DNA from: Pseudomonas guangdongensis
GTDB taxonomy: Bacteria; Pseudomonadota; Gammaproteobacteria; Pseudomonadales; Pseudomonadaceae
NCBI RefSeq assembly: GCF_900105885.1
Contig: NZ_LT629780.1
Span: 1,674,001 to 1,738,000 of the forward strand
Length of the DNA: 64,000 nucleotides
Direction: 5' to 3'
Positions 1 through 64,000 of this stretch are shown here, one piece after another (position 1 is the first letter of the stretch; every line of letters starts with the position of its first letter). The notes under the pieces were generated by a model that saw nothing but the letters and a program-made list of their open reading frames with translations, had not been told where the DNA came from and searched no databases. A program made the translations under genes and the position numbers.

Positions 1-942
1 GATGCCGCCGAGGGCGGCGAGGATAATGTTGATGCCGCCGCTGAGCAACACGGCCTGCTCGGTGCTGCGCACCAGGCTGGCGATGGCCAGGCCGAGGCTG
101 CAGGCGGCCAGCGCCAGGCTGAGCGCCAGCGCCAGGTAGGCGAGGGCGCTGCCCGGCAGGTTCAGCCCCGGCAGGCCGAGCAGCGGCAGGCCCCAGACGC
201 CGAGGGCGAGCAGCAGGGCGAACTGCAGCAGATTGATGCCGAGGTAGGGCAGCAGCTTGCTCAGCGCCAGGGTGCCGATGCCCAGCTGCAGGCAGCGCAG
301 GCGCAGCAGGGTGCCGCTCTGCCGTTCGCGCTGGAAGCTGTTGGCCATCGGCAGCATGACGAAGAAGCTGCCGAAGATCAGCCAGGCCGGCACGCTGTGC
401 TGGCTGGCGTTGGCCCGCGCGCTCAGCTCGCCGTCGCTGAGCCGGTCCTGCTCGGCGATGTTGCTCTGGGTGCGCTCGCGCACCAGCGCCAGGCGCTCGG
501 CCAGCGGCAGGGTCGGGTCGAGTTCGCCGCTGTCCTCGAGGAACACCAGCAGGCGGGTCTGCGCCAGGGCGATCTGGCTGGCGCTGCGCAGCCGCTGGCG
601 GGTCAGCGCATCGCTGCTGGCGGGGAACACCAGGGTCAGGCTGCTGCGCTGGCTGTCGAGCAGTTCGCCGGCGAAGTCGCCGCTCAGGCGCACCTGCGGC
701 CACTGCGGCGGGCCGCCGGCGCGGAGCTCGCCGTCGCCCAGCTGGGCGCGCAGGGCGGCGGCGAAGAACTCCGCTTCGGCGCCGGGGCTGGGGACTTCCA
801 GGCTCAGCTGCAGCGGCGGCAGGCGTTCGCGGTTGACTTCGGAGAGGGCGGCGGCCATCAGCAGGACGAACAGCGCCGGCATCAGGAGCAGCACTGCCAG
901 GGCGTGGCGGTCGCGGCCCAGTAGCAGGACTTCCTTGCGCAT
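1..942 (-). CDS. ABC-2 type transporter permease (partial, C-terminus beyond window)
   Basis: I translated this from the ATG at 942; the frame is open for 314 codons to the window edge. The N-terminus (MRKEVLLLGRDRHALAVLLL) is a first membrane segment. A soluble loop of about 150 residues follows, then a run of hydrophobic segments starting near residue 190 (VPAWLIFGSFFVMLPMANSF). This is the plan of ABC-2 permeases, in which a large extracytoplasmic loop separates the first helix from the other five. It starts 14 bp after the stop of the ATPase gene, so the two should form one exporter. The substrate cannot be read from the sequence. The hotdog protein upstream in the operon hints at a lipid-like or polyketide-like cargo, which is inference. 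Confidence 0.85.
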   Translation of the reverse strand, partial: MRKEVLLLGRDRHALAVLLLMPALFVLLMAAALSEVNRERLPPLQLSLEVPSPGAEAEFFAAALRAQLGDGELRAGGPPQWPQVRLSGDFAGELLDSQRSSLTLVFPASSDALTRQRLRSASQIALAQTRLLVFLEDSGELDPTLPLAERLALVRERTQSNIAEQDRLSDGELSARANASQHSVPAWLIFGSFFVMLPMANSFQRERQSGTLLRLRCLQLGIGTLALSKLLPYLGINLLQFALLLALGVWGLPLLGLPGLNLPGSALAYLALALSLALAACSLGLAIASLVRSTEQAVLLSGGINIILAALGGI

Positions 943-956
943 CAGAGAGAGTAGTC

Positions 957-1841
957 TCACAGCCGGCCTCCGCTCAGGTGCAGGTAGAGCTGCTCCAGCG
1001 ACGGCCGGCCGAAGCGCAGCAGGCTGGGTGGCTGCGGCTGGGCGGCGATGAACTGGCACAGGCGCGCCAGCTGCGCGGCGTCGAGCTGCGCCAGGCGGTA
1101 CCCGGCGGGTAGCGCGTTGAATGCCAGGTCCAGTTCGCCGAACAGCTGCTCGAGGCCGGGCGGCGGCGCCTCCGGCCACTCCAGCAGCAGTTCGTGCTGG
1201 TCGCCGAGCAGCTCGCGTTTGTCGAGGTCGAGGCGGATGTGTCCCTCGTCGAGCAGGACGATGCGCTGCGCCACGCGCTCGACCTCGTCGAGGTGGTGGC
1301 TGGTGTAGATCGCCGCGCAGCCCTCCGCCGTCAGTTGCTGCACGGCGTCCAGCAGCAGCCGGCGCGACTGCGCGTCGACGCCGGCGGTGGCTTCGTCGAA
1401 CAGGTAGAGGCTGGCCGGCTGCAGCAGGCCGATGGCGAAGTTCAGCCGGCGCTGCTGGCCGCCGGAGAGCAGCCCGGCGCGCCGCGGCTGCAGCTCGCCC
1501 AGTCGGCAGGCTTCGATGCAGCGTTCCAGGCGCTGGCGGCGCGGGCTGCCGCGCAGGCGGTAGAGGTCGGCGAACAGCGCGAGGTTCTCGGCGACGCTGA
1601 GGCCGTCGTAGAACGCCGCCTGCTGCGGGATCAGGCCGATGCAGCGCGCGCCGCTCCAGCGGATTTCGCCCTGCTGCGGTTGGCGCAGACCGGCGATCAG
1701 CGACAGCAGGGTGGTCTTGCCGGCGCCGTTGCTGCCGAGCAGGCCCAGGCACTGGCCGGCCTGCAGGCGCAGGTCGAGGTGCTGCAGCGCCGGGCGCGCG
1801 GCGCCGGGATAGCTGAAGCCGAGGTCGCGCAGCTCAAGCAT
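957..1841 (-). CDS. ABC transporter ATP-binding protein
   Basis: Cytoplasmic ATPase of an ABC-2 exporter, 294 residues. Walker A is GSNGAGKTT at residues 36-44, the Q-loop lies in IPQQ (71-74), the signature is LSGGQ at 125-129, Walker B is LYLFDE at 145-150, and the switch His lies in TSHH (180-183). All catalytic motifs are intact. The start overlaps the end of the hotdog gene by 8 bp and the permease gene follows 14 bp later, so the three are probably cotranscribed and translationally coupled. The C-terminal 80 residues are a poorly conserved extension typical of drug or lipid exporter ATPases. Cargo unknown. Confidence 0.9.
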   Translation of the reverse strand: MLELRDLGFSYPGAARPALQHLDLRLQAGQCLGLLGSNGAGKTTLLSLIAGLRQPQQGEIRWSGARCIGLIPQQAAFYDGLSVAENLALFADLYRLRGSPRRQRLERCIEACRLGELQPRRAGLLSGGQQRRLNFAIGLLQPASLYLFDEATAGVDAQSRRLLLDAVQQLTAEGCAAIYTSHHLDEVERVAQRIVLLDEGHIRLDLDKRELLGDQHELLLEWPEAPPPGLEQLFGELDLAFNALPAGYRLAQLDAAQLARLCQFIAAQPQPPSLLRFGRPSLEQLYLHLSGGRL

Positions 1842-2241
1842 GTTGCAGCACCAGCAGCAGGTTGCCGTCGAGCAGCAGGCGCTCCTGGCTGTGGATGGTG
1901 AAGCGGTAGCTGGCGCCAGCCGGACTCAGCGCCTGCTGCTCGGCCTCGAGCAGCAGCGCGCCGCTGCGTTGCGCGGGGACCGCGTGCAGCTTTAGCGCGC
2001 CGAGCTTGCCGAGCAGCGCCATGCCGATGGATTTGTCGCCGCCGTATAGGGCACCATGCGCGGCGCACAGCTGGGCGGCCGCCTCGAACAGCAGGCAGGG
2101 CGAAGCCGAATCGCCGAACGGCGCCAGGCAGGACCAGTCGGCCAGGCCGCGGATCTGGCCGGCATCGTGCGCGATAATCCGCTCCAGCCACAGGGCCGAA
2201 CCCTGGTGCGGCAGCAGGTGGTGCAGGCGGGATCGATCCAT
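1834..2241 (-). CDS. hotdog-fold 3-hydroxyacyl-ACP dehydratase-like protein
   Basis: 135-residue protein resembling the FabA/FabZ-like and ApeP-type hotdog proteins found in aryl-polyene and related lipid clusters. The family-like features are the N-terminal LLPHQGSALWLERI, matching the LxxLLPHxxPMLLID pattern of this group, and the central FEAAAQLCAAHGALYGG helix. In FabZ the catalytic His lies in the PHR segment; here the motif is PHQ, so catalysis is uncertain. It is first in an operon with an ABC exporter. It could dehydrate or bind an acyl-ACP intermediate of an exported lipid, but the biosynthetic genes, if any, lie outside the window. Confidence 0.7.
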   Translation of the reverse strand: MDRSRLHHLLPHQGSALWLERIIAHDAGQIRGLADWSCLAPFGDSASPCLLFEAAAQLCAAHGALYGGDKSIGMALLGKLGALKLHAVPAQRSGALLLEAEQQALSPAGASYRFTIHSQERLLLDGNLLLVLQHA

Positions 2242-2332
2242 GGTCGGGCTGCGCTGGCGAATGGGGGCGGCAGTGTAACAGAAGGCCCGTGCGGCGGCGG
2301 CGGGTCGGGAATGGCGAAGGAAGGACGATCCG

Positions 2333-2878
2333 ATGCAGATACTGATTTTCGTGCTGGGCTCGCTGGGGCTGGCCTGGCTGTCGCGCGCCGTGCTGCTGCG
2401 CCCGCGTAGCCACGGTTTCTACCGCTTCTTCGCCTGGGAGGCGATTCTCGGCCTGCTGGTGCTCAACGGCCCGGTGTGGTTCGTCGACCGCTATGCGCCG
2501 CACCAGCTGCTGTCCTGGGTGCTGTTGTTCGTTTCCATCGGCGTGCTGGTCGCCGGCTTGCACCTGCTGCGCCGGGTCGGCCGGCCAGATACGCAGCGCG
2601 GCGAGGAAGGCCTGTTCGCCTTCGAGCAGACCTCGACGCTGGTCACCGTCGGCATCTTCCGCTACATCCGCCATCCGCTGTACGCCTCGCTGCTGTTGCT
2701 GGCTTGGGGCATATTCTTCAAGCAGCCCGGATTGCTTGGCGCTCTTTGCGCGCTGCTGGCCAGCGGCGCTCTATGGCTGACCGCACTGAAGGATGAGCAG
2801 GAATGCCTGGCGCATTTTGGCGAGGACTATCGGCAGTACATGCAGTTCAGCAAGCGCTTCATCCCGTTCCTGCTCTGA
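2333..2878 (+). CDS. membrane isoprenylcysteine/phospholipid methyltransferase-like protein
   Basis: 181-residue integral membrane protein with about five hydrophobic segments. It carries the family pattern IRHPLYASLLLLAWG (near residue 117) and a C-terminal DEQECLAHFGEDYRQY, both typical of the ICMT/PEMT-like methyltransferases, where they form the SAM pocket. The start ATG is preceded by GGAAGGA. It diverges from the hotdog/ABC operon and is followed by the parA-like gene on the same strand after 85 bp. The substrate is unknown; bacterial members methylate lipids or small molecules, and many are uncharacterised. Confidence 0.75.
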   Translation: MQILIFVLGSLGLAWLSRAVLLRPRSHGFYRFFAWEAILGLLVLNGPVWFVDRYAPHQLLSWVLLFVSIGVLVAGLHLLRRVGRPDTQRGEEGLFAFEQTSTLVTVGIFRYIRHPLYASLLLLAWGIFFKQPGLLGALCALLASGALWLTALKDEQECLAHFGEDYRQYMQFSKRFIPFLL

Positions 2879-2963
2879 GTCGCACGGCCTGCCAGGCCCC
2901 GGCGAACGTGGCAGAATCGCAGCTCATGACATTCGATGAAGCGGACGACAGGGAGATAGCGGC

Positions 2964-3728
2964 ATGCGGCGCGTGGTATTCAATCAGAAGGGCGGAGTCG
3001 GCAAGTCGAGCATTGCCTGCAATCTGGCGGCGGTGAGCGCGGCGCAGGGCTATCGCACCCTGCTGATCGATCTGGACAGCCAGGCCAACTCCACCCACTA
3101 CCTCACCGGGCTGACCGGCGCGGACATTCCGGTGGGCATCGACGACTTCTTCCGCCAGGTGCTGGCCGGCAGCGCCGGCAAGAAGCCCAGGGTCAGGGTG
3201 CTGAGCACGCCGTTCGCCAATCTCGACCTGATCACCGCCAGCCCCGAACTGGCCGACCTGCAGCCCAAGCTGGAGGCCAAGCACAAGATCAACAAGCTGC
3301 GCAAACTGCTCGACGAGCTGGCCGAGGACTACGAGCGGATCTACCTGGATACCCCGCCGGCGCTGAACTTTTACACGGTTTCCGCGCTGATCGGTGCCGA
3401 TCGCGTGCTGATTCCCTTCGACTGCGACAGTTTCTCGCGTCAGGCGCTGTACGGCCTGCTGGCCGAGCTGGAGGAGCTGAAGGAGGACCACAACGAGGAC
3501 CTCGAGGTCGAGGGCATCGTGGTCAACCAGTTCCAGCCGCGCGCCGCGCTGCCGCAGCAGATCCTCGACGAACTGATCGCCGAAGGCCTGCCGGTGCTGC
3601 CGGTGTATCTGGGAAGTTCGGTGAAGATGCGCGAGTCGCACCAGGCCTGCCGGCCGCTGATCCATCTCGATCCGCGCCACAAGCTGACCCGGCAGTTCGT
3701 CGAGCTGCACGCCCACCTCGAAGGCTGA
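2964..3728 (+). CDS. ParA family ATPase (orphan)
   Basis: 254-residue deviant-Walker ATPase. Walker A is KGGVGKSS at residues 9-16, A' is LIDLDSQAN (34-42) and Walker B is YLDTPP (127-132). The signature Lys (K9) of ParA/MinD ATPases is present. No ParB or obvious cargo gene is adjacent, so it is an orphan ParA rather than a plasmid-partition cassette. The start ATG has GGGAG 8 bp upstream. The gene is convergent with the universal stress protein gene; only 18 bp separate their stops, containing a short GCCGCC-TCG-GGCGGC hairpin. Role in partition or polar positioning is inference from the family. Confidence 0.85.
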   Translation: MRRVVFNQKGGVGKSSIACNLAAVSAAQGYRTLLIDLDSQANSTHYLTGLTGADIPVGIDDFFRQVLAGSAGKKPRVRVLSTPFANLDLITASPELADLQPKLEAKHKINKLRKLLDELAEDYERIYLDTPPALNFYTVSALIGADRVLIPFDCDSFSRQALYGLLAELEELKEDHNEDLEVEGIVVNQFQPRAALPQQILDELIAEGLPVLPVYLGSSVKMRESHQACRPLIHLDPRHKLTRQFVELHAHLEG

Positions 3729-3746
3729 GGCGCCGCCTCGGGCGGC

Positions 3747-4523
3747 TCAGCGCACCAGCAGTACGTCGCACGGCGGCTGGCGCAGCATCTGCAGCGCTAG
3801 GCTGCCGAGCAGCGCGTCGGCCAGGGCGCCGCGGCTGTGGCTGCCGAGGGCCAGCAGGTGCGGCTGCAGTTCGTCGATCAGTTGCTGCAGACACTGGTCG
3901 CGCTCGCCGGCGCGCCAGGCCGGGCGCAGCGGCGGAGCCTCGGCGTCTAGGCGCGCGTGCTCCTCCTCCAGCAGGCGTTCGAACAGCTCGCGCTGGAAGG
4001 CCAGTTCCTCGGGGTCGTCGCCGGCGTGCAGGGCGGCGACTTCGTGGACATGGGCGACGTGCAGCTGGGCTTCGGGTTCGAGCAGCGTCGCCGCCCGTTG
4101 CAGGGCGCGGCTGGCGCAGGGCGAGAAGTCCAGCGGCACCAGTGCGCGCTGCCAGGGCGCGGGGTCGGCCCGTACCGCGAGCAGCACCGGGGTCGGACAG
4201 CGTTGCAGGATCTGCTCCAGGGTGGTGCCGGAAAAGCCCTGCGGCGAGTCGCGGTGATGGTCGCCGAGCACCAGCAGGTCGGCCTGCAGCCAGCCGGCCA
4301 GCGCGGGGATCTCCATCGCCGCGCGGCCGCGCGCCAGACGCAGCTCGGCATGGGGCGCCGCGGCGGCCAGCCGGGTGCGGGCGGCAGCCTCGTCGGCGCC
4401 CTCGCCCAGCACATGCACCAGACTCAGGCGCGCGCCCTGCCGGCGGGCCAGCTGCTCCGCGCGGCGCAGGGCCAGGTCGGCTTCCGGGCTGAGGTCGTGG
4501 GCGATCAGGATGTGCTTGAGCAT
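3747..4523 (-). CDS. universal stress protein, tandem UspA domains
   Basis: 258-residue cytoplasmic protein made of two UspA folds. Domain 1 runs from about 1 to 115 (starts MLKHILIAHDLSPEAD) and domain 2 from about 123 to 258 (ALVPLDFSPCASRALQRA). The second domain ends with GSHSRGALADALLGS, close to the nucleotide-binding G-x2-G-x9-G-S pattern, but the second Gly is replaced (GSHS). ATP binding by that domain may therefore be altered. Tandem Usp proteins usually act in survival under anaerobic or membrane stress; the exact role here cannot be inferred. Confidence 0.85.
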   Translation of the reverse strand: MLKHILIAHDLSPEADLALRRAEQLARRQGARLSLVHVLGEGADEAAARTRLAAAAPHAELRLARGRAAMEIPALAGWLQADLLVLGDHHRDSPQGFSGTTLEQILQRCPTPVLLAVRADPAPWQRALVPLDFSPCASRALQRAATLLEPEAQLHVAHVHEVAALHAGDDPEELAFQRELFERLLEEEHARLDAEAPPLRPAWRAGERDQCLQQLIDELQPHLLALGSHSRGALADALLGSLALQMLRQPPCDVLLVR

Positions 4524-4595
4524 GGCGGTCTCACACGCAGGACGGAGGGCGCCAGTATGCCGCGCCCGGCCGGGGCTGTCCCGCCCGCGCCCGGC

Positions 4596-5030
4596 TCACA
4601 GGCCGTGGCGCTGCAGCCAGGCGCGGAGTTGCGGCAGCGCGAGGGCGCCGCTCTGCCGCGCCACTTCGCGGCCGTCCTTGAAGAGGATCAGGGTGGGAAT
4701 CGAGCGGATGCCGAGCTGGCCGGCCAGCCCCTGTTCCGCCTGGCTGTCCAGCTTGGCCAGCCGCACCCAGCCGGCGAGCTGCCGGGCGGCCTGGTCGAAC
4801 ACCGGGGCGAAGGCCTTGCACGGCCCGCACCAGTCGGCCCAGACGTCGAGCAGCAGCGGCAGGTCGCCCTTGAGCTGGGCGGCGAAGTTGCCGGCGTGGA
4901 CGGCGAAGGGCGCGGCGGGCAGCACGGCCTGCTTGCAGCGCCCGCAGCGCGGGGCGTCGGCGAGGCGCGCGGCGGGAATGCGGTTGAGCCCGTCGCAGTG
5001 CGGGCAGGGGACGAGCAGCTGGTCGGTCAT
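4596..5030 (-). CDS. trxC: thioredoxin 2 (TrxC)
   Basis: 144-residue cytoplasmic thioredoxin with an N-terminal zinc ribbon. C9-x2-C12 and C29-x2-C32 bind zinc, and the active site is W67-C-G-P-C71 in a normal thioredoxin fold, ending with the cis-Pro segment IRSIPTLILFKDG. This two-part architecture defines TrxC, an oxidative-stress thioredoxin. The frame is open further upstream, but the ATG at 5030 is preceded by GGAGG at good spacing and gives the usual family length, so I chose it. The upstream metY gene is separated by about 94 bp with a strong hairpin. Confidence 0.92.
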   Translation of the reverse strand: MTDQLLVPCPHCDGLNRIPAARLADAPRCGRCKQAVLPAAPFAVHAGNFAAQLKGDLPLLLDVWADWCGPCKAFAPVFDQAARQLAGWVRLAKLDSQAEQGLAGQLGIRSIPTLILFKDGREVARQSGALALPQLRAWLQRHGL

Positions 5031-5090
5031 GGCAGCCTCCGGGTGGGTATTGCTCCAGAGTGGGGGCGGCGCCAGGGATATCAAGGCGCT

Positions 5091-5119
5091 GCGGGGTGCG
5101 CCGCGACGGCGCACCCCGC
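5091..5119 (-). terminator. GC-rich 13-bp-stem hairpin after metY
   Basis: A perfect 13-bp stem (GCGGGGTGCGCCG with loop CGA) lies 5 bp past the metY stop on the minus strand. No T-run follows, so it may be a weak terminator or an mRNA 3'-end protector rather than a classical intrinsic terminator. Confidence 0.5.
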
Positions 5120-5124
5120 GTGGC

Positions 5125-6402
5125 TCAGCCGCGGGAGGCTTCCAGCGCCTGGGTGAGGTCGGCGAGGATGTCGTCGATGTGCTCGATGCCGATGGACAGG
5201 CGGATCATGTCCTGGCTGACGCCGGCGCGGGCCAGCTCCTCGGCGTTGAGCTGGCGGTGGGTGGTGCTCGCCGGGTGGCAGGCCAGCGACTTGGCATCGC
5301 CGATGTTGACCAGGCGCACCACCAGCTGCAGGGCGTCGATGAAGCGCGCGCCGGCTTCCAGGCCGCCCTTGATGCCGAAGGAGAGGATCGACGCTGGGGC
5401 GCCGCCCATGTACTTCTGCGCCAGTTCGTGCTCGGGATGCTCGGCGAGGCCGGCGTACTTCACCCAGGCCACCTGCTCGTGGCCGGCGAGGAACTCGGCG
5501 ACCCGCAGGGCGTTGCTGCAGTGGCGCTCCATGCGCAGGGCGAGGGTTTCCAGGCCCTGGAGAATGAGGAAGGCGTTGAACGGCGACAGCGCCGCACCCA
5601 TGTTGCGCAGCGGCACCACCCGGCAGCGGGCGATGAAGGCCGCGGCGCCGAAGGTTTCGCTGTAGTTGACCCCGTGGTAGGAGACGTCCGGGGTGTTGAG
5701 CAGTGGGAAGCGCTCGCGGTTGTCGGCCCAGGGGAACTTGCCGGCGTCCACCACGATGCCGCCGAGGCTGGTGCCGTGGCCGCCCATGTACTTGGTCAGC
5801 GAATGCACCACGATGTCGGCGCCGTGCTCGAAGGGCCGGCACAGCGCCGGGCTGGCCACGGTGTTGTCGACGATCAGCGGCACGCCGTGGCGGTGCGCGG
5901 CCTTGGCCAGGGCTTCGAGGTCGACGATGTTGCCCGCCGGGTTGCCGATGGATTCGCAGAACACCGCCTTGGTGTTGGCGTCGATCAGCGCCTCCAGCGA
6001 CTCGATGTCGTCGTGCGGAGCGAAGCGCACCTCGATGCCCTGGCGCGGTAGGGTGTGGGCGAACAGGTTGTAGGTGCCGCCGTAGAGCTTGGCCACCGAG
6101 ACGATGTTGTCGCCGGCCTCGGCGAGGGTCTGGATCGCGTAGGTGATCGCCGCCATGCCCGAGGCCACCGCCAGCGCGGCGATGCCGCCCTCCAGGGCCG
6201 CGACGCGCTTCTCCAGCACGTCGTTGGTGGGGTTCATGATGCGCGTGTAGATGTTTCCCGGCACCTTGAGATCGAACAGGTCGGCGCCGTGCTGGGTGTC
6301 GTCGAAGGCGTAGGAGGTGGTCTGGTAGATCGGCACCGCCACCGCCTTGGTGGTCGGATCGGGGCTGTAGCCGGCGTGGATGGCCAGGGTTTCCAGTTTC
6401 AT
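5125..6402 (-). CDS. metY: O-acetylhomoserine sulfhydrylase / homocysteine synthase
   Basis: 425-residue PLP enzyme of the Cys/Met metabolism family that makes homocysteine from O-acyl-homoserine and sulfide in methionine synthesis. The PLP-binding Lys is K204 in HSLTKYMGGHG, preceded by the cofactor-contacting Asp in VDNTVASP (D179). The YTRIMNPTN segment near residue 52 is the conserved substrate/PLP phosphate region. Length matches the Pseudomonas enzyme. The frame continues open far upstream in antisense-like sequence of the transporter gene, but the ATG at 6402 gives the recognised N-terminus MKLETLAIHAGY. Confidence 0.93.
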   Translation of the reverse strand: MKLETLAIHAGYSPDPTTKAVAVPIYQTTSYAFDDTQHGADLFDLKVPGNIYTRIMNPTNDVLEKRVAALEGGIAALAVASGMAAITYAIQTLAEAGDNIVSVAKLYGGTYNLFAHTLPRQGIEVRFAPHDDIESLEALIDANTKAVFCESIGNPAGNIVDLEALAKAAHRHGVPLIVDNTVASPALCRPFEHGADIVVHSLTKYMGGHGTSLGGIVVDAGKFPWADNRERFPLLNTPDVSYHGVNYSETFGAAAFIARCRVVPLRNMGAALSPFNAFLILQGLETLALRMERHCSNALRVAEFLAGHEQVAWVKYAGLAEHPEHELAQKYMGGAPASILSFGIKGGLEAGARFIDALQLVVRLVNIGDAKSLACHPASTTHRQLNAEELARAGVSQDMIRLSIGIEHIDDILADLTQALEASRG

Positions 6403-6503
6403 GCGCGCGTCCTTGGAGGGCAGGGAAAGCGCGCAGCATGCCGAGAGGCGCCGGCCGCGGTCAATGACGTGGAGCAAGCCGGCCCGGAGCGCCGGGGCCG
6501 GGC

Positions 6504-8303
6504 TTACGGCGCCGGCACCAGCGGCCAGAACAGCGGGATCACCGCCGTGGCCACCAGCCAGAGCAGGATGTTCAGCGGGATGCCGACCTTCATGAAGTCG
6601 CCGAAGCGGTAGCCGCCGGCGTTGTAGACGAAGGTGTTGGTCTGGTAGCCGATCGGCGTGGCGAAGCTGGCGCTGGCGGCGAACATCACCGCGACGACGA
6701 AGGCGCGCGGATCGACGCCCAGGTGCTGGGCCATGCCGATGGCGATGGGGGTGACCAGCACCGCCACCGCGTTGTTGGACAGCACTTCGGTGAGGATCGA
6801 GGTGAACAGGTAGATGAACGACAGCAGCAGTAGCGGCCCGGCCCAAGGCAGCAGGCCCATCACGTTCTCGACGATCAGCCGTACCAGGCCGACCTTGTCC
6901 ATGGCGATGCTCACCGCCAGCATGCCGAATATCAGGCTGAGGATCTTCCAGTCCACCGCCTTGTAGGCGTCCTCGACGTCCAGGCAGCGGGTGGCCAGCA
7001 CCACCGCGGCGCCGATGATCGCCAGGCCCTCGATGGGCATCACGCCGAGGGCGGCCAGCAGCATCACCGCGGCGGTGGCGAGGATGGCGATCGGCGCCTT
7101 GTCGCGGCGGTAGGCGCGCTCCTGCACGGCGTTGAGGCTGATCAGCTCGCCGTTGTCGGCGAAACGCTTGATCTGCGCCGGGGTGCCCTCCACCAGCATC
7201 ACGTCGCCGAACTGCAGCTGGAAGTCGTCGAGGTTGCCCTGCACATTCTCGTCCTGGCGATGCACCGCCAGCACGTTGATGCCGTAGCGCGCGCCGAGGT
7301 CGAGGTCGCGCATCGGCCGGTGGCTGTAGCGCGAGTTGCGGCCGACGATGGCCTCGGCGAGCACCACGTTCTGGCTGCTCACCGTCTCGAAGGCGTCGCC
7401 GCGATTGAAGGCCAGGTGGCCGCTCTCGCGCAGGTCGACGACGTCGCGCACCTGGCCGTGCAGCACCAGCAGGTCGCCGGCGTGCAGCACGAAGTCGTGA
7501 GTCGGCCGGCTGATCTGCTCGCCGTCGCGGCTGATCTGCAGCACCTGCAGGCCGCTGCCGCCGTTGAGGTTGGCCTCGCCGATGGTCTTGCCGATCACCG
7601 CCGAGCCGGCCGGCACCAGCAGCTCGCTCATGAACGTGCGCTCCAGGTCCGGGCGCAGCTGGCGCGACAGGGTGTCGCGCGCCGGCAGCAGGTGTTTGCC
7701 GATGGTCAGCAGGTAGGCCATGCCGGCGGCAGCGAGGATCAGGCCGGCGCCGGTGATCTCGAACATGCCGAAGGGTTCGAGGCCGGCCTTGCGCGCCACG
7801 CCGTCGACCAGGATGTTGGTCGAGGTGCCGATCATGGTCAGAGTGCCGCCGAGGATGGTGGCGTAGGACAGCGGGATCAGCAGCTTGGAGGGGAGGGTGC
7901 CGGCGCGCTTGGCCAGGGCGATGGCCACCGGAGTGAGGATCGCCACCACCGGGGTGTTGTTGAGGAAGGCGGAGATTACCAGGGCGGTGACGGTCAGGCC
8001 GGCCAGCACCCGCGTCGGACTGGTGCCGACCAGATCGCCCAGCCAGTTGCCGAGGGCGTCGATGCAGCCGGTGCGCTCCAGCGCGGCGGACAGCACGAAC
8101 ATGCAGGCGATGGTCACCGGCGCCGAGTTGGACAGCACGCCGAGCACCTCGGCCGGCAGCAGCAGGCCGGTGACCAGCAGGGCGGCCACGGCGATGGCGA
8201 CGACGATGTCCGGGCTCCACTTCTCGCGGATGAACGCATACAGAACCCAGACCAGCAGGGCGGCGACGAACCAGAGCGACAGCGAGTCCGGAAGCATGGA
8301 CAT
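6504..8303 (-). CDS. SLC13-family transporter with two TrkA-C domains
   Basis: 599-residue inner-membrane permease. Two halves of transmembrane helices (about 1-200 and 395-599) flank a cytoplasmic block holding two TrkA-C (RCK_C) regulatory domains (about 205-385; each ends in a VLVVEG-like turn such as GDLLVLHGQVRDV and GDVMLVEGTPAQI). The first half carries ALERTGCIDALGNWLG and the second SNNAVAVLVTPIAIGMAQ, the paired helix-break motifs of the DASS/ArsB-like fold. Bacterial members carry dicarboxylates, sulfate or similar anions with Na+; the neighbouring metY makes a sulfur-related anion conceivable but this is inference. Start chosen at 8303; a second ATG sits two codons in. Confidence 0.85.
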   Translation of the reverse strand: MSMLPDSLSLWFVAALLVWVLYAFIREKWSPDIVVAIAVAALLVTGLLLPAEVLGVLSNSAPVTIACMFVLSAALERTGCIDALGNWLGDLVGTSPTRVLAGLTVTALVISAFLNNTPVVAILTPVAIALAKRAGTLPSKLLIPLSYATILGGTLTMIGTSTNILVDGVARKAGLEPFGMFEITGAGLILAAAGMAYLLTIGKHLLPARDTLSRQLRPDLERTFMSELLVPAGSAVIGKTIGEANLNGGSGLQVLQISRDGEQISRPTHDFVLHAGDLLVLHGQVRDVVDLRESGHLAFNRGDAFETVSSQNVVLAEAIVGRNSRYSHRPMRDLDLGARYGINVLAVHRQDENVQGNLDDFQLQFGDVMLVEGTPAQIKRFADNGELISLNAVQERAYRRDKAPIAILATAAVMLLAALGVMPIEGLAIIGAAVVLATRCLDVEDAYKAVDWKILSLIFGMLAVSIAMDKVGLVRLIVENVMGLLPWAGPLLLLSFIYLFTSILTEVLSNNAVAVLVTPIAIGMAQHLGVDPRAFVVAVMFAASASFATPIGYQTNTFVYNAGGYRFGDFMKVGIPLNILLWLVATAVIPLFWPLVPAP

Positions 8304-8366
8304 CCTTGGGGCGAATCTCGTGTGAGGTATCGGCCGGACGCCCTGTGGGGGGCCGGCGGGGCCTCA

Positions 8367-8401
8367 ACAATAGGGCGATTCGCTTAGACAGTCCAAGAAT
8401 G
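8367..8401 (-). promoter_or_regulatory. possible sigma70 promoter for the SLC13 gene
   Basis: On the minus strand a TTGGAC-like -35 is followed after 18 bp by TATTGT, about 60 bp upstream of the transporter ATG. The match to consensus is only partial, so this is a weak call made because the intergenic space allows one promoter here. Confidence 0.3.
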
Positions 8402-8432
8402 TTTGAGCAGGTTTATATGCCTCCGGGTATTA

Positions 8433-8468
8433 AGAAAACGGGCCGGCCGGGGGGCTGCCGGCGGCCCT
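8433..8468 (-). terminator. intrinsic terminator after selO
   Basis: On the minus strand, just past the selO stop, a GC-rich imperfect hairpin (GGGCCGCCGG pairing with CCGGCCGGCCC, one bulge) is followed by GTTTTCTT. This is a normal rho-independent layout. Confidence 0.6.
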
Positions 8469-8479
8469 GCGCCGCACCC

Positions 8480-13307
<4,828 letters not shown>

Positions 13308-13414
13308 GGCGGGGGACGGGCTGGCGAATGAGCGCAAAGCCTACTGGGGACGGGCGGCCAGCGGCAAGCCGCCCGTCGTGCGTCGAAGCAAAAGCGCCGG
13401 ACGGGCCTGCCGGC

Positions 13415-15151
13415 TCAGAACAGCAGTTGCGGGCCGCTGCGTCCCTCGGGGAACTTCACCCCGACCTTGCGGATGCGTTTGCCGTCCATCTGCGCCACGG
13501 TCCAGAGCTGTCCCGCCCACTCGATCTGGTCGCCGACCACCGGCTCGCCGCCGATCTCGCGGGCCATCAGCTGGGCCAGCTGCAGCTCGGCGTCCTGGGC
13601 GTCGAGCTTGAGGCCGTAGAGCGCGGCCACCGCGCCGAGCTGGGCGTCGCCTTCGAGGATGAAGTCGCCGAAGAAGCGCAGGTCGCGCTGCGGCTCCTCG
13701 CTGAACAGCTTGCCGAGGGCCGGCAGGTCGTGCTCGTGGCCGATCACGCAGAGGATGTCGCCGACCTCCAGGCGGGTGCTGCCGCTGGGGTGCAGCAGTT
13801 CCTTGCGCCGGAACAGCGCGGCGATACGGGTGCCCTCGGGCATCTTCAGCTGGCGCAGCTGGGCGCCCACGCACCAGCGGTCGGCGCGCAGCTTGTAGAC
13901 GAACATCTCCCACTGGCTGGTCGGGTGGATCTGCAGGCCGGCGCGGGAGATCGGCGCTGGCTGCGGCGGCACCTCGACGCGCGCCTTGCGCGCCGCCCAG
14001 CCGAGGGTGCTGCCCTGCACCAGCAGCGAGACCAGCACGATGAAGAACGCCACGTTGAAGAACAACTGGGCATTGGGCAGTCCGGCGACCAGCGGGAACA
14101 CCGCGAGGATCACCGGCACCGCGCCGCGCAGGCCGATCCAGGAGATGAACAGGCGCTCGCGGAAGTGGAAGGCGCGGAACGGCAGCAGGCCGATGAACAC
14201 CGACAGCGGGCGGGCGAAGAGGATCATCCACAGCGACAGCAGCAGCGCCGGCACGGCGATCGGCAGCAGCTGGTGGGGGGTGAGCAGCAGGCCGAGGACC
14301 AGGAACATGCCGATCTGGCTGAGCCAGGCCAGGCCGTCGAACATGTGCAGGATGCCGTGGCGGTTGCGGATCGGCCGGTTGCCGAGCATCAGGCCGCAGG
14401 TGTAGACGGCGAGGATGCCGCTGCCGCCGATCTCCCCGGACAGCGCGTAGATCATGATCCCGCCGCTGACCGCCAGCAGCGGGTAGAGGCCGTCGGCCAC
14501 CGACAGGCGATTGACCAGCTGCAGCAGCAGCCAGCCGCCGGCCAGGCCCAGGGCGATGCCGATGCCGAACTGCTGCACCAGGCTGAACAGCACGTCCCAG
14601 GCGGTCAGGCTCTGCCCCGAGGCGAGCACGCCGATCAGGGTCACGGTGAGGAACATGGCCATCGGGTCGTTGCTGCCCGACTCGATCTCCAGGGTCGAGC
14701 CGACCCGTTCGTTGAGGCCCTTGCCGTTGAGTAGGTTGAACACCACCGCGGCGTCGGTGGAGCCGACGATGGCGCCGATCAGCAGGCCTTCGAGCAGCGT
14801 GAGGTTGAACAGCCAGGCGGCGGCCACCCCGGTCAGGCCGGCGGTGATCACCACGCCCACGGTGGCCAGCGACATCGCCGGCCACAGCGCGACGCGGAAG
14901 GTCGCCGCGCGGGTGCGCATGCCGCCGTCGAGGAGGATCACCGCCAGCGCCAGGTTGCTGACCAGGTAGGCCAGCGAGTAGTCGTTGAACACGATGCCGC
15001 CGATGCCGTCGACGCCGGCGAGCATGCCGACCGCGAGGAAGATCACCAGGACGGGGATGCCGATGCGCGCCGAAAACGAGCTGACCAGGATGCTGACGCC
15101 CACCAGCAGGGCACCGATGAAGAACAAGCTGTTGACGGCCGCAGGATCCAA
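13415..15151 (-). CDS. potassium/proton antiporter (CPA1, NhaP2/CvrA-like)
   Basis: 578-residue inner-membrane antiporter. About twelve hydrophobic helices occupy residues 5-385 and include [18 protein letters not shown] and the [12 protein letters not shown] segment with the conserved Asp of CPA1 exchangers. A cytoplasmic TrkA-C/RCK-like domain (about 400-490, [15 protein letters not shown]) and a C-terminal CorC/HlyC-like domain ([17 protein letters not shown]) follow. This is the layout of the NhaP2/CvrA K+/H+ antiporter, usually nucleotide- or pH-gated. The ATG at 15193 is possible, but TTG at 15151 has GGGAG 6 bp upstream and removes a non-conserved basic leader, so I prefer it. Confidence 0.88.
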
Positions 15152-15399
15152 AGGCTTCTCCCGTGTGCGGGGTTGACGGCAAGGCGGTTTCATGCAGGGT
15201 GCATGCCAAGCGATTCTAACCCGTTGATTTATCGAATGGTCAAAAAATATCCGTGAATTTTTGTGACGATTTTTCTGTCTCCGGCCGCTCTGCGCCGCGA
15301 CTGCGGAGGACGCTGGCGAACTGCTAGACTGCGCGCCACCCCGTTTTCCTGGCCGGCCGCACTCGCGGCGCCGGCCGCTGCAGCCGGAACCCGCCGCCG

Positions 15400-16248
15400 A
15401 TGAACTACCGTCACGCCTTCCACGCCGGCAACCATGCCGATGTGCTCAAGCACGCCGTCCTCTGCCGCCTGCTCGCCCTGCTGGCGCGCAAGGACAAGCC
15501 CTTCGCCTACCTCGACAGCCATGCCGGCATCGGCTTCTACGACCTGTGCGGCGTGCAGGCCGGCAAGACCGACGAATGGCGCGAGGGCATCGGCCGCCTG
15601 TGGTTGCGCGACGACCTGCCGGCGCTGCTCGACGACTACCGGGCGACCATCGCCGCGCTCAACCCCGACGGCGGGCTGCGCTACTACCCCGGCTCGCCGG
15701 AGATCGCCCGCCGCCTGAGTCGCGCGCAGGATCGCGTGCTGCTCAACGAGAAGCACCCCGAGGACGGCCGTCTGCTCAAGGACAACATGGCCGGCGACCG
15801 GCGGGTCAGCGTGCACCTGGGCGAGGGCTGGCACCTGGCCAAGGCTCTGCTGCCGGTGGCCGAGAAGCGCGCGCTGCTGCTGATCGACCCGCCCTTCGAG
15901 CAGGCCGACGAGCTGCAGCGCTGCACCGAGGCGCTGGCCACCGCCATCGCGCGGATGCGCCAGACGGTGGTGGCGATCTGGTATCCGATCAAGGATCAGC
16001 GCCAGCTCAAGCGGTTCTACCAGGAGGCGCAGAAGAGCGGCGCGCCCAAGCTGCTGCGCGCCGAGCTGTGGGTGCATCCCACCGACAACCCGGCTGGCCT
16101 CAACGGCTCGGGCCTGCTGATCGCCAATCCGCCGTGGCCGCTGGAAGACGAGCTGCGCGAGCTGCTGCCCTACCTGGCCGAGCGCCTGGCACAGAGCCAG
16201 GGCGGCTGGCGGCTGGACTGGCTGATCGAGGAGCAGGCGGGCGGCTGA
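15400..16248 (+). CDS. rlmJ: 23S rRNA (adenine(2030)-N6)-methyltransferase RlmJ
   Basis: 282-residue SAM-dependent methyltransferase acting on A2030 of 23S rRNA. The N-terminal [18 protein letters not shown] is diagnostic for RlmJ, followed by [13 protein letters not shown] (SAM loop) and LLLIDPPFE, the DPPF catalytic motif. The C-terminal [17 protein letters not shown] is also conserved. Length is the family standard. It diverges from the antiporter gene across a 248-bp AT-richer spacer likely to hold both promoters, and is convergent with msrA. Confidence 0.93.
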
Positions 16249-16330
16249 GACCGCCGGGAGTGCGCCGGGCGGACCAAGCGCTAGCGCGCGGCCGTGGTGC
16301 GCGCGGTGCCCACGGCGCGCCCCTCGCCGC

Positions 16331-16978
16331 TCACTCCGGCAGGCACACCCCGGTGCCGCGCAGGCCGCAGTAGCCGCCGGGGTTCTTGGCCAGGTACTGC
16401 TGGTGGTAGGCCTCGGCGTAGTAGAAGGGCACGTCCTGGCGGATCTCGGTGGTGAGCGGGCCGTAGCCGGCGTCCGCCAGCGCGGCGGCGTAGGCGGCGG
16501 CGCTGGCCTGTGCCCGGGCCAGTTGTGCGGCCGTGGTGCAGTAGATCGCCGAGCGGTACTGGGTGCCGATGTCGTTGCCCTGGCGCATCCCCTGGGTCGG
16601 GTCGTGGGCTTCCCAGAACACCCGCAGCAGCGCCTCCAGCGAGGTTTCCCGCGGGTCGAAGACCACCCGCACCACCTCGGTATGCCCGGTCAGCCCCGAG
16701 CACACCTCGTCGTAGGTGGGGTTGGGCGTGATGCCTCCGGCGTAGCCGGCCGCGGTGACCCTGACCCCCGGCTGCTGCCACAGACGCCGTTCGGCGCCCC
16801 AGAAGCAGCCCATACCGAGCAGCAGCTCCTCGCAGCCGGCGGGGAAGGGCGGTTGCAGGGGCTGGCCGTTGACGCAGTGCGTCTCGGGCACCGGCATCGG
16901 GCTGTCGCGGCCGGGCAGGGCCTGGTCGGCGCCGGGCAGCGCCTGCTTGTGGACGAGGATTGCGGAGCGCAGGACCAT
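16331..16978 (-). CDS. msrA: peptide methionine sulfoxide reductase MsrA
   Basis: 215-residue enzyme that reduces methionine-S-sulfoxide in proteins. The catalytic Cys is C58 in [11 protein letters not shown], and resolving cysteines C204 and C212 lie in the C-terminal [15 protein letters not shown], so the thiol relay is complete. TQYRSAIY and the [13 protein letters not shown] segment are standard. The frame is open upstream but the ATG at 16978 has GGAGG at ideal spacing and gives the Pseudomonas-type length with its N-terminal extension. Confidence 0.94.
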
Positions 16979-17131
16979 GGCGGCCTCCTGGACTGTGATG
17001 TGGATACGGCCTTTCAAGATGCCCGCCAGGGCGGCGTCCCGCAACCTTGTCACATCCTGTTGCCGGTGGTTCGCCGCCGCTGCCGGCTGGATTATGCTGG
17101 CGGCAGTTTTCACCACCAAGGACACGCCTTC

Positions 17132-17701
17132 ATGCGATCCGGACTTCTGCAACGCCTGCGCCGCGGGCTGCTGCTGGCCCTGCTCGGCGCCAGCCTGCCG
17201 GCCAATGCCGCCGGCGAAAACGTTCCCGCCAGCGCCCGTCAGGGCGACAGCGGCGAAGCCAGCCACAGCCTGGCGCTCGACGGCGCCGAGCGCGCCCGCT
17301 ACCTGAGCGAGCTCAAGCGCCTATACCCCGGCAAGAGCGCGCAGCGCGCCCTGCTCGAACACTGCAACCGCCTGCTGGAGAGCTACGCACCCTGCACCCA
17401 GGGCCGCGCGGCGCGCGAGGCGGTGCCGCTGTTCCAGCTGGAGCTGCTCGGCGACGCCCTCAAGGTGCGCGGCGAGCTGCGCCATGCCGACGGCCGGCTG
17501 AGCCTGAGCGAGCGGACCCTGCCGCTGGCCGGGCTGCCCCGCCAGCTGGGTTATCTCTATCCCGAGCAGGGCGCGCTCTGCCATGTGCTCGATCCGCGCG
17601 ATGCGACGCCGCTGCTGACCCTGAGCCGCGATCTGACCGGGGTGGCCGAGCTGACCCGGGCGCTGGGCCTGCTGATCGGCGAGCTGCAGCAAGCGGCCTG
17701 A
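17132..17701 (+). CDS. secreted protein of unknown function
   Basis: 189 residues with a clear signal peptide (basic [10 protein letters not shown], then [12 protein letters not shown], likely cut at ANA-AG). The mature part is charged and helical at first ([19 protein letters not shown]), with Cys pairs in LLEHC and YAPCTQG that could form a disulfide. I do not recognise a family. The longer open frame upstream is antisense to msrA and was discarded. A TATGCT -10-like box lies about 40 bp upstream. An intrinsic terminator follows at 17782. It occupies the place where, from memory, P. aeruginosa carries dipA between msrA and aceF, but no GGDEF/EAL motif is present. Confidence 0.7.
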
Positions 17702-17781
17702 GCCGTTCTGCTGATTGCCGGAACACAAGAAACCCCGCCGAGGTTATGCGTAGTCTCTGACCACTCATAATCTTGACCAGA

Positions 17782-17815
17782 ATGCCGTATCCCACCTCGG
17801 GGTATGGCATTTTTT
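17782..17815 (+). terminator. intrinsic terminator after the 17132-17701 gene
   Basis: ATGCCGTATCCC pairs with GGGGTATGGCAT (12 bp, two G-U pairs) around a 5-base loop and runs directly into TTTTTT. It ends the core segment; accessory sequence begins just beyond. Confidence 0.8.
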
Positions 17816-17825
17816 GCATCTGACC

Positions 17826-18055
17826 AAGATTAGGTGGTTGCTGGCAGACAAGGGCTACGATGCCGAGCACTTGCGCCAGTACTGCGACCGTTACCGGATG
17901 CCGCCTGTGATTCCGCTGCGAGCCATAAAACGCAAGCCCAAGCCGGGATGACCAAGGCTGTTCGACCGCCCGAAATACCGGCAGCGCGACATCATCGAGC
18001 GGATGTTCGGCTAGCTGAAGGAGATCCGCCGAATTAATCGCCCCGAATCCCCACT
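17826..18055 (+). pseudogene. IS5-family transposase fragment with two nonsense mutations
   Basis: One reading frame gives the C-terminal third of an IS5/IS427-type DDE transposase: WLLADKGYDAEHLR..., then FDRPKYRQRDIIERMFG and LKEIRRINRP. The ERMFG(W)LKEIRRI stretch carries the catalytic Glu of the DDE triad. The frame is interrupted by TGA at 17949 (where CGA, Arg, is expected) and TAG at 18012 (where TGG, Trp, is expected). Both are single transitions. The N-terminal two thirds are missing. It is dead and marks the edge of the island. Confidence 0.8.
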
Positions 18056-18098
18056 AAGTGCGGAAAGTGACTTGGCTAAACGCTTACGCCAAGGAGGT

Positions 18099-19271
18099 TC
18101 AGAAAGAGTAAGCCAGCTGTGTCCAAATGCGGGGTTGGCGCTCTATGTCGTTCTGCGCCGGATGGTCGCCGACTTTCCAGCCTGCCAGCGCGCTGAGGTT
18201 CCAGGTGCGATCCGACCATCCCGCCCCAAAGCCTGACGCGGAGAGACGACGGGGCGAGGTGTCGGTGGTCCAGCTAGGTGTATTGAGGCGCGCGACGCCG
18301 TGATCGGCGAATGCGACCAGTCGCCAGGTAGTGGTCAGGGCGTAGCGCAGTTCGACGCTGGCTAGCCAGCCCTTGTCGCCGAATGCTGCGGTCTGATGCA
18401 TGGCGCGCGCACCGAACACACCGCCGACATAGAGTTTTTCCGAGTCGTCCAGATTGTCATCGCTCCACTGGCCCTGGGCGCGAACGTACAGGGCCAGGCG
18501 CCCTCCCAGTTGCTGCAGGCGCGCAAGGTCGGCGCGCAGCACACTGAAACGGCCCGCATCGGCCTTGCCCACTAGCGAATAGGGCGAGCCATCGATATTC
18601 AGGCTGCCCTCGCTCCAGCGCAGTGAAAGGCTAGTCTCGGCTCCGTTCAGCAAGTCGTCTCGGACAGTGCCGGAGAGGCCGTAGCTGAGCACGCGGGATC
18701 GTTTTTCACTGTGTACGCCGAGCAGTCCAATTTCATCCTGCAGGCGTTTGTCGTCGAACTGCAGCCGGGCTTTGAGGTTGAACACCTCGTATTGAAGGAG
18801 CGGTTGGATGATGAATGCACTGGCAGTGCGGGTCTTGCCCTTGGCGGCAAGTATTTCGAGCTCATCGCCCAGCTCGTAGGACAGGTCCGAGAGGATAACG
18901 CCCAGTCGGCTCGACCAGGGGCCGACGTCCAGATGATAGGCAGCCCAGTGGTAATGACCTTCCTCGGCCGAGCCCATGCTGCGCAGACTCAGCAGGTCGT
19001 TCTGGTCAAGCAGGCCATGCAGGTTGATGGCGCTAGAGAATCGGGCTTGGTCGTCATGGCCGCCGAAGTTGTCCACTGCCAGGCCACCACTGATGAACGG
19101 CATCGCACTCAGATCATCGGGCGGATCATAGGTGGTGTTGCCCAGCGTCAGGCTGCTGCGCGATGGCAGGTCGGGGATTTCCTGAAAGGGCAGCAACTGC
19201 GCCGCTGCGTTGGCTAGGCAGGAACCTGCAAGTGCAGACAATGCGAACAACAGGCGACAAGCCAATCGCAT
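18099..19271 (-). CDS. POTRA-less TpsB-like outer-membrane beta-barrel protein
   Basis: 390 residues: a signal peptide (MRLACRLLFALSALAGSCLA, cut near NAAA) followed after about 35 residues by a complete TpsB-type beta-barrel. It aligns end to end with the barrel half of the neighbouring TpsB. Shared blocks include LQFDDKRL, GSLNIDG, QGQW and DNLD(D)SEK, the loop-6 region (VGGVFGARAM here, LGGAYGVRAY there), ELRYAL and DHG. It ends in Phe like an outer-membrane barrel. No POTRA sequence exists between signal and barrel, and the open frame shows no decay. POTRA domains bind the secreted partner in known TpsB proteins, so this one cannot work in the standard way. It may be a helper pore, an adhesin retention site, or a remnant. 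It lies 234 bp downstream of tpsB. Start: AGG lies 10 bp before the ATG at 19271; an ATG at 19280 is also possible. Confidence 0.8.
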   Translation of the reverse strand: MRLACRLLFALSALAGSCLANAAAQLLPFQEIPDLPSRSSLTLGNTTYDPPDDLSAMPFISGGLAVDNFGGHDDQARFSSAINLHGLLDQNDLLSLRSMGSAEEGHYHWAAYHLDVGPWSSRLGVILSDLSYELGDELEILAAKGKTRTASAFIIQPLLQYEVFNLKARLQFDDKRLQDEIGLLGVHSEKRSRVLSYGLSGTVRDDLLNGAETSLSLRWSEGSLNIDGSPYSLVGKADAGRFSVLRADLARLQQLGGRLALYVRAQGQWSDDNLDDSEKLYVGGVFGARAMHQTAAFGDKGWLASVELRYALTTTWRLVAFADHGVARLNTPSWTTDTSPRRLSASGFGAGWSDRTWNLSALAGWKVGDHPAQNDIERQPRIWTQLAYSF

Positions 19272-19442
19272 ACAAGGCATACCTGGGTAATCGTCGGGAC
19301 AGGCTCGGGGTATACGAGCGCACAGTGGCGAGGCAGGGTATGGTTTCAGGTTCTTGCTTTGCAAGCCAAACGGGCCGATACCTGGCGCAGGCCATTGTCG
19401 GATGGACAGCGCTCTTCTTGTCCACCATTGCGAGCGTGCAGT

Positions 19443-19468
19443 GGTGGACGGGTAAAGTGCCGTCCACC
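19443..19468. other. perfect 9-bp hairpin between tpsB and the second barrel gene
   Basis: GGTGGACGG pairs with CCGTCCACC around GTAAAGTG. No T-run follows on either strand. It lies in the 234-bp gap and could attenuate or protect the tpsB transcript; otherwise this gap shows no gene. Confidence 0.4.
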
Positions 19469-19505
19469 CTGCAGGAAGCCGCCCCGAATGCGGGTCAACC
19501 GATGC

Positions 19506-21158
19506 TTAGAAAAACCGTACCATCTGCGCCCACACCCTTGGGCTACGCTCGACGTCGCTTTGCGCGTCGTCATTACCTAGCTTCCAGGCGGCTACAGTGT
19601 TGATCTGCCAGCCGTATGCGGCCCACCGGGCGCCGACGCCGGTACCCGACAGGCTGCGGTGGTTCTCGCCACTGCTCCAGGTGTCCTTGTTTAGCCGTAC
19701 CTGCCCATGGTCGATGAAGGTGCTCAGCTGCCAGGCATCGCTCAGCGCGTAGCGAAGTTCGAGGTTGGCCAGCCAGCCCTGGTCGCCGGATGCCTCACCC
19801 TGGGGGTAGGCGCGCACACCATAGGCACCGCCGAGGCTGATTTTCTCCGAGCTATCCAGGTTGCCGTCGGCCCACTGGCCCTGCAGTTGGCCGTACAGGC
19901 TGAAACGCTCGCTCAGGCGCTGCAGGCGCACCAGGCTCGGGTTGAGCTTATGGAAGCGGCCCTGGGTGCCCGCAGTCAGATCGTCGATGGCCTGGTTGAG
20001 TTCGCCATCGATGTTCAGGCTACCCTGACTCCAGGACAGGGCGAAGCTGTTCACGCCACCGCCGAACAGGTCGTCGCGGCTGTTGCCGGTGAGGCTGGCG
20101 ATGACCATGCGCGAGCGCTTGTCGCTCTTGCTGTCGAACAGGTCGATGTCATCCTTCAGGCGCTTGTCATCGAACTGCAATTGCGCATACAGGGAAAAGT
20201 CCCGACTGCGTACCAGCGGCTGGATCGTATAGAGACTGGCGATACGCGCATTGCCGTGCGCCTTGAGATCGTCGAAATCCTTTTCCAGCTGGTAATCCAT
20301 GTCCGAATAGGCAACCCCTACCTGGGTGGCCCAGTTGCCGATTGGCAACTGGTAGCCAATGCGGCCGTACTGCTGGTCTTCGTCCGAAGCCATGGCACGC
20401 AGTGACAGGCGATCCCCCAGCCCCAGCGGACTATTGACGTTGAGCGTGCCGCCCAGCCGGTATTCGCCGGTGAAGCGGTTGCCGTAGTTGTCGGCATCCA
20501 CCGAGCCGGATAGCAAGGGGCCGGGCTGCACGTCCACCAACAGGTCGGTGGCACCGACCGAGGCGCCTGGTTTGAGGGTGGACTTCACCTCTACCCCAGG
20601 CGTGTCGGCGAGCAGCAATAGGCTGCGTTCCAGCGCTGCGGAGCGCACGGCATCACCAGGCTTGAGAGCGGCAAGCGGCGCCAGGGCTGCGCCCGACACC
20701 CGCGACTGATTGTTCAGACCGACTTCGCCGTAGCGACCTTCCATTACGGCGATCTGCACCACACCGCCATCGATTTCCTGGGCCGGAATATAGGCCCGGG
20801 CCAGGGGATAGCCGCGTTCGCGATACAGGCGAGTGATGCGATTGGCGCCGGCCTGCAGTTCGCCGAGAGAAACCGTGCGGCCTTGCAGGTCGGCTAGCAG
20901 GGGCAGCAGCTCTTCGCTGGCGAGGGCGCTGTTGCCCTGCAGGGTAAAACTGTTGATCGCCAGGCTTGGCCCGCTCTTGTTCATCTCGGTCGAGGGCGCA
21001 TCGGGCAGGTTCAGCTCCAGCCGCTGCTTGCCGGGCAGTTGCAGCGGGCGTTGATCAATCACCTGCTGCGACTGTCCAGCATCCGGCAAGATAGTCGCCA
21101 TCACAGGCAGCGACAGCAGTGATACGGCACCGCCGAGCAATGTGTGAGCGAAACGCAT
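19506..21158 (-). CDS. two-partner secretion transporter TpsB (ShlB/FhaC/HecB family)
   Basis: 550-residue outer-membrane protein that secretes the adjacent TpsA. Signal peptide 1-21 (ends LPVMA). The segment to about 65 corresponds to the plug/linker. POTRA 1 spans about 66-142 (FTLQGNSALASEELLPLL, then LYRERGYPLARAYIP) and POTRA 2 about 145-212. A 16-strand barrel begins near 216 and ends in RFF. The loop-6 tip motif, usually VRGY/F, is VRAYP here, keeping the essential Arg. The ATG lies 3 bp after the tpsA stop, so the two genes are coupled in the order tpsA-tpsB. Length is typical of the family. Confidence 0.93.
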   Translation of the reverse strand: MRFAHTLLGGAVSLLSLPVMATILPDAGQSQQVIDQRPLQLPGKQRLELNLPDAPSTEMNKSGPSLAINSFTLQGNSALASEELLPLLADLQGRTVSLGELQAGANRITRLYRERGYPLARAYIPAQEIDGGVVQIAVMEGRYGEVGLNNQSRVSGAALAPLAALKPGDAVRSAALERSLLLLADTPGVEVKSTLKPGASVGATDLLVDVQPGPLLSGSVDADNYGNRFTGEYRLGGTLNVNSPLGLGDRLSLRAMASDEDQQYGRIGYQLPIGNWATQVGVAYSDMDYQLEKDFDDLKAHGNARIASLYTIQPLVRSRDFSLYAQLQFDDKRLKDDIDLFDSKSDKRSRMVIASLTGNSRDDLFGGGVNSFALSWSQGSLNIDGELNQAIDDLTAGTQGRFHKLNPSLVRLQRLSERFSLYGQLQGQWADGNLDSSEKISLGGAYGVRAYPQGEASGDQGWLANLELRYALSDAWQLSTFIDHGQVRLNKDTWSSGENHRSLSGTGVGARWAAYGWQINTVAAWKLGNDDAQSDVERSPRVWAQMVRFF

Positions 21159-21161
21159 AGA

Positions 21162-24100
21162 TCAGAGTCCTTCTGGCATGAGGATGGTGTGCAGGTTCAG
21201 TTCCTCATCGCGTTGGTCGTTAGTCAGGGCTTCAAAATCTTGTGCCTGCTGGCTGGTCTTGCTTGAAACGGCTTGGCTGTTCGAGGCCAGTACGCTGATA
21301 TAGGACGTATTTCTGTCGCCTAAGGGCTGTTCGGCCATCGGCGCAGTAGCAACTTGAAGCGTTCCATCCACATAGTGGATGTCATAGTTGGCTAGGGACG
21401 CGCCGAGCGCGTTACTAGCGACAATGGCGTAGTTGCCGACAGCAGCTGTTGCAGGTTTCCCGACACTACTGAGAGTAACCGAAGCAACACTATCGCTACC
21501 AACCAGCCCCCTGACGCTGTAACCGCTCAGATCGATGCTTTGACCAAAGGTCTTACTGGCGTCCAAGGCTGCGATGGTAAGGGCAGCCTTGCCGATAGTT
21601 AGGCTGCCGGCGGTATAGCTTAGGTTGTAGTTGTCGGCAGTCAGGCCGCTAGCGCTCAGGCCATAGATGCCTGCATTAACCGCCCCTTGGGCGGTGCCAC
21701 TGTAGCTGAGCGTGCCGCCGAGTACCGACTCCGTTTCGCCGTTGACAAAACCGCTGAAGCTTACTTCCTTGCTGGCACTGAAGGCCCTGCCATCGTAGGT
21801 TTTGCTGGCGTTATTGACCGTGACGTTCAGGCTGGCCCGCTGGATCGAGGCCGTCAGCCCGGCGGGCTGGACGAGCAGGTAGTTGCCGGCGTCGGCGCCG
21901 CTCAGGGTGTAGCCGCTGACGCTCACCGCCTTGCCGGTGCCGGCGTTCTTGTCGGCGAAGGCGCCGATGCCGGTGCCGCCGAGCGTGACCACATCGCTGC
22001 CGAAGGCGCTGACGCTGGCGGTGCCGTTCAGGGTCGCGACCGTGGTGCCGTCGTAGGTCTTGTCGCTGGCGGTGATGCCGTTGACGTTCAGGCTGGCCCG
22101 CTGGATCGAGGCCGTCAGCCCGGCGGGCTGGACGAGCAGGTAGTTGCCGGCGTCGGCGCCGCTCAGGGTGTAGCCGCTGACGTTCACCGCCTTGCCGGTG
22201 CCGGCGTTCTTGTCGGCGAAGGCGCCGATGCCGGTGCCGCCGATCGTGACCACATCACTGCCGAAGGCGCTGACGCTGGCGGTGCCGTTCAGGGTCGCGA
22301 CCGTGGTGCCGTCGTAGGTCTTGTCGCTGGCGGTGATGCCGTTGACGTTCAGGCTGGCCCGCTGGATCGAGGCCGTCAGCCCGGCGGGCTGGACGAGCAG
22401 GTAGTTGCCGGCGTCGGCGCCGCTCAGGGTGTAGCCGCTGACGCTCACCGCCTTGCCGGTGCCGGCGTTCTTGTCGGCGAAGGCGCCGATGCCGGTGCCG
22501 CCGAGCGTGACCACATCGCTGCCGAAGGCGCTGACGCTGGCGGTGCCGTTCAGGGTCGCGACCGTGGTGCCGTCGTAGGTCTTGTCGCTGGCGGTGATGC
22601 CGTTGACGTTCAGGCTGGCCCGCTGGATCGAGGCCGTCAGCCCGGCGGGCTGGACGAGCAGGTAGTTGCCGGCGTCGGCGCCGCTCAGGGTGTAGCCGCT
22701 GACGCTCACCGCCTTGCCGGTGCCGGCGTTCTTGTCGGCGAAGGCGCCGATGCCGGTGCCGCCGATCGTGACCACATCACTGCCGAAGGCGCTGACGCTG
22801 GCGGTGCCGTTCAGGGTCGCGACCGTGGTGCCGTCGTAGGTCTTGTCGCTGGCGGTGATGCCGTTGACGTTCAGGCTGGCCCGCTGGATCGAGGCCGTCA
22901 GCCCGGCGGGCTGGACGAGCAGGTAGTTGCCGGCGTCGGCGCCGCTCAGGGTGTAGCCGCTGACGCTCACCGCCTTGCCGGTGCCGGCGTTCTTGTCGGC
23001 GAAGGCGCCGATGCCGGTGCCGCCGATCGTGACCACATCACTGCCGAAGGCGCTGACGCTGGCGGTGCCGTTCAGGGTCGCGACCGTGGTGCCGTCGTAG
23101 GTCTTGTCGCTGGCGGTGATGCCGTTGACGTTCAGGCTGGCCCGCTGGATCGAGGCCGTCAGCCCGGCGGGCTGGACGAGCAGGTAGTTGCCGGCGTCGG
23201 CGCCGCTCAGGGTGTAGCCGCTGACGCTCACCGCCTTGCCGGTGCCGGCGTTCTTGTCGGCGAAGGCGCCGATGCCGGTGCCGCCGAGCGTGACCACATC
23301 GCTGCCGAAGGCGCTGACGCTGGCGGTGCCGTTCAGGGTCGCGACCGTGGTGCCGTCGTAGGTCTTGTTGCTGGCGGTGATGCCGTTGACGTTCAGGCTG
23401 GCCCGCTGGATCGAGGCCGTCAGCCCGGCGGGCTGGACGAGCAGGTAGTTGCCGGCGTCGGCGCCGCTCAGGGTGTAGCCGCTGACGCTCACCGCCTTGC
23501 CGGTGCCGGCGTTCTTGTCGGCGAAGGCGCCGATGCCGGTGCCGCCGAGCGTGACCACATCGCTGCCGAAGGCGCTGACGCTGGCGGTGCCGTTCAGGGT
23601 CGCGACCGTGGTGCCGTCGTAGGTCTTGTTGCTGGCGGTGATGCCGTTGACGTTCAGGCTGGCCCGCTGGATCGAGGCCGTCAGCCCGGCGGGCTGGACG
23701 AGCAGGTAGTTGCCGGCGTCGGCGCCGCTCAGGGTGTAGCCGCTGACGCTCACCGCCTTGCCGGTGCCGGCGTTCTTGTCGGCGAAGGCGCCGATGCCGG
23801 TGCCGCCGAGCGTGACCACATCGCTGCCGAAGGCGCTGACGCTGGCGGTGCCGTTCAGGGTCGCGACCGTGGTGCCGTCGTAGGTCTTGTTGCTGGCGGT
23901 GATGCCGTTGACGTTCAGGTTGGCCCGCTGGATGGTCAGACTGGCATTTGTGTTCGCGTAGCTGATGTCATAGCCCTGTTGGCCGGAATACAAGCCGCCC
24001 AAGAGCAGTGTGCCGTTGGCTTGGCTGTAGTCGCCCGCGTTTTTGCTGTGGGTGACATAGGTCAGGCTGCCATCCAATGTCGCGCCGGAGAGGCTGGTGG

Positions 24101-27100
24101 TGTAGCTAGTCGTGCCGCTGGCGACGTTGCCGTCGTAGGTTTTGCCGGTGATGCCGCCCGCACTCGCCGAGACGGTGACCTGCTGCAGGAAGCTACGCAG
24201 CAGCGGGCCTGTGTAGCCTTCGTAGATACGCCAGACGGCGTTCGTACCGCCTGTACCGGCAATGTTCCAGCCTGCGAAGGTACGCGCCTGGGTGAGCTCT
24301 TCCCGGGTCTTGCCGGCGCCGATACCGTTCCCCGCGAATGCACCGGTTGCCGCACCGCCATTGTTGATGCTGCTGCCTTGCGCATCGGTGGTTGCGTAGA
24401 AGCTGGCGGTGATCTGGCCAAAGCCGAAGTCGTTGCCGACCAGCCCGCCGACGTTACTCGTGCCCGAAACGCTGCCCGTAGCATAGGTATTGCTGATGCT
24501 GTCGCCTTCGTGGTGCCCAACCAGCCCGCCGACATCATTGTTGGTGCCGGAGACGCTGCCGGTGGCATAGGCGTTGCTTATGCTTTCGCCGCGGTTGTAC
24601 CCAACCAGCCCGCCGACGCGGCTGGTGCCAGAAACGCTGCCGGTGGCATAGGCGTTGCTGATGATGCCGCCGTAGTTATTCCCGACCAGCCCGCCGACGC
24701 TCACTCCGCTGCCGTACAGCCCATCGAATACACCCGACACGCTACCCGTGGCATAGGCGTTGCTGATAGTGACGCGCGCGCTGGAGCCAACCAGCCCGCC
24801 GACGTTGCTGCTGCCCGCAACGTTGCCCGTGACATAGGCGTCGTCGATAAAGCCTTCGGAGTGATACCCAACCAACCCGCCGACGTCGCTGCCACCCTCA
24901 ACATTGCCGGTGACATAGGCGTTGTAGATGCTGCCGTTAACGTTGCGCCCAACCAACCCGCCGACCCCGTCCCCGTCCCCAAACACGCTGCCGGCGGCAT
25001 ACACGTTGCGAAGAGTGCTGGACTCGTTTGTTCCCACCAGCCCGCCGACGGCGCCCGCGCCTGAGACACTGCCGGTGGCATAGGCGTTGCTGATGCTGCC
25101 CTCGGCGTTGGCCCCAACCAGCCCGCCGACGGAGTTCGCGCCTGAGACACTGGTGGTGGCATAGGCGTTGCTGATGCTGCCGCGTTCGTTGAGCCCCACC
25201 AGCGCGCCGACATTGTCGGCGCCCGAGACGCTGCCGCCCACCAGCCCGATATTGCGGATCACGCTGCCGTTACCAGTCTTGCCAAACAGGCCCACAGCAT
25301 TCGTGCCGCCACGGTTGATGGTCAGACCGCTGATGGTGTGATCCAGCCCGTCGAACGTGCCGGCGAAGAGGTCGGCGCCATAACCAATCGGCTGCCAGCC
25401 CGCGCCGGCGTTGGCCGTGGCGCTGGCTGTGCTGTGATAGCCCACGCTGTTCTGATCCAGGTCGACCGTCAGCACGAAGTGCTTGCCCGCGGTGTCACCA
25501 AGGATGTGGTTGATGTTCTGCAACTGCTGCCAGCTGGCCAGTACCCAGGGGTTGTCCGCCGTGCCGGCGCCGGCGTCGAAATACTGGTAGCCCGTCTTGG
25601 GCGTTACGCCTTGCAGCGTGGGTAGGCGGTGGAAGACGTAGCCGCCCGTGTCGGTGGGCATGCGCCAGGTGCTGCCAAAATCCCAGCCGGAGAAGGTGCT
25701 CGCCTGCTGCAGCTGTGCGGTTGTTCTGCCCAGGCCAGCTGCGCTGCTGGCCTGGCCGGTGGTTTGGGTGTCCCAATAGGCGTTGCTGACGCCGCTATAG
25801 ATGCTGTCCTTGAGCCCGACCAGCCCGCCGACAGAGCTCGTGCCTGAGACACTGCCGGTGGCATAGGCGTTCGTGATGAAGGTGTTGGTGCTGCCGCTGA
25901 GATGCCCGACCAGCCCGCCAACCTTGTCGTTGCCCGAAACGCTGCCGGTGGCATAGGCGTTGCTGATTCTGCCAGAGGAGGCGTTGTTCCCAACCAGCCC
26001 GCCGACATTGTTGTTGCCCGAAACGCTGGCGCTGGCATAGGCGTTACTGATAGAGACGCGGGAGAGGCCGACCAGCCCGCCGACGTGGTCGCCGGTGCCC
26101 GTGACGCTGCCGGTGGCATAGGCGTTGCTGATGGAGGCCATGCCGTCCCCGACCAGCCCGCCGACGGAGCTTTTGCCCGAGACGCTGGCGTTGGCATAGG
26201 CGTTTTTGATGGTGCTGTAGTTCATCCCAAGCAACCCGCCGACGTTGTCGCCGGTGCCCGAGACGCTGCCGGTGACGTAGACGTGGCTGATGGTGCCGTT
26301 CCCTCGGTATCCGGCCAGCCCGCCGACGTAACTTTTGCCCGAGACGCTGACGCCCACCAGCCCGACATCGCGGATCCGGCCGGCGTCGGCCCGGCCAAAC
26401 AGCCCCACATAGTCCTGATCGCCACGGTTGATGGTCAGATTGCTGAGGGTATGACCTAGGCCGTCGAATATTCCGGTGAAACTGCGGAGATTGTTGTTTT
26501 CATCCCTACTGCCATCCCCCACCGGCTGCCAGTTGGCGATGCCGCTCAGATCGATATCGCTACCCACGGCATAGTTGCCGGCCAGATCGTTCCGCATGGC
26601 TTGCAGCGCAGCGGCATCGTTGACCACGGTGTAGGTGACGACGCCACCATAGATGCTGCCGTCCAGGCCCTTTTTGGTGCTGAAGTTCTGCCCGCTTTGC
26701 AGGTTGACGGGAGCGTTGATGAAGTAGTCCGCGCTGATGAAGCCATGTTCATCGCCGTCGCGCTGGCCGTAGTACAGCGCCAGTTTGCCGTTTGCGTGCT
26801 CGGCGGTGATGCTGGCGTTAATGTGGATGTCGTTGTGGGCGCTCAGGGTGAGGGTGGTGTCCTGGTTCCAGATCAGCGCGGCGTTGACGTGGATATCGCC
26901 CTGGTCTTCGCCGGCGGCCACCGTCTGCAGGGTGACGCTGGTGCTATTGAGGTTATTGCTGAGGGTGTCGGCGCCGATGCCACTGTCGCTCAGAGGCGCC
27001 TTGCCCGCGCTGACGGTGAAGTCGGTGGGATCGATCAGCCATTCACCGGTCTTGCCGTTCGCCGCTTTGGTGGTGACCTTGGCGCTCTCCGCCACTTTGA

Positions 27101-28070
27101 CGTGGGCACCGCTGGTCTCGATAAAACCGCCGTCGCCGCCATCGGGCGCGCTGGCATCCAGGGTGCCGGCCACCTCTATGGTGCCTCCGTCGAAGTCGCC
27201 GAGCAGGACGATCTTGCCGTCCTTTTCACCGAGGGTGCGGGCTTCGATCACGCCGGTGTTGTTGACCACCGTCTTGAGCAGCGCCTCGCCGGCATTGGCG
27301 GTCAGCAGCACCTGGCCGCCGTCGGCGCGGATCAACTGGCGGTTTTCCACCAGGGCATCGACCTGTGCCTCATCGACCTGCACGTTGAGCAGGCCATCGC
27401 CGGCAAAATCCAGGGTCATCGCGTTGCCCGCGGCCAGGGCTACCGTGCCCTGGTTGGCGACGATCACGCCGTTGTTGCTGACGGTACCGCCGAGCAGGGC
27501 GACGCTGCCGCCGTCGGCTGCAGTGATCTGGCCGTTGTTGATGACGCTGGCATTGCTGCCATCGCCCTTGAACCGGTAGTTACCCGCTTCGAAGTCGCTG
27601 TTGCTGATGTCCAGCGTGGAGGCTACCAGGCCGCCGACATTGACCTGCGCGCCTTGGCCGAACAGCACGCCGTTGGGGTTGACGATAAAGACCCGGCCAT
27701 TGGCATCGAGCTGGCCCATGATCTTCGAACCGTCGGCACCAAGCACGCGGTTGAGGGCAATGGCATCGCTGCCCGGCTGGTTGAAGGTGACCTTGTTGCC
27801 GGCAGCAATATCGAAGCTTTGCCAGTCGATGGCGAGCTTGTTGCTGGACTGGTCGATGACCATCTGGTTGGCGCTGGGCGTACCTATTTGTCCCTGGCCG
27901 GACACCACCTGGCCCCCCGTTGGCAGGTCGGCTGCGCACGCCACAGCTGGCAGCAGAAGGGCCGTCGCAAGGACAGCGCCCGCTCCTTTGCCACGTCGGC
28001 GAGCATGCTCATCGGTAACGCTCCAGGCGCTGAGGCTTGGGTTCCAGACGAGGGCATAGGTGCGGTTCAT
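21162..28070 (-). CDS. filamentous-haemagglutinin-like TPS adhesin (TpsA) with GLUG and YDG/MBG repeats
   Basis: 2302-residue secreted surface protein. Domains in order: extended signal peptide (ESPR type, MNRTYALVWNPSLSAWSV, cut near ACA-AD at 46-47); TPS domain to about 300 with NPNG at 131-134; beta-helical stalk; two arrays of GLUG-type repeats (VGGLVG...ISNAYATGSVSG) at about 535-760 and 910-1225; one divergent YDG/MBG unit; eight near-identical 87-residue YDG units at 1385-2080; two more divergent YDG-like units; a 60-residue tail. An RGD triplet sits at 549-551. The tail has no Cys, so a C-terminal cysteine hook as described for HMW1 or CdrA is absent. AGGGA precedes the ATG. By architecture it resembles large biofilm or host adhesins such as CdrA; ligand unknown. 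Confidence 0.93.
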   Translation of the reverse strand: MNRTYALVWNPSLSAWSVTDEHARRRGKGAGAVLATALLLPAVACAADLPTGGQVVSGQGQIGTPSANQMVIDQSSNKLAIDWQSFDIAAGNKVTFNQPGSDAIALNRVLGADGSKIMGQLDANGRVFIVNPNGVLFGQGAQVNVGGLVASTLDISNSDFEAGNYRFKGDGSNASVINNGQITAADGGSVALLGGTVSNNGVIVANQGTVALAAGNAMTLDFAGDGLLNVQVDEAQVDALVENRQLIRADGGQVLLTANAGEALLKTVVNNTGVIEARTLGEKDGKIVLLGDFDGGTIEVAGTLDASAPDGGDGGFIETSGAHVKVAESAKVTTKAANGKTGEWLIDPTDFTVSAGKAPLSDSGIGADTLSNNLNSTSVTLQTVAAGEDQGDIHVNAALIWNQDTTLTLSAHNDIHINASITAEHANGKLALYYGQRDGDEHGFISADYFINAPVNLQSGQNFSTKKGLDGSIYGGVVTYTVVNDAAALQAMRNDLAGNYAVGSDIDLSGIANWQPVGDGSRDENNNLRSFTGIFDGLGHTLSNLTINRGDQDYVGLFGRADAGRIRDVGLVGVSVSGKSYVGGLAGYRGNGTISHVYVTGSVSGTGDNVGGLLGMNYSTIKNAYANASVSGKSSVGGLVGDGMASISNAYATGSVTGTGDHVGGLVGLSRVSISNAYASASVSGNNNVGGLVGNNASSGRISNAYATGSVSGNDKVGGLVGHLSGSTNTFITNAYATGSVSGTSSVGGLVGLKDSIYSGVSNAYWDTQTTGQASSAAGLGRTTAQLQQASTFSGWDFGSTWRMPTDTGGYVFHRLPTLQGVTPKTGYQYFDAGAGTADNPWVLASWQQLQNINHILGDTAGKHFVLTVDLDQNSVGYHSTASATANAGAGWQPIGYGADLFAGTFDGLDHTISGLTINRGGTNAVGLFGKTGNGSVIRNIGLVGGSVSGADNVGALVGLNERGSISNAYATTSVSGANSVGGLVGANAEGSISNAYATGSVSGAGAVGGLVGTNESSTLRNVYAAGSVFGDGDGVGGLVGRNVNGSIYNAYVTGNVEGGSDVGGLVGYHSEGFIDDAYVTGNVAGSSNVGGLVGSSARVTISNAYATGSVSGVFDGLYGSGVSVGGLVGNNYGGIISNAYATGSVSGTSRVGGLVGYNRGESISNAYATGSVSGTNNDVGGLVGHHEGDSISNTYATGSVSGTSNVGGLVGNDFGFGQITASFYATTDAQGSSINNGGAATGAFAGNGIGAGKTREELTQARTFAGWNIAGTGGTNAVWRIYEGYTGPLLRSFLQQVTVSASAGGITGKTYDGNVASGTTSYTTSLSGATLDGSLTYVTHSKNAGDYSQANGTLLLGGLYSGQQGYDISYANTNASLTIQRANLNVNGITASNKTYDGTTVATLNGTASVSAFGSDVVTLGGTGIGAFADKNAGTGKAVSVSGYTLSGADAGNYLLVQPAGLTASIQRASLNVNGITASNKTYDGTTVATLNGTASVSAFGSDVVTLGGTGIGAFADKNAGTGKAVSVSGYTLSGADAGNYLLVQPAGLTASIQRASLNVNGITASNKTYDGTTVATLNGTASVSAFGSDVVTLGGTGIGAFADKNAGTGKAVSVSGYTLSGADAGNYLLVQPAGLTASIQRASLNVNGITASDKTYDGTTVATLNGTASVSAFGSDVVTIGGTGIGAFADKNAGTGKAVSVSGYTLSGADAGNYLLVQPAGLTASIQRASLNVNGITASDKTYDGTTVATLNGTASVSAFGSDVVTIGGTGIGAFADKNAGTGKAVSVSGYTLSGADAGNYLLVQPAGLTASIQRASLNVNGITASDKTYDGTTVATLNGTASVSAFGSDVVTLGGTGIGAFADKNAGTGKAVSVSGYTLSGADAGNYLLVQPAGLTASIQRASLNVNGITASDKTYDGTTVATLNGTASVSAFGSDVVTIGGTGIGAFADKNAGTGKAVNVSGYTLSGADAGNYLLVQPAGLTASIQRASLNVNGITASDKTYDGTTVATLNGTASVSAFGSDVVTLGGTGIGAFADKNAGTGKAVSVSGYTLSGADAGNYLLVQPAGLTASIQRASLNVTVNNASKTYDGRAFSASKEVSFSGFVNGETESVLGGTLSYSGTAQGAVNAGIYGLSASGLTADNYNLSYTAGSLTIGKAALTIAALDASKTFGQSIDLSGYSVRGLVGSDSVASVTLSSVGKPATAAVGNYAIVASNALGASLANYDIHYVDGTLQVATAPMAEQPLGDRNTSYISVLASNSQAVSSKTSQQAQDFEALTNDQRDEELNLHTILMPEGL
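21831..23918 (-). repeat. eight tandem 261-bp YDG-domain repeats inside tpsA
   Basis: Exactly eight 261-bp units (87 codons each), differing at only a handful of positions. Three units nearest the N-terminus carry Asn (AAC) in ASNKTYDG, the other five Asp (GAC). A Leu/Ile difference (CTC/ATC) in VVTLGG/VVTIGG is always paired with a silent AGC/AGT change upstream. One unit has Asn for Ser in AVNVSG. The near identity points to recent expansion or homogenisation by recombination. Confidence 0.95.
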
Positions 28071-28158
28071 GGTGTCATCCCTTTAACAATGAAGACCGGC
28101 CTGTCTGCCCAGATGTGGCGCGATAGGGGGTGAACCGGGTATTGGACACGCAGGCCTG

Positions 28159-28164
28159 ATAATA
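28159..28164 (-). promoter_or_regulatory. candidate -10 box of the tpsA promoter
   Basis: TATTAT on the minus strand in an AT-rich patch, about 90 bp upstream of the tpsA ATG. No good -35 hexamer is seen 16-18 bp upstream, which fits an activator-dependent promoter. Confidence 0.4.
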
Positions 28165-28200
28165 AAAAGGTATTAGGCGGGAGGTGTTGGCGATTGGCTA

Positions 28201-28226
28201 TCACTGAAACTAGGTAATTTCGGTGA
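28201..28226. promoter_or_regulatory. inverted repeat, candidate activator site for tpsA
   Basis: TCACTGAAA and TTTCGGTGA are 9-bp inverted half-sites (one mismatch) with an 8-bp spacer. The centre lies about 60 bp upstream of the start point predicted from the -10 box at 28159-28164, a common position for an activator dimer. The divergent response regulator is an obvious candidate binder. Confidence 0.5.
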
Positions 28227-28280
28227 CTTTTTACTGCCGCGAGCACGAGCTGTGGCCATACCAACGGGTAGAGTCCTGAC

Positions 28281-28295
28281 CCGCTGAATCAGCGG
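28281..28295. promoter_or_regulatory. perfect 15-bp palindrome upstream of tpsA
   Basis: CCGCTGA-A-TCAGCGG lies 8 bp from the IS256 target duplication. It may be an operator or a structure that attracted the insertion. Confidence 0.4.
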
Positions 28296-28303
28296 TGAAA
28301 GCG

Positions 28304-28311
28304 TGCTCATG
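28304..28311. repeat. left 8-bp target-site duplication of the IS256-type element
   Basis: TGCTCATG flanks the left end; the identical octamer flanks the right end at 29694-29701. Eight to nine bp is the duplication length known for the IS256 family. Confidence 0.9.
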
Positions 28312-29693
28312 GATCGTGTCCCAACGAGTGGTGTAACTGAGATCCGCCAGAAGCGCCGTCAGGCGTGAGAAAGGATGGTCACCGTGGTTTCCGGCTAGGT
28401 TGAGTTTGCCGACCTAACCATCACCGGAGAAACCACGATGACCAAGCACACTATCGCACTGGACGAACTCGCCGAGAAAGGTCCGGATGCCGACCTGCTC
28501 AGGCACATGATCCAGTTCGTCGCTCAGCGCCTGATGGAGCTCGATGTCGAGACACGCTGCGGTGCCGGCTACGGCGTCAAGAGCGAGGATCGCAGCAACA
28601 GCCGCAATGGTTACCGGGATCGCCTGTGGCAGACCCGTGCCGGCGACGTCGAACTACGCATTCCCAAGCTGCGCCAGGGCAGCTATTTCCCACCCTTCCT
28701 GGAGCCCCGGCGTACGGCCGAGAAGGCCCTGGCCGCGGTGATCCAGGAGGCCTACGTGCAAGGCGTCTCGACCCGCTCGGTCGACGAACTGGTACAGGCC
28801 ATGGGCATGAGCGGAATCTCGAAAAGTCAGGTGTCACGCCTGGCCTGCGAGATCGACGAGCGCGTCCATGCCTTCCTGGACCGCCCCATCGAGGGAGACT
28901 GGCCCTACCTATGGGTTGATGCCACCTACGTCAAGGTGCGCGAGGCCGGGCGCATCGTCTCGGTCGCGGTGACAATCGCTGTGGCCGTGAACACCGATGG
29001 CGTGCGCGAGGTACTGGGCATGCGGGTCGGGCCTTCGGAAGCCGAGCCGTTCTGGACCGACTTCCTGCGCAGCCTGATGCGTCGTGGCCTGCGCGGGGTG
29101 AAACTGGTCATCTCCGATGCCCACGAAGGGCTCAAGGCGGCGGTGGCCAAGGTTCTGAAAGCAACCTGGCAGCGCTGCCGGGTGCACTTCATACGCAACG
29201 CCCTGGCGCATGTCGGCAAAGGCCAGCGCACCATGGTAGCCGCGCTACTGCGCACGGTGTTCGCCCAGGATTGCGAGGATGAGGCCCGTCGACAGTGGCG
29301 TGCTGTGGCTGATCAGCTGCGCGAGCGATTCCCGAAGATTGCCAAGCTGATGGATGGCTGCGAAGACGAGGTGCTGGCTCACATGGGCTTCCCCAAGGCG
29401 CACCGGCAGCAGATCCACAGCACCAACCCGTTGGAGCGCCTGAACGCCGAGATCAAGCGCCGTACCGACGTGGTAGGCATCTTCCCCAACGACGCTGCCA
29501 TCATCCGCTTGGTCGGAGCGATGCTGCTGGAGCAGAACGACGAATGGAGCCTGCAACGCCGCTACATGCAGCTTGAGGGACTGCAATCGCTCAGTGACAA
29601 TCAACCCGCTCGGCTATCCGCTGTGATCAGCTGAGCCCCCGCAGACTCGACTGCCAGAGACATGGCAGTTACACCACTTCCCGGGACACGATC
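28312..29693 (+). mobile_element. complete IS256-family insertion sequence, 1382 bp
   Basis: The ends are 28-bp imperfect inverted repeats (24 of 28 identical) that begin GATCGTGTCCC and finish AGTGGTGTAACTG, differing only in the four bases between. They are bounded by identical 8-bp direct repeats, and the element contains one intact transposase gene filling most of its length. Uninterrupted ends, duplication and reading frame show a recent, probably still competent insertion. It sits in the divergent space between tpsA and the response-regulator gene, 234 bp from the tpsA start and 112 bp from the regulator start. Confidence 0.93.
28438..29634 (+). CDS. IS256-family (mutator-type) transposase
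   Basis: 398-residue DDE transposase of the Transposase_mut family. Likely catalytic residues are D161 in [10 protein letters not shown]227 in ISDAHEG and E333 in [15 protein letters not shown], with the family C/H segment [13 protein letters not shown] before the insertion domain. Length is normal and no frameshift is present, so the enzyme looks active. It lies wholly inside the inverted repeats. Confidence 0.94.
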
Positions 29694-29701
29694 TGCTCAT
29701 G
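29694..29701. repeat. right 8-bp target-site duplication of the IS256-type element
   Basis: TGCTCATG, identical to 28304-28311, directly follows the right inverted repeat. Confidence 0.9.
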
Positions 29702-29746
29702 GCGCTGTGATGGAGGCCTGGCCATACCTGATTCCAGTGATGGTCG

Positions 29747-29758
29747 AATGCCGGCATT
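29747..29758. promoter_or_regulatory. 12-bp palindrome upstream of the response regulator
   Basis: AATGCCGGCATT is perfectly symmetric, 48 bp before the regulator ATG. It might be an autoregulatory operator; nothing else supports it. Confidence 0.3.
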
Positions 29759-29805
29759 GGTGCCAGAATCCGGCCTTCATTTAGCTTTCCGAGTTTCGCT
29801 CGCTG

Positions 29806-30495
29806 ATGTTGACTGCCAGCCATACCTCCGATAATGCTCTGCTACCTGCACCGGTACTGGTGGTTGAGGACGACCCGCTGATGCGTCAGCGGCTAGCGCG
29901 GGTACTCGGTGAAATCGGTTACGCACAGGAGGCGGTGAGTTTTTCGGTAAACCTGGCCGAGGCGCGCGCGCATGTTAGCCAGCAACCGGTGGCGATGGTG
30001 CTGGTGGACCTGGGGTTGCCGGACGGCAATGGCATCGAATTGATCCAGGAGTTGCGCACGCAGGACCCAGCGCTGTGGATCCTGGTGATTTCAGCCTGGA
30101 GCACCGAAGATGCAATCCTTGGTGCGTTGAGGGCCGGCGCCACGGGCTACCTGCTCAAGGAGCGCGACGACCTGGAAGTCAGCCTGTCGATTCGTAGCGT
30201 GTTGCGCGGCGGTGCGCCAATCGACCCGTTTATCGCGCGGCGCATTCTGGCCTTGCTGCCGACGGTGCCGTTGCAAACGCCCAGCGACACAAGCGACATC
30301 GAAGCACTCAGTGCCCGCGAGAGCGAGATTCTCGAATGGGTTTCCCGCGGCTTGAGCAACCGGGAAATCGCCGAACAGTTGGCCATTTCCCGCTATACCG
30401 TCGAATGCCATATCAAACGGATTTACCGCAAGCTAGCCGTCTCTTCACGTACTCGCGCGCTAAGCGAGGCTCGGCAGCGCGGCTTATTGCCCTGA
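29806..30495 (+). CDS. NarL/LuxR-type response regulator
   Basis: 229-residue two-component regulator. The receiver domain (about 16-135) has acidic E21-D22-D23 and the phospho-acceptor D68 in VLVDLGLPDGNG, with conserved Thr/Ser and Lys positions (LVISAWS, LLKERDD). The C-terminal LuxR helix-turn-helix (about 165-229) reads LSARESEILEWVSRGLSNRE and then IAEQLAISRYTVECHIKRIY. It overlaps the sensor kinase gene by 91 bp, so the two form a system. Divergence from tpsA and candidate operators in between suggest it controls the adhesin (inference). The start region lacks a strong ribosome-binding site. A 12-bp palindrome AATGCCGGCATT lies 48 bp upstream. Confidence 0.9.
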   Translation: MLTASHTSDNALLPAPVLVVEDDPLMRQRLARVLGEIGYAQEAVSFSVNLAEARAHVSQQPVAMVLVDLGLPDGNGIELIQELRTQDPALWILVISAWSTEDAILGALRAGATGYLLKERDDLEVSLSIRSVLRGGAPIDPFIARRILALLPTVPLQTPSDTSDIEALSARESEILEWVSRGLSNREIAEQLAISRYTVECHIKRIYRKLAVSSRTRALSEARQRGLLP

Positions 30496-32306
30496 CCCTG
30501 CTGCTGCTCCTGTTACCTTGGTTTCCGAGTCCCGCACAGGCGAACTGCCAGGCGACCATTACCCGCGTAATGGTGGCTCCCGAGCGGGGCGGCGATGGTG
30601 TACGCCCGCTCGCAGGCTGGCAGACAGTAACCCTTCCGGATCTGTGGCAGCGCCACTGGCCCGGCTTTCTGGGGCCGGTGTGGTATCGGCTGGACTGGCA
30701 AGCCGACTGTGCTGGTGAGCCGCTGGCGCTGAACATCGATCGCATGGTTATGGCGGGCGAGGTGTGGCTCAACGACGATCTGATCTGGCGTGACGCGAGC
30801 CTGGCCGAGCCGTTGTCGCGCAGCTGGAATCTGCCACGCTACTGGCTGCTGCCGTTATCCCGGCAGCAGGAGGCCAATACTCTGTGGGTTCGCCTGGTGG
30901 GCTCGGAGCATGCCGCGCCGGGTCTGGGCACGGTGCGCCTGGGTGTATCCGCGCAGGTCTGGCCGGAGTACCGTCAGCAGCTATTGCAGCAGCGTGAGCT
31001 CATTTTCGTCAGCCTGCTGATTTCCCTGGTGTTGGGTGTGCTGTTTCTGACGTTCTGGCTGTCCCGCCGCCAGGAACGTGCCTTCGGTTGGTTCGCGCTG
31101 GCTTCGGTGCTGTGGTCGGTTGGCCTTGGCAATATGCTGGTGACCACAGCCTGGCCATTCACCAACGGTGAGGTTTGGGATCGCCTAAGCCTGCTGGCAT
31201 TGGCGCTCTATTGTCCAGCGTTCTGCATGTTCATTTGGTCGCTCGGCGGTATGCGCTTTGCGCGCCTGGAAAGGGCTATCTGGGCTGGCGTGATCCCGTT
31301 CTGCGTGGCCGTAGTGCTGGTGCCGAAGGCGCAGATTGGGCTGCTGCAGATAATGTCCGCCTTTTCGCTCAGGCTGGTCTTGTTTGTTCTCGCCATGCAG
31401 CTCATTTGGCATACGTACCGCAGGCGACAACCCCGTCTGATGGTATTCGGGGCGCTTATGGCGGCGTTGTCGATCTATGAGTTTCTGGCCTTCATTGGCG
31501 TGCTTGATGTTGCAGGGGTGTATGCCGCGCTGTCGGCCCCCGTCTTGTCCTCGGTGATGTTTCTGGTCCTGGCCATGCGTTTCACCAACAGCCTGCAGCG
31601 CATCGAGTCCTTCAACGATGAGCTGCAGGCAAGCGTGGAAAGCACACGGGCGGAACTGACCCAGACGCTGCAGCGCGAGCACCAGCTGGAAGCCGAAAAT
31701 ATTCGCCTTAATGAACGCCTGCGCCTGACTCATGATCTGCATGACGGCCTGGGTAGTTCGCTGATGCGTTCGATTATCCGCATGGAGCATGGCGAGGGGC
31801 TGAAAGATGATCAGTTTCTGTCCGTGCTGAAGACGTTGCGTAGTGACCTGCGTGACGTCATCGACGGCTCGTGCGCGGTGCCCGCCTGGCAATCGCCGCA
31901 GGAGTGGCTGGCGCCGCTGCGGCGGCGGTTCATCGACCTGTTCGACGATCTGGGTATCGAGTCGCAGTGGAGTCTGCCGGAGCACTGGCCGGGGGCTTTC
32001 ACGCCGCCGCAGCTGTTGGCCCTGACGCGATTTCTCGAAGAGGCGCTAACCAATGTGCTAAAGCATGCGGGCGCCACACGGCTGGACGTGGGGGTGCGTG
32101 CCGAGGGGGAGAATGGCCTGAGCATATGGGTATGTGACGATGGTCGGGGATTCGAGGTGGATGCCGTACTTGCAGCGGGCACCGGAGTCGGCATGAGCAG
32201 CATGCGCGTGCGTATCGAGCGCATGGGCGGGCAACTGCGGGTCGAGTCCCGCCCTGGTGAAACGCTGCTGACGGCTACCATTCAGGGTGAGCCACCATGC
32301 GATTAA
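30405..32306 (+). CDS. membrane sensor histidine kinase (7TM sensor, HisKA_3)
   Basis: 633 residues from the only usable start, the ATG at 30405 inside the regulator gene. A hydrophobic signal segment (LIALTLLLLLLPWFPSP) is followed by a periplasmic beta domain (to about 195, with the paired YRLDW and VWLNDDLIW strands of 7TMR-DISM extracellular domains). Seven membrane helices occupy about 205-410 and a short coiled coil about 410-440. The dimerisation/phospho-acceptor helix contains HDLHDGLGSS (H446 probable acceptor), and the ATPase has EALTNVLKHAGA and DDGRGFE. It should phosphorylate the NarL-type partner. The ligand is unknown; this sensor fold often detects carbohydrates or membrane-linked signals. 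Confidence 0.88.
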   Translation: MPYQTDLPQASRLFTYSRAKRGSAARLIALTLLLLLLPWFPSPAQANCQATITRVMVAPERGGDGVRPLAGWQTVTLPDLWQRHWPGFLGPVWYRLDWQADCAGEPLALNIDRMVMAGEVWLNDDLIWRDASLAEPLSRSWNLPRYWLLPLSRQQEANTLWVRLVGSEHAAPGLGTVRLGVSAQVWPEYRQQLLQQRELIFVSLLISLVLGVLFLTFWLSRRQERAFGWFALASVLWSVGLGNMLVTTAWPFTNGEVWDRLSLLALALYCPAFCMFIWSLGGMRFARLERAIWAGVIPFCVAVVLVPKAQIGLLQIMSAFSLRLVLFVLAMQLIWHTYRRRQPRLMVFGALMAALSIYEFLAFIGVLDVAGVYAALSAPVLSSVMFLVLAMRFTNSLQRIESFNDELQASVESTRAELTQTLQREHQLEAENIRLNERLRLTHDLHDGLGSSLMRSIIRMEHGEGLKDDQFLSVLKTLRSDLRDVIDGSCAVPAWQSPQEWLAPLRRRFIDLFDDLGIESQWSLPEHWPGAFTPPQLLALTRFLEEALTNVLKHAGATRLDVGVRAEGENGLSIWVCDDGRGFEVDAVLAAGTGVGMSSMRVRIERMGGQLRVESRPGETLLTATIQGEPPCD

Positions 32307-32308
32307 CC

Positions 32309-32336
32309 AAAAAAATGCCCCGAACAATGTCGGGGC
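32309..32336 (-). terminator. intrinsic terminator of the aceEF operon
   Basis: On the minus strand GCCCCGA-CATTGT-TCGGGGC (7-bp stem) runs into A plus seven Ts, 124 bp beyond the aceF stop. On the plus strand the hairpin lacks a T-run, so it is poor for the sensor-kinase gene. The 153 bp between kinase and aceF hold nothing else I recognise. Confidence 0.8.
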
Positions 32337-32459
32337 AAATATGATTGTTAACAGTCCACAGATACTTGAAGTTACTCAATCATTCACAAACTATGTACCT
32401 TGTAACTCCACATAACGCTTGGCAGTGTTTCTTATGGGCGGTGGAAACGTCCGGCGCCG

Positions 32460-34112
32460 TTACAGCAGCAGCGAACGGATCTCCGCCAGCAGGTCGGCCA
32501 GGCGGCGGGTGAAGCGCGCCGCCGCGGCGCCGTTGATCACCCGGTGATCGTAGGACAGCGACAGCGGCAGCATCAGCCGCGGCTGGAACGCCGCGCCATC
32601 CCACACCGGCTGCATGGTCGCCTTGGACACGCCGAGGATCGCCACCTCCGGCGCGTTGACGATCGGCGTGAAGCCGGTGCCGCCGATGTGCCCGAGGCTG
32701 GAGATGGTGAAGCAGGCGCCCTGCATGTCGTCGGCCGACAGCTTCTTGCTGCGCGCCTTCTCCGCCAGCTCGGCGGCCTCGGCAGCCAGTTGCAGCAGGC
32801 TCTTCTGGTCGACGTTCTTGATCACCGGCACCAGCAGGCCGTCCGGGGTGTCCACGGCGAAGCCGATGTGCACGTACTTCTTGCGGATCAGCGCCTTGCC
32901 GCTGGGGGCCAGGGAGCTGTTGAAGTCCGGCAGCTCGCGCAGCACATGGGCGCAGGCCTTGAGCAGGAACGGCAGCACGGTCAGCTTGACGCCGGCCTTC
33001 TCGGCGACCTTCTGCTGGGCCTTGCGGAAGTCCTCCAGCTCGCTGATGTCGGCCGACTCGAACTGGGTGACGTGGGGCACGTTGAGCCAGCTGCGGTGCA
33101 GGTTGGCGGCGCCGACCTGCATCAGGCGGGTCATCGCCACCTCTTCCACCTCGCCGAACCGGCTGAAGTCGACGGTCGGGATCGGCGGGATGCCGGCGCC
33201 GCCGGAGACGCCAGCCTCCGGTGCGGCCTTGGCCTTGTGCATCATGGTCTTGACGTAGGCCTGCACGTCCTCCTTGAGCACCCGGCCTTTCGGCCCGGTA
33301 GCCGGCACTTCTGCCAGATCGACACCAAACTCGCGGGCCAGCATGCGCACCGCGGGGCCGGCGTGGACCTTGCCGGCCGGACGCTTGGGCGCCTCGACCA
33401 GCGGCGCGATGGCGCTGAGCGGCGGGTCGCCGGCGGCCGGGGTCTGCACCGCCGCCGGAGCGGAGGCCGGTGCGCTCGCCGGGGCTGCAGCCGGAGCCGC
33501 AGCGCTGGGCGCCGGGGCGGCGGCCGCGGCAGCCGCGCCGCTGACCTTCAGGGTCAGGATCAGCTCGCCGGTGCCGACCTCGTCGTTGAGCTTGATGGCC
33601 AGGCTGTCGACCACGCCGGCCTGCGGGCAGGGGATCTCCATGCTTGCCTTGTCCGACTCCAGTACCAGCAGCGACTGGTCGGCCTCGACCGCATCGCCGG
33701 CCTTGACCAGCACCTCGATGATGCGCGCCTTGCCGCTAGAGCCGATGTCCGGCACATGCACTTCCTGCAGGCTGTCGGCGCTCGCGGCCGGCGCGGGGCT
33801 CGGCGTCGGAGCGGGCGTCGGTGCGGCTGCAGCCGGTGCCGGTGCCTCGGCGGCGACCGGCGCGGCCTGGGCGCTGGCGCCCTCGGCCTCCAGCTCGATC
33901 AGCTCCTGACCTTCCTTGAGGCGGTCGCCGAGCTTGACGAGGATGCTCTTCACCACCCCGGCGCGCGGCGCCGGGATTTCCATGCTGGCCTTGTCCGACT
34001 CCAGGGTCACCAGGCTCTGGTCGGCCTCGATGCGCTCGCCGACCTGCACGAGGATCTCGATCACTTCACCTTCGCCGTTGCCGATATCGGGTACGCGAAT
34101 CAACTCACTCAT
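32460..34112 (-). CDS. aceF: pyruvate dehydrogenase E2, dihydrolipoamide acetyltransferase
   Basis: 550-residue E2 core that moves the acetyl group from lipoate to CoA. Two lipoyl domains (about 1-75 and 117-190) each carry the ESDKASMEIP lipoylation motif, joined by Ala/Pro-rich linkers. A peripheral-subunit binding domain (about 250-290, AGPAVRMLAREFGVDL) and the catalytic domain follow, with active-site SYDHRVINGAAAARF near the C-terminus. The ATG at 34112 is preceded by GAGGAG at 7 bp; the GTG two codons upstream is too close to it. The gene follows aceE after 11 bp, one operon. Confidence 0.95.
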   Translation of the reverse strand: MSELIRVPDIGNGEGEVIEILVQVGERIEADQSLVTLESDKASMEIPAPRAGVVKSILVKLGDRLKEGQELIELEAEGASAQAAPVAAEAPAPAAAAPTPAPTPSPAPAASADSLQEVHVPDIGSSGKARIIEVLVKAGDAVEADQSLLVLESDKASMEIPCPQAGVVDSLAIKLNDEVGTGELILTLKVSGAAAAAAAPAPSAAAPAAAPASAPASAPAAVQTPAAGDPPLSAIAPLVEAPKRPAGKVHAGPAVRMLAREFGVDLAEVPATGPKGRVLKEDVQAYVKTMMHKAKAAPEAGVSGGAGIPPIPTVDFSRFGEVEEVAMTRLMQVGAANLHRSWLNVPHVTQFESADISELEDFRKAQQKVAEKAGVKLTVLPFLLKACAHVLRELPDFNSSLAPSGKALIRKKYVHIGFAVDTPDGLLVPVIKNVDQKSLLQLAAEAAELAEKARSKKLSADDMQGACFTISSLGHIGGTGFTPIVNAPEVAILGVSKATMQPVWDGAAFQPRLMLPLSLSYDHRVINGAAAARFTRRLADLLAEIRSLLL

Positions 34113-34123
34113 CGCCACTCTCC

Positions 34124-36772
34124 TCAGCAGTCCAGCGGGTTGGCTTTATTGGTGTCGATGCCGAACTTGGCGATCGCCTCGGCGATCACCGTGCGCTCGA
34201 TCTCGCCGCGGTCGGCCAGGGCCTCCAGCGCGGTCAGCACCACCCAGTAGCGGTCCACCTCGAAGAAGTGGCGCAGTTTCTTGCGGCTGTCGCTGCGGCC
34301 GAAGCCGTCGGTGCCGAGCACCTTGTATTCCTTGACCGGGACCCACTGGCGGATCTGGTCGGCGAACAGCTTCATGTAGTCGGTGGAGGCGACCACCGGA
34401 CCCTTGCGGCCGTTCAGGCACTGCTCGACGTAGGACAGCTCCGGCTCGCGCTCCGGGTGCAGGCGATTGCGGCGCTCCACGGCCAGGCCTTCGCGGCGCA
34501 GCTCGTTGAAGCTGGTCACGCTCCATACGTCGGCGGCGATGCCGTAGTCCTCGCGGAGGATCTTCGCCGCCTCGCGCACTTCGCGCAGGATGGCGCCGGA
34601 GCCCATCAGCTGGACGTGGCAGGCAGCGTCGCGCTTGTCCTCTTCCAGCAGGTACATGCCCTTGATGATGCCGTCCTCGACGCCCTCGGGCATCGCCGGC
34701 TGGGCGTAGGCCTCGTTCATCGCGGTCAGGTAGAAGAACACGTTCTGCTGTTCTTCGGTCATCTGGCGGATGCCTTCGCGGATGATCACCGCCATCTCGT
34801 AGGCGTAGGTCGGGTCGTAGGTGCGGCAGTTGGGGATGGTCGAGGCCAGGATGTGGCTGTGGCCGTCCTCGTGCTGCAGGCCTTCGCCGTTGAGGGTGGT
34901 CCGCCCGGCGGTGCCGCCGATCAGGAAGCCGCGCGCACGGCTGTCGCCGGCCGCCCAGGCCAGGTCGCCGATGCGCTGGAAGCCGAACATCGAGTAGAAC
35001 ACGTAGAACGGCAGCATCGGCTGGTTGTGGTTGCTGTAGGCGGTCGCCGCGGCGATCCAGCTGGACATGGCGCCGGCCTCGTTGATGCCTTCCTCGAGGA
35101 TCTGGCCCTTCTTGTCCTCGCGGTAGAACATCACCTGGTCCTTGTCCACCGGCTGGTACAGCTGGCCGACCGAGGAGTAGATGCCGAGCTGGCGGAACAT
35201 GCCTTCCATGCCGAAGGTGCGCGCCTCGTCGGGGATGATCGGCACGATGCGCGAGCCGAGATCCTTGTCCTTGACCAGCTGCGAGAGGATGCGCACGAAG
35301 GCCATGGTGGTGGAGATTTCGCGCTCGCCGGTGCCGTCGAGGATCGCCTTGAGGGTTTCCAGCGGCGGTGTCGGGATGCTGAAGCTCTTGCTGCGGCGCT
35401 GCGGCACGAAGCCGCCGAGCTTCTCGCGGCTCTTGAGCATGTACTTCATTTCCGGGCTGTCAGGCTCGGGCTTGTAGAACGGCAGTTCTTCGAGCTTGTC
35501 GTCCGGGATCGGGATGCCGAAGCTGTCGCGGAAGGCCTTGAGGCTTTCCAGGTCGACCTTCTTGACGTTGTGGGTGATGTTCTGCGCCTGGCCTGCGCCG
35601 GTGCCGTAGCCCTTGATGGTCTTGGCGAGGATCACGGTCGGCTGGCCGGTGTGGTTGACCGCCGCGTGATAGGCCGCGTAGACCTTGAACGGGTCGTGGC
35701 CGCCGCGGTTGAGCTTCCAGATTTCCTCGTCGGAGAGGTCCTTGACCATCTCGGCCAGCTCCGGGCGGGCACCGAAGAAGTGCTCGCGGACGAAGGCGCC
35801 GTTGTTGGCCTTGTAGTTCTGGTACTCGCCGTCGACCACCTCGTCCATGCGCTTCTGCAGCAGGCCCTGGGTGTCCTTGGCGAACAGCGGGTCCCACAGG
35901 CGGCCCCAGATCACCTTGATCACGTTCCAGTCGGCGCCGCGGAAGTTGCCTTCCAGTTCCTGGATGATCTTGCCGTTGCCGCGCACCGGGCCGTCGAGAC
36001 GCTGCAGGTTGCAGTTGATCACGAAGATCAGGTTGTCGAGCTTCTCGCGGCCGGCCAGGGAGATGGCGCCGAGGGATTCCGGCTCGTCGGTCTCGCCGTC
36101 GCCGAGGAAGCACCAGACCTTCTGCTTGCCGGCGGGGATGAAGCCGCGGTGCTCCAGGTACTTCATGAAGCGCGCCTGGTAGATCGCCTGGATCGGGCCC
36201 AGACCCATCGACACGGTGGGGAACTGCCAGAAGTCGGGCATCAGCCAGGGGTGCGGGTAGGAGGACAGGCCGTTGCCGTCCACCTCCTGGCGGAAGTTGT
36301 TCAGCTGATCCTCGGTGATCCGCCCTTCGAGGAAGGCGCGGGCGTAGACGCCGGGGGAGGCGTGGCCCTGGAAGTACACCAGGTCGCCGCCGTGTTCCTC
36401 GGTCGGCGCCTTGAAGAAGTAGTTGAAGCCGATGTCGTAGAGGGTCGCGCTGGAGGCGAAGGTGGAGATGTGACCGCCCAGGTCCGGGTCCTTCTTGTTG
36501 GCGCGCATCACGGTCGCCAGTGCGTTCCAGCGGATCAGCGAGCGGATCCGTCGCTCCATGAACAGGTCGCCCGGCATGCGGGCTTCATGGGTCACCGGAA
36601 TGGTGTTGCGGTAGGGCGTGGTGATGGCGTACGGCAGCTGCGTGCCGGTGCGCGAAGCCTGCTCGCCCATGCGGGTCAGCAGGTAGTGGGCGCGGCTCTC
36701 ACCTTCACGATCGAGGACGGACTCCAGGGCGTCCAGCCATTCCTGGGTTTCGACGGGATCGAGATCTTGCAT
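34124..36772 (-). CDS. aceE: pyruvate dehydrogenase E1 component (homodimeric type)
   Basis: 882-residue thiamine-diphosphate enzyme that decarboxylates pyruvate and acetylates the lipoyl group of AceF. The ThDP/Mg motif GDGETDEPESLGA lies near residue 225 with the matching NCNLQRLDGPVRGNG. Length equals the Pseudomonas AceE. The ATG has GGAG 6 bp upstream. Two operator-like palindromes lie 140-206 bp upstream. It diverges from glnE, with a TnpB element inserted in the space between them. Confidence 0.96.
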   Translation of the reverse strand: MQDLDPVETQEWLDALESVLDREGESRAHYLLTRMGEQASRTGTQLPYAITTPYRNTIPVTHEARMPGDLFMERRIRSLIRWNALATVMRANKKDPDLGGHISTFASSATLYDIGFNYFFKAPTEEHGGDLVYFQGHASPGVYARAFLEGRITEDQLNNFRQEVDGNGLSSYPHPWLMPDFWQFPTVSMGLGPIQAIYQARFMKYLEHRGFIPAGKQKVWCFLGDGETDEPESLGAISLAGREKLDNLIFVINCNLQRLDGPVRGNGKIIQELEGNFRGADWNVIKVIWGRLWDPLFAKDTQGLLQKRMDEVVDGEYQNYKANNGAFVREHFFGARPELAEMVKDLSDEEIWKLNRGGHDPFKVYAAYHAAVNHTGQPTVILAKTIKGYGTGAGQAQNITHNVKKVDLESLKAFRDSFGIPIPDDKLEELPFYKPEPDSPEMKYMLKSREKLGGFVPQRRSKSFSIPTPPLETLKAILDGTGEREISTTMAFVRILSQLVKDKDLGSRIVPIIPDEARTFGMEGMFRQLGIYSSVGQLYQPVDKDQVMFYREDKKGQILEEGINEAGAMSSWIAAATAYSNHNQPMLPFYVFYSMFGFQRIGDLAWAAGDSRARGFLIGGTAGRTTLNGEGLQHEDGHSHILASTIPNCRTYDPTYAYEMAVIIREGIRQMTEEQQNVFFYLTAMNEAYAQPAMPEGVEDGIIKGMYLLEEDKRDAACHVQLMGSGAILREVREAAKILREDYGIAADVWSVTSFNELRREGLAVERRNRLHPEREPELSYVEQCLNGRKGPVVASTDYMKLFADQIRQWVPVKEYKVLGTDGFGRSDSRKKLRHFFEVDRYWVVLTALEALADRGEIERTVIAEAIAKFGIDTNKANPLDC

Positions 36773-36911
36773 GGCTTGCTCCAGGGCGGAAAGGCTTCCA
36801 GAATCGGTTGCCGGATATCGCGACCGGTCTTGTGGGCGGTCGCAGCGAATTTTGTGCTTGTCGGGCCCGCGCTGTTGCAGCGCCGGCCGCGCCGGGTGTC
36901 TCCCGGGTGTT

Positions 36912-36926
36912 TGTAGTTTTACTACA
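36912..36926. promoter_or_regulatory. operator-like palindrome 1 upstream of aceE
   Basis: TGTAGT-TTT-ACTACA, a perfect 6-3-6 palindrome, 140 bp from the aceE ATG. The centre is exactly 52 bp from that of a second copy. The form suits a dimeric regulator, for example of the GntR type that controls pdh operons elsewhere; the identity is inference. Confidence 0.6.
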
Positions 36927-36963
36927 TATCGACGGCAAAAGCAGCACCCCCGGACAAGGCTTT

Positions 36964-36978
36964 CGTAGCAAAACTACA
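36964..36978. promoter_or_regulatory. operator-like palindrome 2 upstream of aceE
   Basis: CGTAGC-AAA-ACTACA, the same site as at 36912 with one half degraded. The 52-bp centre spacing is five helical turns, suiting two dimers on one DNA face. Confidence 0.55.
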
Positions 36979-37033
36979 GGTGTCGATGGCCGGCGAGGCC
37001 GGGCGCCGCGTGTGCAGCATAAGGATAGACCCG

Positions 37034-37180
37034 TTGACTGCTCCCCTTCCTGAAGGAGGGAGATTCCCAATTCACCGAGATCAGGACAGCGGTACTTGAC
37101 CGATGCCACTTACGTTCTCTCCAAGGGCTAACACCGCCAGCCCGGCGGCTTTGATGTTGACCGCAGCGTTCACGTCGCGG
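37034..37180 (-). ncRNA. probable omega-RNA (reRNA) of TnpB
   Basis: In known TnpB systems the guide RNA scaffold overlaps the 3' end of tnpB and runs to the right end of the element; the guide is the flanking host sequence. Here the scaffold should end at TCAA (37034-37037) after the CTCC...GGAG hairpin. The guide would then start CGGGTCTATCCTTATGCTGC (37033 down to 37014). The 5' limit is approximate. RNA was not observed; this is by analogy. Confidence 0.45.
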
Positions 37181-38217
37181 TCATGCTCGCACCCGCATGC
37201 CGGGCAGGCCCAGCGGCGGATGTTGAGCGGCAGAGCGTTCAGCGTGTGTCCACAAGTGGAGCAGCGTTTGGAGCTGGGATACCAGCGGTCGATGGCGACC
37301 ACCTGTCGCCCGGTCCATTCGCCCTTGTACGCCAACTGGCGCACCAGCTCGCCCCAGCCGGCATCGGCAATGGCCTTGCTCAGGGCCGGGTTGCGTATCA
37401 GGTTCTTCACAGCGAGTGATTCGACGCAGACCACTTGGTTCTCGTTGATCAGTCTGCGGGACAGCTTGTGCAAGCCGTCCATCCGGCAATCGGAGATTTT
37501 CGCGTGAATACGGGCCACTTTCTGCCGGGCCTTGGCACGGTTGGCCGAGCCCAGTTTCTTTCTGCTCAAACGGCGCTGGGCCAAAGCCAGGCGGGCGGCG
37601 TATTTCGCGGTATGGCGGGGATTGCCGATCCGTTCGCCCTCGCTGGTGACGAACAGGTCTTTCAGGCCCAGGTCGATGCCGAGAGTTTTCGGTGTGACGG
37701 GCAGGGTTTCGGGCATGAACTCGCACAGGCAGGACGCGAAGTAGCGACCTGCTGCGTCCTGCGACACGGTGACGGTGGAGGGGGCGGACGGCAGCGGACG
37801 GCTCCAGCGGATCGCCAGGGGCTCGGCGCACTTGGCCAGAAACAACTGGCCGTCGCGGTACCTGAAAGCCGAGGTGGTGAACTCAGCCGATTGCCGGTAG
37901 CGCTTTTTCTTGAAGGCCGGGTATTGCGCGCGCCCCTCGAAGAAGTGCTTGAACGCGGCCTGCTGATGGCGAAGACACTGCTGCAGCGGCACGCACGAGA
38001 CTTCGTTCAGGAAGGCCAATTCCGGCAGCTTCTTGATCGCCGTCAGGCGGGCATTGGCTTGGGTGTAATCGATCTTCTGCCGCTCGTTGAAGAGCGCATC
38101 GGTACGCCAGCGCAGTACCGTGTTGTAGACGAAGCGCACGCAACCGAACGTCCGCGCCAGCAGGTCAGCCTGCTCGGGCGTCGGGTAGAAGCGGTATTGG
38201 TAGGCGCGTTTCATCAT
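37081..38217 (-). CDS. tnpB: TnpB RNA-guided endonuclease (IS605 OrfB)
   Basis: 378-residue TnpB, ancestor family of Cas12. The split RuvC active site is complete: D182 in LGIDLGLKD, E266 in VCVESLAVKN and the final Asp in HDRDVNAA (346-348). The zinc ribbon is C319-x2-C322 and C338-x2-C341. The N-terminus MMKRAYQYRFYPTPEQ is typical. No stop or frameshift interrupts it, so the nuclease may be active even though tnpA is missing. Start is the first of two adjacent ATGs. Confidence 0.93.
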   Translation of the reverse strand: MMKRAYQYRFYPTPEQADLLARTFGCVRFVYNTVLRWRTDALFNERQKIDYTQANARLTAIKKLPELAFLNEVSCVPLQQCLRHQQAAFKHFFEGRAQYPAFKKKRYRQSAEFTTSAFRYRDGQLFLAKCAEPLAIRWSRPLPSAPSTVTVSQDAAGRYFASCLCEFMPETLPVTPKTLGIDLGLKDLFVTSEGERIGNPRHTAKYAARLALAQRRLSRKKLGSANRAKARQKVARIHAKISDCRMDGLHKLSRRLINENQVVCVESLAVKNLIRNPALSKAIADAGWGELVRQLAYKGEWTGRQVVAIDRWYPSSKRCSTCGHTLNALPLNIRRWACPACGCEHDRDVNAAVNIKAAGLAVLALGENVSGIGQVPLS

Positions 38218-38314
38218 GATTCACAAAATAACCAACTCTCTGTGAAGATAGCAGCTACCCAATAAAGGAGGCAGCGAGAACAGGGGTGCTCTGTGAGCGC
38301 CGCGCTATCCCTCT

Positions 38315-38331
38315 CCGTACTCGAAGTACGG
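38315..38331 (+). promoter_or_regulatory. hairpin in the glnE 5' region
   Basis: CCGTACT-CGA-AGTACGG, a perfect 7-bp stem, ends 19 bp before the glnE ATG, where no clear Shine-Dalgarno sequence is seen. It might influence glnE translation or be part of the nearby mobile element's left flank. Confidence 0.35.
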
Positions 38332-38350
38332 GGTTTCTCGCGCAAATCAG

Positions 38351-41287
38351 ATGAGCCGTCCCTCCCTGATCTCCCCGCCTGCCGAGCTGCAGGCGCTGCT
38401 CGAACACAGCCTGCCGTCTTTCCTCGGGCGCCTCGATGACGCCGGTCAAGCGGCCTTCGCGGCCTGGCCGGAGGAGCGTCGCGACGCCCTGCGGCGAGTG
38501 TTCGCCGCCAGCGACTTCGTCGTCGAGCAGGCCGTGCGCGATAGCGCGATGCTCCTCGAACTGGCCGCCAGCGGCGAGCTGGAGCGGCGTCTGGCGCCCG
38601 GCGAGCTGCGCGCCCAGCTGGCCGCGGCGCTGGACGGCTGCGCCGGCGAGGACGACCTGGCGCGGCGCCTGCGCCGCTACCGCAACCGCCAGCAGACGCG
38701 GATCATCTGGCGCGACGTGACCCGTCAGGCCGATCTGGCCGAGACCTGCAGCGATCTCTCCGACCTGGCCGACGCCAGCATCGACCTGGCCTATCGCTGG
38801 CTGTACGCCCAGCAGTGCGCGCAGTCCGGTACGCCGGTCGGCCGGCGCAGCGGCGCGGCGCAGCATCTGGTGGTGCTGGGCATGGGCAAGCTGGGCGCCC
38901 ATGAGCTGAATCTGTCCTCGGATATCGACCTGATCTTCGCCTATCCCGAAGGCGGTGAGACCGAGGGCGCGCGCCGGTCGCTGGACAACCAGGAGTTCTT
39001 CACCCGTCTGGGCCAGAAGCTGATCAAGGCGCTGGATGCCATCACCATCGACGGCTTCGTGTTCCGCGTCGACATGCGCCTGCGCCCCTACGGCTCCAGC
39101 GGCCCGCTGGTCTACAGCTTCAACGCTCTGGAACAGTACTACCAGGACCAGGGCCGCGACTGGGAACGCTACGCGATGATCAAGGCGCGGGTGGTCGGCG
39201 GCGACCAGGCCGCCGGCGCGCAGCTGCAGCAGATGCTGCGGCCGTTCGTCTATCGCCGCTACCTGGACTTCTCGGCCATCGAGGCGCTGCGCAGCATGAA
39301 GCAGCTGATCCAGCAGGAGGTGCGCCGCAAGGGCATGACCGAGAACATCAAGCTCGGCGCCGGCGGCATCCGCGAGGTAGAGTTCATCGCCCAGGCCTTC
39401 CAGCTGATCCACGGCGGGCGCGACCTCAGCCTGCAGCAGCGACCGCTGCTCAAGGTGCTCGATACCCTGGCCGGGCAGGGCTACCTGCCGGCCCCGGTGG
39501 TCGACGAGCTGAAGGAGGGCTACTGCTTCCTGCGCTACCTGGAGCATGCCCTGCAGGCCATCGCCGACCGCCAGACGCAGATGCTCCCCGATGGCGAGCT
39601 GGAGCGCGCGCGGGTCGCCTTCATCATGGGCTTCGACGGCTGGAACGCGCTGCTCGACCGCCTAGCCCACTGGCGCGGGCGCGTCGACTGGCACTTCCGC
39701 CAGGTGATCGCCGACCCCGAGGACGAAGTCGGCGAGGGCCGCCAGGGCGTCGGCGACGAATGGTTGCCGCTGTGGCAGGGCGCCCTGGAGGCCGAGGCCG
39801 CGCAGCACCAGCTGCACGAGGCCGGCTTCGTCGACTCGCTCAGCGCCTGGCAGCGTATCGAGGGCCTGCAGCACAGCTCGCCGCTGCGCGCCATGCAGCG
39901 CCTGGGTCGCGAGCGGCTCGACGCCTTCATGCCGCGCCTGCTGGCGGCGATGGCCGAGCGCGACAACCCCGATCTGATGCTCGAACGGGTGCTGCCGCTG
40001 GTCGAGGCGGTGGCGCGGCGTTCCGCCTATCTGGTGCTGCTCTCGGAAAACCCCGGCGCCCTCGGCCGCCTGCTGACCCTGTGCGCCGCCAGCCCGTGGA
40101 TCGCCGAGCAGATCGCGCGCTTCCCGCTGCTGCTCGACGAGCTGCTCAATGAGGGCCGGCTGTTCAGCCCGCCGGGCAAGAGCGAGCTGGCCGCCGAGCT
40201 GCGCGAGCGTCTGACGCGCATTCCCGAGGACGACCTGGAGCAGCAGATGGAAGCGCTGCGCCACTTCAAGCTGGCCCACGGCCTGCGCGTGGCGGCTTCG
40301 GAGATCGCCGGCAGCCTGCCGCTGATGAAGGTGTCCGACTACCTGACCTGGCTGGCCGAGGCGATCCTTGAGCAGGTGCTGCAGCTGGGCTGGCGCCAGG
40401 TCACCCAGAAGCACGGCTTCCCGCTGTGCGAGGACGGCAGCCTGGCCCGCGAGCCGGAGTTCGTCATCGTCGGCTACGGCAAGCTCGGCGGCATCGAGCT
40501 GGGGCATGGCTCCGACCTGGACCTGGTGTTCATCCACAACGGCGATCCGCAGACCGAAACCGACGGCGCCAAGCCGATCGACAGCGCCCAGCTGTACACC
40601 CGCCTGGGCCAGCGGATCATCCACCTGCTCACCGCACAGACCGCCTCCGGCGCGCTCTACGAGGTCGACATGCGCCTGCGCCCGTCCGGCGCGGCGGGCC
40701 TCCTGGCCAGTTCGCTGGCGGCCTTCGAACGCTACCAGCAGGGCGAGGCCTGGACCTGGGAGCACCAGGCGCTGGTGCGCGCTCGGGTGCTGGCCGGCTC
40801 GGAGACGGTCGGCGAGCGCTTCGAGGCGATCCGCGCCGCGGTGCTCGGCCGCGAGCGCGACGAGGCGGCGCTGCGCACCGAAGTGAGCGAGATGCGCGCC
40901 AAGATGCGCGACAATCTGGCGACCCGCGCCACCGCCGGCGGTACCGCCGCAGAGGCCTTCGAGGCCGCCGCGGCCTTCGATCTCAAGCACGATGCCGGTG
41001 GTATCGTCGATATCGAATTTATGGTGCAATATGCCGTTCTGGCCTGGTCGCGGCAGTATCCGGAACTGCTGCGGTTCACCGACAACATCCGCATTCTGGA
41101 AGGGCTGGAGCGGGCTGGCCTGATCGCGAGCTCCGACGTCCGTCTCCTGCAGGAGGCCTACAAGGCCTATCGTGCAGCCGCCCACCGCCTCGCCCTGCAA
41201 AAACAGGCCGGGCAGGTCAGTGGCGATCACTTCCACGAGGAACGCCGCGGCGTGATGCGGATCTGGCGCGAGCTGGGGCTCGCCTAG
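38351..41287 (+). CDS. glnE: glutamine synthetase adenylyltransferase/adenylyl-removing enzyme
   Basis: 978-residue bifunctional enzyme that adds AMP to, or removes it from, glutamine synthetase in response to PII. Two nucleotidyltransferase domains are visible: the de-adenylylase GMGKLGAHELNLSSDIDLIF near residue 176 and the adenylylase GYGKLGGIELGHGSDLDLVF near 707. Each is followed by a helical GlnD-UTase-like domain (DMRLRPYG and DMRLRPSG present). Length is the family standard. It is followed by ilvE after 96 bp. Confidence 0.95.
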   Translation: MSRPSLISPPAELQALLEHSLPSFLGRLDDAGQAAFAAWPEERRDALRRVFAASDFVVEQAVRDSAMLLELAASGELERRLAPGELRAQLAAALDGCAGEDDLARRLRRYRNRQQTRIIWRDVTRQADLAETCSDLSDLADASIDLAYRWLYAQQCAQSGTPVGRRSGAAQHLVVLGMGKLGAHELNLSSDIDLIFAYPEGGETEGARRSLDNQEFFTRLGQKLIKALDAITIDGFVFRVDMRLRPYGSSGPLVYSFNALEQYYQDQGRDWERYAMIKARVVGGDQAAGAQLQQMLRPFVYRRYLDFSAIEALRSMKQLIQQEVRRKGMTENIKLGAGGIREVEFIAQAFQLIHGGRDLSLQQRPLLKVLDTLAGQGYLPAPVVDELKEGYCFLRYLEHALQAIADRQTQMLPDGELERARVAFIMGFDGWNALLDRLAHWRGRVDWHFRQVIADPEDEVGEGRQGVGDEWLPLWQGALEAEAAQHQLHEAGFVDSLSAWQRIEGLQHSSPLRAMQRLGRERLDAFMPRLLAAMAERDNPDLMLERVLPLVEAVARRSAYLVLLSENPGALGRLLTLCAASPWIAEQIARFPLLLDELLNEGRLFSPPGKSELAAELRERLTRIPEDDLEQQMEALRHFKLAHGLRVAASEIAGSLPLMKVSDYLTWLAEAILEQVLQLGWRQVTQKHGFPLCEDGSLAREPEFVIVGYGKLGGIELGHGSDLDLVFIHNGDPQTETDGAKPIDSAQLYTRLGQRIIHLLTAQTASGALYEVDMRLRPSGAAGLLASSLAAFERYQQGEAWTWEHQALVRARVLAGSETVGERFEAIRAAVLGRERDEAALRTEVSEMRAKMRDNLATRATAGGTAAEAFEAAAAFDLKHDAGGIVDIEFMVQYAVLAWSRQYPELLRFTDNIRILEGLERAGLIASSDVRLLQEAYKAYRAAAHRLALQKQAGQVSGDHFHEERRGVMRIWRELGLA

Positions 41288-41383
41288 TCCCATTGCGACA
41301 GGAAGACTGACACGGCGGGCAGCGCGCTGTCCGCCCCGGGCCTGTTGATGGCAAACCCGAATTCTTGAAGGAGCTGGCAAAAA

Positions 41384-42307
41384 ATGTCGATGGCCGATCG
41401 TGATGGCGTTATCTGGTATGACGGCAAACTGGTGCCCTGGCGCGAAGCCAACACCCATGTGCTGACCCACTCCCTGCACTACGGCATGGGCGTGTTCGAG
41501 GGCGTGCGCGCCTACAAGACCCCCGATGGCACCGCCATCTTCCGTCTGCAGGCGCACACCGATCGTCTGTTCGACTCCGCGCACATCATGGGCATGAAGA
41601 TCCCGTTCACCAAGGACGAGATCAACGAGGCCACCCGCGCCGCGGTGCGCGAGAACAACCTGGACAGCGCCTACATTCGTCCGCTGGCCTTCTACGGCTC
41701 CGAAGGCATGGGCATCCGCGCCGACAACCTGAAGGTCCACGTGGTCATCGCCGCCTGGCATTGGGGCGCCTACATGGGCGAGGAAGCGCTGGAAACCGGC
41801 ATCAAGATCCGCACCAGCTCGTTCACCCGTCACCACGTGAACATCTCGATGACCCGCGCCAAGGCCAGCGGTCACTACATCAACTCGATGCTGGCCCTGC
41901 AGGAAGCCGTCTCCGCCGGCGCCGACGAGGCCCTGCTGCTGGATCCGGAAGGCTACGTGGCCGAGGGTTCGGGCGAGAACATCTTCATCGTCAAGGACGG
42001 CGTGATCTACACCCCCGAGGTCACCGCCTGCCTGAACGGCATCACCCGCAATACCGTGCTGACCCTGGCCCGCGAGCAGGGCGTGGAGATCGTCGAGAAG
42101 CGCATCACCCGCGACGAGGTATACATCGCCGACGAGGCCTTCTTCACCGGTACCGCCGCCGAAGTGACCCCGATCCGCGAACTGGACGGCCGCCAGATCG
42201 GCGCCGGCCGCCGCGGCCCGGTCACCGAGAAGCTGCAGAAAGCCTACTTCGACCTGGTCACCGGCCAGACCCAGGCCCACGCCGAGTGGCGCACCCTGGT
42301 CAAGTAA
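41384..42307 (+). CDS. ilvE: branched-chain amino acid aminotransferase
   Basis: 307-residue fold-type IV PLP aminotransferase for the last step of Leu, Ile and Val synthesis. The PLP Lys lies in MTRAKASGHYINSMLA. The conserved EGSGENIFIVKDG and FFTGTAAEVTPIRE phosphate-binding segments are present. Start ATG with GGAG upstream; length normal. Its 3' end runs into a long inverted repeat that may terminate the transcript before the LPS operon. Confidence 0.95.
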   Translation: MSMADRDGVIWYDGKLVPWREANTHVLTHSLHYGMGVFEGVRAYKTPDGTAIFRLQAHTDRLFDSAHIMGMKIPFTKDEINEATRAAVRENNLDSAYIRPLAFYGSEGMGIRADNLKVHVVIAAWHWGAYMGEEALETGIKIRTSSFTRHHVNISMTRAKASGHYINSMLALQEAVSAGADEALLLDPEGYVAEGSGENIFIVKDGVIYTPEVTACLNGITRNTVLTLAREQGVEIVEKRITRDEVYIADEAFFTGTAAEVTPIRELDGRQIGAGRRGPVTEKLQKAYFDLVTGQTQAHAEWRTLVK

Positions 42308-42319
42308 GCGGCATGCGCG

Positions 42320-42452
42320 CGTAGGGTGGGTTGGCCGCTGCGCGGCGTAACCCACCATCCGGCCCATCGGGCCGGCCAGCGGTGGACCCGCCGGCGGATG
42401 CCTGCGGCATCCCTGGTGGGTTACGCTGCTGGCGCAGCTGACCCACCCTACG
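42320..42452. repeat. 133-bp inverted-repeat element (REP/MITE-like) between ilvE and waaF
   Basis: The outer arms CGTAGGGTGGGTT and its reverse complement enclose further complementary blocks (GCGTAACCCACCA against TGGTGGGTTACGC) and a GC-rich centre. The whole would fold as a long imperfect hairpin. The GTAGGGTGGGTTA core is a common dispersed repeat in Pseudomonas genomes from memory. It fills the space between the two genes. Confidence 0.7.
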
Positions 42453-42474
42453 ATTTCCTGCTTCCGGCTCTTCT

Positions 42475-43524
42475 ATGAATATCCTGATCATCGGCCCCAG
42501 CTGGGTAGGCGACATGGTGATGGCGCAGACGCTGTTCCAGTGTCTCAGGCAGCGCCACCCCGGTTGCCAGATCGACGTGCTGGCCCCGGAGTGGAGCCGG
42601 CCGATCCTCGAACGCATGCCCGAGGTGCGCGCTGCGCTGAGCTTCCCGTTCGGCCATGGCGTGCTCGACCTCGCCGGGCGCCGCAGGATCGGCCAGTCGC
42701 TGGCCGGCCAGTACGACCAGGCGATCCTCCTGCCCAACTCGCTGAAATCCGCGCTGGTGCCGTTCTTCGCCGGCATCCCGACGCGCACCGGCTGGCGCGG
42801 CGAGATGCGCTACGTGCTGCTCAACGACATCCGCACGCTGGACAAGGCGCGCTACCCGCTGATGATCGAGCGCTTCATGGCCCTGGCCTTCGCGCCCGGC
42901 GCCGCGTTGCCGCAACCCTATCCGCGCCCGCAACTGGCCATCGACCCGGCCAGCCGCTCTGCGGCGCTGGCCAAGTTCGGCCTGGAGCTGGACCGCCCGG
43001 TGCTGGCGCTGTGTCCCGGCGCCGAGTTCGGCGAGGCCAAGCGCTGGCCGGCCAGCCACTACGCCGCGGTGGCCGACGCCAAGATCCGCGCCGGCTGGCA
43101 GGTCTGGCTGTTCGGCTCGAAGAACGACCACCCGGTCGGCGAGGCGATCCGCGACGAGCTGATCCCCGGCCTCAAGGAGGAAGCGGTCAACCTGGCCGGC
43201 GCGACCAGCCTGGCCGAGGCCATCGACCTGCTGTCCTGCGCCGATGCGGTGGTGTCCAACGATTCGGGGCTGATGCACGTGGCTGCCGCGCTGAACCGCC
43301 CGCTGGTGGCGGTGTACGGCTCCACCTCGCCGCAGTTCACGCCGCCCCTGGCCGAGCAGGTGGAAATCGTCCGCCTGGGCCTGGAGTGCAGCCCGTGCTT
43401 CGAGCGCACCTGCCGCTTCGGCCATTACAACTGCCTGCGCGACCTGTCGCCGCAGCCGGTGCTGGACGCCCTGCAGCGCCTGGCCGGCGAGCCGCTGGCC
43501 GATCCCTTGCCGCAGGTGGACTGA
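42475..43524 (+). CDS. waaF: LPS ADP-heptose heptosyltransferase II
   Basis: 349-residue GT9 enzyme that adds the second heptose to the inner core. The N-terminal MNILIIGPSWVGDMVMAQTL is diagnostic, with CPGAEFGEAKRWP and the donor-binding NDSGLMHVAAAL in the C-terminal half. It starts the long LPS core operon; the next gene begins at the base after its stop. Cytoplasmic, associated with the inner membrane. Confidence 0.95.
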   Translation: MNILIIGPSWVGDMVMAQTLFQCLRQRHPGCQIDVLAPEWSRPILERMPEVRAALSFPFGHGVLDLAGRRRIGQSLAGQYDQAILLPNSLKSALVPFFAGIPTRTGWRGEMRYVLLNDIRTLDKARYPLMIERFMALAFAPGAALPQPYPRPQLAIDPASRSAALAKFGLELDRPVLALCPGAEFGEAKRWPASHYAAVADAKIRAGWQVWLFGSKNDHPVGEAIRDELIPGLKEEAVNLAGATSLAEAIDLLSCADAVVSNDSGLMHVAAALNRPLVAVYGSTSPQFTPPLAEQVEIVRLGLECSPCFERTCRFGHYNCLRDLSPQPVLDALQRLAGEPLADPLPQVD

Positions 43525-44586
43525 GTGCGCGTCCTGCTGATCAAGACCTCGTCGCTGGGCGATGTCATCCACAGCCTGCCGGCGCTCACCGACGCCGCGC
43601 GGGCGATTCCCGAGATCCGCTTCGACTGGGTGGTCGAGGAAGGCTTCGCGGAGATTCCCGCCTGGCATCCGGCGGTCGAGCAGGTCATCCCGGTGGCCCT
43701 GCGCCGCTGGCGCAAGCGGCCCTGGCAGACCTGGCGCAGCGGCGAGTGGCGCACCTTCAAGCGCGCCGTCGCCGCCCACGAGTACGATCTGGTGATCGAC
43801 GCCCAGGGCTTGTTGAAGAGCGCCTGGCTGACCCGCTACGCCCGCGGCCCGGTGGCCGGCCTGGACCGCGCCAGCGCCCGCGAGCCGCTGGCCAGCCGCT
43901 TCTACGATCTCGGCTTCGCGGTGCCCTGGGGCATGCACGCGGTCGAGCGGGTGCGCCAGCTGTTCGCCCAGGCCCTCGGCTATGCGCTGCCCGAGGGCGG
44001 CGGCGACTACGCACTGGATCGCCAGTGCCTGCTGGCCGGGCGCAGCCCCGAGACGCCCTACCTGCTGCTGCTGCACGGCACCACCTGGGTCACCAAGCAC
44101 TGGCCGGAGCGCTACTGGCGCGAGCTGGCCGAGCGGCTCTGCGCCCAAGGCTGGGCGCTGCGCCTGCCGTGGGGCAATGCCGAGGAAAAGGCCCGCGCCG
44201 AACGCATCGCCGCCGGTCTGGCCGGCGTGCGGGTGCTGCCGAAGCTCAATCTGGCCGGCATCGCCGCCGAACTGGCCGGCGCCAGCGCCTGCGTGGCGGT
44301 GGACACCGGCCTCGGCCACCTGGCCGCGGCGCTCGACGTGCCCACCGTGTCCCTCTACGGCCCGACCAACCCGGGCTACACCGGCGCCTACGGGCACGGC
44401 CAGCTGCACCTGGCCAGCGATTTCCCCTGCGCGCCCTGCCTGAAGAAGCACTGCGCCTACGTGCCCTCCGACGAGGACCGCCAGCGCTTCGACCTGACCA
44501 CGGAACAGCCGCTGTGCTTCACCCGCCTGAATCCGGCGCGGGTCGCCGCCGAACTGGCGGCCCTGCTGCCTTCGAGAATCGCCTGA
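43525..44586 (+). CDS. waaC: LPS heptosyltransferase I
   Basis: 353-residue GT9 enzyme that adds the first heptose to Kdo. N-terminal MRVLLIKTSSLGDVIHSLPA and C-terminal VDTGLGHLAAALDVPTVSLY are the family signatures. Start is GTG immediately after the waaF stop, and the stop overlaps the waaG ATG by one base (TGATG), so translation is coupled on both sides. Confidence 0.95.
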   Translation: MRVLLIKTSSLGDVIHSLPALTDAARAIPEIRFDWVVEEGFAEIPAWHPAVEQVIPVALRRWRKRPWQTWRSGEWRTFKRAVAAHEYDLVIDAQGLLKSAWLTRYARGPVAGLDRASAREPLASRFYDLGFAVPWGMHAVERVRQLFAQALGYALPEGGGDYALDRQCLLAGRSPETPYLLLLHGTTWVTKHWPERYWRELAERLCAQGWALRLPWGNAEEKARAERIAAGLAGVRVLPKLNLAGIAAELAGASACVAVDTGLGHLAAALDVPTVSLYGPTNPGYTGAYGHGQLHLASDFPCAPCLKKHCAYVPSDEDRQRFDLTTEQPLCFTRLNPARVAAELAALLPSRIA

Positions 44587-45713
44587 TGCAACTGGCCTTC
44601 GTGCTCTACAAGTACTTCCCCTATGGCGGGCTGCAGCGCGACTTCCTGCGCATCGCCCTGGAATGCCAGCGCCGCGGCCACGCCATCCGTGTCTACACGC
44701 CGATCTGGGAGGGCGAGGTGCCCGCCGGCTTCGACGTGCGGGTGGCCAGGATCCGCTCCTGGTCCAACCACCGGCGCAACGAGAAGTTCAGCGCCTGGCT
44801 GGCCGCCGATCTGGCCCGCGACCCGGTCGACCGGGTGGTCGGCTTCAACAAGATGCCGGGCCTGGACGTCTACTACGCCGCCGACGGCTGTTTCGAGGAC
44901 AAGGCGCAGACCCTGCGCAATCCGCTGTACCGCTTCAGCAAGCGCTACAAGCACTTCGCCGCCTACGAGCGCGCGGTGTTCGCCCCCGAGGCGAAGACCC
45001 AGATCCTGATGATTTCCGAGGTGCAGCAGCCGCTGTTCGTCAAGCACTACGCCACCCCGGCCGGACGCTTCCACCTGCTGCCGCCGGGCATCGCCCAGGA
45101 TCGCCGCGCGCCGGCCAACGCCGCCGCGATCCGCGCCGAGTTCCGTCAGGAGTTCGCGCTGGGCGACGACGATCTGCTGCTGGTGCAGATCGGCTCGGGG
45201 TTCAAGACCAAGGGTCTGGACCGCAGCCTCAAGGCGCTCGCCGCGCTGCCGCGCGAGCTTAAAAAACGCACCCGGCTGATCGCCATCGGCCAGGACGACC
45301 CCAGGCCGTTCCTGCTGCAGGTCAAGGCCCTCGGCCTGTCCGAGCAGGTGCAGATCCTCAAGGGGCGCAGCGACATCCCGCGTTTCCTGCTCGGCGCCGA
45401 CCTGCTGATCCACCCGGCCTACAACGAGAACACCGGCACCGTGCTGCTCGAGGCGCTGGTCTCCGGCCTGCCGGTGCTGGTCAGCGACGTGTGCGGCTAC
45501 GCCCACTACATCGGCGATGCCGACTGCGGCCGGGTGCTGCCCAGCCCGTTCGAGCAGGAGCGCCTCAACCGGTACCTGGCCGAGATGCTCGCCGACGCCG
45601 CGGCGCGCGCGCGCTGGGGCGCCAACGGCCTGGCCTATGCCGATACGGCGGACCTCTACTCCATGCCGCAGAAGGCCGCCGACGTGATCCTCGGGGAAGG
45701 GACATGCAACTGA
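44586..45713 (+). CDS. waaG: LPS core UDP-glucose/galactosamine transferase WaaG (GT4)
   Basis: 375-residue GT-B fold glycosyltransferase that adds the first outer-core hexose. MQLAFVLYKYFPYGGLQRDF contains the acceptor-side loop; the donor-side NENTGTVLLEALVSGLP carries the E-x7-E motif. In P. aeruginosa the enzyme transfers GalNAc. A longer open frame upstream is out-of-frame waaF/waaC sequence. The ATG overlaps the waaC stop. Confidence 0.94.
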   Translation: MQLAFVLYKYFPYGGLQRDFLRIALECQRRGHAIRVYTPIWEGEVPAGFDVRVARIRSWSNHRRNEKFSAWLAADLARDPVDRVVGFNKMPGLDVYYAADGCFEDKAQTLRNPLYRFSKRYKHFAAYERAVFAPEAKTQILMISEVQQPLFVKHYATPAGRFHLLPPGIAQDRRAPANAAAIRAEFRQEFALGDDDLLLVQIGSGFKTKGLDRSLKALAALPRELKKRTRLIAIGQDDPRPFLLQVKALGLSEQVQILKGRSDIPRFLLGADLLIHPAYNENTGTVLLEALVSGLPVLVSDVCGYAHYIGDADCGRVLPSPFEQERLNRYLAEMLADAAARARWGANGLAYADTADLYSMPQKAADVILGEGTCN

Positions 45714-46510
45714 TCCTCGCCGAACCCTTCAAGACCCTCTGGCAGGGCAAGGACGCCTTCGCCGAAGTGGAAAAGCTCGACGGCCAGGTCTACCGCGAGC
45801 TGGAGGGGCGCCGCACCCTGCGCACCGAGGTCGCCGGGCGTGGCTACTTCGTCAAGATCCATCGCGGCATCGGCTGGGGCGAGATCGTCAAGAACCTGCT
45901 CACCGCCAAGGCCCCGGTGCTCGGCGCCGGCCAGGAGTGGACGGCGATCCGCCGCCTCACCGAGGCCGGCGTGCCGACCATGACCGCGGTGGCCTTCGGC
46001 GAGCGCGGCCTGAACCCCGCCGCGCAGCACTCCTTCATCGTCACCGAGGAGCTGGCGCCCACCGTCAGCCTCGAAGACTTCAGCCTCGACTGGCGCAGCA
46101 ACCCGCCGGCGCCGCGCCTCAAGCGCGCGCTGATCCGCCGCGTCGCCGAGATGGTCGGCGCCATGCATCGCGCCGGGGTCAACCACCGCGATTGCTACAT
46201 CTGCCACTTCTTGTTGCATACGGACAAGGCGGTGAGCGCCGACGACTTCCGCCTGTCGCTGATCGACCTGCACCGCGCCCAGACCCGCGAGCGTGTGCCG
46301 CGCCGCTGGCGCGACAAGGACCTGGCCGCGCTGTACTTCTCGGCGCTGGACATCGGCCTGACCCGTCGCGACCTGCTGCGTTTTCTCAAGGACTACTTCC
46401 GCCGTCCGCTGCGCGACACGCTGCGCGACGAGGCGCGCCTGCTCGGCTGGCTGGAGCGCAAGGCGGCGAAGCTCTACGCGCGCAAGCAGCGCTACGGGGA
46501 TGCGCTCTGA
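45704..46510 (+). CDS. waaP: LPS core heptose(I) kinase WaaP
   Basis: 268-residue inner-core kinase that phosphorylates heptose I, essential for LPS export in P. aeruginosa. The eukaryotic-kinase-like catalytic loop is NHRDCYICHFLL with catalytic D163, and the metal-binding segment is SLIDLHRAQ. Length equals PAO1 WaaP. Its ATG lies within the last 10 bases of waaG; GGGGAAGGG precedes it. Confidence 0.95.
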   Translation: MQLILAEPFKTLWQGKDAFAEVEKLDGQVYRELEGRRTLRTEVAGRGYFVKIHRGIGWGEIVKNLLTAKAPVLGAGQEWTAIRRLTEAGVPTMTAVAFGERGLNPAAQHSFIVTEELAPTVSLEDFSLDWRSNPPAPRLKRALIRRVAEMVGAMHRAGVNHRDCYICHFLLHTDKAVSADDFRLSLIDLHRAQTRERVPRRWRDKDLAALYFSALDIGLTRRDLLRFLKDYFRRPLRDTLRDEARLLGWLERKAAKLYARKQRYGDAL

Positions 46511-47244
46511 TGGCGGCCTGGACACTCGACCCCGGCTATGCCGCGCTGCACGCCGACTTCGGCAGTCTGGCGGCGGTGTTCGCCCTGCAGGGCGAGCGCA
46601 TCACCTCCGATCCGCTCTCCGAGCTGATCCGCATCGAGCGTGCGGGCGTGCGTTATTACGTCAAGCGCTACAGCGGCGGCGGCAAGGGCCTGCGCCGCTG
46701 GCTGGGCCGGCCACGGGTCAAGGCCGAATGGCAGAACCTGCGCCACTTCGCCAAGTGGGGCATTCCCACCGCGCCCATCGTCGCCTGGGGGCTGGAGCGG
46801 CGCGGCGGGGTGTTCGCGCGCGGCGCGATGATCACCCGCGAACTGCCGGGAACCCTCGATCTGGCCGAGCTGGCCCAGCGTGGCGATCCGCGCCTGCGCG
46901 ACGGCGCCTGGGTGCGCCAGGTCAGCGCGCAGATCGCCATGGCGACCCGGCGCATGCACGACCACCACTTCACCCACAACGACCTGAAGTGGCGCAACCT
47001 GCTGGTCGACGAGGAGGGCCGGGTGTTCCTCATCGACTGCCCGTCCGGCAGCTTCTGGTGGGGGCCGCTGCTGCGCCGGCGCATCGTCAAGGACCTGGCC
47101 TGCCTGGACAAGGTCGCCAAGTACGTGCTGAGCCGCAGCCAGCGGCTGCGCTTCTACCTGCAATACCGCGGCCGCGCGCGGCTGAACGACGCCGACAAGC
47201 GACGCATCCGGCAGATCGTCGGCTACTTCGAGGGAAGGGAATGA
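46510..47244 (+). CDS. LPS core kinase, WaaP/InaA family (WapP position)
   Basis: 244-residue cytoplasmic kinase following waaP with overlapping stop/start (TGATG). It has the nucleotide-site YYVKRYSGGGKG, the complete catalytic loop HNDLKWRNLL (D158) and VFLIDCPSG as the metal-binding segment. It should add a further phosphate to inner-core heptose. It sits where I recall P. aeruginosa wapP (PA5008). All catalytic residues are present. Confidence 0.88.
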   Translation: MAAWTLDPGYAALHADFGSLAAVFALQGERITSDPLSELIRIERAGVRYYVKRYSGGGKGLRRWLGRPRVKAEWQNLRHFAKWGIPTAPIVAWGLERRGGVFARGAMITRELPGTLDLAELAQRGDPRLRDGAWVRQVSAQIAMATRRMHDHHFTHNDLKWRNLLVDEEGRVFLIDCPSGSFWWGPLLRRRIVKDLACLDKVAKYVLSRSQRLRFYLQYRGRARLNDADKRRIRQIVGYFEGRE

Positions 47245-47990
47245 AGGACTTCATCGCCGGCGAAGACCGTCTGCTACTGGCCCGCCATGGCCTGGACAAC
47301 TTCGCCGCGCTCTGGGCGCTGGAGCTGCCGGCGGTCGACGAGCCGAACACCGAGCGCGGCGGCTGGAGCAGCGTCTGTCGTCTGGAGCTGGAAGATCGCG
47401 CCTACTACCTCAAGCGTCAGCGCAACCACCTGACCCGCAGCCTGTGCCATCCGCTGGGCGAGCCGACCTTCGCCCGCGAGCTGCGCAACATCCAGCGCTA
47501 CCAGGCACTGAAGATTCCCGCCTTGAGCGCCGCCTTCTACGCCGAACGGCGCCTCGACGGCGACCGCTGCGCCATCCTGCTGACCCATGCGCTGGACGGC
47601 TGGCGCGACCTGAACGACTGGCTGGACGACTGGGCGAGCCTGCCCGGCGTCGAGCAGCGCGCCATCCTGCGCGCCTGCGGCGAGCTGATCCGCCGCCTGC
47701 ACGGCGCCCGGCAGATGCACGGCTGCCTGTATCCCAAACACATCTTCCTGCGCCGCGAGGCCGACGGCTTCCGCGCCTGCCTGATCGACCTGGAGAAGAC
47801 CCGGCCGTTCTGGCTGGCGCAGCGCGACCGCATCAAGGACCTGGAAACCCTGCTGCGGCGCAGCGCGCGCAGCTGGGGCGACAAGGACCTGCGCGTGCTG
47901 CTCGGCTTCTACCTCGACGAGTTCGAGCGTCTCGACCAGTGGAGCGCGCGCCTGGCCGCGCGCCACAGCGACAAGGCGAACCGCCGATGA
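47241..47990 (+). CDS. InaA-type LPS kinase-like protein with atypical catalytic loop
   Basis: 249 residues, overlapping the previous gene by 4 bases (ATGA). Kinase features are RAYYLKRQ (ATP-site Lys), RLHGARQMH and CLIDLEKTRP (metal-binding Asp). The catalytic loop reads MHGCLYPKHIFL. Aligned with WaaP HRDCYICHFLL, the Tyr and second His match but the catalytic Asp is replaced by C162. Either it uses another base or it is a pseudokinase. Position matches the wapQ-like gene of P. aeruginosa from memory. Confidence 0.85.
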   Translation: MKDFIAGEDRLLLARHGLDNFAALWALELPAVDEPNTERGGWSSVCRLELEDRAYYLKRQRNHLTRSLCHPLGEPTFARELRNIQRYQALKIPALSAAFYAERRLDGDRCAILLTHALDGWRDLNDWLDDWASLPGVEQRAILRACGELIRRLHGARQMHGCLYPKHIFLRREADGFRACLIDLEKTRPFWLAQRDRIKDLETLLRRSARSWGDKDLRVLLGFYLDEFERLDQWSARLAARHSDKANRR

Positions 47991-49426
47991 AACTGGCCGA
48001 ACTGTGCGGCGCCGGCCGCAGCCCGGCGCTGCCGCTGGACATCGAGCTGCCGGAAGGCCGCCTGCGCCTGCTCAGCCTGTTACGCGTGCTGCCCGGCCAG
48101 CGCTACGTCGGCGAGGCCGAATGGCAGGGCCGGCGGGTGCTGGCCAAGCTGCTGGTCGGCGCCAGGGCGGCGCGCCAGCACGCCCGCGAGCGCGAGGGCG
48201 CGCGATTGCTCGGCGAGCAACGACTGGACAGCCCGGCGCTGCTCGCCGAGGGACTGAGCGGGGAGGGCGGCTGGCTGCTGTTCGAGTTTCTCGACGGCGC
48301 CGAAAGCCTAGGCGCCGCCTGGCAGGCGCTGTCCGAGCAGCCGCCGCTGTCCGCCGCCCAGGCCGCGCTGCTCGGCGAGGCCCTGCAGGCCATCGGCCGC
48401 CTGCACGCCCGCGGCCTGTGGCAGGACGACCTGCACCTGGACAACCTGCTGCGCCATGCCGGGCGCCTGCAGCTGATCGACGCCGGCGGCATCCGCGCCG
48501 CCACGCCCGGCCAGCCACTGCCGCACGCGCAGGCGCGAGACAACCTCGGGGTGTTCTTCGCCCAGTTGCCGGCCGAGCTGGACGCCCACCTCGATGCGCT
48601 GCTGGCCGACTACCGCCGCGGCAATCCGGCCCTCGCGCTGCAGGCCGCCGACCTGCGCCGGCCCATCGCCCAAGTGCGCCGCTGGCGCCTGCGCGACTAC
48701 CTGAACAAGCTCGGCCGCGACTGCTCGCTGTTTCGCGTCGAGCGCGACGCCCGTGGCCTGTGTGCCCTGCGCCGCAGCGAAGGCGCCGAACTGGATGCGC
48801 TGCTCGACGATCCGGATCGCCACATCGAACGCGGCCACCTGTTCAAGACCGGCGGCGCCGCCACCGTGGCGCGCATCGAGCTGGACGGCCGCCCGCTGCT
48901 GGTCAAGCGCTACAACATCAAGAACCCCCTGCACTGGCTCAAGCGCTGCTGGCGACCGAGTCGCGCCTGGCACAGCTGGGTCGAGGGCAACCGTCTGGAC
49001 TTCCTCGGCATCGCCACGCCGCTGCCGCTGGCGGTGCGCGAGGAGCGCCGCCTCGGCCTGCGCGGGCGCGCCTGGCTGGTTACCGAATACCTGCAGGGGC
49101 AGGATATAATCGCGCGCTTTGCGGCACTGGACGGCCGGCTGCCGGCGGAAGCCGAGCTGGTCGCCCTGGACCGGCTGTTCGCCACGCTGCTGCGCGAGCG
49201 GATCAGCCATGGCGACCTGAAGGGCCACAACATCTTCTGGCAGGACGGCCGCTGGGCGCTGATCGACCTCGACGCCATGCGCCAGCACCGTTGCCCGCGG
49301 CGCTTCGCCCGGGCCTATGCCAAAGACCGCGCACGCTTTCTGCGCAACTGGCCGGCCGATTCGGCCCTGTACCGGTTGCTCGACCAACGTTTACCGCAGG
49401 TGCCCGGCACCTGCCCGAATAGATAG
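47987..49426 (+). CDS. tandem (double) LPS kinase-like protein
   Basis: 479 residues, overlapping the preceding gene by ATGA. It contains two kinase-like units. Unit 1 (about 1-230) has RRVLAKLLVG, LWQDDLHLDNLL (D147/D148) and LQLIDAGG. Unit 2 (about 280-479) has RPLLVKRYNIKNP, ISHGDLKGHNIF (D410) and WALIDLDAMR. Both units keep a Lys, a catalytic Asp and the metal-site Asp. It corresponds in position to PA5006. Phosphorylation of core sugars is inferred from family and operon. Confidence 0.85.
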   Translation: MKLAELCGAGRSPALPLDIELPEGRLRLLSLLRVLPGQRYVGEAEWQGRRVLAKLLVGARAARQHAREREGARLLGEQRLDSPALLAEGLSGEGGWLLFEFLDGAESLGAAWQALSEQPPLSAAQAALLGEALQAIGRLHARGLWQDDLHLDNLLRHAGRLQLIDAGGIRAATPGQPLPHAQARDNLGVFFAQLPAELDAHLDALLADYRRGNPALALQAADLRRPIAQVRRWRLRDYLNKLGRDCSLFRVERDARGLCALRRSEGAELDALLDDPDRHIERGHLFKTGGAATVARIELDGRPLLVKRYNIKNPLHWLKRCWRPSRAWHSWVEGNRLDFLGIATPLPLAVREERRLGLRGRAWLVTEYLQGQDIIARFAALDGRLPAEAELVALDRLFATLLRERISHGDLKGHNIFWQDGRWALIDLDAMRQHRCPRRFARAYAKDRARFLRNWPADSALYRLLDQRLPQVPGTCPNR

Positions 49427-49438
49427 AGGGATACATCT

Positions 49439-51193
49439 GTGGCATTGACCGTCCTCGGCCTTTCCGGCGCCCTCAGCCATGACCCGTCCGCGGCCCTCTA
49501 CATCGACGGCAAGCTGATCGCCGCCGTCGAAGAAGAGCGCTTCGTGCGCGACAAGCACGCCAAGAACCGCATGCCCTACGAGTCGGCCAAGTTCTGCCTG
49601 GAGCAGGCCGGCATCAAGCCGAGCGACGTCGACGTGGTGGCGATTCCCTTCGCGCCGATCAGCCTGTTCGACAAGGCGCGCTGGCACTACGCCAAGCGCT
49701 ACGCCTACGCCCCGGACCGGGCGCTGGACGCCATCCTGTTCGGCAACCGCCGCTACTACCGCTACAAGAAGCGCATCCAGTGGTGCCTGCAGCAGCTCGG
49801 TTTCGACCTGAAGAAGGTCAAGATCGAGCCGGTCGAGCACCATCTGGCCCACGCCTCCAGCGCCTACCACTGCTCCGGCTTCAGCGAGAAGACCGCGATC
49901 ATGGGCATCGACGGCAAGGGCGAGTACGCCACCACCTTCTTCGGCTGGGGCGAGAACGGCAAGATCCACAAGATCAAGGAATTCTACGATCCGGACTCCC
50001 TCGGCGGCCTGTACGGCGCGCTCACCGAGTACCTCGGCTTCGAGATGCTCGACGGCGAGTTCAAGGTGATGGGCATGGCGCCCTACGGCGACGCGGCCAA
50101 GTACGACTTCTCGCGGCTGGCCAAGTTCGAGAACGGCGAGCTGGTGATCAACACCGAGTACGCCAACGTCATCGGCTTCCGCCGCTACAAGGAAAACGGC
50201 AAGGGCTACTACTTCTCGCCCAAGCTGATCGAGTGGCTGGGCCCGAAGCGTGAAGGCGACATCGCCGACGACCCGTACATCCACTACGCTGCCAGCATGC
50301 AGGCTCTGTTCGAAAAGCTGGCGCTGGAGATGATGGATTACTACCTCGGCGACATCATCCGCGAAACCGGCAAGATCGCCTTCGCCGGCGGCTGCGCACT
50401 GAACGTCAAGCTCAACCAGAAGATCATCGCCCGCGACGAGGTCAAGGAGCTGTTCGTGCAGCCGGCCTCGGGCGATGCCGGTACCGCGGTGGGCGCCGCC
50501 GCCTACGTGTCGGTCAAGCGCGGCGTGCCGGTGGAGAAGATGGAGCACGTCTACCTCGGCCCGGCCTACTCCAACGAGGACGTGATCGCCGCCTGCGCCC
50601 GCCACCCGAATGCGCCGAAGTGGCGCAAGATCGACGACGCGCCGGCACGCATCGCCCGGATCATGGCCGACGGCAACCCGGTGGCCTGGTTCCAGGGCCG
50701 CATGGAGTTCGGCCCGCGCGCCCTCGGCGGGCGTTCGATCATCGGCTGTCCGAGCGTGCCGGGCGTCGCCGACCGCATCAACGAGCAGATCAAGTTCCGC
50801 GAGCGCTGGAGGCCGTTCTGCCCGTCGATGCTGGACACCGTCGCCCCGCAGATGCTCAAGGTCGACCACCCGAGCCCGTTCATGACCTTCACCTTCGAAG
50901 TGAACGAGGAGTGGAAGGACCGCGTGCCGGAAGTGGTCCACGAGGACGGCACCTCGCGCGCCCAGGTGCTGGAGCGCCGCCACAACCCGCGCTGGTACGA
51001 CCTGATGCTCGAACTGGAGAAGCTCACCGGCAACGGCGTGTCGCTGAACACCTCGCTCAACCGCCGCGGCGAGCCGATGGTCTGCTCGCCCACTGACGCG
51101 CTGAACATGTTCTACGGCTCGGACCTGCAGTACCTGATCATGGAAGACATTCTGGTGGTCAAGGACGGGGTGGACGGGTATGACAACGTCTGA
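49439..51193 (+). CDS. LPS core O-carbamoyltransferase (NodU family)
   Basis: 584-residue carbamoyltransferase that would place the 7-O-carbamoyl group found on Pseudomonas inner-core heptose. Family signatures: LGLSGALSHDPSAALYIDG at the N-terminus, the metal/substrate segment EHHLAHASSAYHCSGF, GGCALNVKLNQ, and FGPRALGGRSI(I)G with LNTSLN near the C-terminus. Start is GTG with GAGGG upstream. The stop overlaps the next gene by 14 bases. PA5005 (called wapO by some) is the P. aeruginosa counterpart from memory. Confidence 0.9.
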   Translation: MALTVLGLSGALSHDPSAALYIDGKLIAAVEEERFVRDKHAKNRMPYESAKFCLEQAGIKPSDVDVVAIPFAPISLFDKARWHYAKRYAYAPDRALDAILFGNRRYYRYKKRIQWCLQQLGFDLKKVKIEPVEHHLAHASSAYHCSGFSEKTAIMGIDGKGEYATTFFGWGENGKIHKIKEFYDPDSLGGLYGALTEYLGFEMLDGEFKVMGMAPYGDAAKYDFSRLAKFENGELVINTEYANVIGFRRYKENGKGYYFSPKLIEWLGPKREGDIADDPYIHYAASMQALFEKLALEMMDYYLGDIIRETGKIAFAGGCALNVKLNQKIIARDEVKELFVQPASGDAGTAVGAAAYVSVKRGVPVEKMEHVYLGPAYSNEDVIAACARHPNAPKWRKIDDAPARIARIMADGNPVAWFQGRMEFGPRALGGRSIIGCPSVPGVADRINEQIKFRERWRPFCPSMLDTVAPQMLKVDHPSPFMTFTFEVNEEWKDRVPEVVHEDGTSRAQVLERRHNPRWYDLMLELEKLTGNGVSLNTSLNRRGEPMVCSPTDALNMFYGSDLQYLIMEDILVVKDGVDGYDNV

Positions 51194-52310
51194 GGCGCCG
51201 GATGGCGTGCAGCCCTGGGTGCTGCAGTTCTGCCACGGCTATGACGGCCCGTTCCTCGATTGCGCGCGGCAGTACGCCGCGCTCTTCGTCGGCACGCCCT
51301 ACAAGGTCTGCACCGTCTACCTGACCGGCGCGCCGAGCGATGAGGTGGTGCGTGGCTCGGCCTCGGATGAGGTGATCTTCCTCGATCACTCCAGCCGCGC
51401 GGTGCGCGGGCTCAAGCTCAAGGCCATCGCGCAGATCCGCCGGATCGCCGCCTCGCGGGACTTTCGCCTGTGCATCGCCCACCGCTTCAAGCCGATCTAT
51501 GTGGCGCTGCTGGGCACGAAGCTGCCGGTGATCGGGGTGCATCACGCCTTCGGCGACTATCGCCGCCGCTCGCGGCAGCTGTTCGCCAATTTCTTCGGCA
51601 AGCGCCTGGCCCTGCTCGGCGTGTCCAATGCGGTGCGCGACGACATGCGCGCCAGCCTGCCGGACTGGCCGGCCGAGCGCATCGAAACCCTTTACAACCG
51701 CATCGACGTGGCCGCGGTGCAGGCCGAGCAGGTCTCCCGCGAGGCGGCCCGCGAGTTCCTCGGCCTGCCGCCGGACGCCTGGGTGGTCGGCAACGTCGGC
51801 CGCCTGCATCCGGACAAGGACCAGGCCACGCTGATCCGTGGCTTTGCCCTGGCGCTGCCGCGGCTGCCGGCCGGCAGCCTGCTGGCGATCATGGGCAGGG
51901 GGCGCCTAGAGTCGTCGCTGAAGGCGCTGGCGGCGGAGCTGGGTATCGCCGAGCAGGTGCGCTTTCTCGGCCAGGTGCCGCAGGGGCGTCGTTATTTCAA
52001 GGCCTTCGACGTGTTCGCCCTGACCTCCGATCACGAGCCGTTCGGCATGGTGCTGCTGGAGGCGATGGCCGCCGGAGTACCGGCGATCTGCTCGAATTGT
52101 GGCGGCGGCAGGGAAGTGGTCGAGGGTGTCGGGCGACTGTTCACGCTGGCCGACGAGCAGGCCCTGGCGCGCGCGCTGACGCAGGCTGTGGCCGTGGCGC
52201 AGGACGGCCCGCAAATGGCCGAGGCGCTGCAGCGTTTTTCCGATCAGCGCGTACGGGCCACCTTCTGGCAGTTGCCGATGGTGCTCCGCCAATCGCTGCC
52301 GACCGATTAG
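51180..52310 (+). CDS. family 4 glycosyltransferase (outer-core, WapH-like position)
   Basis: 376-residue GT-B glycosyltransferase. The donor half contains WVVGNVGRLHPDKDQATLIR, typical of GT4, and EPFGMVLLEAMAAGVPAI with the E-x7-E motif. It starts inside the last 14 bases of the carbamoyltransferase gene. By position it equals PA5004/wapH, which adds an outer-core glucose in P. aeruginosa. The specific sugar here is not readable. Confidence 0.85.
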   Translation: MTTSEAPDGVQPWVLQFCHGYDGPFLDCARQYAALFVGTPYKVCTVYLTGAPSDEVVRGSASDEVIFLDHSSRAVRGLKLKAIAQIRRIAASRDFRLCIAHRFKPIYVALLGTKLPVIGVHHAFGDYRRRSRQLFANFFGKRLALLGVSNAVRDDMRASLPDWPAERIETLYNRIDVAAVQAEQVSREAAREFLGLPPDAWVVGNVGRLHPDKDQATLIRGFALALPRLPAGSLLAIMGRGRLESSLKALAAELGIAEQVRFLGQVPQGRRYFKAFDVFALTSDHEPFGMVLLEAMAAGVPAICSNCGGGREVVEGVGRLFTLADEQALARALTQAVAVAQDGPQMAEALQRFSDQRVRATFWQLPMVLRQSLPTD

Positions 52311-52386
52311 ACGGCTGCGATGCAGCCAGTGACGTGCGCCATGCCGCGCACCCAATGACGCAATCGAATTTCCAGGGGCATTTATC

Positions 52387-53118
52387 GTGTTCAAGGCGCT
52401 GAAGGCCACTCTGTGCAGGCGTTGGTTGCGCAAGCGCGGCTTCAAGTTGGCTGTCGATGTCCACGCCTTGCCGGGCAAGGCGCTGCTGGTGCTGGAGGAG
52501 GGGGCTTCCATCGGCGAAGTGCTTGGCGCCTTCGAGCACTTGCAGGTCGGCGCCATGAGCTATGTACGCAGCGCCTCCGAACTGCTGAATGTCGCGCGGA
52601 TCGGGCGATTCTGCTCGATCGGCAACGCCGTCGTGATCGGCCAGGAGAGGGCCGGCCATCCGCTGGACTGGGTCAGCTCGCATCCCTTCCAGTACACCGG
52701 GACGGCGTTGCACTATGCCGCCCCCGGCAAGCCGGTAGAGATCGGACATGACGTCTGGATCGGCCGCGAGGCGATGATCATGGAGGGCGTCACCGTCGGC
52801 ACGGGGGCGGTGATCGCGGCGCGTGCCGTGGTGACCCGCGACGTGCCTGCGTATGCGGTGGTCGCCGGGACGCCGGCACGCATCCTGCGTTATCGGCATC
52901 CGCCGCAGGTGATCGAGGCGCTGCTGGCGAGCGCCTGGTGGGAGCTGCCGGTCGATGTCCTGCAGAGCCTGCCGCTGAATGAGCCCGAAGCCTTTCTGAG
53001 CGCCATTGCCGCCCTGCGGGAGCCCCGACGGATGTCATGTAGACAAGTCGAAGTCAGCCGCCGAGGCTGTCGCGAGCTTCCGCTGGTACAAGCCGAGCGA
53101 GTGGGTGAAATGAAATGA
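52387..53118 (+). CDS. left-handed beta-helix O-acetyltransferase (CatB/XAT type)
   Basis: 243 residues with hexapeptide repeats typical of xenobiotic-type acetyltransferases ([49 protein letters not shown]) and the catalytic-loop segment [14 protein letters not shown] (His probable acid/base). The C-terminus beyond about 205 is non-family sequence rich in Arg. GTG start with AGGGG upstream. I do not recall it at this place in P. aeruginosa. It probably acetylates a core or O-antigen sugar. The stop overlaps the ssg start by 4 bases (ATGA). Confidence 0.82.
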
Positions 53119-54071
53119 AAGTTCTGTTCCTGGTTCAGGCCGAACAGCGGGCGATCCTTGATCGCCTCTACGAAGGCATCCAGCACCACTGCGAGTGCGA
53201 CATCCGCTGGCTGGGGCGCGAAGAGCAGGCCAACCTGCGCCGTTATTTCCGCGATCATGTAGATGTGGCCCGCTACGACCGCATCCTGTTCTTCCTGCGC
53301 TTCAAGCAGGAAATCCGCCAGGTGGATTTCATCCGCAGCGTGCCGAATCTGGTGATCCTCGAACATGATGCCTACCAGAACTACATCCCCTGCAAGTACA
53401 CCGGCAGGTTCAGCGCGCACTATCGCAAGCTGCCCTGGGCGCGGGTGATCGGCTCCGGTCAGGTGGTGACCCGGCGCTTGCGCGAGGAGGGTGTGGATGC
53501 CGTCTTCGTGCCCAAGGGCTACGACCAGGCCTTGCTACGCGATCTGGAGCGCGAGCGCGATATCGAACTGGGCTTCGTCGGCAGCACCAAGAGCGTCGCC
53601 TACAGCGGGCGCAAGGCGCTGCTGGACGAGCTGGCGCAGGTGGAGAACCTAGTGGCGACCCGCACCAAGTCCGGCGAAGACTACCTCAATGCCCTCAACC
53701 GTATCCGCTTCTTCGTCAGCGCCGACGTCGGCATGGGCGAGTACATGATCAAGAACTTCGAGGCCATGGCCTGCGGCTGCGTACTGCTGGCCTACGATCA
53801 GGGCGAGGAGGAGAACCGCGCGCTGGGCTTCGTCGACATGGAGAACCTGGTGCTGTACCGGACGGTCGACGAACTGCGCGGCAAGCTGGCGCAACTGCGC
53901 GGCGATCCGGCCTGGGCGGCGCGGATCGCCGCCAGCGGCCGGGCGCTGGCCGAGTCGCGCTACAGCTTCGCGCGCATCGGCGCCCAGATCGTGCAGGCCA
54001 TGCAGGCACCCTTGCGGCCCGCCCCGGCGCCCGGCTGGTTCAGCCGGCTGCGCAATCGCCTGGGAGTCTGA
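53115..54071 (+). CDS. ssg: surface-polysaccharide glycosyltransferase Ssg
   Basis: 318-residue GT-B-like protein. [34 protein letters not shown] and the C-terminal [20 protein letters not shown] (donor-site Glu) match my memory of P. aeruginosa Ssg (PA5001), which is needed for LPS core/O-antigen and phage sensitivity. It overlaps the acetyltransferase gene by 4 bases and is followed by the next gene after 2 bases. Confidence 0.85.
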
Positions 54072-54073
54072 GG

Positions 54074-54946
54074 ATGACCGCGCCGCGCCTGCTGTTTCTG
54101 GTCCCCTATTTCGGCCGCTGGCCGTTCTGGATGCCGTTCTTCCTGCAGAGCTGTCGTTTCAACCCGGATGTGCAGTGGCTGTTCTTCACCGACTGCGGCA
54201 CACCGCCCGATGCGCCGGACAACGTGCGCTTTCGGGCCATGAGCTTTGCCGACTACTGCGCTCTGGTGTCCGCGCGGCTGGGCATCGACTTCCGGCCGCA
54301 GAGCCCCTACAAGCTCTGCGACCTGAAGCCGGCGCTGGGGCATGTGCATGCCGACGAGCTGGAGGGCTTCGATTTCTGGGGCTTCAGCGATATCGATCTG
54401 GTGTATGGCGATCTGCGCGGCTATTTCAGCGCCGAACGGCTGCAGCGTTTTGATCTGCTCTCCACCCATGAGCGGCGCGTCTCCGGCCATCTGTGCCTGC
54501 TGCGCAACAACGCGCGGATGCGCGAGGCCTTCATGCAGGTGCCCGGCTGGCAGGCGAAGCTGGCGTCCAGCGAGCACAACGCCTTCGACGAGGGCGCCTT
54601 CAGCCGGCTATTCATCCGCCACAAGAGCTGGCCGGCACCGTTGCGGCGACTGGCCGACGCCTGCAACCCCTGGCGGCGCTGCAGCGAGTTCGTCGAGGCC
54701 TTCAGTACGCCGAATGGCCGGGTGGCCTGGCTCGACGGCAGCTTCGATTTTCCGCGGCGTTGGATCTGGCAGCGTGGGCAGTTGCGCAACGACCGCGACG
54801 GTACGCGGCAATTCCCCTATTTCCACTTCATCGGCTGGAAGTGCGATGCCTGGCCCGCCCATGGCGAACATGAGCTGTCGGGCGATGCCGCGCTGGCCGC
54901 ACAAGATGCCTGGAGCATCACCCCCCAGGGTTTTCGAGAGGTTTGA
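54074..54946 (+). CDS. DUF6625-like putative glycosyltransferase
   Basis: 290 residues resembling a GT-A nucleotide-sugar enzyme. The N-terminus LLFLVPYFGRWPFWMPFFL leads to the aspartate pair GFSDIDLVYGDL near residue 105 that could bind a metal-nucleotide sugar, followed by SGHLCLLRNNARMREAF. The segment EHNAFDEGAFSRL (about 159-175) may hold the catalytic base. I recognise the family only as DUF6625-type. Position between Ssg and a GT2 gene suggests it adds an outer-core or capping sugar. Not expected here from P. aeruginosa. Confidence 0.75.
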   Translation: MTAPRLLFLVPYFGRWPFWMPFFLQSCRFNPDVQWLFFTDCGTPPDAPDNVRFRAMSFADYCALVSARLGIDFRPQSPYKLCDLKPALGHVHADELEGFDFWGFSDIDLVYGDLRGYFSAERLQRFDLLSTHERRVSGHLCLLRNNARMREAFMQVPGWQAKLASSEHNAFDEGAFSRLFIRHKSWPAPLRRLADACNPWRRCSEFVEAFSTPNGRVAWLDGSFDFPRRWIWQRGQLRNDRDGTRQFPYFHFIGWKCDAWPAHGEHELSGDAALAAQDAWSITPQGFREV

Positions 54947-54949
54947 ATC

Positions 54950-55708
54950 TTGATCTTTTCCAAGGACAGTGACGTCACTCTGGTGGTGACCAGTTGCGGG
55001 CGCTTCGACCTGCTCACCCGGACGCTGGCCAGCTTCGATGCCTTCAATACCACGCCGATCCGCGAAGTGTTCATCACCGAGGATTCGGGCGACAAGGCGG
55101 TGGAGGCCTGCATTCCCGAGCACTGGCGCGCGCACACCACTTTCTTCGTCAACGTGCCCCGGCTGGGGCAACTGCGCTCTATCGATCTGGCCTACTCCCA
55201 CGTCAAGACGCCGTGGATCTTCCACTGCGAGGACGACTGGGCGTTCTATCGGCCGGGCTTCATCGAGGAATCGCGGACGCTGCTGGAAGCCGATCCGCAG
55301 GCCCTGCAGGTCTGGCTGCGCAGTTTCGCCCACGATCTGGCGATTCACAGCCCGTACGTCTACCTGGGCGAGCGCCAGGTGATCCAGGGCATTCCCTGCT
55401 ATCGGGTCGGCTCGCACAAGGAGGACTGGCAGGGCTTCTCCTTCAATCCCGGATTGCGCCGTCTGGCCGACTACCAGGTGCATGCGCCCTATGCCCGGCA
55501 CGCCGGCGAGAAGGACCTGTCGCGGCTGTACGCCGACGAGCAGCGCCATGCGCTGATCCTGGAGAACGACGCCGTGCTGCATACCGGCTTCGGCGAGCAT
55601 GTCAGCGTGCCCGAGGAGCGCGCCAAGAAGGCGCGGCGCAAGAAGCACGAGCGCATGCGCCTAGTCTTGGCTTTCGTGATAGGTCTTCTGCTTGGAGTGT
55701 TTCTGTGA
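54950..55708 (+). CDS. family 2 glycosyltransferase with C-terminal membrane anchor (WapR position)
   Basis: 252 residues. GT-A fold: DVTLVVTSCGRFDLLTRTL at the start and the D-x-D-like CEDDWAFYRPGF near residue 90. The C-terminal 30 residues are a basic stretch (RAKKARRKKHERMR) followed by a single hydrophobic segment (LVLAFVIGLLLGVFL), predicting an inner-membrane tail anchor. Start is TTG with GAGAGG upstream. It directly precedes waaL with a 4-base overlap, where P. aeruginosa has wapR, the rhamnosyltransferase that prepares core for O antigen. Identity with WapR is positional inference. Confidence 0.82.
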   Translation: MIFSKDSDVTLVVTSCGRFDLLTRTLASFDAFNTTPIREVFITEDSGDKAVEACIPEHWRAHTTFFVNVPRLGQLRSIDLAYSHVKTPWIFHCEDDWAFYRPGFIEESRTLLEADPQALQVWLRSFAHDLAIHSPYVYLGERQVIQGIPCYRVGSHKEDWQGFSFNPGLRRLADYQVHAPYARHAGEKDLSRLYADEQRHALILENDAVLHTGFGEHVSVPEERAKKARRKKHERMRLVLAFVIGLLLGVFL

Positions 55709-56856
55709 GTGCCGTACAACGCCTAAAGGGATTGCATGAGCGGTTCGGCTATTTCACGCCGGCCTTGCTGATCTTCATTGCCTGCTTCCTGCTGCTACCG
55801 ACCAGCAAAATGGTCAATAACGTCTACTATGTTCTGCTGGCGTTGCCGGCCTTGGGGGTGTTGCTGGCGCACAAAGGGCGTGATGTACAGTCGTCGCCCG
55901 CGCTATGGCTGTGGGGGGCACTGTGTGCCTGGTACGTACTGATCGGTGTCCTGTCGGCGGATGGGCAGTATTTCAAGCATGTGCTCTATGTGGCCCTGTT
56001 CGTACTGCTGGTCAGTCAGCTGGCGGATCCGCAGTTGCTGCGGACCCCATTGTTCGCGCGCGGCCTTTTCTGGATTCTGGGGTTCTACGTACTGGGCTCG
56101 GCCATCGTCTATTGGATCTCTGGACGTTACGAGCCGGGCGAGCGGGTGCTCTGGCTGCCGGGCAGGATGACCGGACCGATTTATACCAGCATGTGGCTGG
56201 CATGCTGCTTCGCCCTGGCGCTGCCAGCCTGGGTAGCGCAGCGGCGCTGGGTGGAGCTGGCCGCTGCCGTGGCGTTGGCGGTGTTCTGCATGGCTTATGT
56301 GCTGCAGAGCCGATCTGGACTGGTCGGCCTGCTGGCGCTCGGCGTGCTGGTCGCTGGATGGCTGACGCTACGCCGGGCGCGTCATCTGTTGTGGCTGGGA
56401 GTCGCTGCCGTATTGCTCGGTGGACTGGTCCTGTTCGCCATACGCGAAGTACCGGAGGTATCCAGCTTGTTCGCCCGTGCCGACTCCGGCCGCTTCGAGC
56501 TGTGGCGCATCCTGGCGGGCGAGTGGCTGGAGTGTGGATTGTGGCTGGGCTGTGGCATGCAGCATGTCAGCGAGACAACCCTTTCCGGTGGAGCTCATAT
56601 CCAGCATCCCCACAATATCTTCCTGGCACTCGGCCTCTACAGCGGCCTAGTTTCTCTGCTGGTCTTCCTAGCACTGATGGCAATCGTCCTCCAGCGCGCC
56701 TGGCGGCAGCGCGATCCCTGGGGGCTGTACCTTTTGGTTGCGCTGATCGTGCTGAACTTCGATGGCAGCAAGCTGGTGGGCAACCCGGACGAGCTCTGGC
56801 TGTTGGTGCTGTTGCCGATGGCGCTAATCATCAATAGGTACGGGACTGCCATGTAG
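55705..56856 (+). CDS. waaL: O-antigen ligase WaaL
   Basis: 383-residue inner-membrane protein with about twelve helices that joins O antigen from undecaprenyl-diphosphate to lipid A-core in the periplasm. The ligase motif H303-N-x9-G (HNIFLALGLYSG) follows the long periplasmic loop. The start is GTG overlapping the previous stop (GTGA), with GGAG 8 bp upstream. The longer upstream frame is out-of-frame GT2 sequence. Last gene of the plus-strand core operon. Confidence 0.92.
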   Translation: MSAVQRLKGLHERFGYFTPALLIFIACFLLLPTSKMVNNVYYVLLALPALGVLLAHKGRDVQSSPALWLWGALCAWYVLIGVLSADGQYFKHVLYVALFVLLVSQLADPQLLRTPLFARGLFWILGFYVLGSAIVYWISGRYEPGERVLWLPGRMTGPIYTSMWLACCFALALPAWVAQRRWVELAAAVALAVFCMAYVLQSRSGLVGLLALGVLVAGWLTLRRARHLLWLGVAAVLLGGLVLFAIREVPEVSSLFARADSGRFELWRILAGEWLECGLWLGCGMQHVSETTLSGGAHIQHPHNIFLALGLYSGLVSLLVFLALMAIVLQRAWRQRDPWGLYLLVALIVLNFDGSKLVGNPDELWLLVLLPMALIINRYGTAM

Positions 56857-56886
56857 AGGATCAGTACCGGTGGGGCAGAGCGATCC

Positions 56887-57504
56887 TCAGGAGCGTTCTA
56901 CCCGTGCCGGCTTGCCGTAGTCCCACAGCTGGGTGCTGTCGAAGGCGAAGCCTTCCTTGCGCAGGTACTTGTCGAAGTGTTCGCGGTTGCGGCGGATCAG
57001 GCGTTGGCTGAGCGGCGGCCGGCGCAGTTGTAGATCGGCGATGTCGATCAGGCCGAGCAGGCCGTCCGGAGTACGAACGATATTGCCGAGGTGCAGCGAG
57101 CGGAAATACACACCGCTTGCGTGCAAGAGGCCGATGAAGGACGCGAGTTGTGGCAGCAAGGTCTGCCAGAAGCTGGCGTCGTCGCGCAACAGTTGGGAAA
57201 GGGTCTCGCCCGGCAGCGGCTGGTAGAGCACTGCGGTCCATGCCGGGTCATCCAGTCGATATAGCGCCAGTGGCTGCAGGGTCGGTATGCCGCGGGCCTG
57301 AAGAGCGTCGGCATTAGAGCAGAAACGCTGGGAGTGCGGGCGCAGCAATGCCGAGGAGAGCAGGCGCTTGCGGCGGAACAGCTTGAGCATGTTGCCGTCG
57401 CGCAGCCGGTAGACCTTGGGGCCGAAGCTGTCCTGCTCAAGGATCCGGGCACCTTCGGTCATCTCGCTCAGCATCGCCGTGGGCAAGGGGGTAAACGTCA
57501 GCAC
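56887..57504 (-). CDS. kinase-like 'toluene tolerance' family protein, probable LPS-linked pseudokinase
   Basis: 205 residues, opposite in strand to its neighbours, as I recall for PA4998. A kinase fold is suggested by KVYRLRDGNMLKLFRRK (ATP-site Lys), YQPLPGETLSQLL (hinge) and LLGLIDIADLQ (metal site). The catalytic loop is YFRSLHLGNIV: the His and Asp of the usual HxD are replaced (F134, S136), while the following Asn (N141) is kept. It may bind nucleotide without kinase activity. Start is GTG; an ATG ten codons in is an alternative. Confidence 0.75.
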   Translation of the reverse strand: MLTFTPLPTAMLSEMTEGARILEQDSFGPKVYRLRDGNMLKLFRRKRLLSSALLRPHSQRFCSNADALQARGIPTLQPLALYRLDDPAWTAVLYQPLPGETLSQLLRDDASFWQTLLPQLASFIGLLHASGVYFRSLHLGNIVRTPDGLLGLIDIADLQLRRPPLSQRLIRRNREHFDKYLRKEGFAFDSTQLWDYGKPARVERS

Positions 57505-57618
57505 GTATCGGGCGCCTCAATGATCGCAAGGCGGCATATGATGCCTGATCTCGGTGGGGCGCTGCCATGGCGGGAGGAGTGTTAAGATTGCTGTCCCCTT
57601 TTTCGGGCGAGAGCCGTC

Positions 57619-59421
57619 ATGACAGAAACCCCCGGGCAGGAGGCTGCATCCAGCCTCAAGATCTATTTCCGCCTGCTGGCCTATGTGAAGCCCTACATCG
57701 GCTATTTCCTGGTCAGCATCGTCGGCTATGTGATCTTCGCCTCGACCCAGCCGATGCTGGCGGGAATCCTCAAGTACTTCGTCGACGGGTTGAGCAATCC
57801 CGATGCCGCCCTGTTCCCCGGCGTGCCCTGGCTGGCCGAGTTGCCGCTGCTGCACGCGGTGCCCCTGCTGATCGTGCTGATCGCCACCTGGCAGGGCTTC
57901 GGCTCGTTCCTCGGCAACTACTACCTGGCCCGCGTTTCGCTCGGCCTGGTGCATGACCTGCGCGTGCAACTGTTCAACAGCCTGCTGACGCTGCCCAATC
58001 GCTACTACGACCAGCACAACTCCGGTCACCTGATCTCGCGGATCACCTTCAACGTGACCATGGTCACCGGCGCCGCCACCGATGCGATCAAGGTGGTGAT
58101 CCGCGAGGGGCTGACGGTGATCTTCCTGTTCGCCTACTTGCTGTGGATGAACTGGATGCTGACCCTGGTGATGCTGGCGATCCTGCCGGTCATCGCCCTG
58201 GTGGTGAGCAGCGCCAGCAAGAAATTCCGCAAGCAGAGCAAGAAGATCCAGGTGGCGATGGGCGATGTCACCCATGTCGCCTCGGAAACCATTCAGGGGT
58301 ATCGCGTGGTGCGCAGCTTCGGCGGCGAGCGCTACGAGCAGCAGCGTTTCTTCGGCGCCAGCCAGAGCAATACCGACAAGCAGTTGCGCATGGTCAAGAC
58401 CGGCGCGGTGTATACGCCGACCCTGCAACTGCTGATCTACATTGCCATGGCCGTGCTGATGTTCCTGGTTCTGCTCCTGCGCGGCGACGCCACCGCCGGC
58501 GATCTTGTGGCCTACATCACCGCCGCCGGCCTGCTGCCCAAGCCGATCCGCCAGCTTTCCGAAGTCAGCGCCAACATCCAGAAAGGTCTGGCCGCCGCCG
58601 ACAGTATCTTCGAGCAGCTCGACGAGACCCCGGAAACCGATGCCGGCACGGTCGAGCGCGAGCGCATCGACGGCCGTCTGGAGGTGAAGCATCTCAGCTT
58701 CGCCTACCCGGACACCGACAAGCCGGTGCTCCACGACATCAGCTTCAGCGTCGAGCCGGGACAGATGGTCGCGCTGGTCGGCCGCTCCGGCAGCGGCAAG
58801 TCGACCCTGGCCAACCTGATTCCGCGTTTCTATCACCACGACCAGGGGCAGATCCTCCTCGACGGGGTGGAAATCGAGGACTTCAAGTTGCACAACCTGC
58901 GCCGGCACATCGCCCTGGTCACCCAGCAGGTCACCCTGTTCAACGACAGCGTGGCCAGCAACATAGCCTACGGCGATCTGGCCGGCGCGCCGCGCGAGGC
59001 CATCGAGCGGGCGGTCGCCGATGCCTATGCCAAGGAGTTCATCGACAAGCTGCCGCAGGGCCTGGATACCGAGGTCGGCGAGAACGGCGTGCTGCTTTCC
59101 GGCGGCCAGCGCCAGCGCTTGGCGATTGCTCGTGCGCTGCTCAAGGACGCGCCGCTGCTGATTCTCGACGAGGCCACCTCGGCGCTGGATACCGAGTCCG
59201 AGCGGCACATCCAGGCCGCGCTGGATCGGGTCATGCAGGGCCGCACCACCCTGGTGATCGCCCACCGCCTGTCGACCATCGAGAAGGCCGACCTGATCCT
59301 GGTGATGGACCAGGGGCGCATCGTCGAACGCGGTACCCACGCCGAGCTGCTGGGGCGCAACGGCCACTATGCGCGCCTGCACGCCATGGGCCTGGACGAA
59401 GGCCAGGAGGCCACGCTGTGA
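57619..59421 (+). CDS. msbA: lipid A-core flippase MsbA (ABC exporter)
   Basis: 600-residue half-transporter that flips lipid A-core across the inner membrane. Six helices occupy about 20-320, then an ATPase with GRSGSGKST (from about 389), LSGGQRQRLAIARALL (from about 493) and LLILDEATSALD. It ends inside the start of the next gene (GTGA overlap), so MsbA is coupled to the Mig-14-like protein. Confidence 0.94.
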   Translation: MTETPGQEAASSLKIYFRLLAYVKPYIGYFLVSIVGYVIFASTQPMLAGILKYFVDGLSNPDAALFPGVPWLAELPLLHAVPLLIVLIATWQGFGSFLGNYYLARVSLGLVHDLRVQLFNSLLTLPNRYYDQHNSGHLISRITFNVTMVTGAATDAIKVVIREGLTVIFLFAYLLWMNWMLTLVMLAILPVIALVVSSASKKFRKQSKKIQVAMGDVTHVASETIQGYRVVRSFGGERYEQQRFFGASQSNTDKQLRMVKTGAVYTPTLQLLIYIAMAVLMFLVLLLRGDATAGDLVAYITAAGLLPKPIRQLSEVSANIQKGLAAADSIFEQLDETPETDAGTVERERIDGRLEVKHLSFAYPDTDKPVLHDISFSVEPGQMVALVGRSGSGKSTLANLIPRFYHHDQGQILLDGVEIEDFKLHNLRRHIALVTQQVTLFNDSVASNIAYGDLAGAPREAIERAVADAYAKEFIDKLPQGLDTEVGENGVLLSGGQRQRLAIARALLKDAPLLILDEATSALDTESERHIQAALDRVMQGRTTLVIAHRLSTIEKADLILVMDQGRIVERGTHAELLGRNGHYARLHAMGLDEGQEATL

Positions 59422-60317
59422 TCCTCGACCGTCTGCGCTGTTTCCGCGAGCGCGGCTGGTGCGAGATCACTGCCGCCGACTATGCCGCCGCCTGGCAGCG
59501 CTTCGGCGGCAGCGTCGCCACCCATCCCGAGGTGCTGGCGCGGCTGGCCGGGCTGGCGGAGATGCCGGTGCGTTATCTGGGCTGGGAGCGTGGCGGCGAG
59601 CTGCTCGCGGCGATTCCCACCTGGGGGCGGTACATCGCGCTCAGCAAGGACGCACTCAAGCGCGCCGGCAAGCGCGGGCTGTTCGACCTGGGCAACGCTG
59701 AGCTGATCCTGCCGGCGGCCGAGGGCGCGCAGGCGCCGTTGCGCCACCGGGCGCGCTACGTTTCGGTGCTGAATGCTTCGGGTTTCGCCAGCCTGCGCGA
59801 GCAGCCGGAAGGCCTGGCGCTGGCCCGCGAGCCGGAGGAGTACGGCAAGAAGTTCCGCTACAACCAGCGCCGCGAGCAGCGCCTGCTGGAAGAGGCCGGC
59901 GGGGTGATCCGGCCGATGCTCGAGCTGTCGCCGGCCGAGCAGGCGGCGATCTACACCGAGCTGTTCGAGCGACGCTGGGGCTTCGCGGTGCCGGGCAAGG
60001 GCCATCTCGCCGAAGTGTTCGCCCTGCTGCGCGAGTTCATGACCGGTTCGCTGATCTATCTCGACGGCACGCCGGTGGCCATCCAGATCCTCTACCGGGT
60101 CGAGGCGCCGCGCTGGGTGTCGCTGGAGTACATCAACGGCGGGGTCGATCCGCAGCAGCGCGCCTTCAGCCCTGGCAGCGTGCTGAGCTTCGTCAACACC
60201 CAGGCGGCCTGGGCCGAGGCCCGCGCGCTGGGCAAGCCGCTGCGCTACTCGTTCGGCCGCGCCGACCGTGAATACAAGGACCGCTGGTGCCACCGGGTGC
60301 CGGTCTATCAGGTGTGA
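59418..60317 (+). CDS. Mig-14 family protein (antimicrobial-peptide resistance, GNAT-like)
   Basis: 299 residues of the Mig-14 family, linked in Salmonella and Pseudomonas to survival against cationic peptides. EYGKKFRYNQRREQRLLEEA and the C-terminal FGRADREYKDRWCHRVPVYQ are characteristic; the C-terminal half looks like a GNAT/FemX-type fold. The true start is GTG at 59418 with AGGAGG upstream, overlapping the msbA stop; the longer frame upstream is a shadow of msbA. Biochemical activity is unproven. Confidence 0.85.
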   Translation: MILDRLRCFRERGWCEITAADYAAAWQRFGGSVATHPEVLARLAGLAEMPVRYLGWERGGELLAAIPTWGRYIALSKDALKRAGKRGLFDLGNAELILPAAEGAQAPLRHRARYVSVLNASGFASLREQPEGLALAREPEEYGKKFRYNQRREQRLLEEAGGVIRPMLELSPAEQAAIYTELFERRWGFAVPGKGHLAEVFALLREFMTGSLIYLDGTPVAIQILYRVEAPRWVSLEYINGGVDPQQRAFSPGSVLSFVNTQAAWAEARALGKPLRYSFGRADREYKDRWCHRVPVYQV

Positions 60318-60336
60318 AGACAGGGAAGAGAAACGC

Positions 60337-61776
60337 ATGACCGCCCGCAAGCAGCAACTGCTCAAGCGCCACCGCCGGCACAAGCGCATCGCCCTGCTGG
60401 TCGCCCTGGTCGTACTGGCACTGGCCGGCGTGCTGCTGGCCTGGTGGCTGGTGCCGCTGCTCCTGCTGCTCGGCTGGATCGCCCACGAGGCCTGGTTTGC
60501 CGACCACCTGTTCTACGCACCCGGCGACGACTATCGCTACCACTTCCCGCCCGGCACGCCGCGTCTGGCGGCGACCTTGGAGAGCGATGGTCGTCTACGC
60601 CTCGACGAGCCGCTGCCGCCCGGCGAGACGCTGATCCTCGAACTGCGCATCGAGGCCACGCTGCTCGGCCGGCTGTGCGACCCGCAGGTGTGGATCGGCG
60701 CGGATCGCCAGGACTTCGAGCGTGGCGTGGCCGGGTTGCGCTACCTCAACCTGTCCGGTCAGCGCGAGGCGCTGGAGCGCGGCGAGCTGCGCCTGCGCGG
60801 GCGCTTCTGCCGGCTGGCGGCCAGCGGTGCCCTGCTGGTGCTGGAAAACCCCGACTATGCGCAGCAGCGCCTGATGGTCGTCGCCCCGCACGCCGACGAC
60901 GCCGAACTGGCCGCCTTCGGCCTGTACAGCCGGGCTGCCGAGGCGAGCATCGTCACCCTGACCCAGGGCGAGATCGAAGCCGACGGTTACCGGCGCCTGG
61001 GGCTCGACGCGACCGCCGCCGCGCGCCTCAAGGGCCGTCTGCGCAGCTGGGACAGCCTGGCCGTGCCGCTGTGGGGCGGGGTAGGGCAGCAGCGCTGCGT
61101 GCAGCTCGGCTACTACTGCCTGCAACTGCCGGCGATGGCCGCCGAGCCGGCGCAGCCGTTCGGCTCGCGCGAATCCGGCGAGACGGATATCCGCAGCGCA
61201 CGGCGGCACAATCCGCTGCCCCTGCCCGGCGATGCCGACGGCCAGCCGAACTGGCACAATCTGGTCGCCGATCTGGTCGCGCTGCTCGAACACTTCCGCC
61301 CCGAGGTGCTGGTCACCCCGCACCCCGAACTGGACCCGCACGCCGACCACGTCGCCGCCACCCGCGCGCTGCACGAAGCCGTCGCCCGCAGCGCCTGGAA
61401 GCCCAGTACCCTGCTGCTCTACGCCAACCACCTGCACGACAACGATCGCTGGCCGATGGGTCCGGCCGAGGGCGGCATCGCCCTGCCGCCGGCCATCGAG
61501 GCGCTGCCCGCCGACGGGCTGTGGAGCCCGACCCTGGACGCCGCCGTCCGTCTGGACAAGGCCATGGCGTTGGCCATGCAGCACGACCTGCAGGGTCGCC
61601 TGCCGGCGAAGAAGCGCCTGCGCCGCGCTATCCAGCGGGTACTGGCCGGACGCCGCTGGCCGGCGACCGGCGAGGACGAGTTCTTCCGCAAGGCGGTGCG
61701 TCGGCATGAACTGTTCTGGGTGCGGCCGCTGTCAGGTCACGCAGCGGTCGGAGCCAAGGCGCGCGCGGGGATATAG
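60337..61776 (+). CDS. dnpA: membrane-anchored PIG-L type de-N-acetylase (DnpA-like)
   Basis: 479 residues. Two N-terminal hydrophobic stretches ([20 protein letters not shown], then VPLLLLLGW) anchor it. A PIG-L/LmbE deacetylase domain has the zinc motif PHADDAE (His185) and [12 protein letters not shown] near 328. In P. aeruginosa DnpA (PA5002) contributes to antibiotic persistence and may deacetylate an LPS or peptidoglycan-related sugar. The ATG at 60337 is chosen over an upstream in-frame ATG inside the Mig-14 gene. Confidence 0.85.
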
Positions 61777-61836
61777 CCCGTCCGCCGCTGGCCGTCCCGG
61801 CTCGCATGGCGGGGACGCCGTTCCGGCAGACCCCCA

Positions 61837-61845
61837 TGTTATGAT
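61837..61845 (+). promoter_or_regulatory. extended -10 promoter for hldE
   Basis: TG-T-TATGAT, an extended -10 element, lies 34 bp before the hldE ATG; a weak GGGACG/TTCCGG -35 is possible. The 103-bp gap after dnpA makes a separate promoter plausible. Confidence 0.45.
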
Positions 61846-61879
61846 CGCCGCCGTTTTTTCTCGCGCCCCGGAGCCCTCC

Positions 61880-63304
61880 ATGCAGCTGTCCATGCCCCGT
61901 TTCGATCAGGCCCCCGTGCTGGTGGTCGGTGATGTCATGCTCGACCGCTACTGGCACGGGGCGACCAACCGCATCTCGCCGGAGGCGCCGGTGCCGGTGG
62001 TCAAGGTCGAGCAGATCGAGGACCGCCCGGGCGGCGCCGCCAACGTTGCGCTGAACATCGCCGCCCTCGGCGCGCCGGCCTGGCTGGTCGGCGTCACCGG
62101 CCGCGACGAGGCCGCCGACAGCCTCGCCGAGCGCCTGCAGGCCGCCGGCGTCGACGCCCGTTTCCAGCGCCTGGAAAATCAGCCGACCATCGTCAAGCTG
62201 CGGGTGATGAGCCGTCACCAGCAACTGCTGCGCCTGGACTTCGAGGAGCCCTTCGCCACCGACCAGGCGGCGCTGCTCGCCGAGGTGGAAGGCCTGCTGG
62301 AGCGGGTCAAGGTGCTGATCCTCTCCGACTACGGCAAGGGCGCACTGCTGAACCACGCGGCGCTGATCGCCGCCGCCCGCGCGCGCGGCGTCCCGGTGCT
62401 GGCCGATCCCAAGGGGCGCGACTTCTCCATCTACCGCGGCGCCAGCCTGATCACCCCCAACCTTGCCGAGTTCGAAGCGGTGGTCGGCCGCTGCGCCGAC
62501 GAGGCCGAGCTGGTCGCCAAGGGCCTCGAGCTACTCGCCGAACTGGAGCTGGGTGCGCTGCTGGTGACCCGCGGCGAGCACGGCATGACCCTGCTGCGTC
62601 AGGGCCATCCGGCCCTGCACCTGCCGGCCCGCGCCCGCGAGGTGTTCGACGTGACCGGCGCCGGCGACACGGTGATCTCCACCCTGGCCGGTGCGCTGGC
62701 CGCCGGCGCGGAGCTGCCGCAGGCCGTGGCCTTGGCCAACCTGGCCGCCAGCATCGTGGTCGGCAAGCTCGGTACCGCCACCGTCAGCGCCCCCGAGCTG
62801 CGCCGCGCGGTGCAGCGCGAGCAGGGAGCCGGGCGCGGGGTGATGAGCCTCGACCAGTTGCTGCCGGCCCTCGACGACGCGCGGGCCCACGGCGAGCGCA
62901 TCGTCTTCACCAACGGCTGCTTCGACATCCTCCACGCCGGCCACGTCGCCTACCTGGAGCAGGCCCGCGCCCTCGGCGACCGCTTGGTGGTGGCGATCAA
63001 CGACGACGCTTCGGTAACCCGCCTCAAGGGCCCGGGCCGGCCGATCAACAGCGTCGACCGGCGCATGGCGGTGCTCGCCGGCCTCGGCGCGGTGGACTGG
63101 GTGGTCAGCTTCAGCGAGGATACCCCCGAAACGCTGCTCCGCAAGGTGCGGCCGGATGTACTGGTCAAGGGCGGCGACTACGGTCTGGACGGCGTGGTCG
63201 GCGCCGACATCGTGCAGGCCTATGGCGGCGAAGTGCGGGTGCTGAGCTTCGTCGACAGCTGCTCCACCACGGCCATCGTCGAGAAGATTCGCGATACGCA
63301 CTGA
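61880..63304 (+). CDS. hldE: bifunctional heptose-7-phosphate kinase/heptose-1-phosphate adenylyltransferase
   Basis: 474-residue two-domain enzyme that makes ADP-heptose for WaaC/WaaF. The ribokinase-type domain (1 to about 315) has [14 protein letters not shown], the [14 protein letters not shown] substrate motif and the DVTGAGDTV anion hole with catalytic Asp. The cytidylyltransferase-type domain has [15 protein letters not shown] near 347 and ends in [14 protein letters not shown]. Length equals the P. aeruginosa protein; ATG 61880. Confidence 0.95.
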
Positions 63305-63320
63305 GGCGTGAGGAGTGGCG

Positions 63321-63818
63321 ATGGACAGCGAGGCTGAGAGCAACTGGTATCTGGTGCAGTGCAAGCCGCGCCAGGATGCCCGTGCGCAGGAGCATCTGGA
63401 GCGCCAGGGCGTGTGTTGCTATCGCCCGCAACACAAGCGCGAGCGCTTGCTGAAGGGACAGCGCCAGGTGGTCGAAGAGTCGTTGTTTCCCGGCTACCTG
63501 TTCATCCGTATGAGCAGCCAGGACAACTGGATGCCGCTGCGTTCTACGCGGGGTGTGGCGCGCATCGTGTCTTTCGGCGGAGTGCCGTTGCCGGTGGCCG
63601 ATTCGTTGATCCGGCAGTTGCAGGCACGCGAGACGAGCGTCTCTGTGGCCAGTGCCCTGAGTCCGGGTGATGCGGTGCGGCTGGAGGGCGGCGCTCTGGA
63701 TGGTCTGGAAGCGATCTTTGTGTGTATGGACGGGGTGGAGCGCGTTGTGCTGCTATTGCGGCTGCTGCAGCAGGAGCGACAGGTACGGGCTCCGCTGCAT
63801 ATGGTGCGTAAAAGCTGA
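63321..63818 (+). CDS. rfaH: transcription antitermination protein RfaH (NusG paralogue)
   Basis: 165 residues. The NGN domain starts with WYLVQCKPRQDARAQEHLE and contains ESLFPGYLFIRM. The C-terminal half (after about 100, ALSPGDAVRLEGGALDGLEAIF) is the KOW-type region that can refold from helix to barrel. RfaH binds paused polymerase at ops sites and couples translation of long LPS, O-antigen or capsule operons. GAGGAG lies 5 bp before the ATG at 63321; the GTG at 63315 overlaps it and is unlikely. It follows hldE by 16 bp. Confidence 0.88.
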   Translation: MDSEAESNWYLVQCKPRQDARAQEHLERQGVCCYRPQHKRERLLKGQRQVVEESLFPGYLFIRMSSQDNWMPLRSTRGVARIVSFGGVPLPVADSLIRQLQARETSVSVASALSPGDAVRLEGGALDGLEAIFVCMDGVERVVLLLRLLQQERQVRAPLHMVRKS

Positions 63819-64000
63819 GTGCCGCCGGGTGAAGGGCTGCATGCCCGCTAGCGGTCGCGTCTGCAGGGGCGACGCGTCATAATCAAGCGGGTCCATGCCA
63901 CTCCATGGACGGCATGTCGGCAAATGTGACTGCCGCATTGCCGGGGCAGTCAATTGAGGCTGTAGGGTGTCCGCTGGCCGGGCACGGTGTTCGATTTCAG
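63819..64000. other. 3' edge of window, no gene seen
   Basis: No convincing coding region, and no terminator with a T-run. GCGGTCGCGT at 63851-63860 differs by one base from the core of an ops element (GCGGTAGCGT), which is notable only because rfaH is adjacent. The window ends before any downstream gene starts. Confidence 0.4.

Follow-up and report, generated by a model that had tools for sequence, protein, structure and literature searches.

POTRA-less TpsB-like barrels are a genuine protein family under purifying selection, and one member is encoded in the window, the whole stretch of 64,000 nucleotides of Pseudomonas guangdongensis DNA that was analysed. POTRA domains are regarded as the cargo-catching part that accompanies every TpsB barrel. 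The protein described here is predicted to stand alone in the outer membrane as a barrel or channel that loop 6 closes at rest, to be expressed from its own promoter and to be inherited together with an adhesin module, a reading that we favour tentatively, at slightly under even chances. An independent function is probable, because selection keeps the barrel in several Pseudomonas relatives, sometimes without a secretion partner. Among the three roles proposed in an earlier note on this DNA (adhesin receptor or retention pore, hetero-oligomeric partner of the full TpsB, or channel on its own), the predicted channel fits best. The gene, its parts and its upstream element are located as follows.

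18099..19271, minus strand: POTRA-less TpsB-like barrel gene, 390 aa, assigned from the open frame, Pfam ShlB without POTRA, and clade membership
19200..19271, minus strand: signal peptide, residues 1-24, assigned from the sequence and the alignment of relatives, a low-confidence part of the model with the cleavage site placed by eye
19095..19199, minus strand: POTRA2 stump (alpha2-beta2-beta3), residues 25-59, aligned with the POTRA2 end of full TpsB, with no regular structure predicted by AlphaFold2
18102..19094, minus strand: 16-strand barrel with loop 6, residues 60-390
18405..18407, minus strand: codon of R289, the loop-6 lid-lock Arg, from the motif table and the lid lock as described in the available part of PMC4490367
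18303..18305, minus strand: codon of D323, the FxDxG Asp that pairs with the lid-lock Arg, from the motif table
19337..19365, minus strand: promoter-like element CTTGC-N14-ARRCCATAYC, exact match, 65 bases before the barrel gene

The frame runs uninterrupted from the ATG at 19271 to the stop at 18099, giving 390 residues; this start is common to most relatives, and another in-frame ATG three codons upstream is possible. Pfam ShlB covers residues 60-351, scoring 43.5 bits against a cut-off of 22.7; Pfam lists no POTRA family at E <= 1, and the Omp85 family, at 20.1 bits, stays below its cut-off of 24. In a single BLASTP comparison with the barrel end of the neighbouring TpsB, 42% identity was found over 383 residues (E 3e-99), which excludes chance likeness. 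The 390-residue frame with a signal peptide and a full, POTRA-free TpsB barrel, as the earlier note had it, therefore stands. The short linker that it placed in front of the barrel needs a correction: the approximately 35 residues separating the signal peptide from the barrel are not unrelated sequence but the POTRA2 stump, in which LLPFQEIPDLPSRSSLTLGN (about residues 26-55) pairs with LLLLADTPGVEVKSTLKPGA in POTRA2 of the full TpsB. The labels alpha2-beta2-beta3 on this aligned end follow the general POTRA fold. Compared with the full TpsB, the protein lacks the plug helix and linker, all of POTRA1, and POTRA2 except for its last third; tblastn of the POTRA region of the window TpsB against the fetched loci found no POTRA remains in the tpsB-barrel spacer. 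Downstream of the gene lies a short frame (17754-17951, plus strand), which we take to resemble a transposase fragment.

With the TpsB transporters (FhaC, CdiB and ShlB; type Vb) the protein shares the 16-strand Omp85/TpsB barrel, judged from the ShlB match, the model and the structural matches, and also the lid lock between the loop-6 (V/I)RG(Y/F) Arg and the (F/G)xDxG Asp. In TpsB this lock is described as the loop-6 Arg paired with the FxDxG Asp (PMC4490367, in its available part). The window barrel retains the pair as R289 in loop 6 (VFGARAM, the motif being ARAM and not VRGY) and D323 in strand 13 (FADHG), and it ends in F390, so that both the Arg and the C-terminal Phe pointed out earlier are present. 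In contrast to the transporters, which carry two periplasmic POTRA domains and an N-terminal plug helix H1 with a linker, the window barrel keeps only the last third of POTRA2, lacks H1 and its linker, and belongs to a group that may occur without a nearby tpsA. From the POTRA function that is established in the available parts of PMC4490367 and PMC9355242, standard transport is ruled out, in support of the earlier view that this is not a standard transporter.

The structure prediction suggested earlier, made for the barrel alone with AlphaFold2, gave 16 strands at a mean pLDDT of 83.2 and a pTM of 0.83, with CdiB and FhaC as the closest structural matches. Confidence is low at residues 1-24, and the tail is modelled poorly (pLDDT block means 61-82, falling below 50 at residues 40-42, where the structural alignments start), no helix being predicted between residue 11 and the barrel. 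VIA-align starts at model residue 39-40 against chain residues 7-9 of 6wil, 6wim and 3njt, which we take to be the end of the plug helix; the model thus gives a weak hint that the N-terminal tail may sit in the lumen. Among solved structures the POTRA-less profile A2 found no match at E <= 0.001, and the mixed profile A3 matches CdiB 6wim at 6e-12. Thirty positions separate the POTRA-less clade, ten in loops, eight facing inward, six outward, four at the N-terminus and two in turns (faces assigned by a crude hydrophobicity parity), and four of the thirty fall in the nine-residue loop 1. A clustering of clade-specific residues on one face of the barrel was not clear, the 30 positions being scattered.

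The 67 database hits comprise 36 near-full-length POTRA-less relatives, four fragments or chimeras of these, three TpsB fragments and 24 proteins with POTRA_2. The length is 389-391 aa in 24 of the 36 near-full-length relatives and 356-435 aa in the other 12, partly through start choice; these many relatives of 389-391 aa rule out a merely local deletion. Of the 36, 21 are tree rows, and the remainder were assigned by identity and absence of POTRA. Searching with a profile brought in P0069-P0072 among 106 hits; both database searches scored the best 7999 candidates by word sharing. P0050, P0054, P0057 and P0073 have no POTRA Pfam match but begin inside TpsB, and were treated as TpsB fragments outside the clade. 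In a tree of 72 rows, built on the columns of the barrel alone, a single branch with an SH-aLRT of 100 sets the 35 POTRA-less rows apart from the rest, and with ten long full-length rows dropped (62 rows) the same branch receives UFBoot/SH-aLRT values of 100/100; the tree is unrooted and its rows are TpsB barrels only. The clade lies next to that class of TpsB whose genes often adjoin the barrel gene. The persistence of the POTRA2 stump suggests that POTRA was lost rather than gained. Orthologues all full length with POTRA, the case against itself that the earlier note had named, were not what the search returned, since a POTRA-less clade exists. Among 37 plasmid records that match, every one is below 60% identity, and a plasmid-borne family was rejected. 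Two irregular records were also seen: P0038, from a metagenome contig of 1161 bases, in which a TpsA-type extended signal peptide (PF13018) runs into the middle of a POTRA-less barrel through either a deletion or an assembly chimera, and G128:C1:1777607-1778724, a TpsB relative over two overlapping frames, suggesting a frameshift.

Purifying selection on the barrel is evident from dN/dS values (NG86) of 0.151-0.320 over 28 pairs of eight near-clade genes, far from 1, and the proposal that selection rather than decay keeps the frame open is borne out. Full TpsB of the same class gave 0.076-0.169 (28 pairs, eight genes), so that the barrel value is about twice as high. The pair from Irchel and huaxiensis gave 0.172, Irchel having no nearby tps gene, and the pair from G246 and G392 gave 0.254 with dS saturated. 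The median pN/pS is 0.50 in the tail and 0.37 in the barrel, so that the tail changes more quickly. The FxDxG Asp is present in all 35 clade rows and the loop-6 Arg in 31, with Asn in the other four (P0070, P0071, P0072 and G392). The G392-type barrels (L049 10952-12148), where Asn replaces the Arg in GALGVNAY, are sampled in one genome, in which no TPS domain was found.

Intact barrels were found in ten genomes of the same family, five of 398 in the family draw and seven of 398 in the genus draw, two being in both; at most the best four candidates per genome were scored. The ten are G000 (window), G069 (P. lopnurensis), G179 (P. cuatrocienegasensis), G246, G392, G428, G518 (P. huaxiensis), G521, G543 and G671 (Pseudomonas sp. 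Irchel 3E13), among which G521 is 88% and G392 99% complete. In the seven further genomes searched from the genus of the window itself, no match to the barrel reached E <= 0.001. The neighbours of the barrel gene in the window are as follows.

19506..21158, minus strand: full-length TpsB, 550 aa, POTRA_2 and ShlB (frame, Pfam)
21162..28070, minus strand: TpsA adhesin, 2302 aa, with ESPR, TPS domain, GLUG, YDG and MBG_2 repeats (frame, Pfam)
29806..30495, plus strand: LuxR-type response regulator, divergent from tpsA
30405..32306, plus strand: histidine kinase with HATPase_c and a weak 7TMR-DISM match (28.9 bits, cut-off 29), near tps or barrel genes in many relatives

A search for a POTRA-less barrel beside tpsAB elsewhere, as proposed earlier, was thus successful in other genomes: the barrel lies directly behind a same-class tpsB in five of the ten, with spacers of 234 (G000), 235 (G069), 454 (G179), 240 (G543) and 226 bases (G521). 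The window has a cognate tpsA close by, for which the adjacent full TpsB is the obvious transporter, and three genomes have a barrel without a nearby tpsA. In G518 the module is split, the tpsA start and the kinase pair lying at one contig end and the barrel on another contig. G428 carries an intact barrel behind a scar made of the first 13 tpsA codons and the last 90 tpsB residues, and at its other locus tpsAB is followed by a broken barrel remnant. This reciprocal loss in G428 lies at L073 9373-10967 and L076 8712-10778. No tps genes were found in the flanks (about 8-11 kb per side) of the barrel in G671 Irchel 3E13 (L018/L074), G246 (L048) and G392 (L049), and no same-class tpsAB was found in these three genomes, though their barrels are intact. 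G246 and Irchel 3E13 carry TPS systems of other classes; in G392 neither a TPS domain nor a ShlB match besides the barrel was found. Conversely, G144 and G361 have a same-class tpsAB and no barrel was found there. Barrel remnants are present in G014 (next to ilvD) and G020, which hold no more than that, and in G428-C11. The TpsA C-terminal tail, tried as a barrel ligand, was rejected, being the same with or without a barrel in the ten tpsA-tpsB junctions compared, G144 and G361 included.

The promoter-like element was found 36-70 bases ahead of the barrel in seven of eight near-clade loci, Irchel included and G428 excepted, once per locus; the pattern was drawn from the loci where it was then found, so that the finding is one of conservation and not of presence. 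Of the 106 loci compared, 25 contain it, all from those seven genomes, and no exact match was found at tpsA starts among the 106, several of which hold such starts. The window contains a single match at up to two mismatches, and shuffles average 0.61 at the same tolerance. By its position the element is promoter-like and may serve as the promoter of the barrel gene. Against an own promoter, a sigma-70 consensus scan of 17900-19700 called no site, the element included.

The regulator pair is present in nine of the ten barrel genomes. The kinase was detected in nine of 398 family genomes, namely the five for which the family draw gave an intact barrel, together with G011, G144, G169 and G221, a co-occurrence with a Fisher p of 1.6e-9 when kinship is ignored and the 398 genomes searched for the kinase are taken to be those of the family draw. 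Among the five further barrel genomes, four have the kinase at 75% identity or more, and G671 Irchel 3E13 has a 39% relative with an internal stop. The pair is divergent from a tpsA also in G543, G144, G069, G179, G521 and G518; it stands ahead of the tpsA/tpsB scar in G428 and ahead of the barrel in G392 and, with one frame between, in G246. That frame (L048 9387-9887, plus strand) has 166 residues and no Pfam match. Kinase and barrel occupy one stretch in five of the ten genomes (G000, G543, G428, G246 and G392) and different contigs in G069, G179, G521 and G518, in the first three of which the kinase is beside another tpsA. The 20 kb fetched around the kinase of G011, G169 and G221 gave no tps or barrel sequence. 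In the window a Mutator-family (IS256-type) transposase gene (28438-29634, plus strand) lies between tpsA and the response regulator and may, in this genome, cut the regulators off from the promoter that they target.

Under the stand-alone reading, the POTRA-less barrel would have arisen once from a TpsB of the neighbouring class, by a loss reaching from the plug helix through POTRA1 to two thirds of the way into POTRA2, which would have brought the signal peptide directly before the POTRA2 stump. The protein would be exported and then inserted in the outer membrane, where capture of a TPS domain would be impossible with the POTRA recognition surface gone. At rest loop 6 would shut the barrel, perhaps together with the N-terminal tail lying in the lumen. 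The gene would have a promoter of its own and would be inherited, perhaps also co-regulated, with the adhesin module, in which the regulator pair faces tpsA-tpsB-barrel, and the barrel would not depend on TpsA secretion. This reading is favoured because barrels occur without tpsAB, tpsAB occurs without a barrel, and the barrel has a promoter-like element of its own; the intact barrel behind the scar in G428 and the regulator pair beside the barrel without tpsAB in G246 and G392 support it further, as do the single well-supported clade, the purifying selection and the weak hint of a tail in the lumen. Against it stand the five barrels directly behind a same-class tpsB and the same-class tpsA sequence held by G428 and G518, which fit a TPS-linked role, as well as the lid-lock Arg, which 31 of 35 rows retain and which is lost in the branch where the single sampled genome yielded no TPS domain. 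The doubled dN/dS relative to full TpsB and the poorly modelled, faster evolving tail also speak against it.

These same observations bear on a possible though rather doubtful alternative, in which the barrel is a third TPS partner that aids TpsB or TpsA, for instance by joining a hetero-oligomer, by offering a docking site at the surface or by acting as a gate, and is dispensable in some species. The five barrels directly behind a same-class tpsB, at spacers of 226-454 bases, agree with such a partner, as do the conserved lid-lock Arg, the Asn in the G392-type branch and the four separating positions in loop 1, and G428 has a single intact tpsAB and a single intact barrel, at separate loci that have each lost the other part. 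However, G392 holds an intact barrel and gave no TPS domain, and Irchel 3E13 and G246 hold one and gave no same-class tpsAB; G144 and G361 have the tpsAB with the same TpsA tail and no barrel was found in either; and, loop 1 aside, the separating positions are scattered among loops, lumen, outer face, N-terminus and turns. With three intact barrels lacking a same-class tpsAB, one genome lacking any detected TPS domain, and two genomes having tpsAB alone, the role of obligate adhesin receptor or hetero-oligomeric partner, put forward in the earlier note, does not hold as a general one.

It is decidedly unlikely that the barrel or its periplasmic tail acts as an outer-membrane input that signals surface contact, or the presence of a ligand, to the histidine kinase, and that the kinase in turn controls the divergent adhesin genes. 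The joint occurrence of kinase and barrel in the family draw and in four of the five further barrel genomes points in this direction, and so does the regulator-kinase-barrel linkage that G246 and G392 keep without tpsAB while their outer flanks differ. Such linkage may merely reflect descent from one module, however, and only half of the barrel genomes hold both genes on one stretch; the four kinase genomes G011, G144, G169 and G221 gave no barrel, Irchel 3E13 has a barrel with only the interrupted distant kinase, and the tail is less conserved than the barrel. That the gene is a decaying TpsB duplicate, open by accident, is very improbable: the doubled dN/dS and the remnants in G014, G020 and G428-C11 would agree with decay, but 36 of the 67 hits are near-full-length relatives, the POTRA-less rows of the tree form one clade, near-clade dN/dS reaches at most 0.32, and the FxDxG Asp is invariant.

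Barrels without POTRA have been described in other branches of the superfamily. Heinz and Lithgow (2014) list POTRA-free 'noNterm' proteins with Omp85-type barrels (PMC4104836, available part); like the window gene these are barrels without an N-terminal extension, but the window barrel is TpsB-type, with ShlB above and Omp85 below the cut-off and 42% identity to TpsB. The plant proteins OEP80tr and Toc75-IV are barrel-only paralogues of a POTRA protein, a Toc75-IV mutant being viable with an etioplast phenotype, and the same source, as far as its available text goes, calls POTRA-less Omp85 unique to chloroplasts (PMC4195282). They are barrel-only like the window gene, but belong to the chloroplast outer envelope and to another Omp85 branch. 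Borrelia BBJ25 is an Omp85-family barrel for which, in the available part of PMC13078400, no POTRA domain was found and export of a non-polar ligand is proposed; it is POTRA-free like the window barrel, but BamA/TamA-like and located on a spirochaete plasmid. Among the open-licence literature matches listed, judged by title and the start of the abstract, there was no report of a POTRA-less TpsB.

A barrel selected in nature without POTRA, kin to a normal TpsB and in many cases its neighbour, makes the role of the barrel itself testable, that is, whether it conducts, plugs itself, dimerises or holds an adhesin. To the two-gene TPS pathway it adds one more gene, along with a two-component system associated with it. 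An unlikely extension is that sensor kinase, response regulator and POTRA-less barrel constitute a minimal TpsA-free unit, in which a secretion pore has turned into a signalling or transport channel in the outer membrane; if this were true, the loss of the lid-lock Arg in the G392 branch, where TPS genes would be gone, would mark release from the translocation mechanism.
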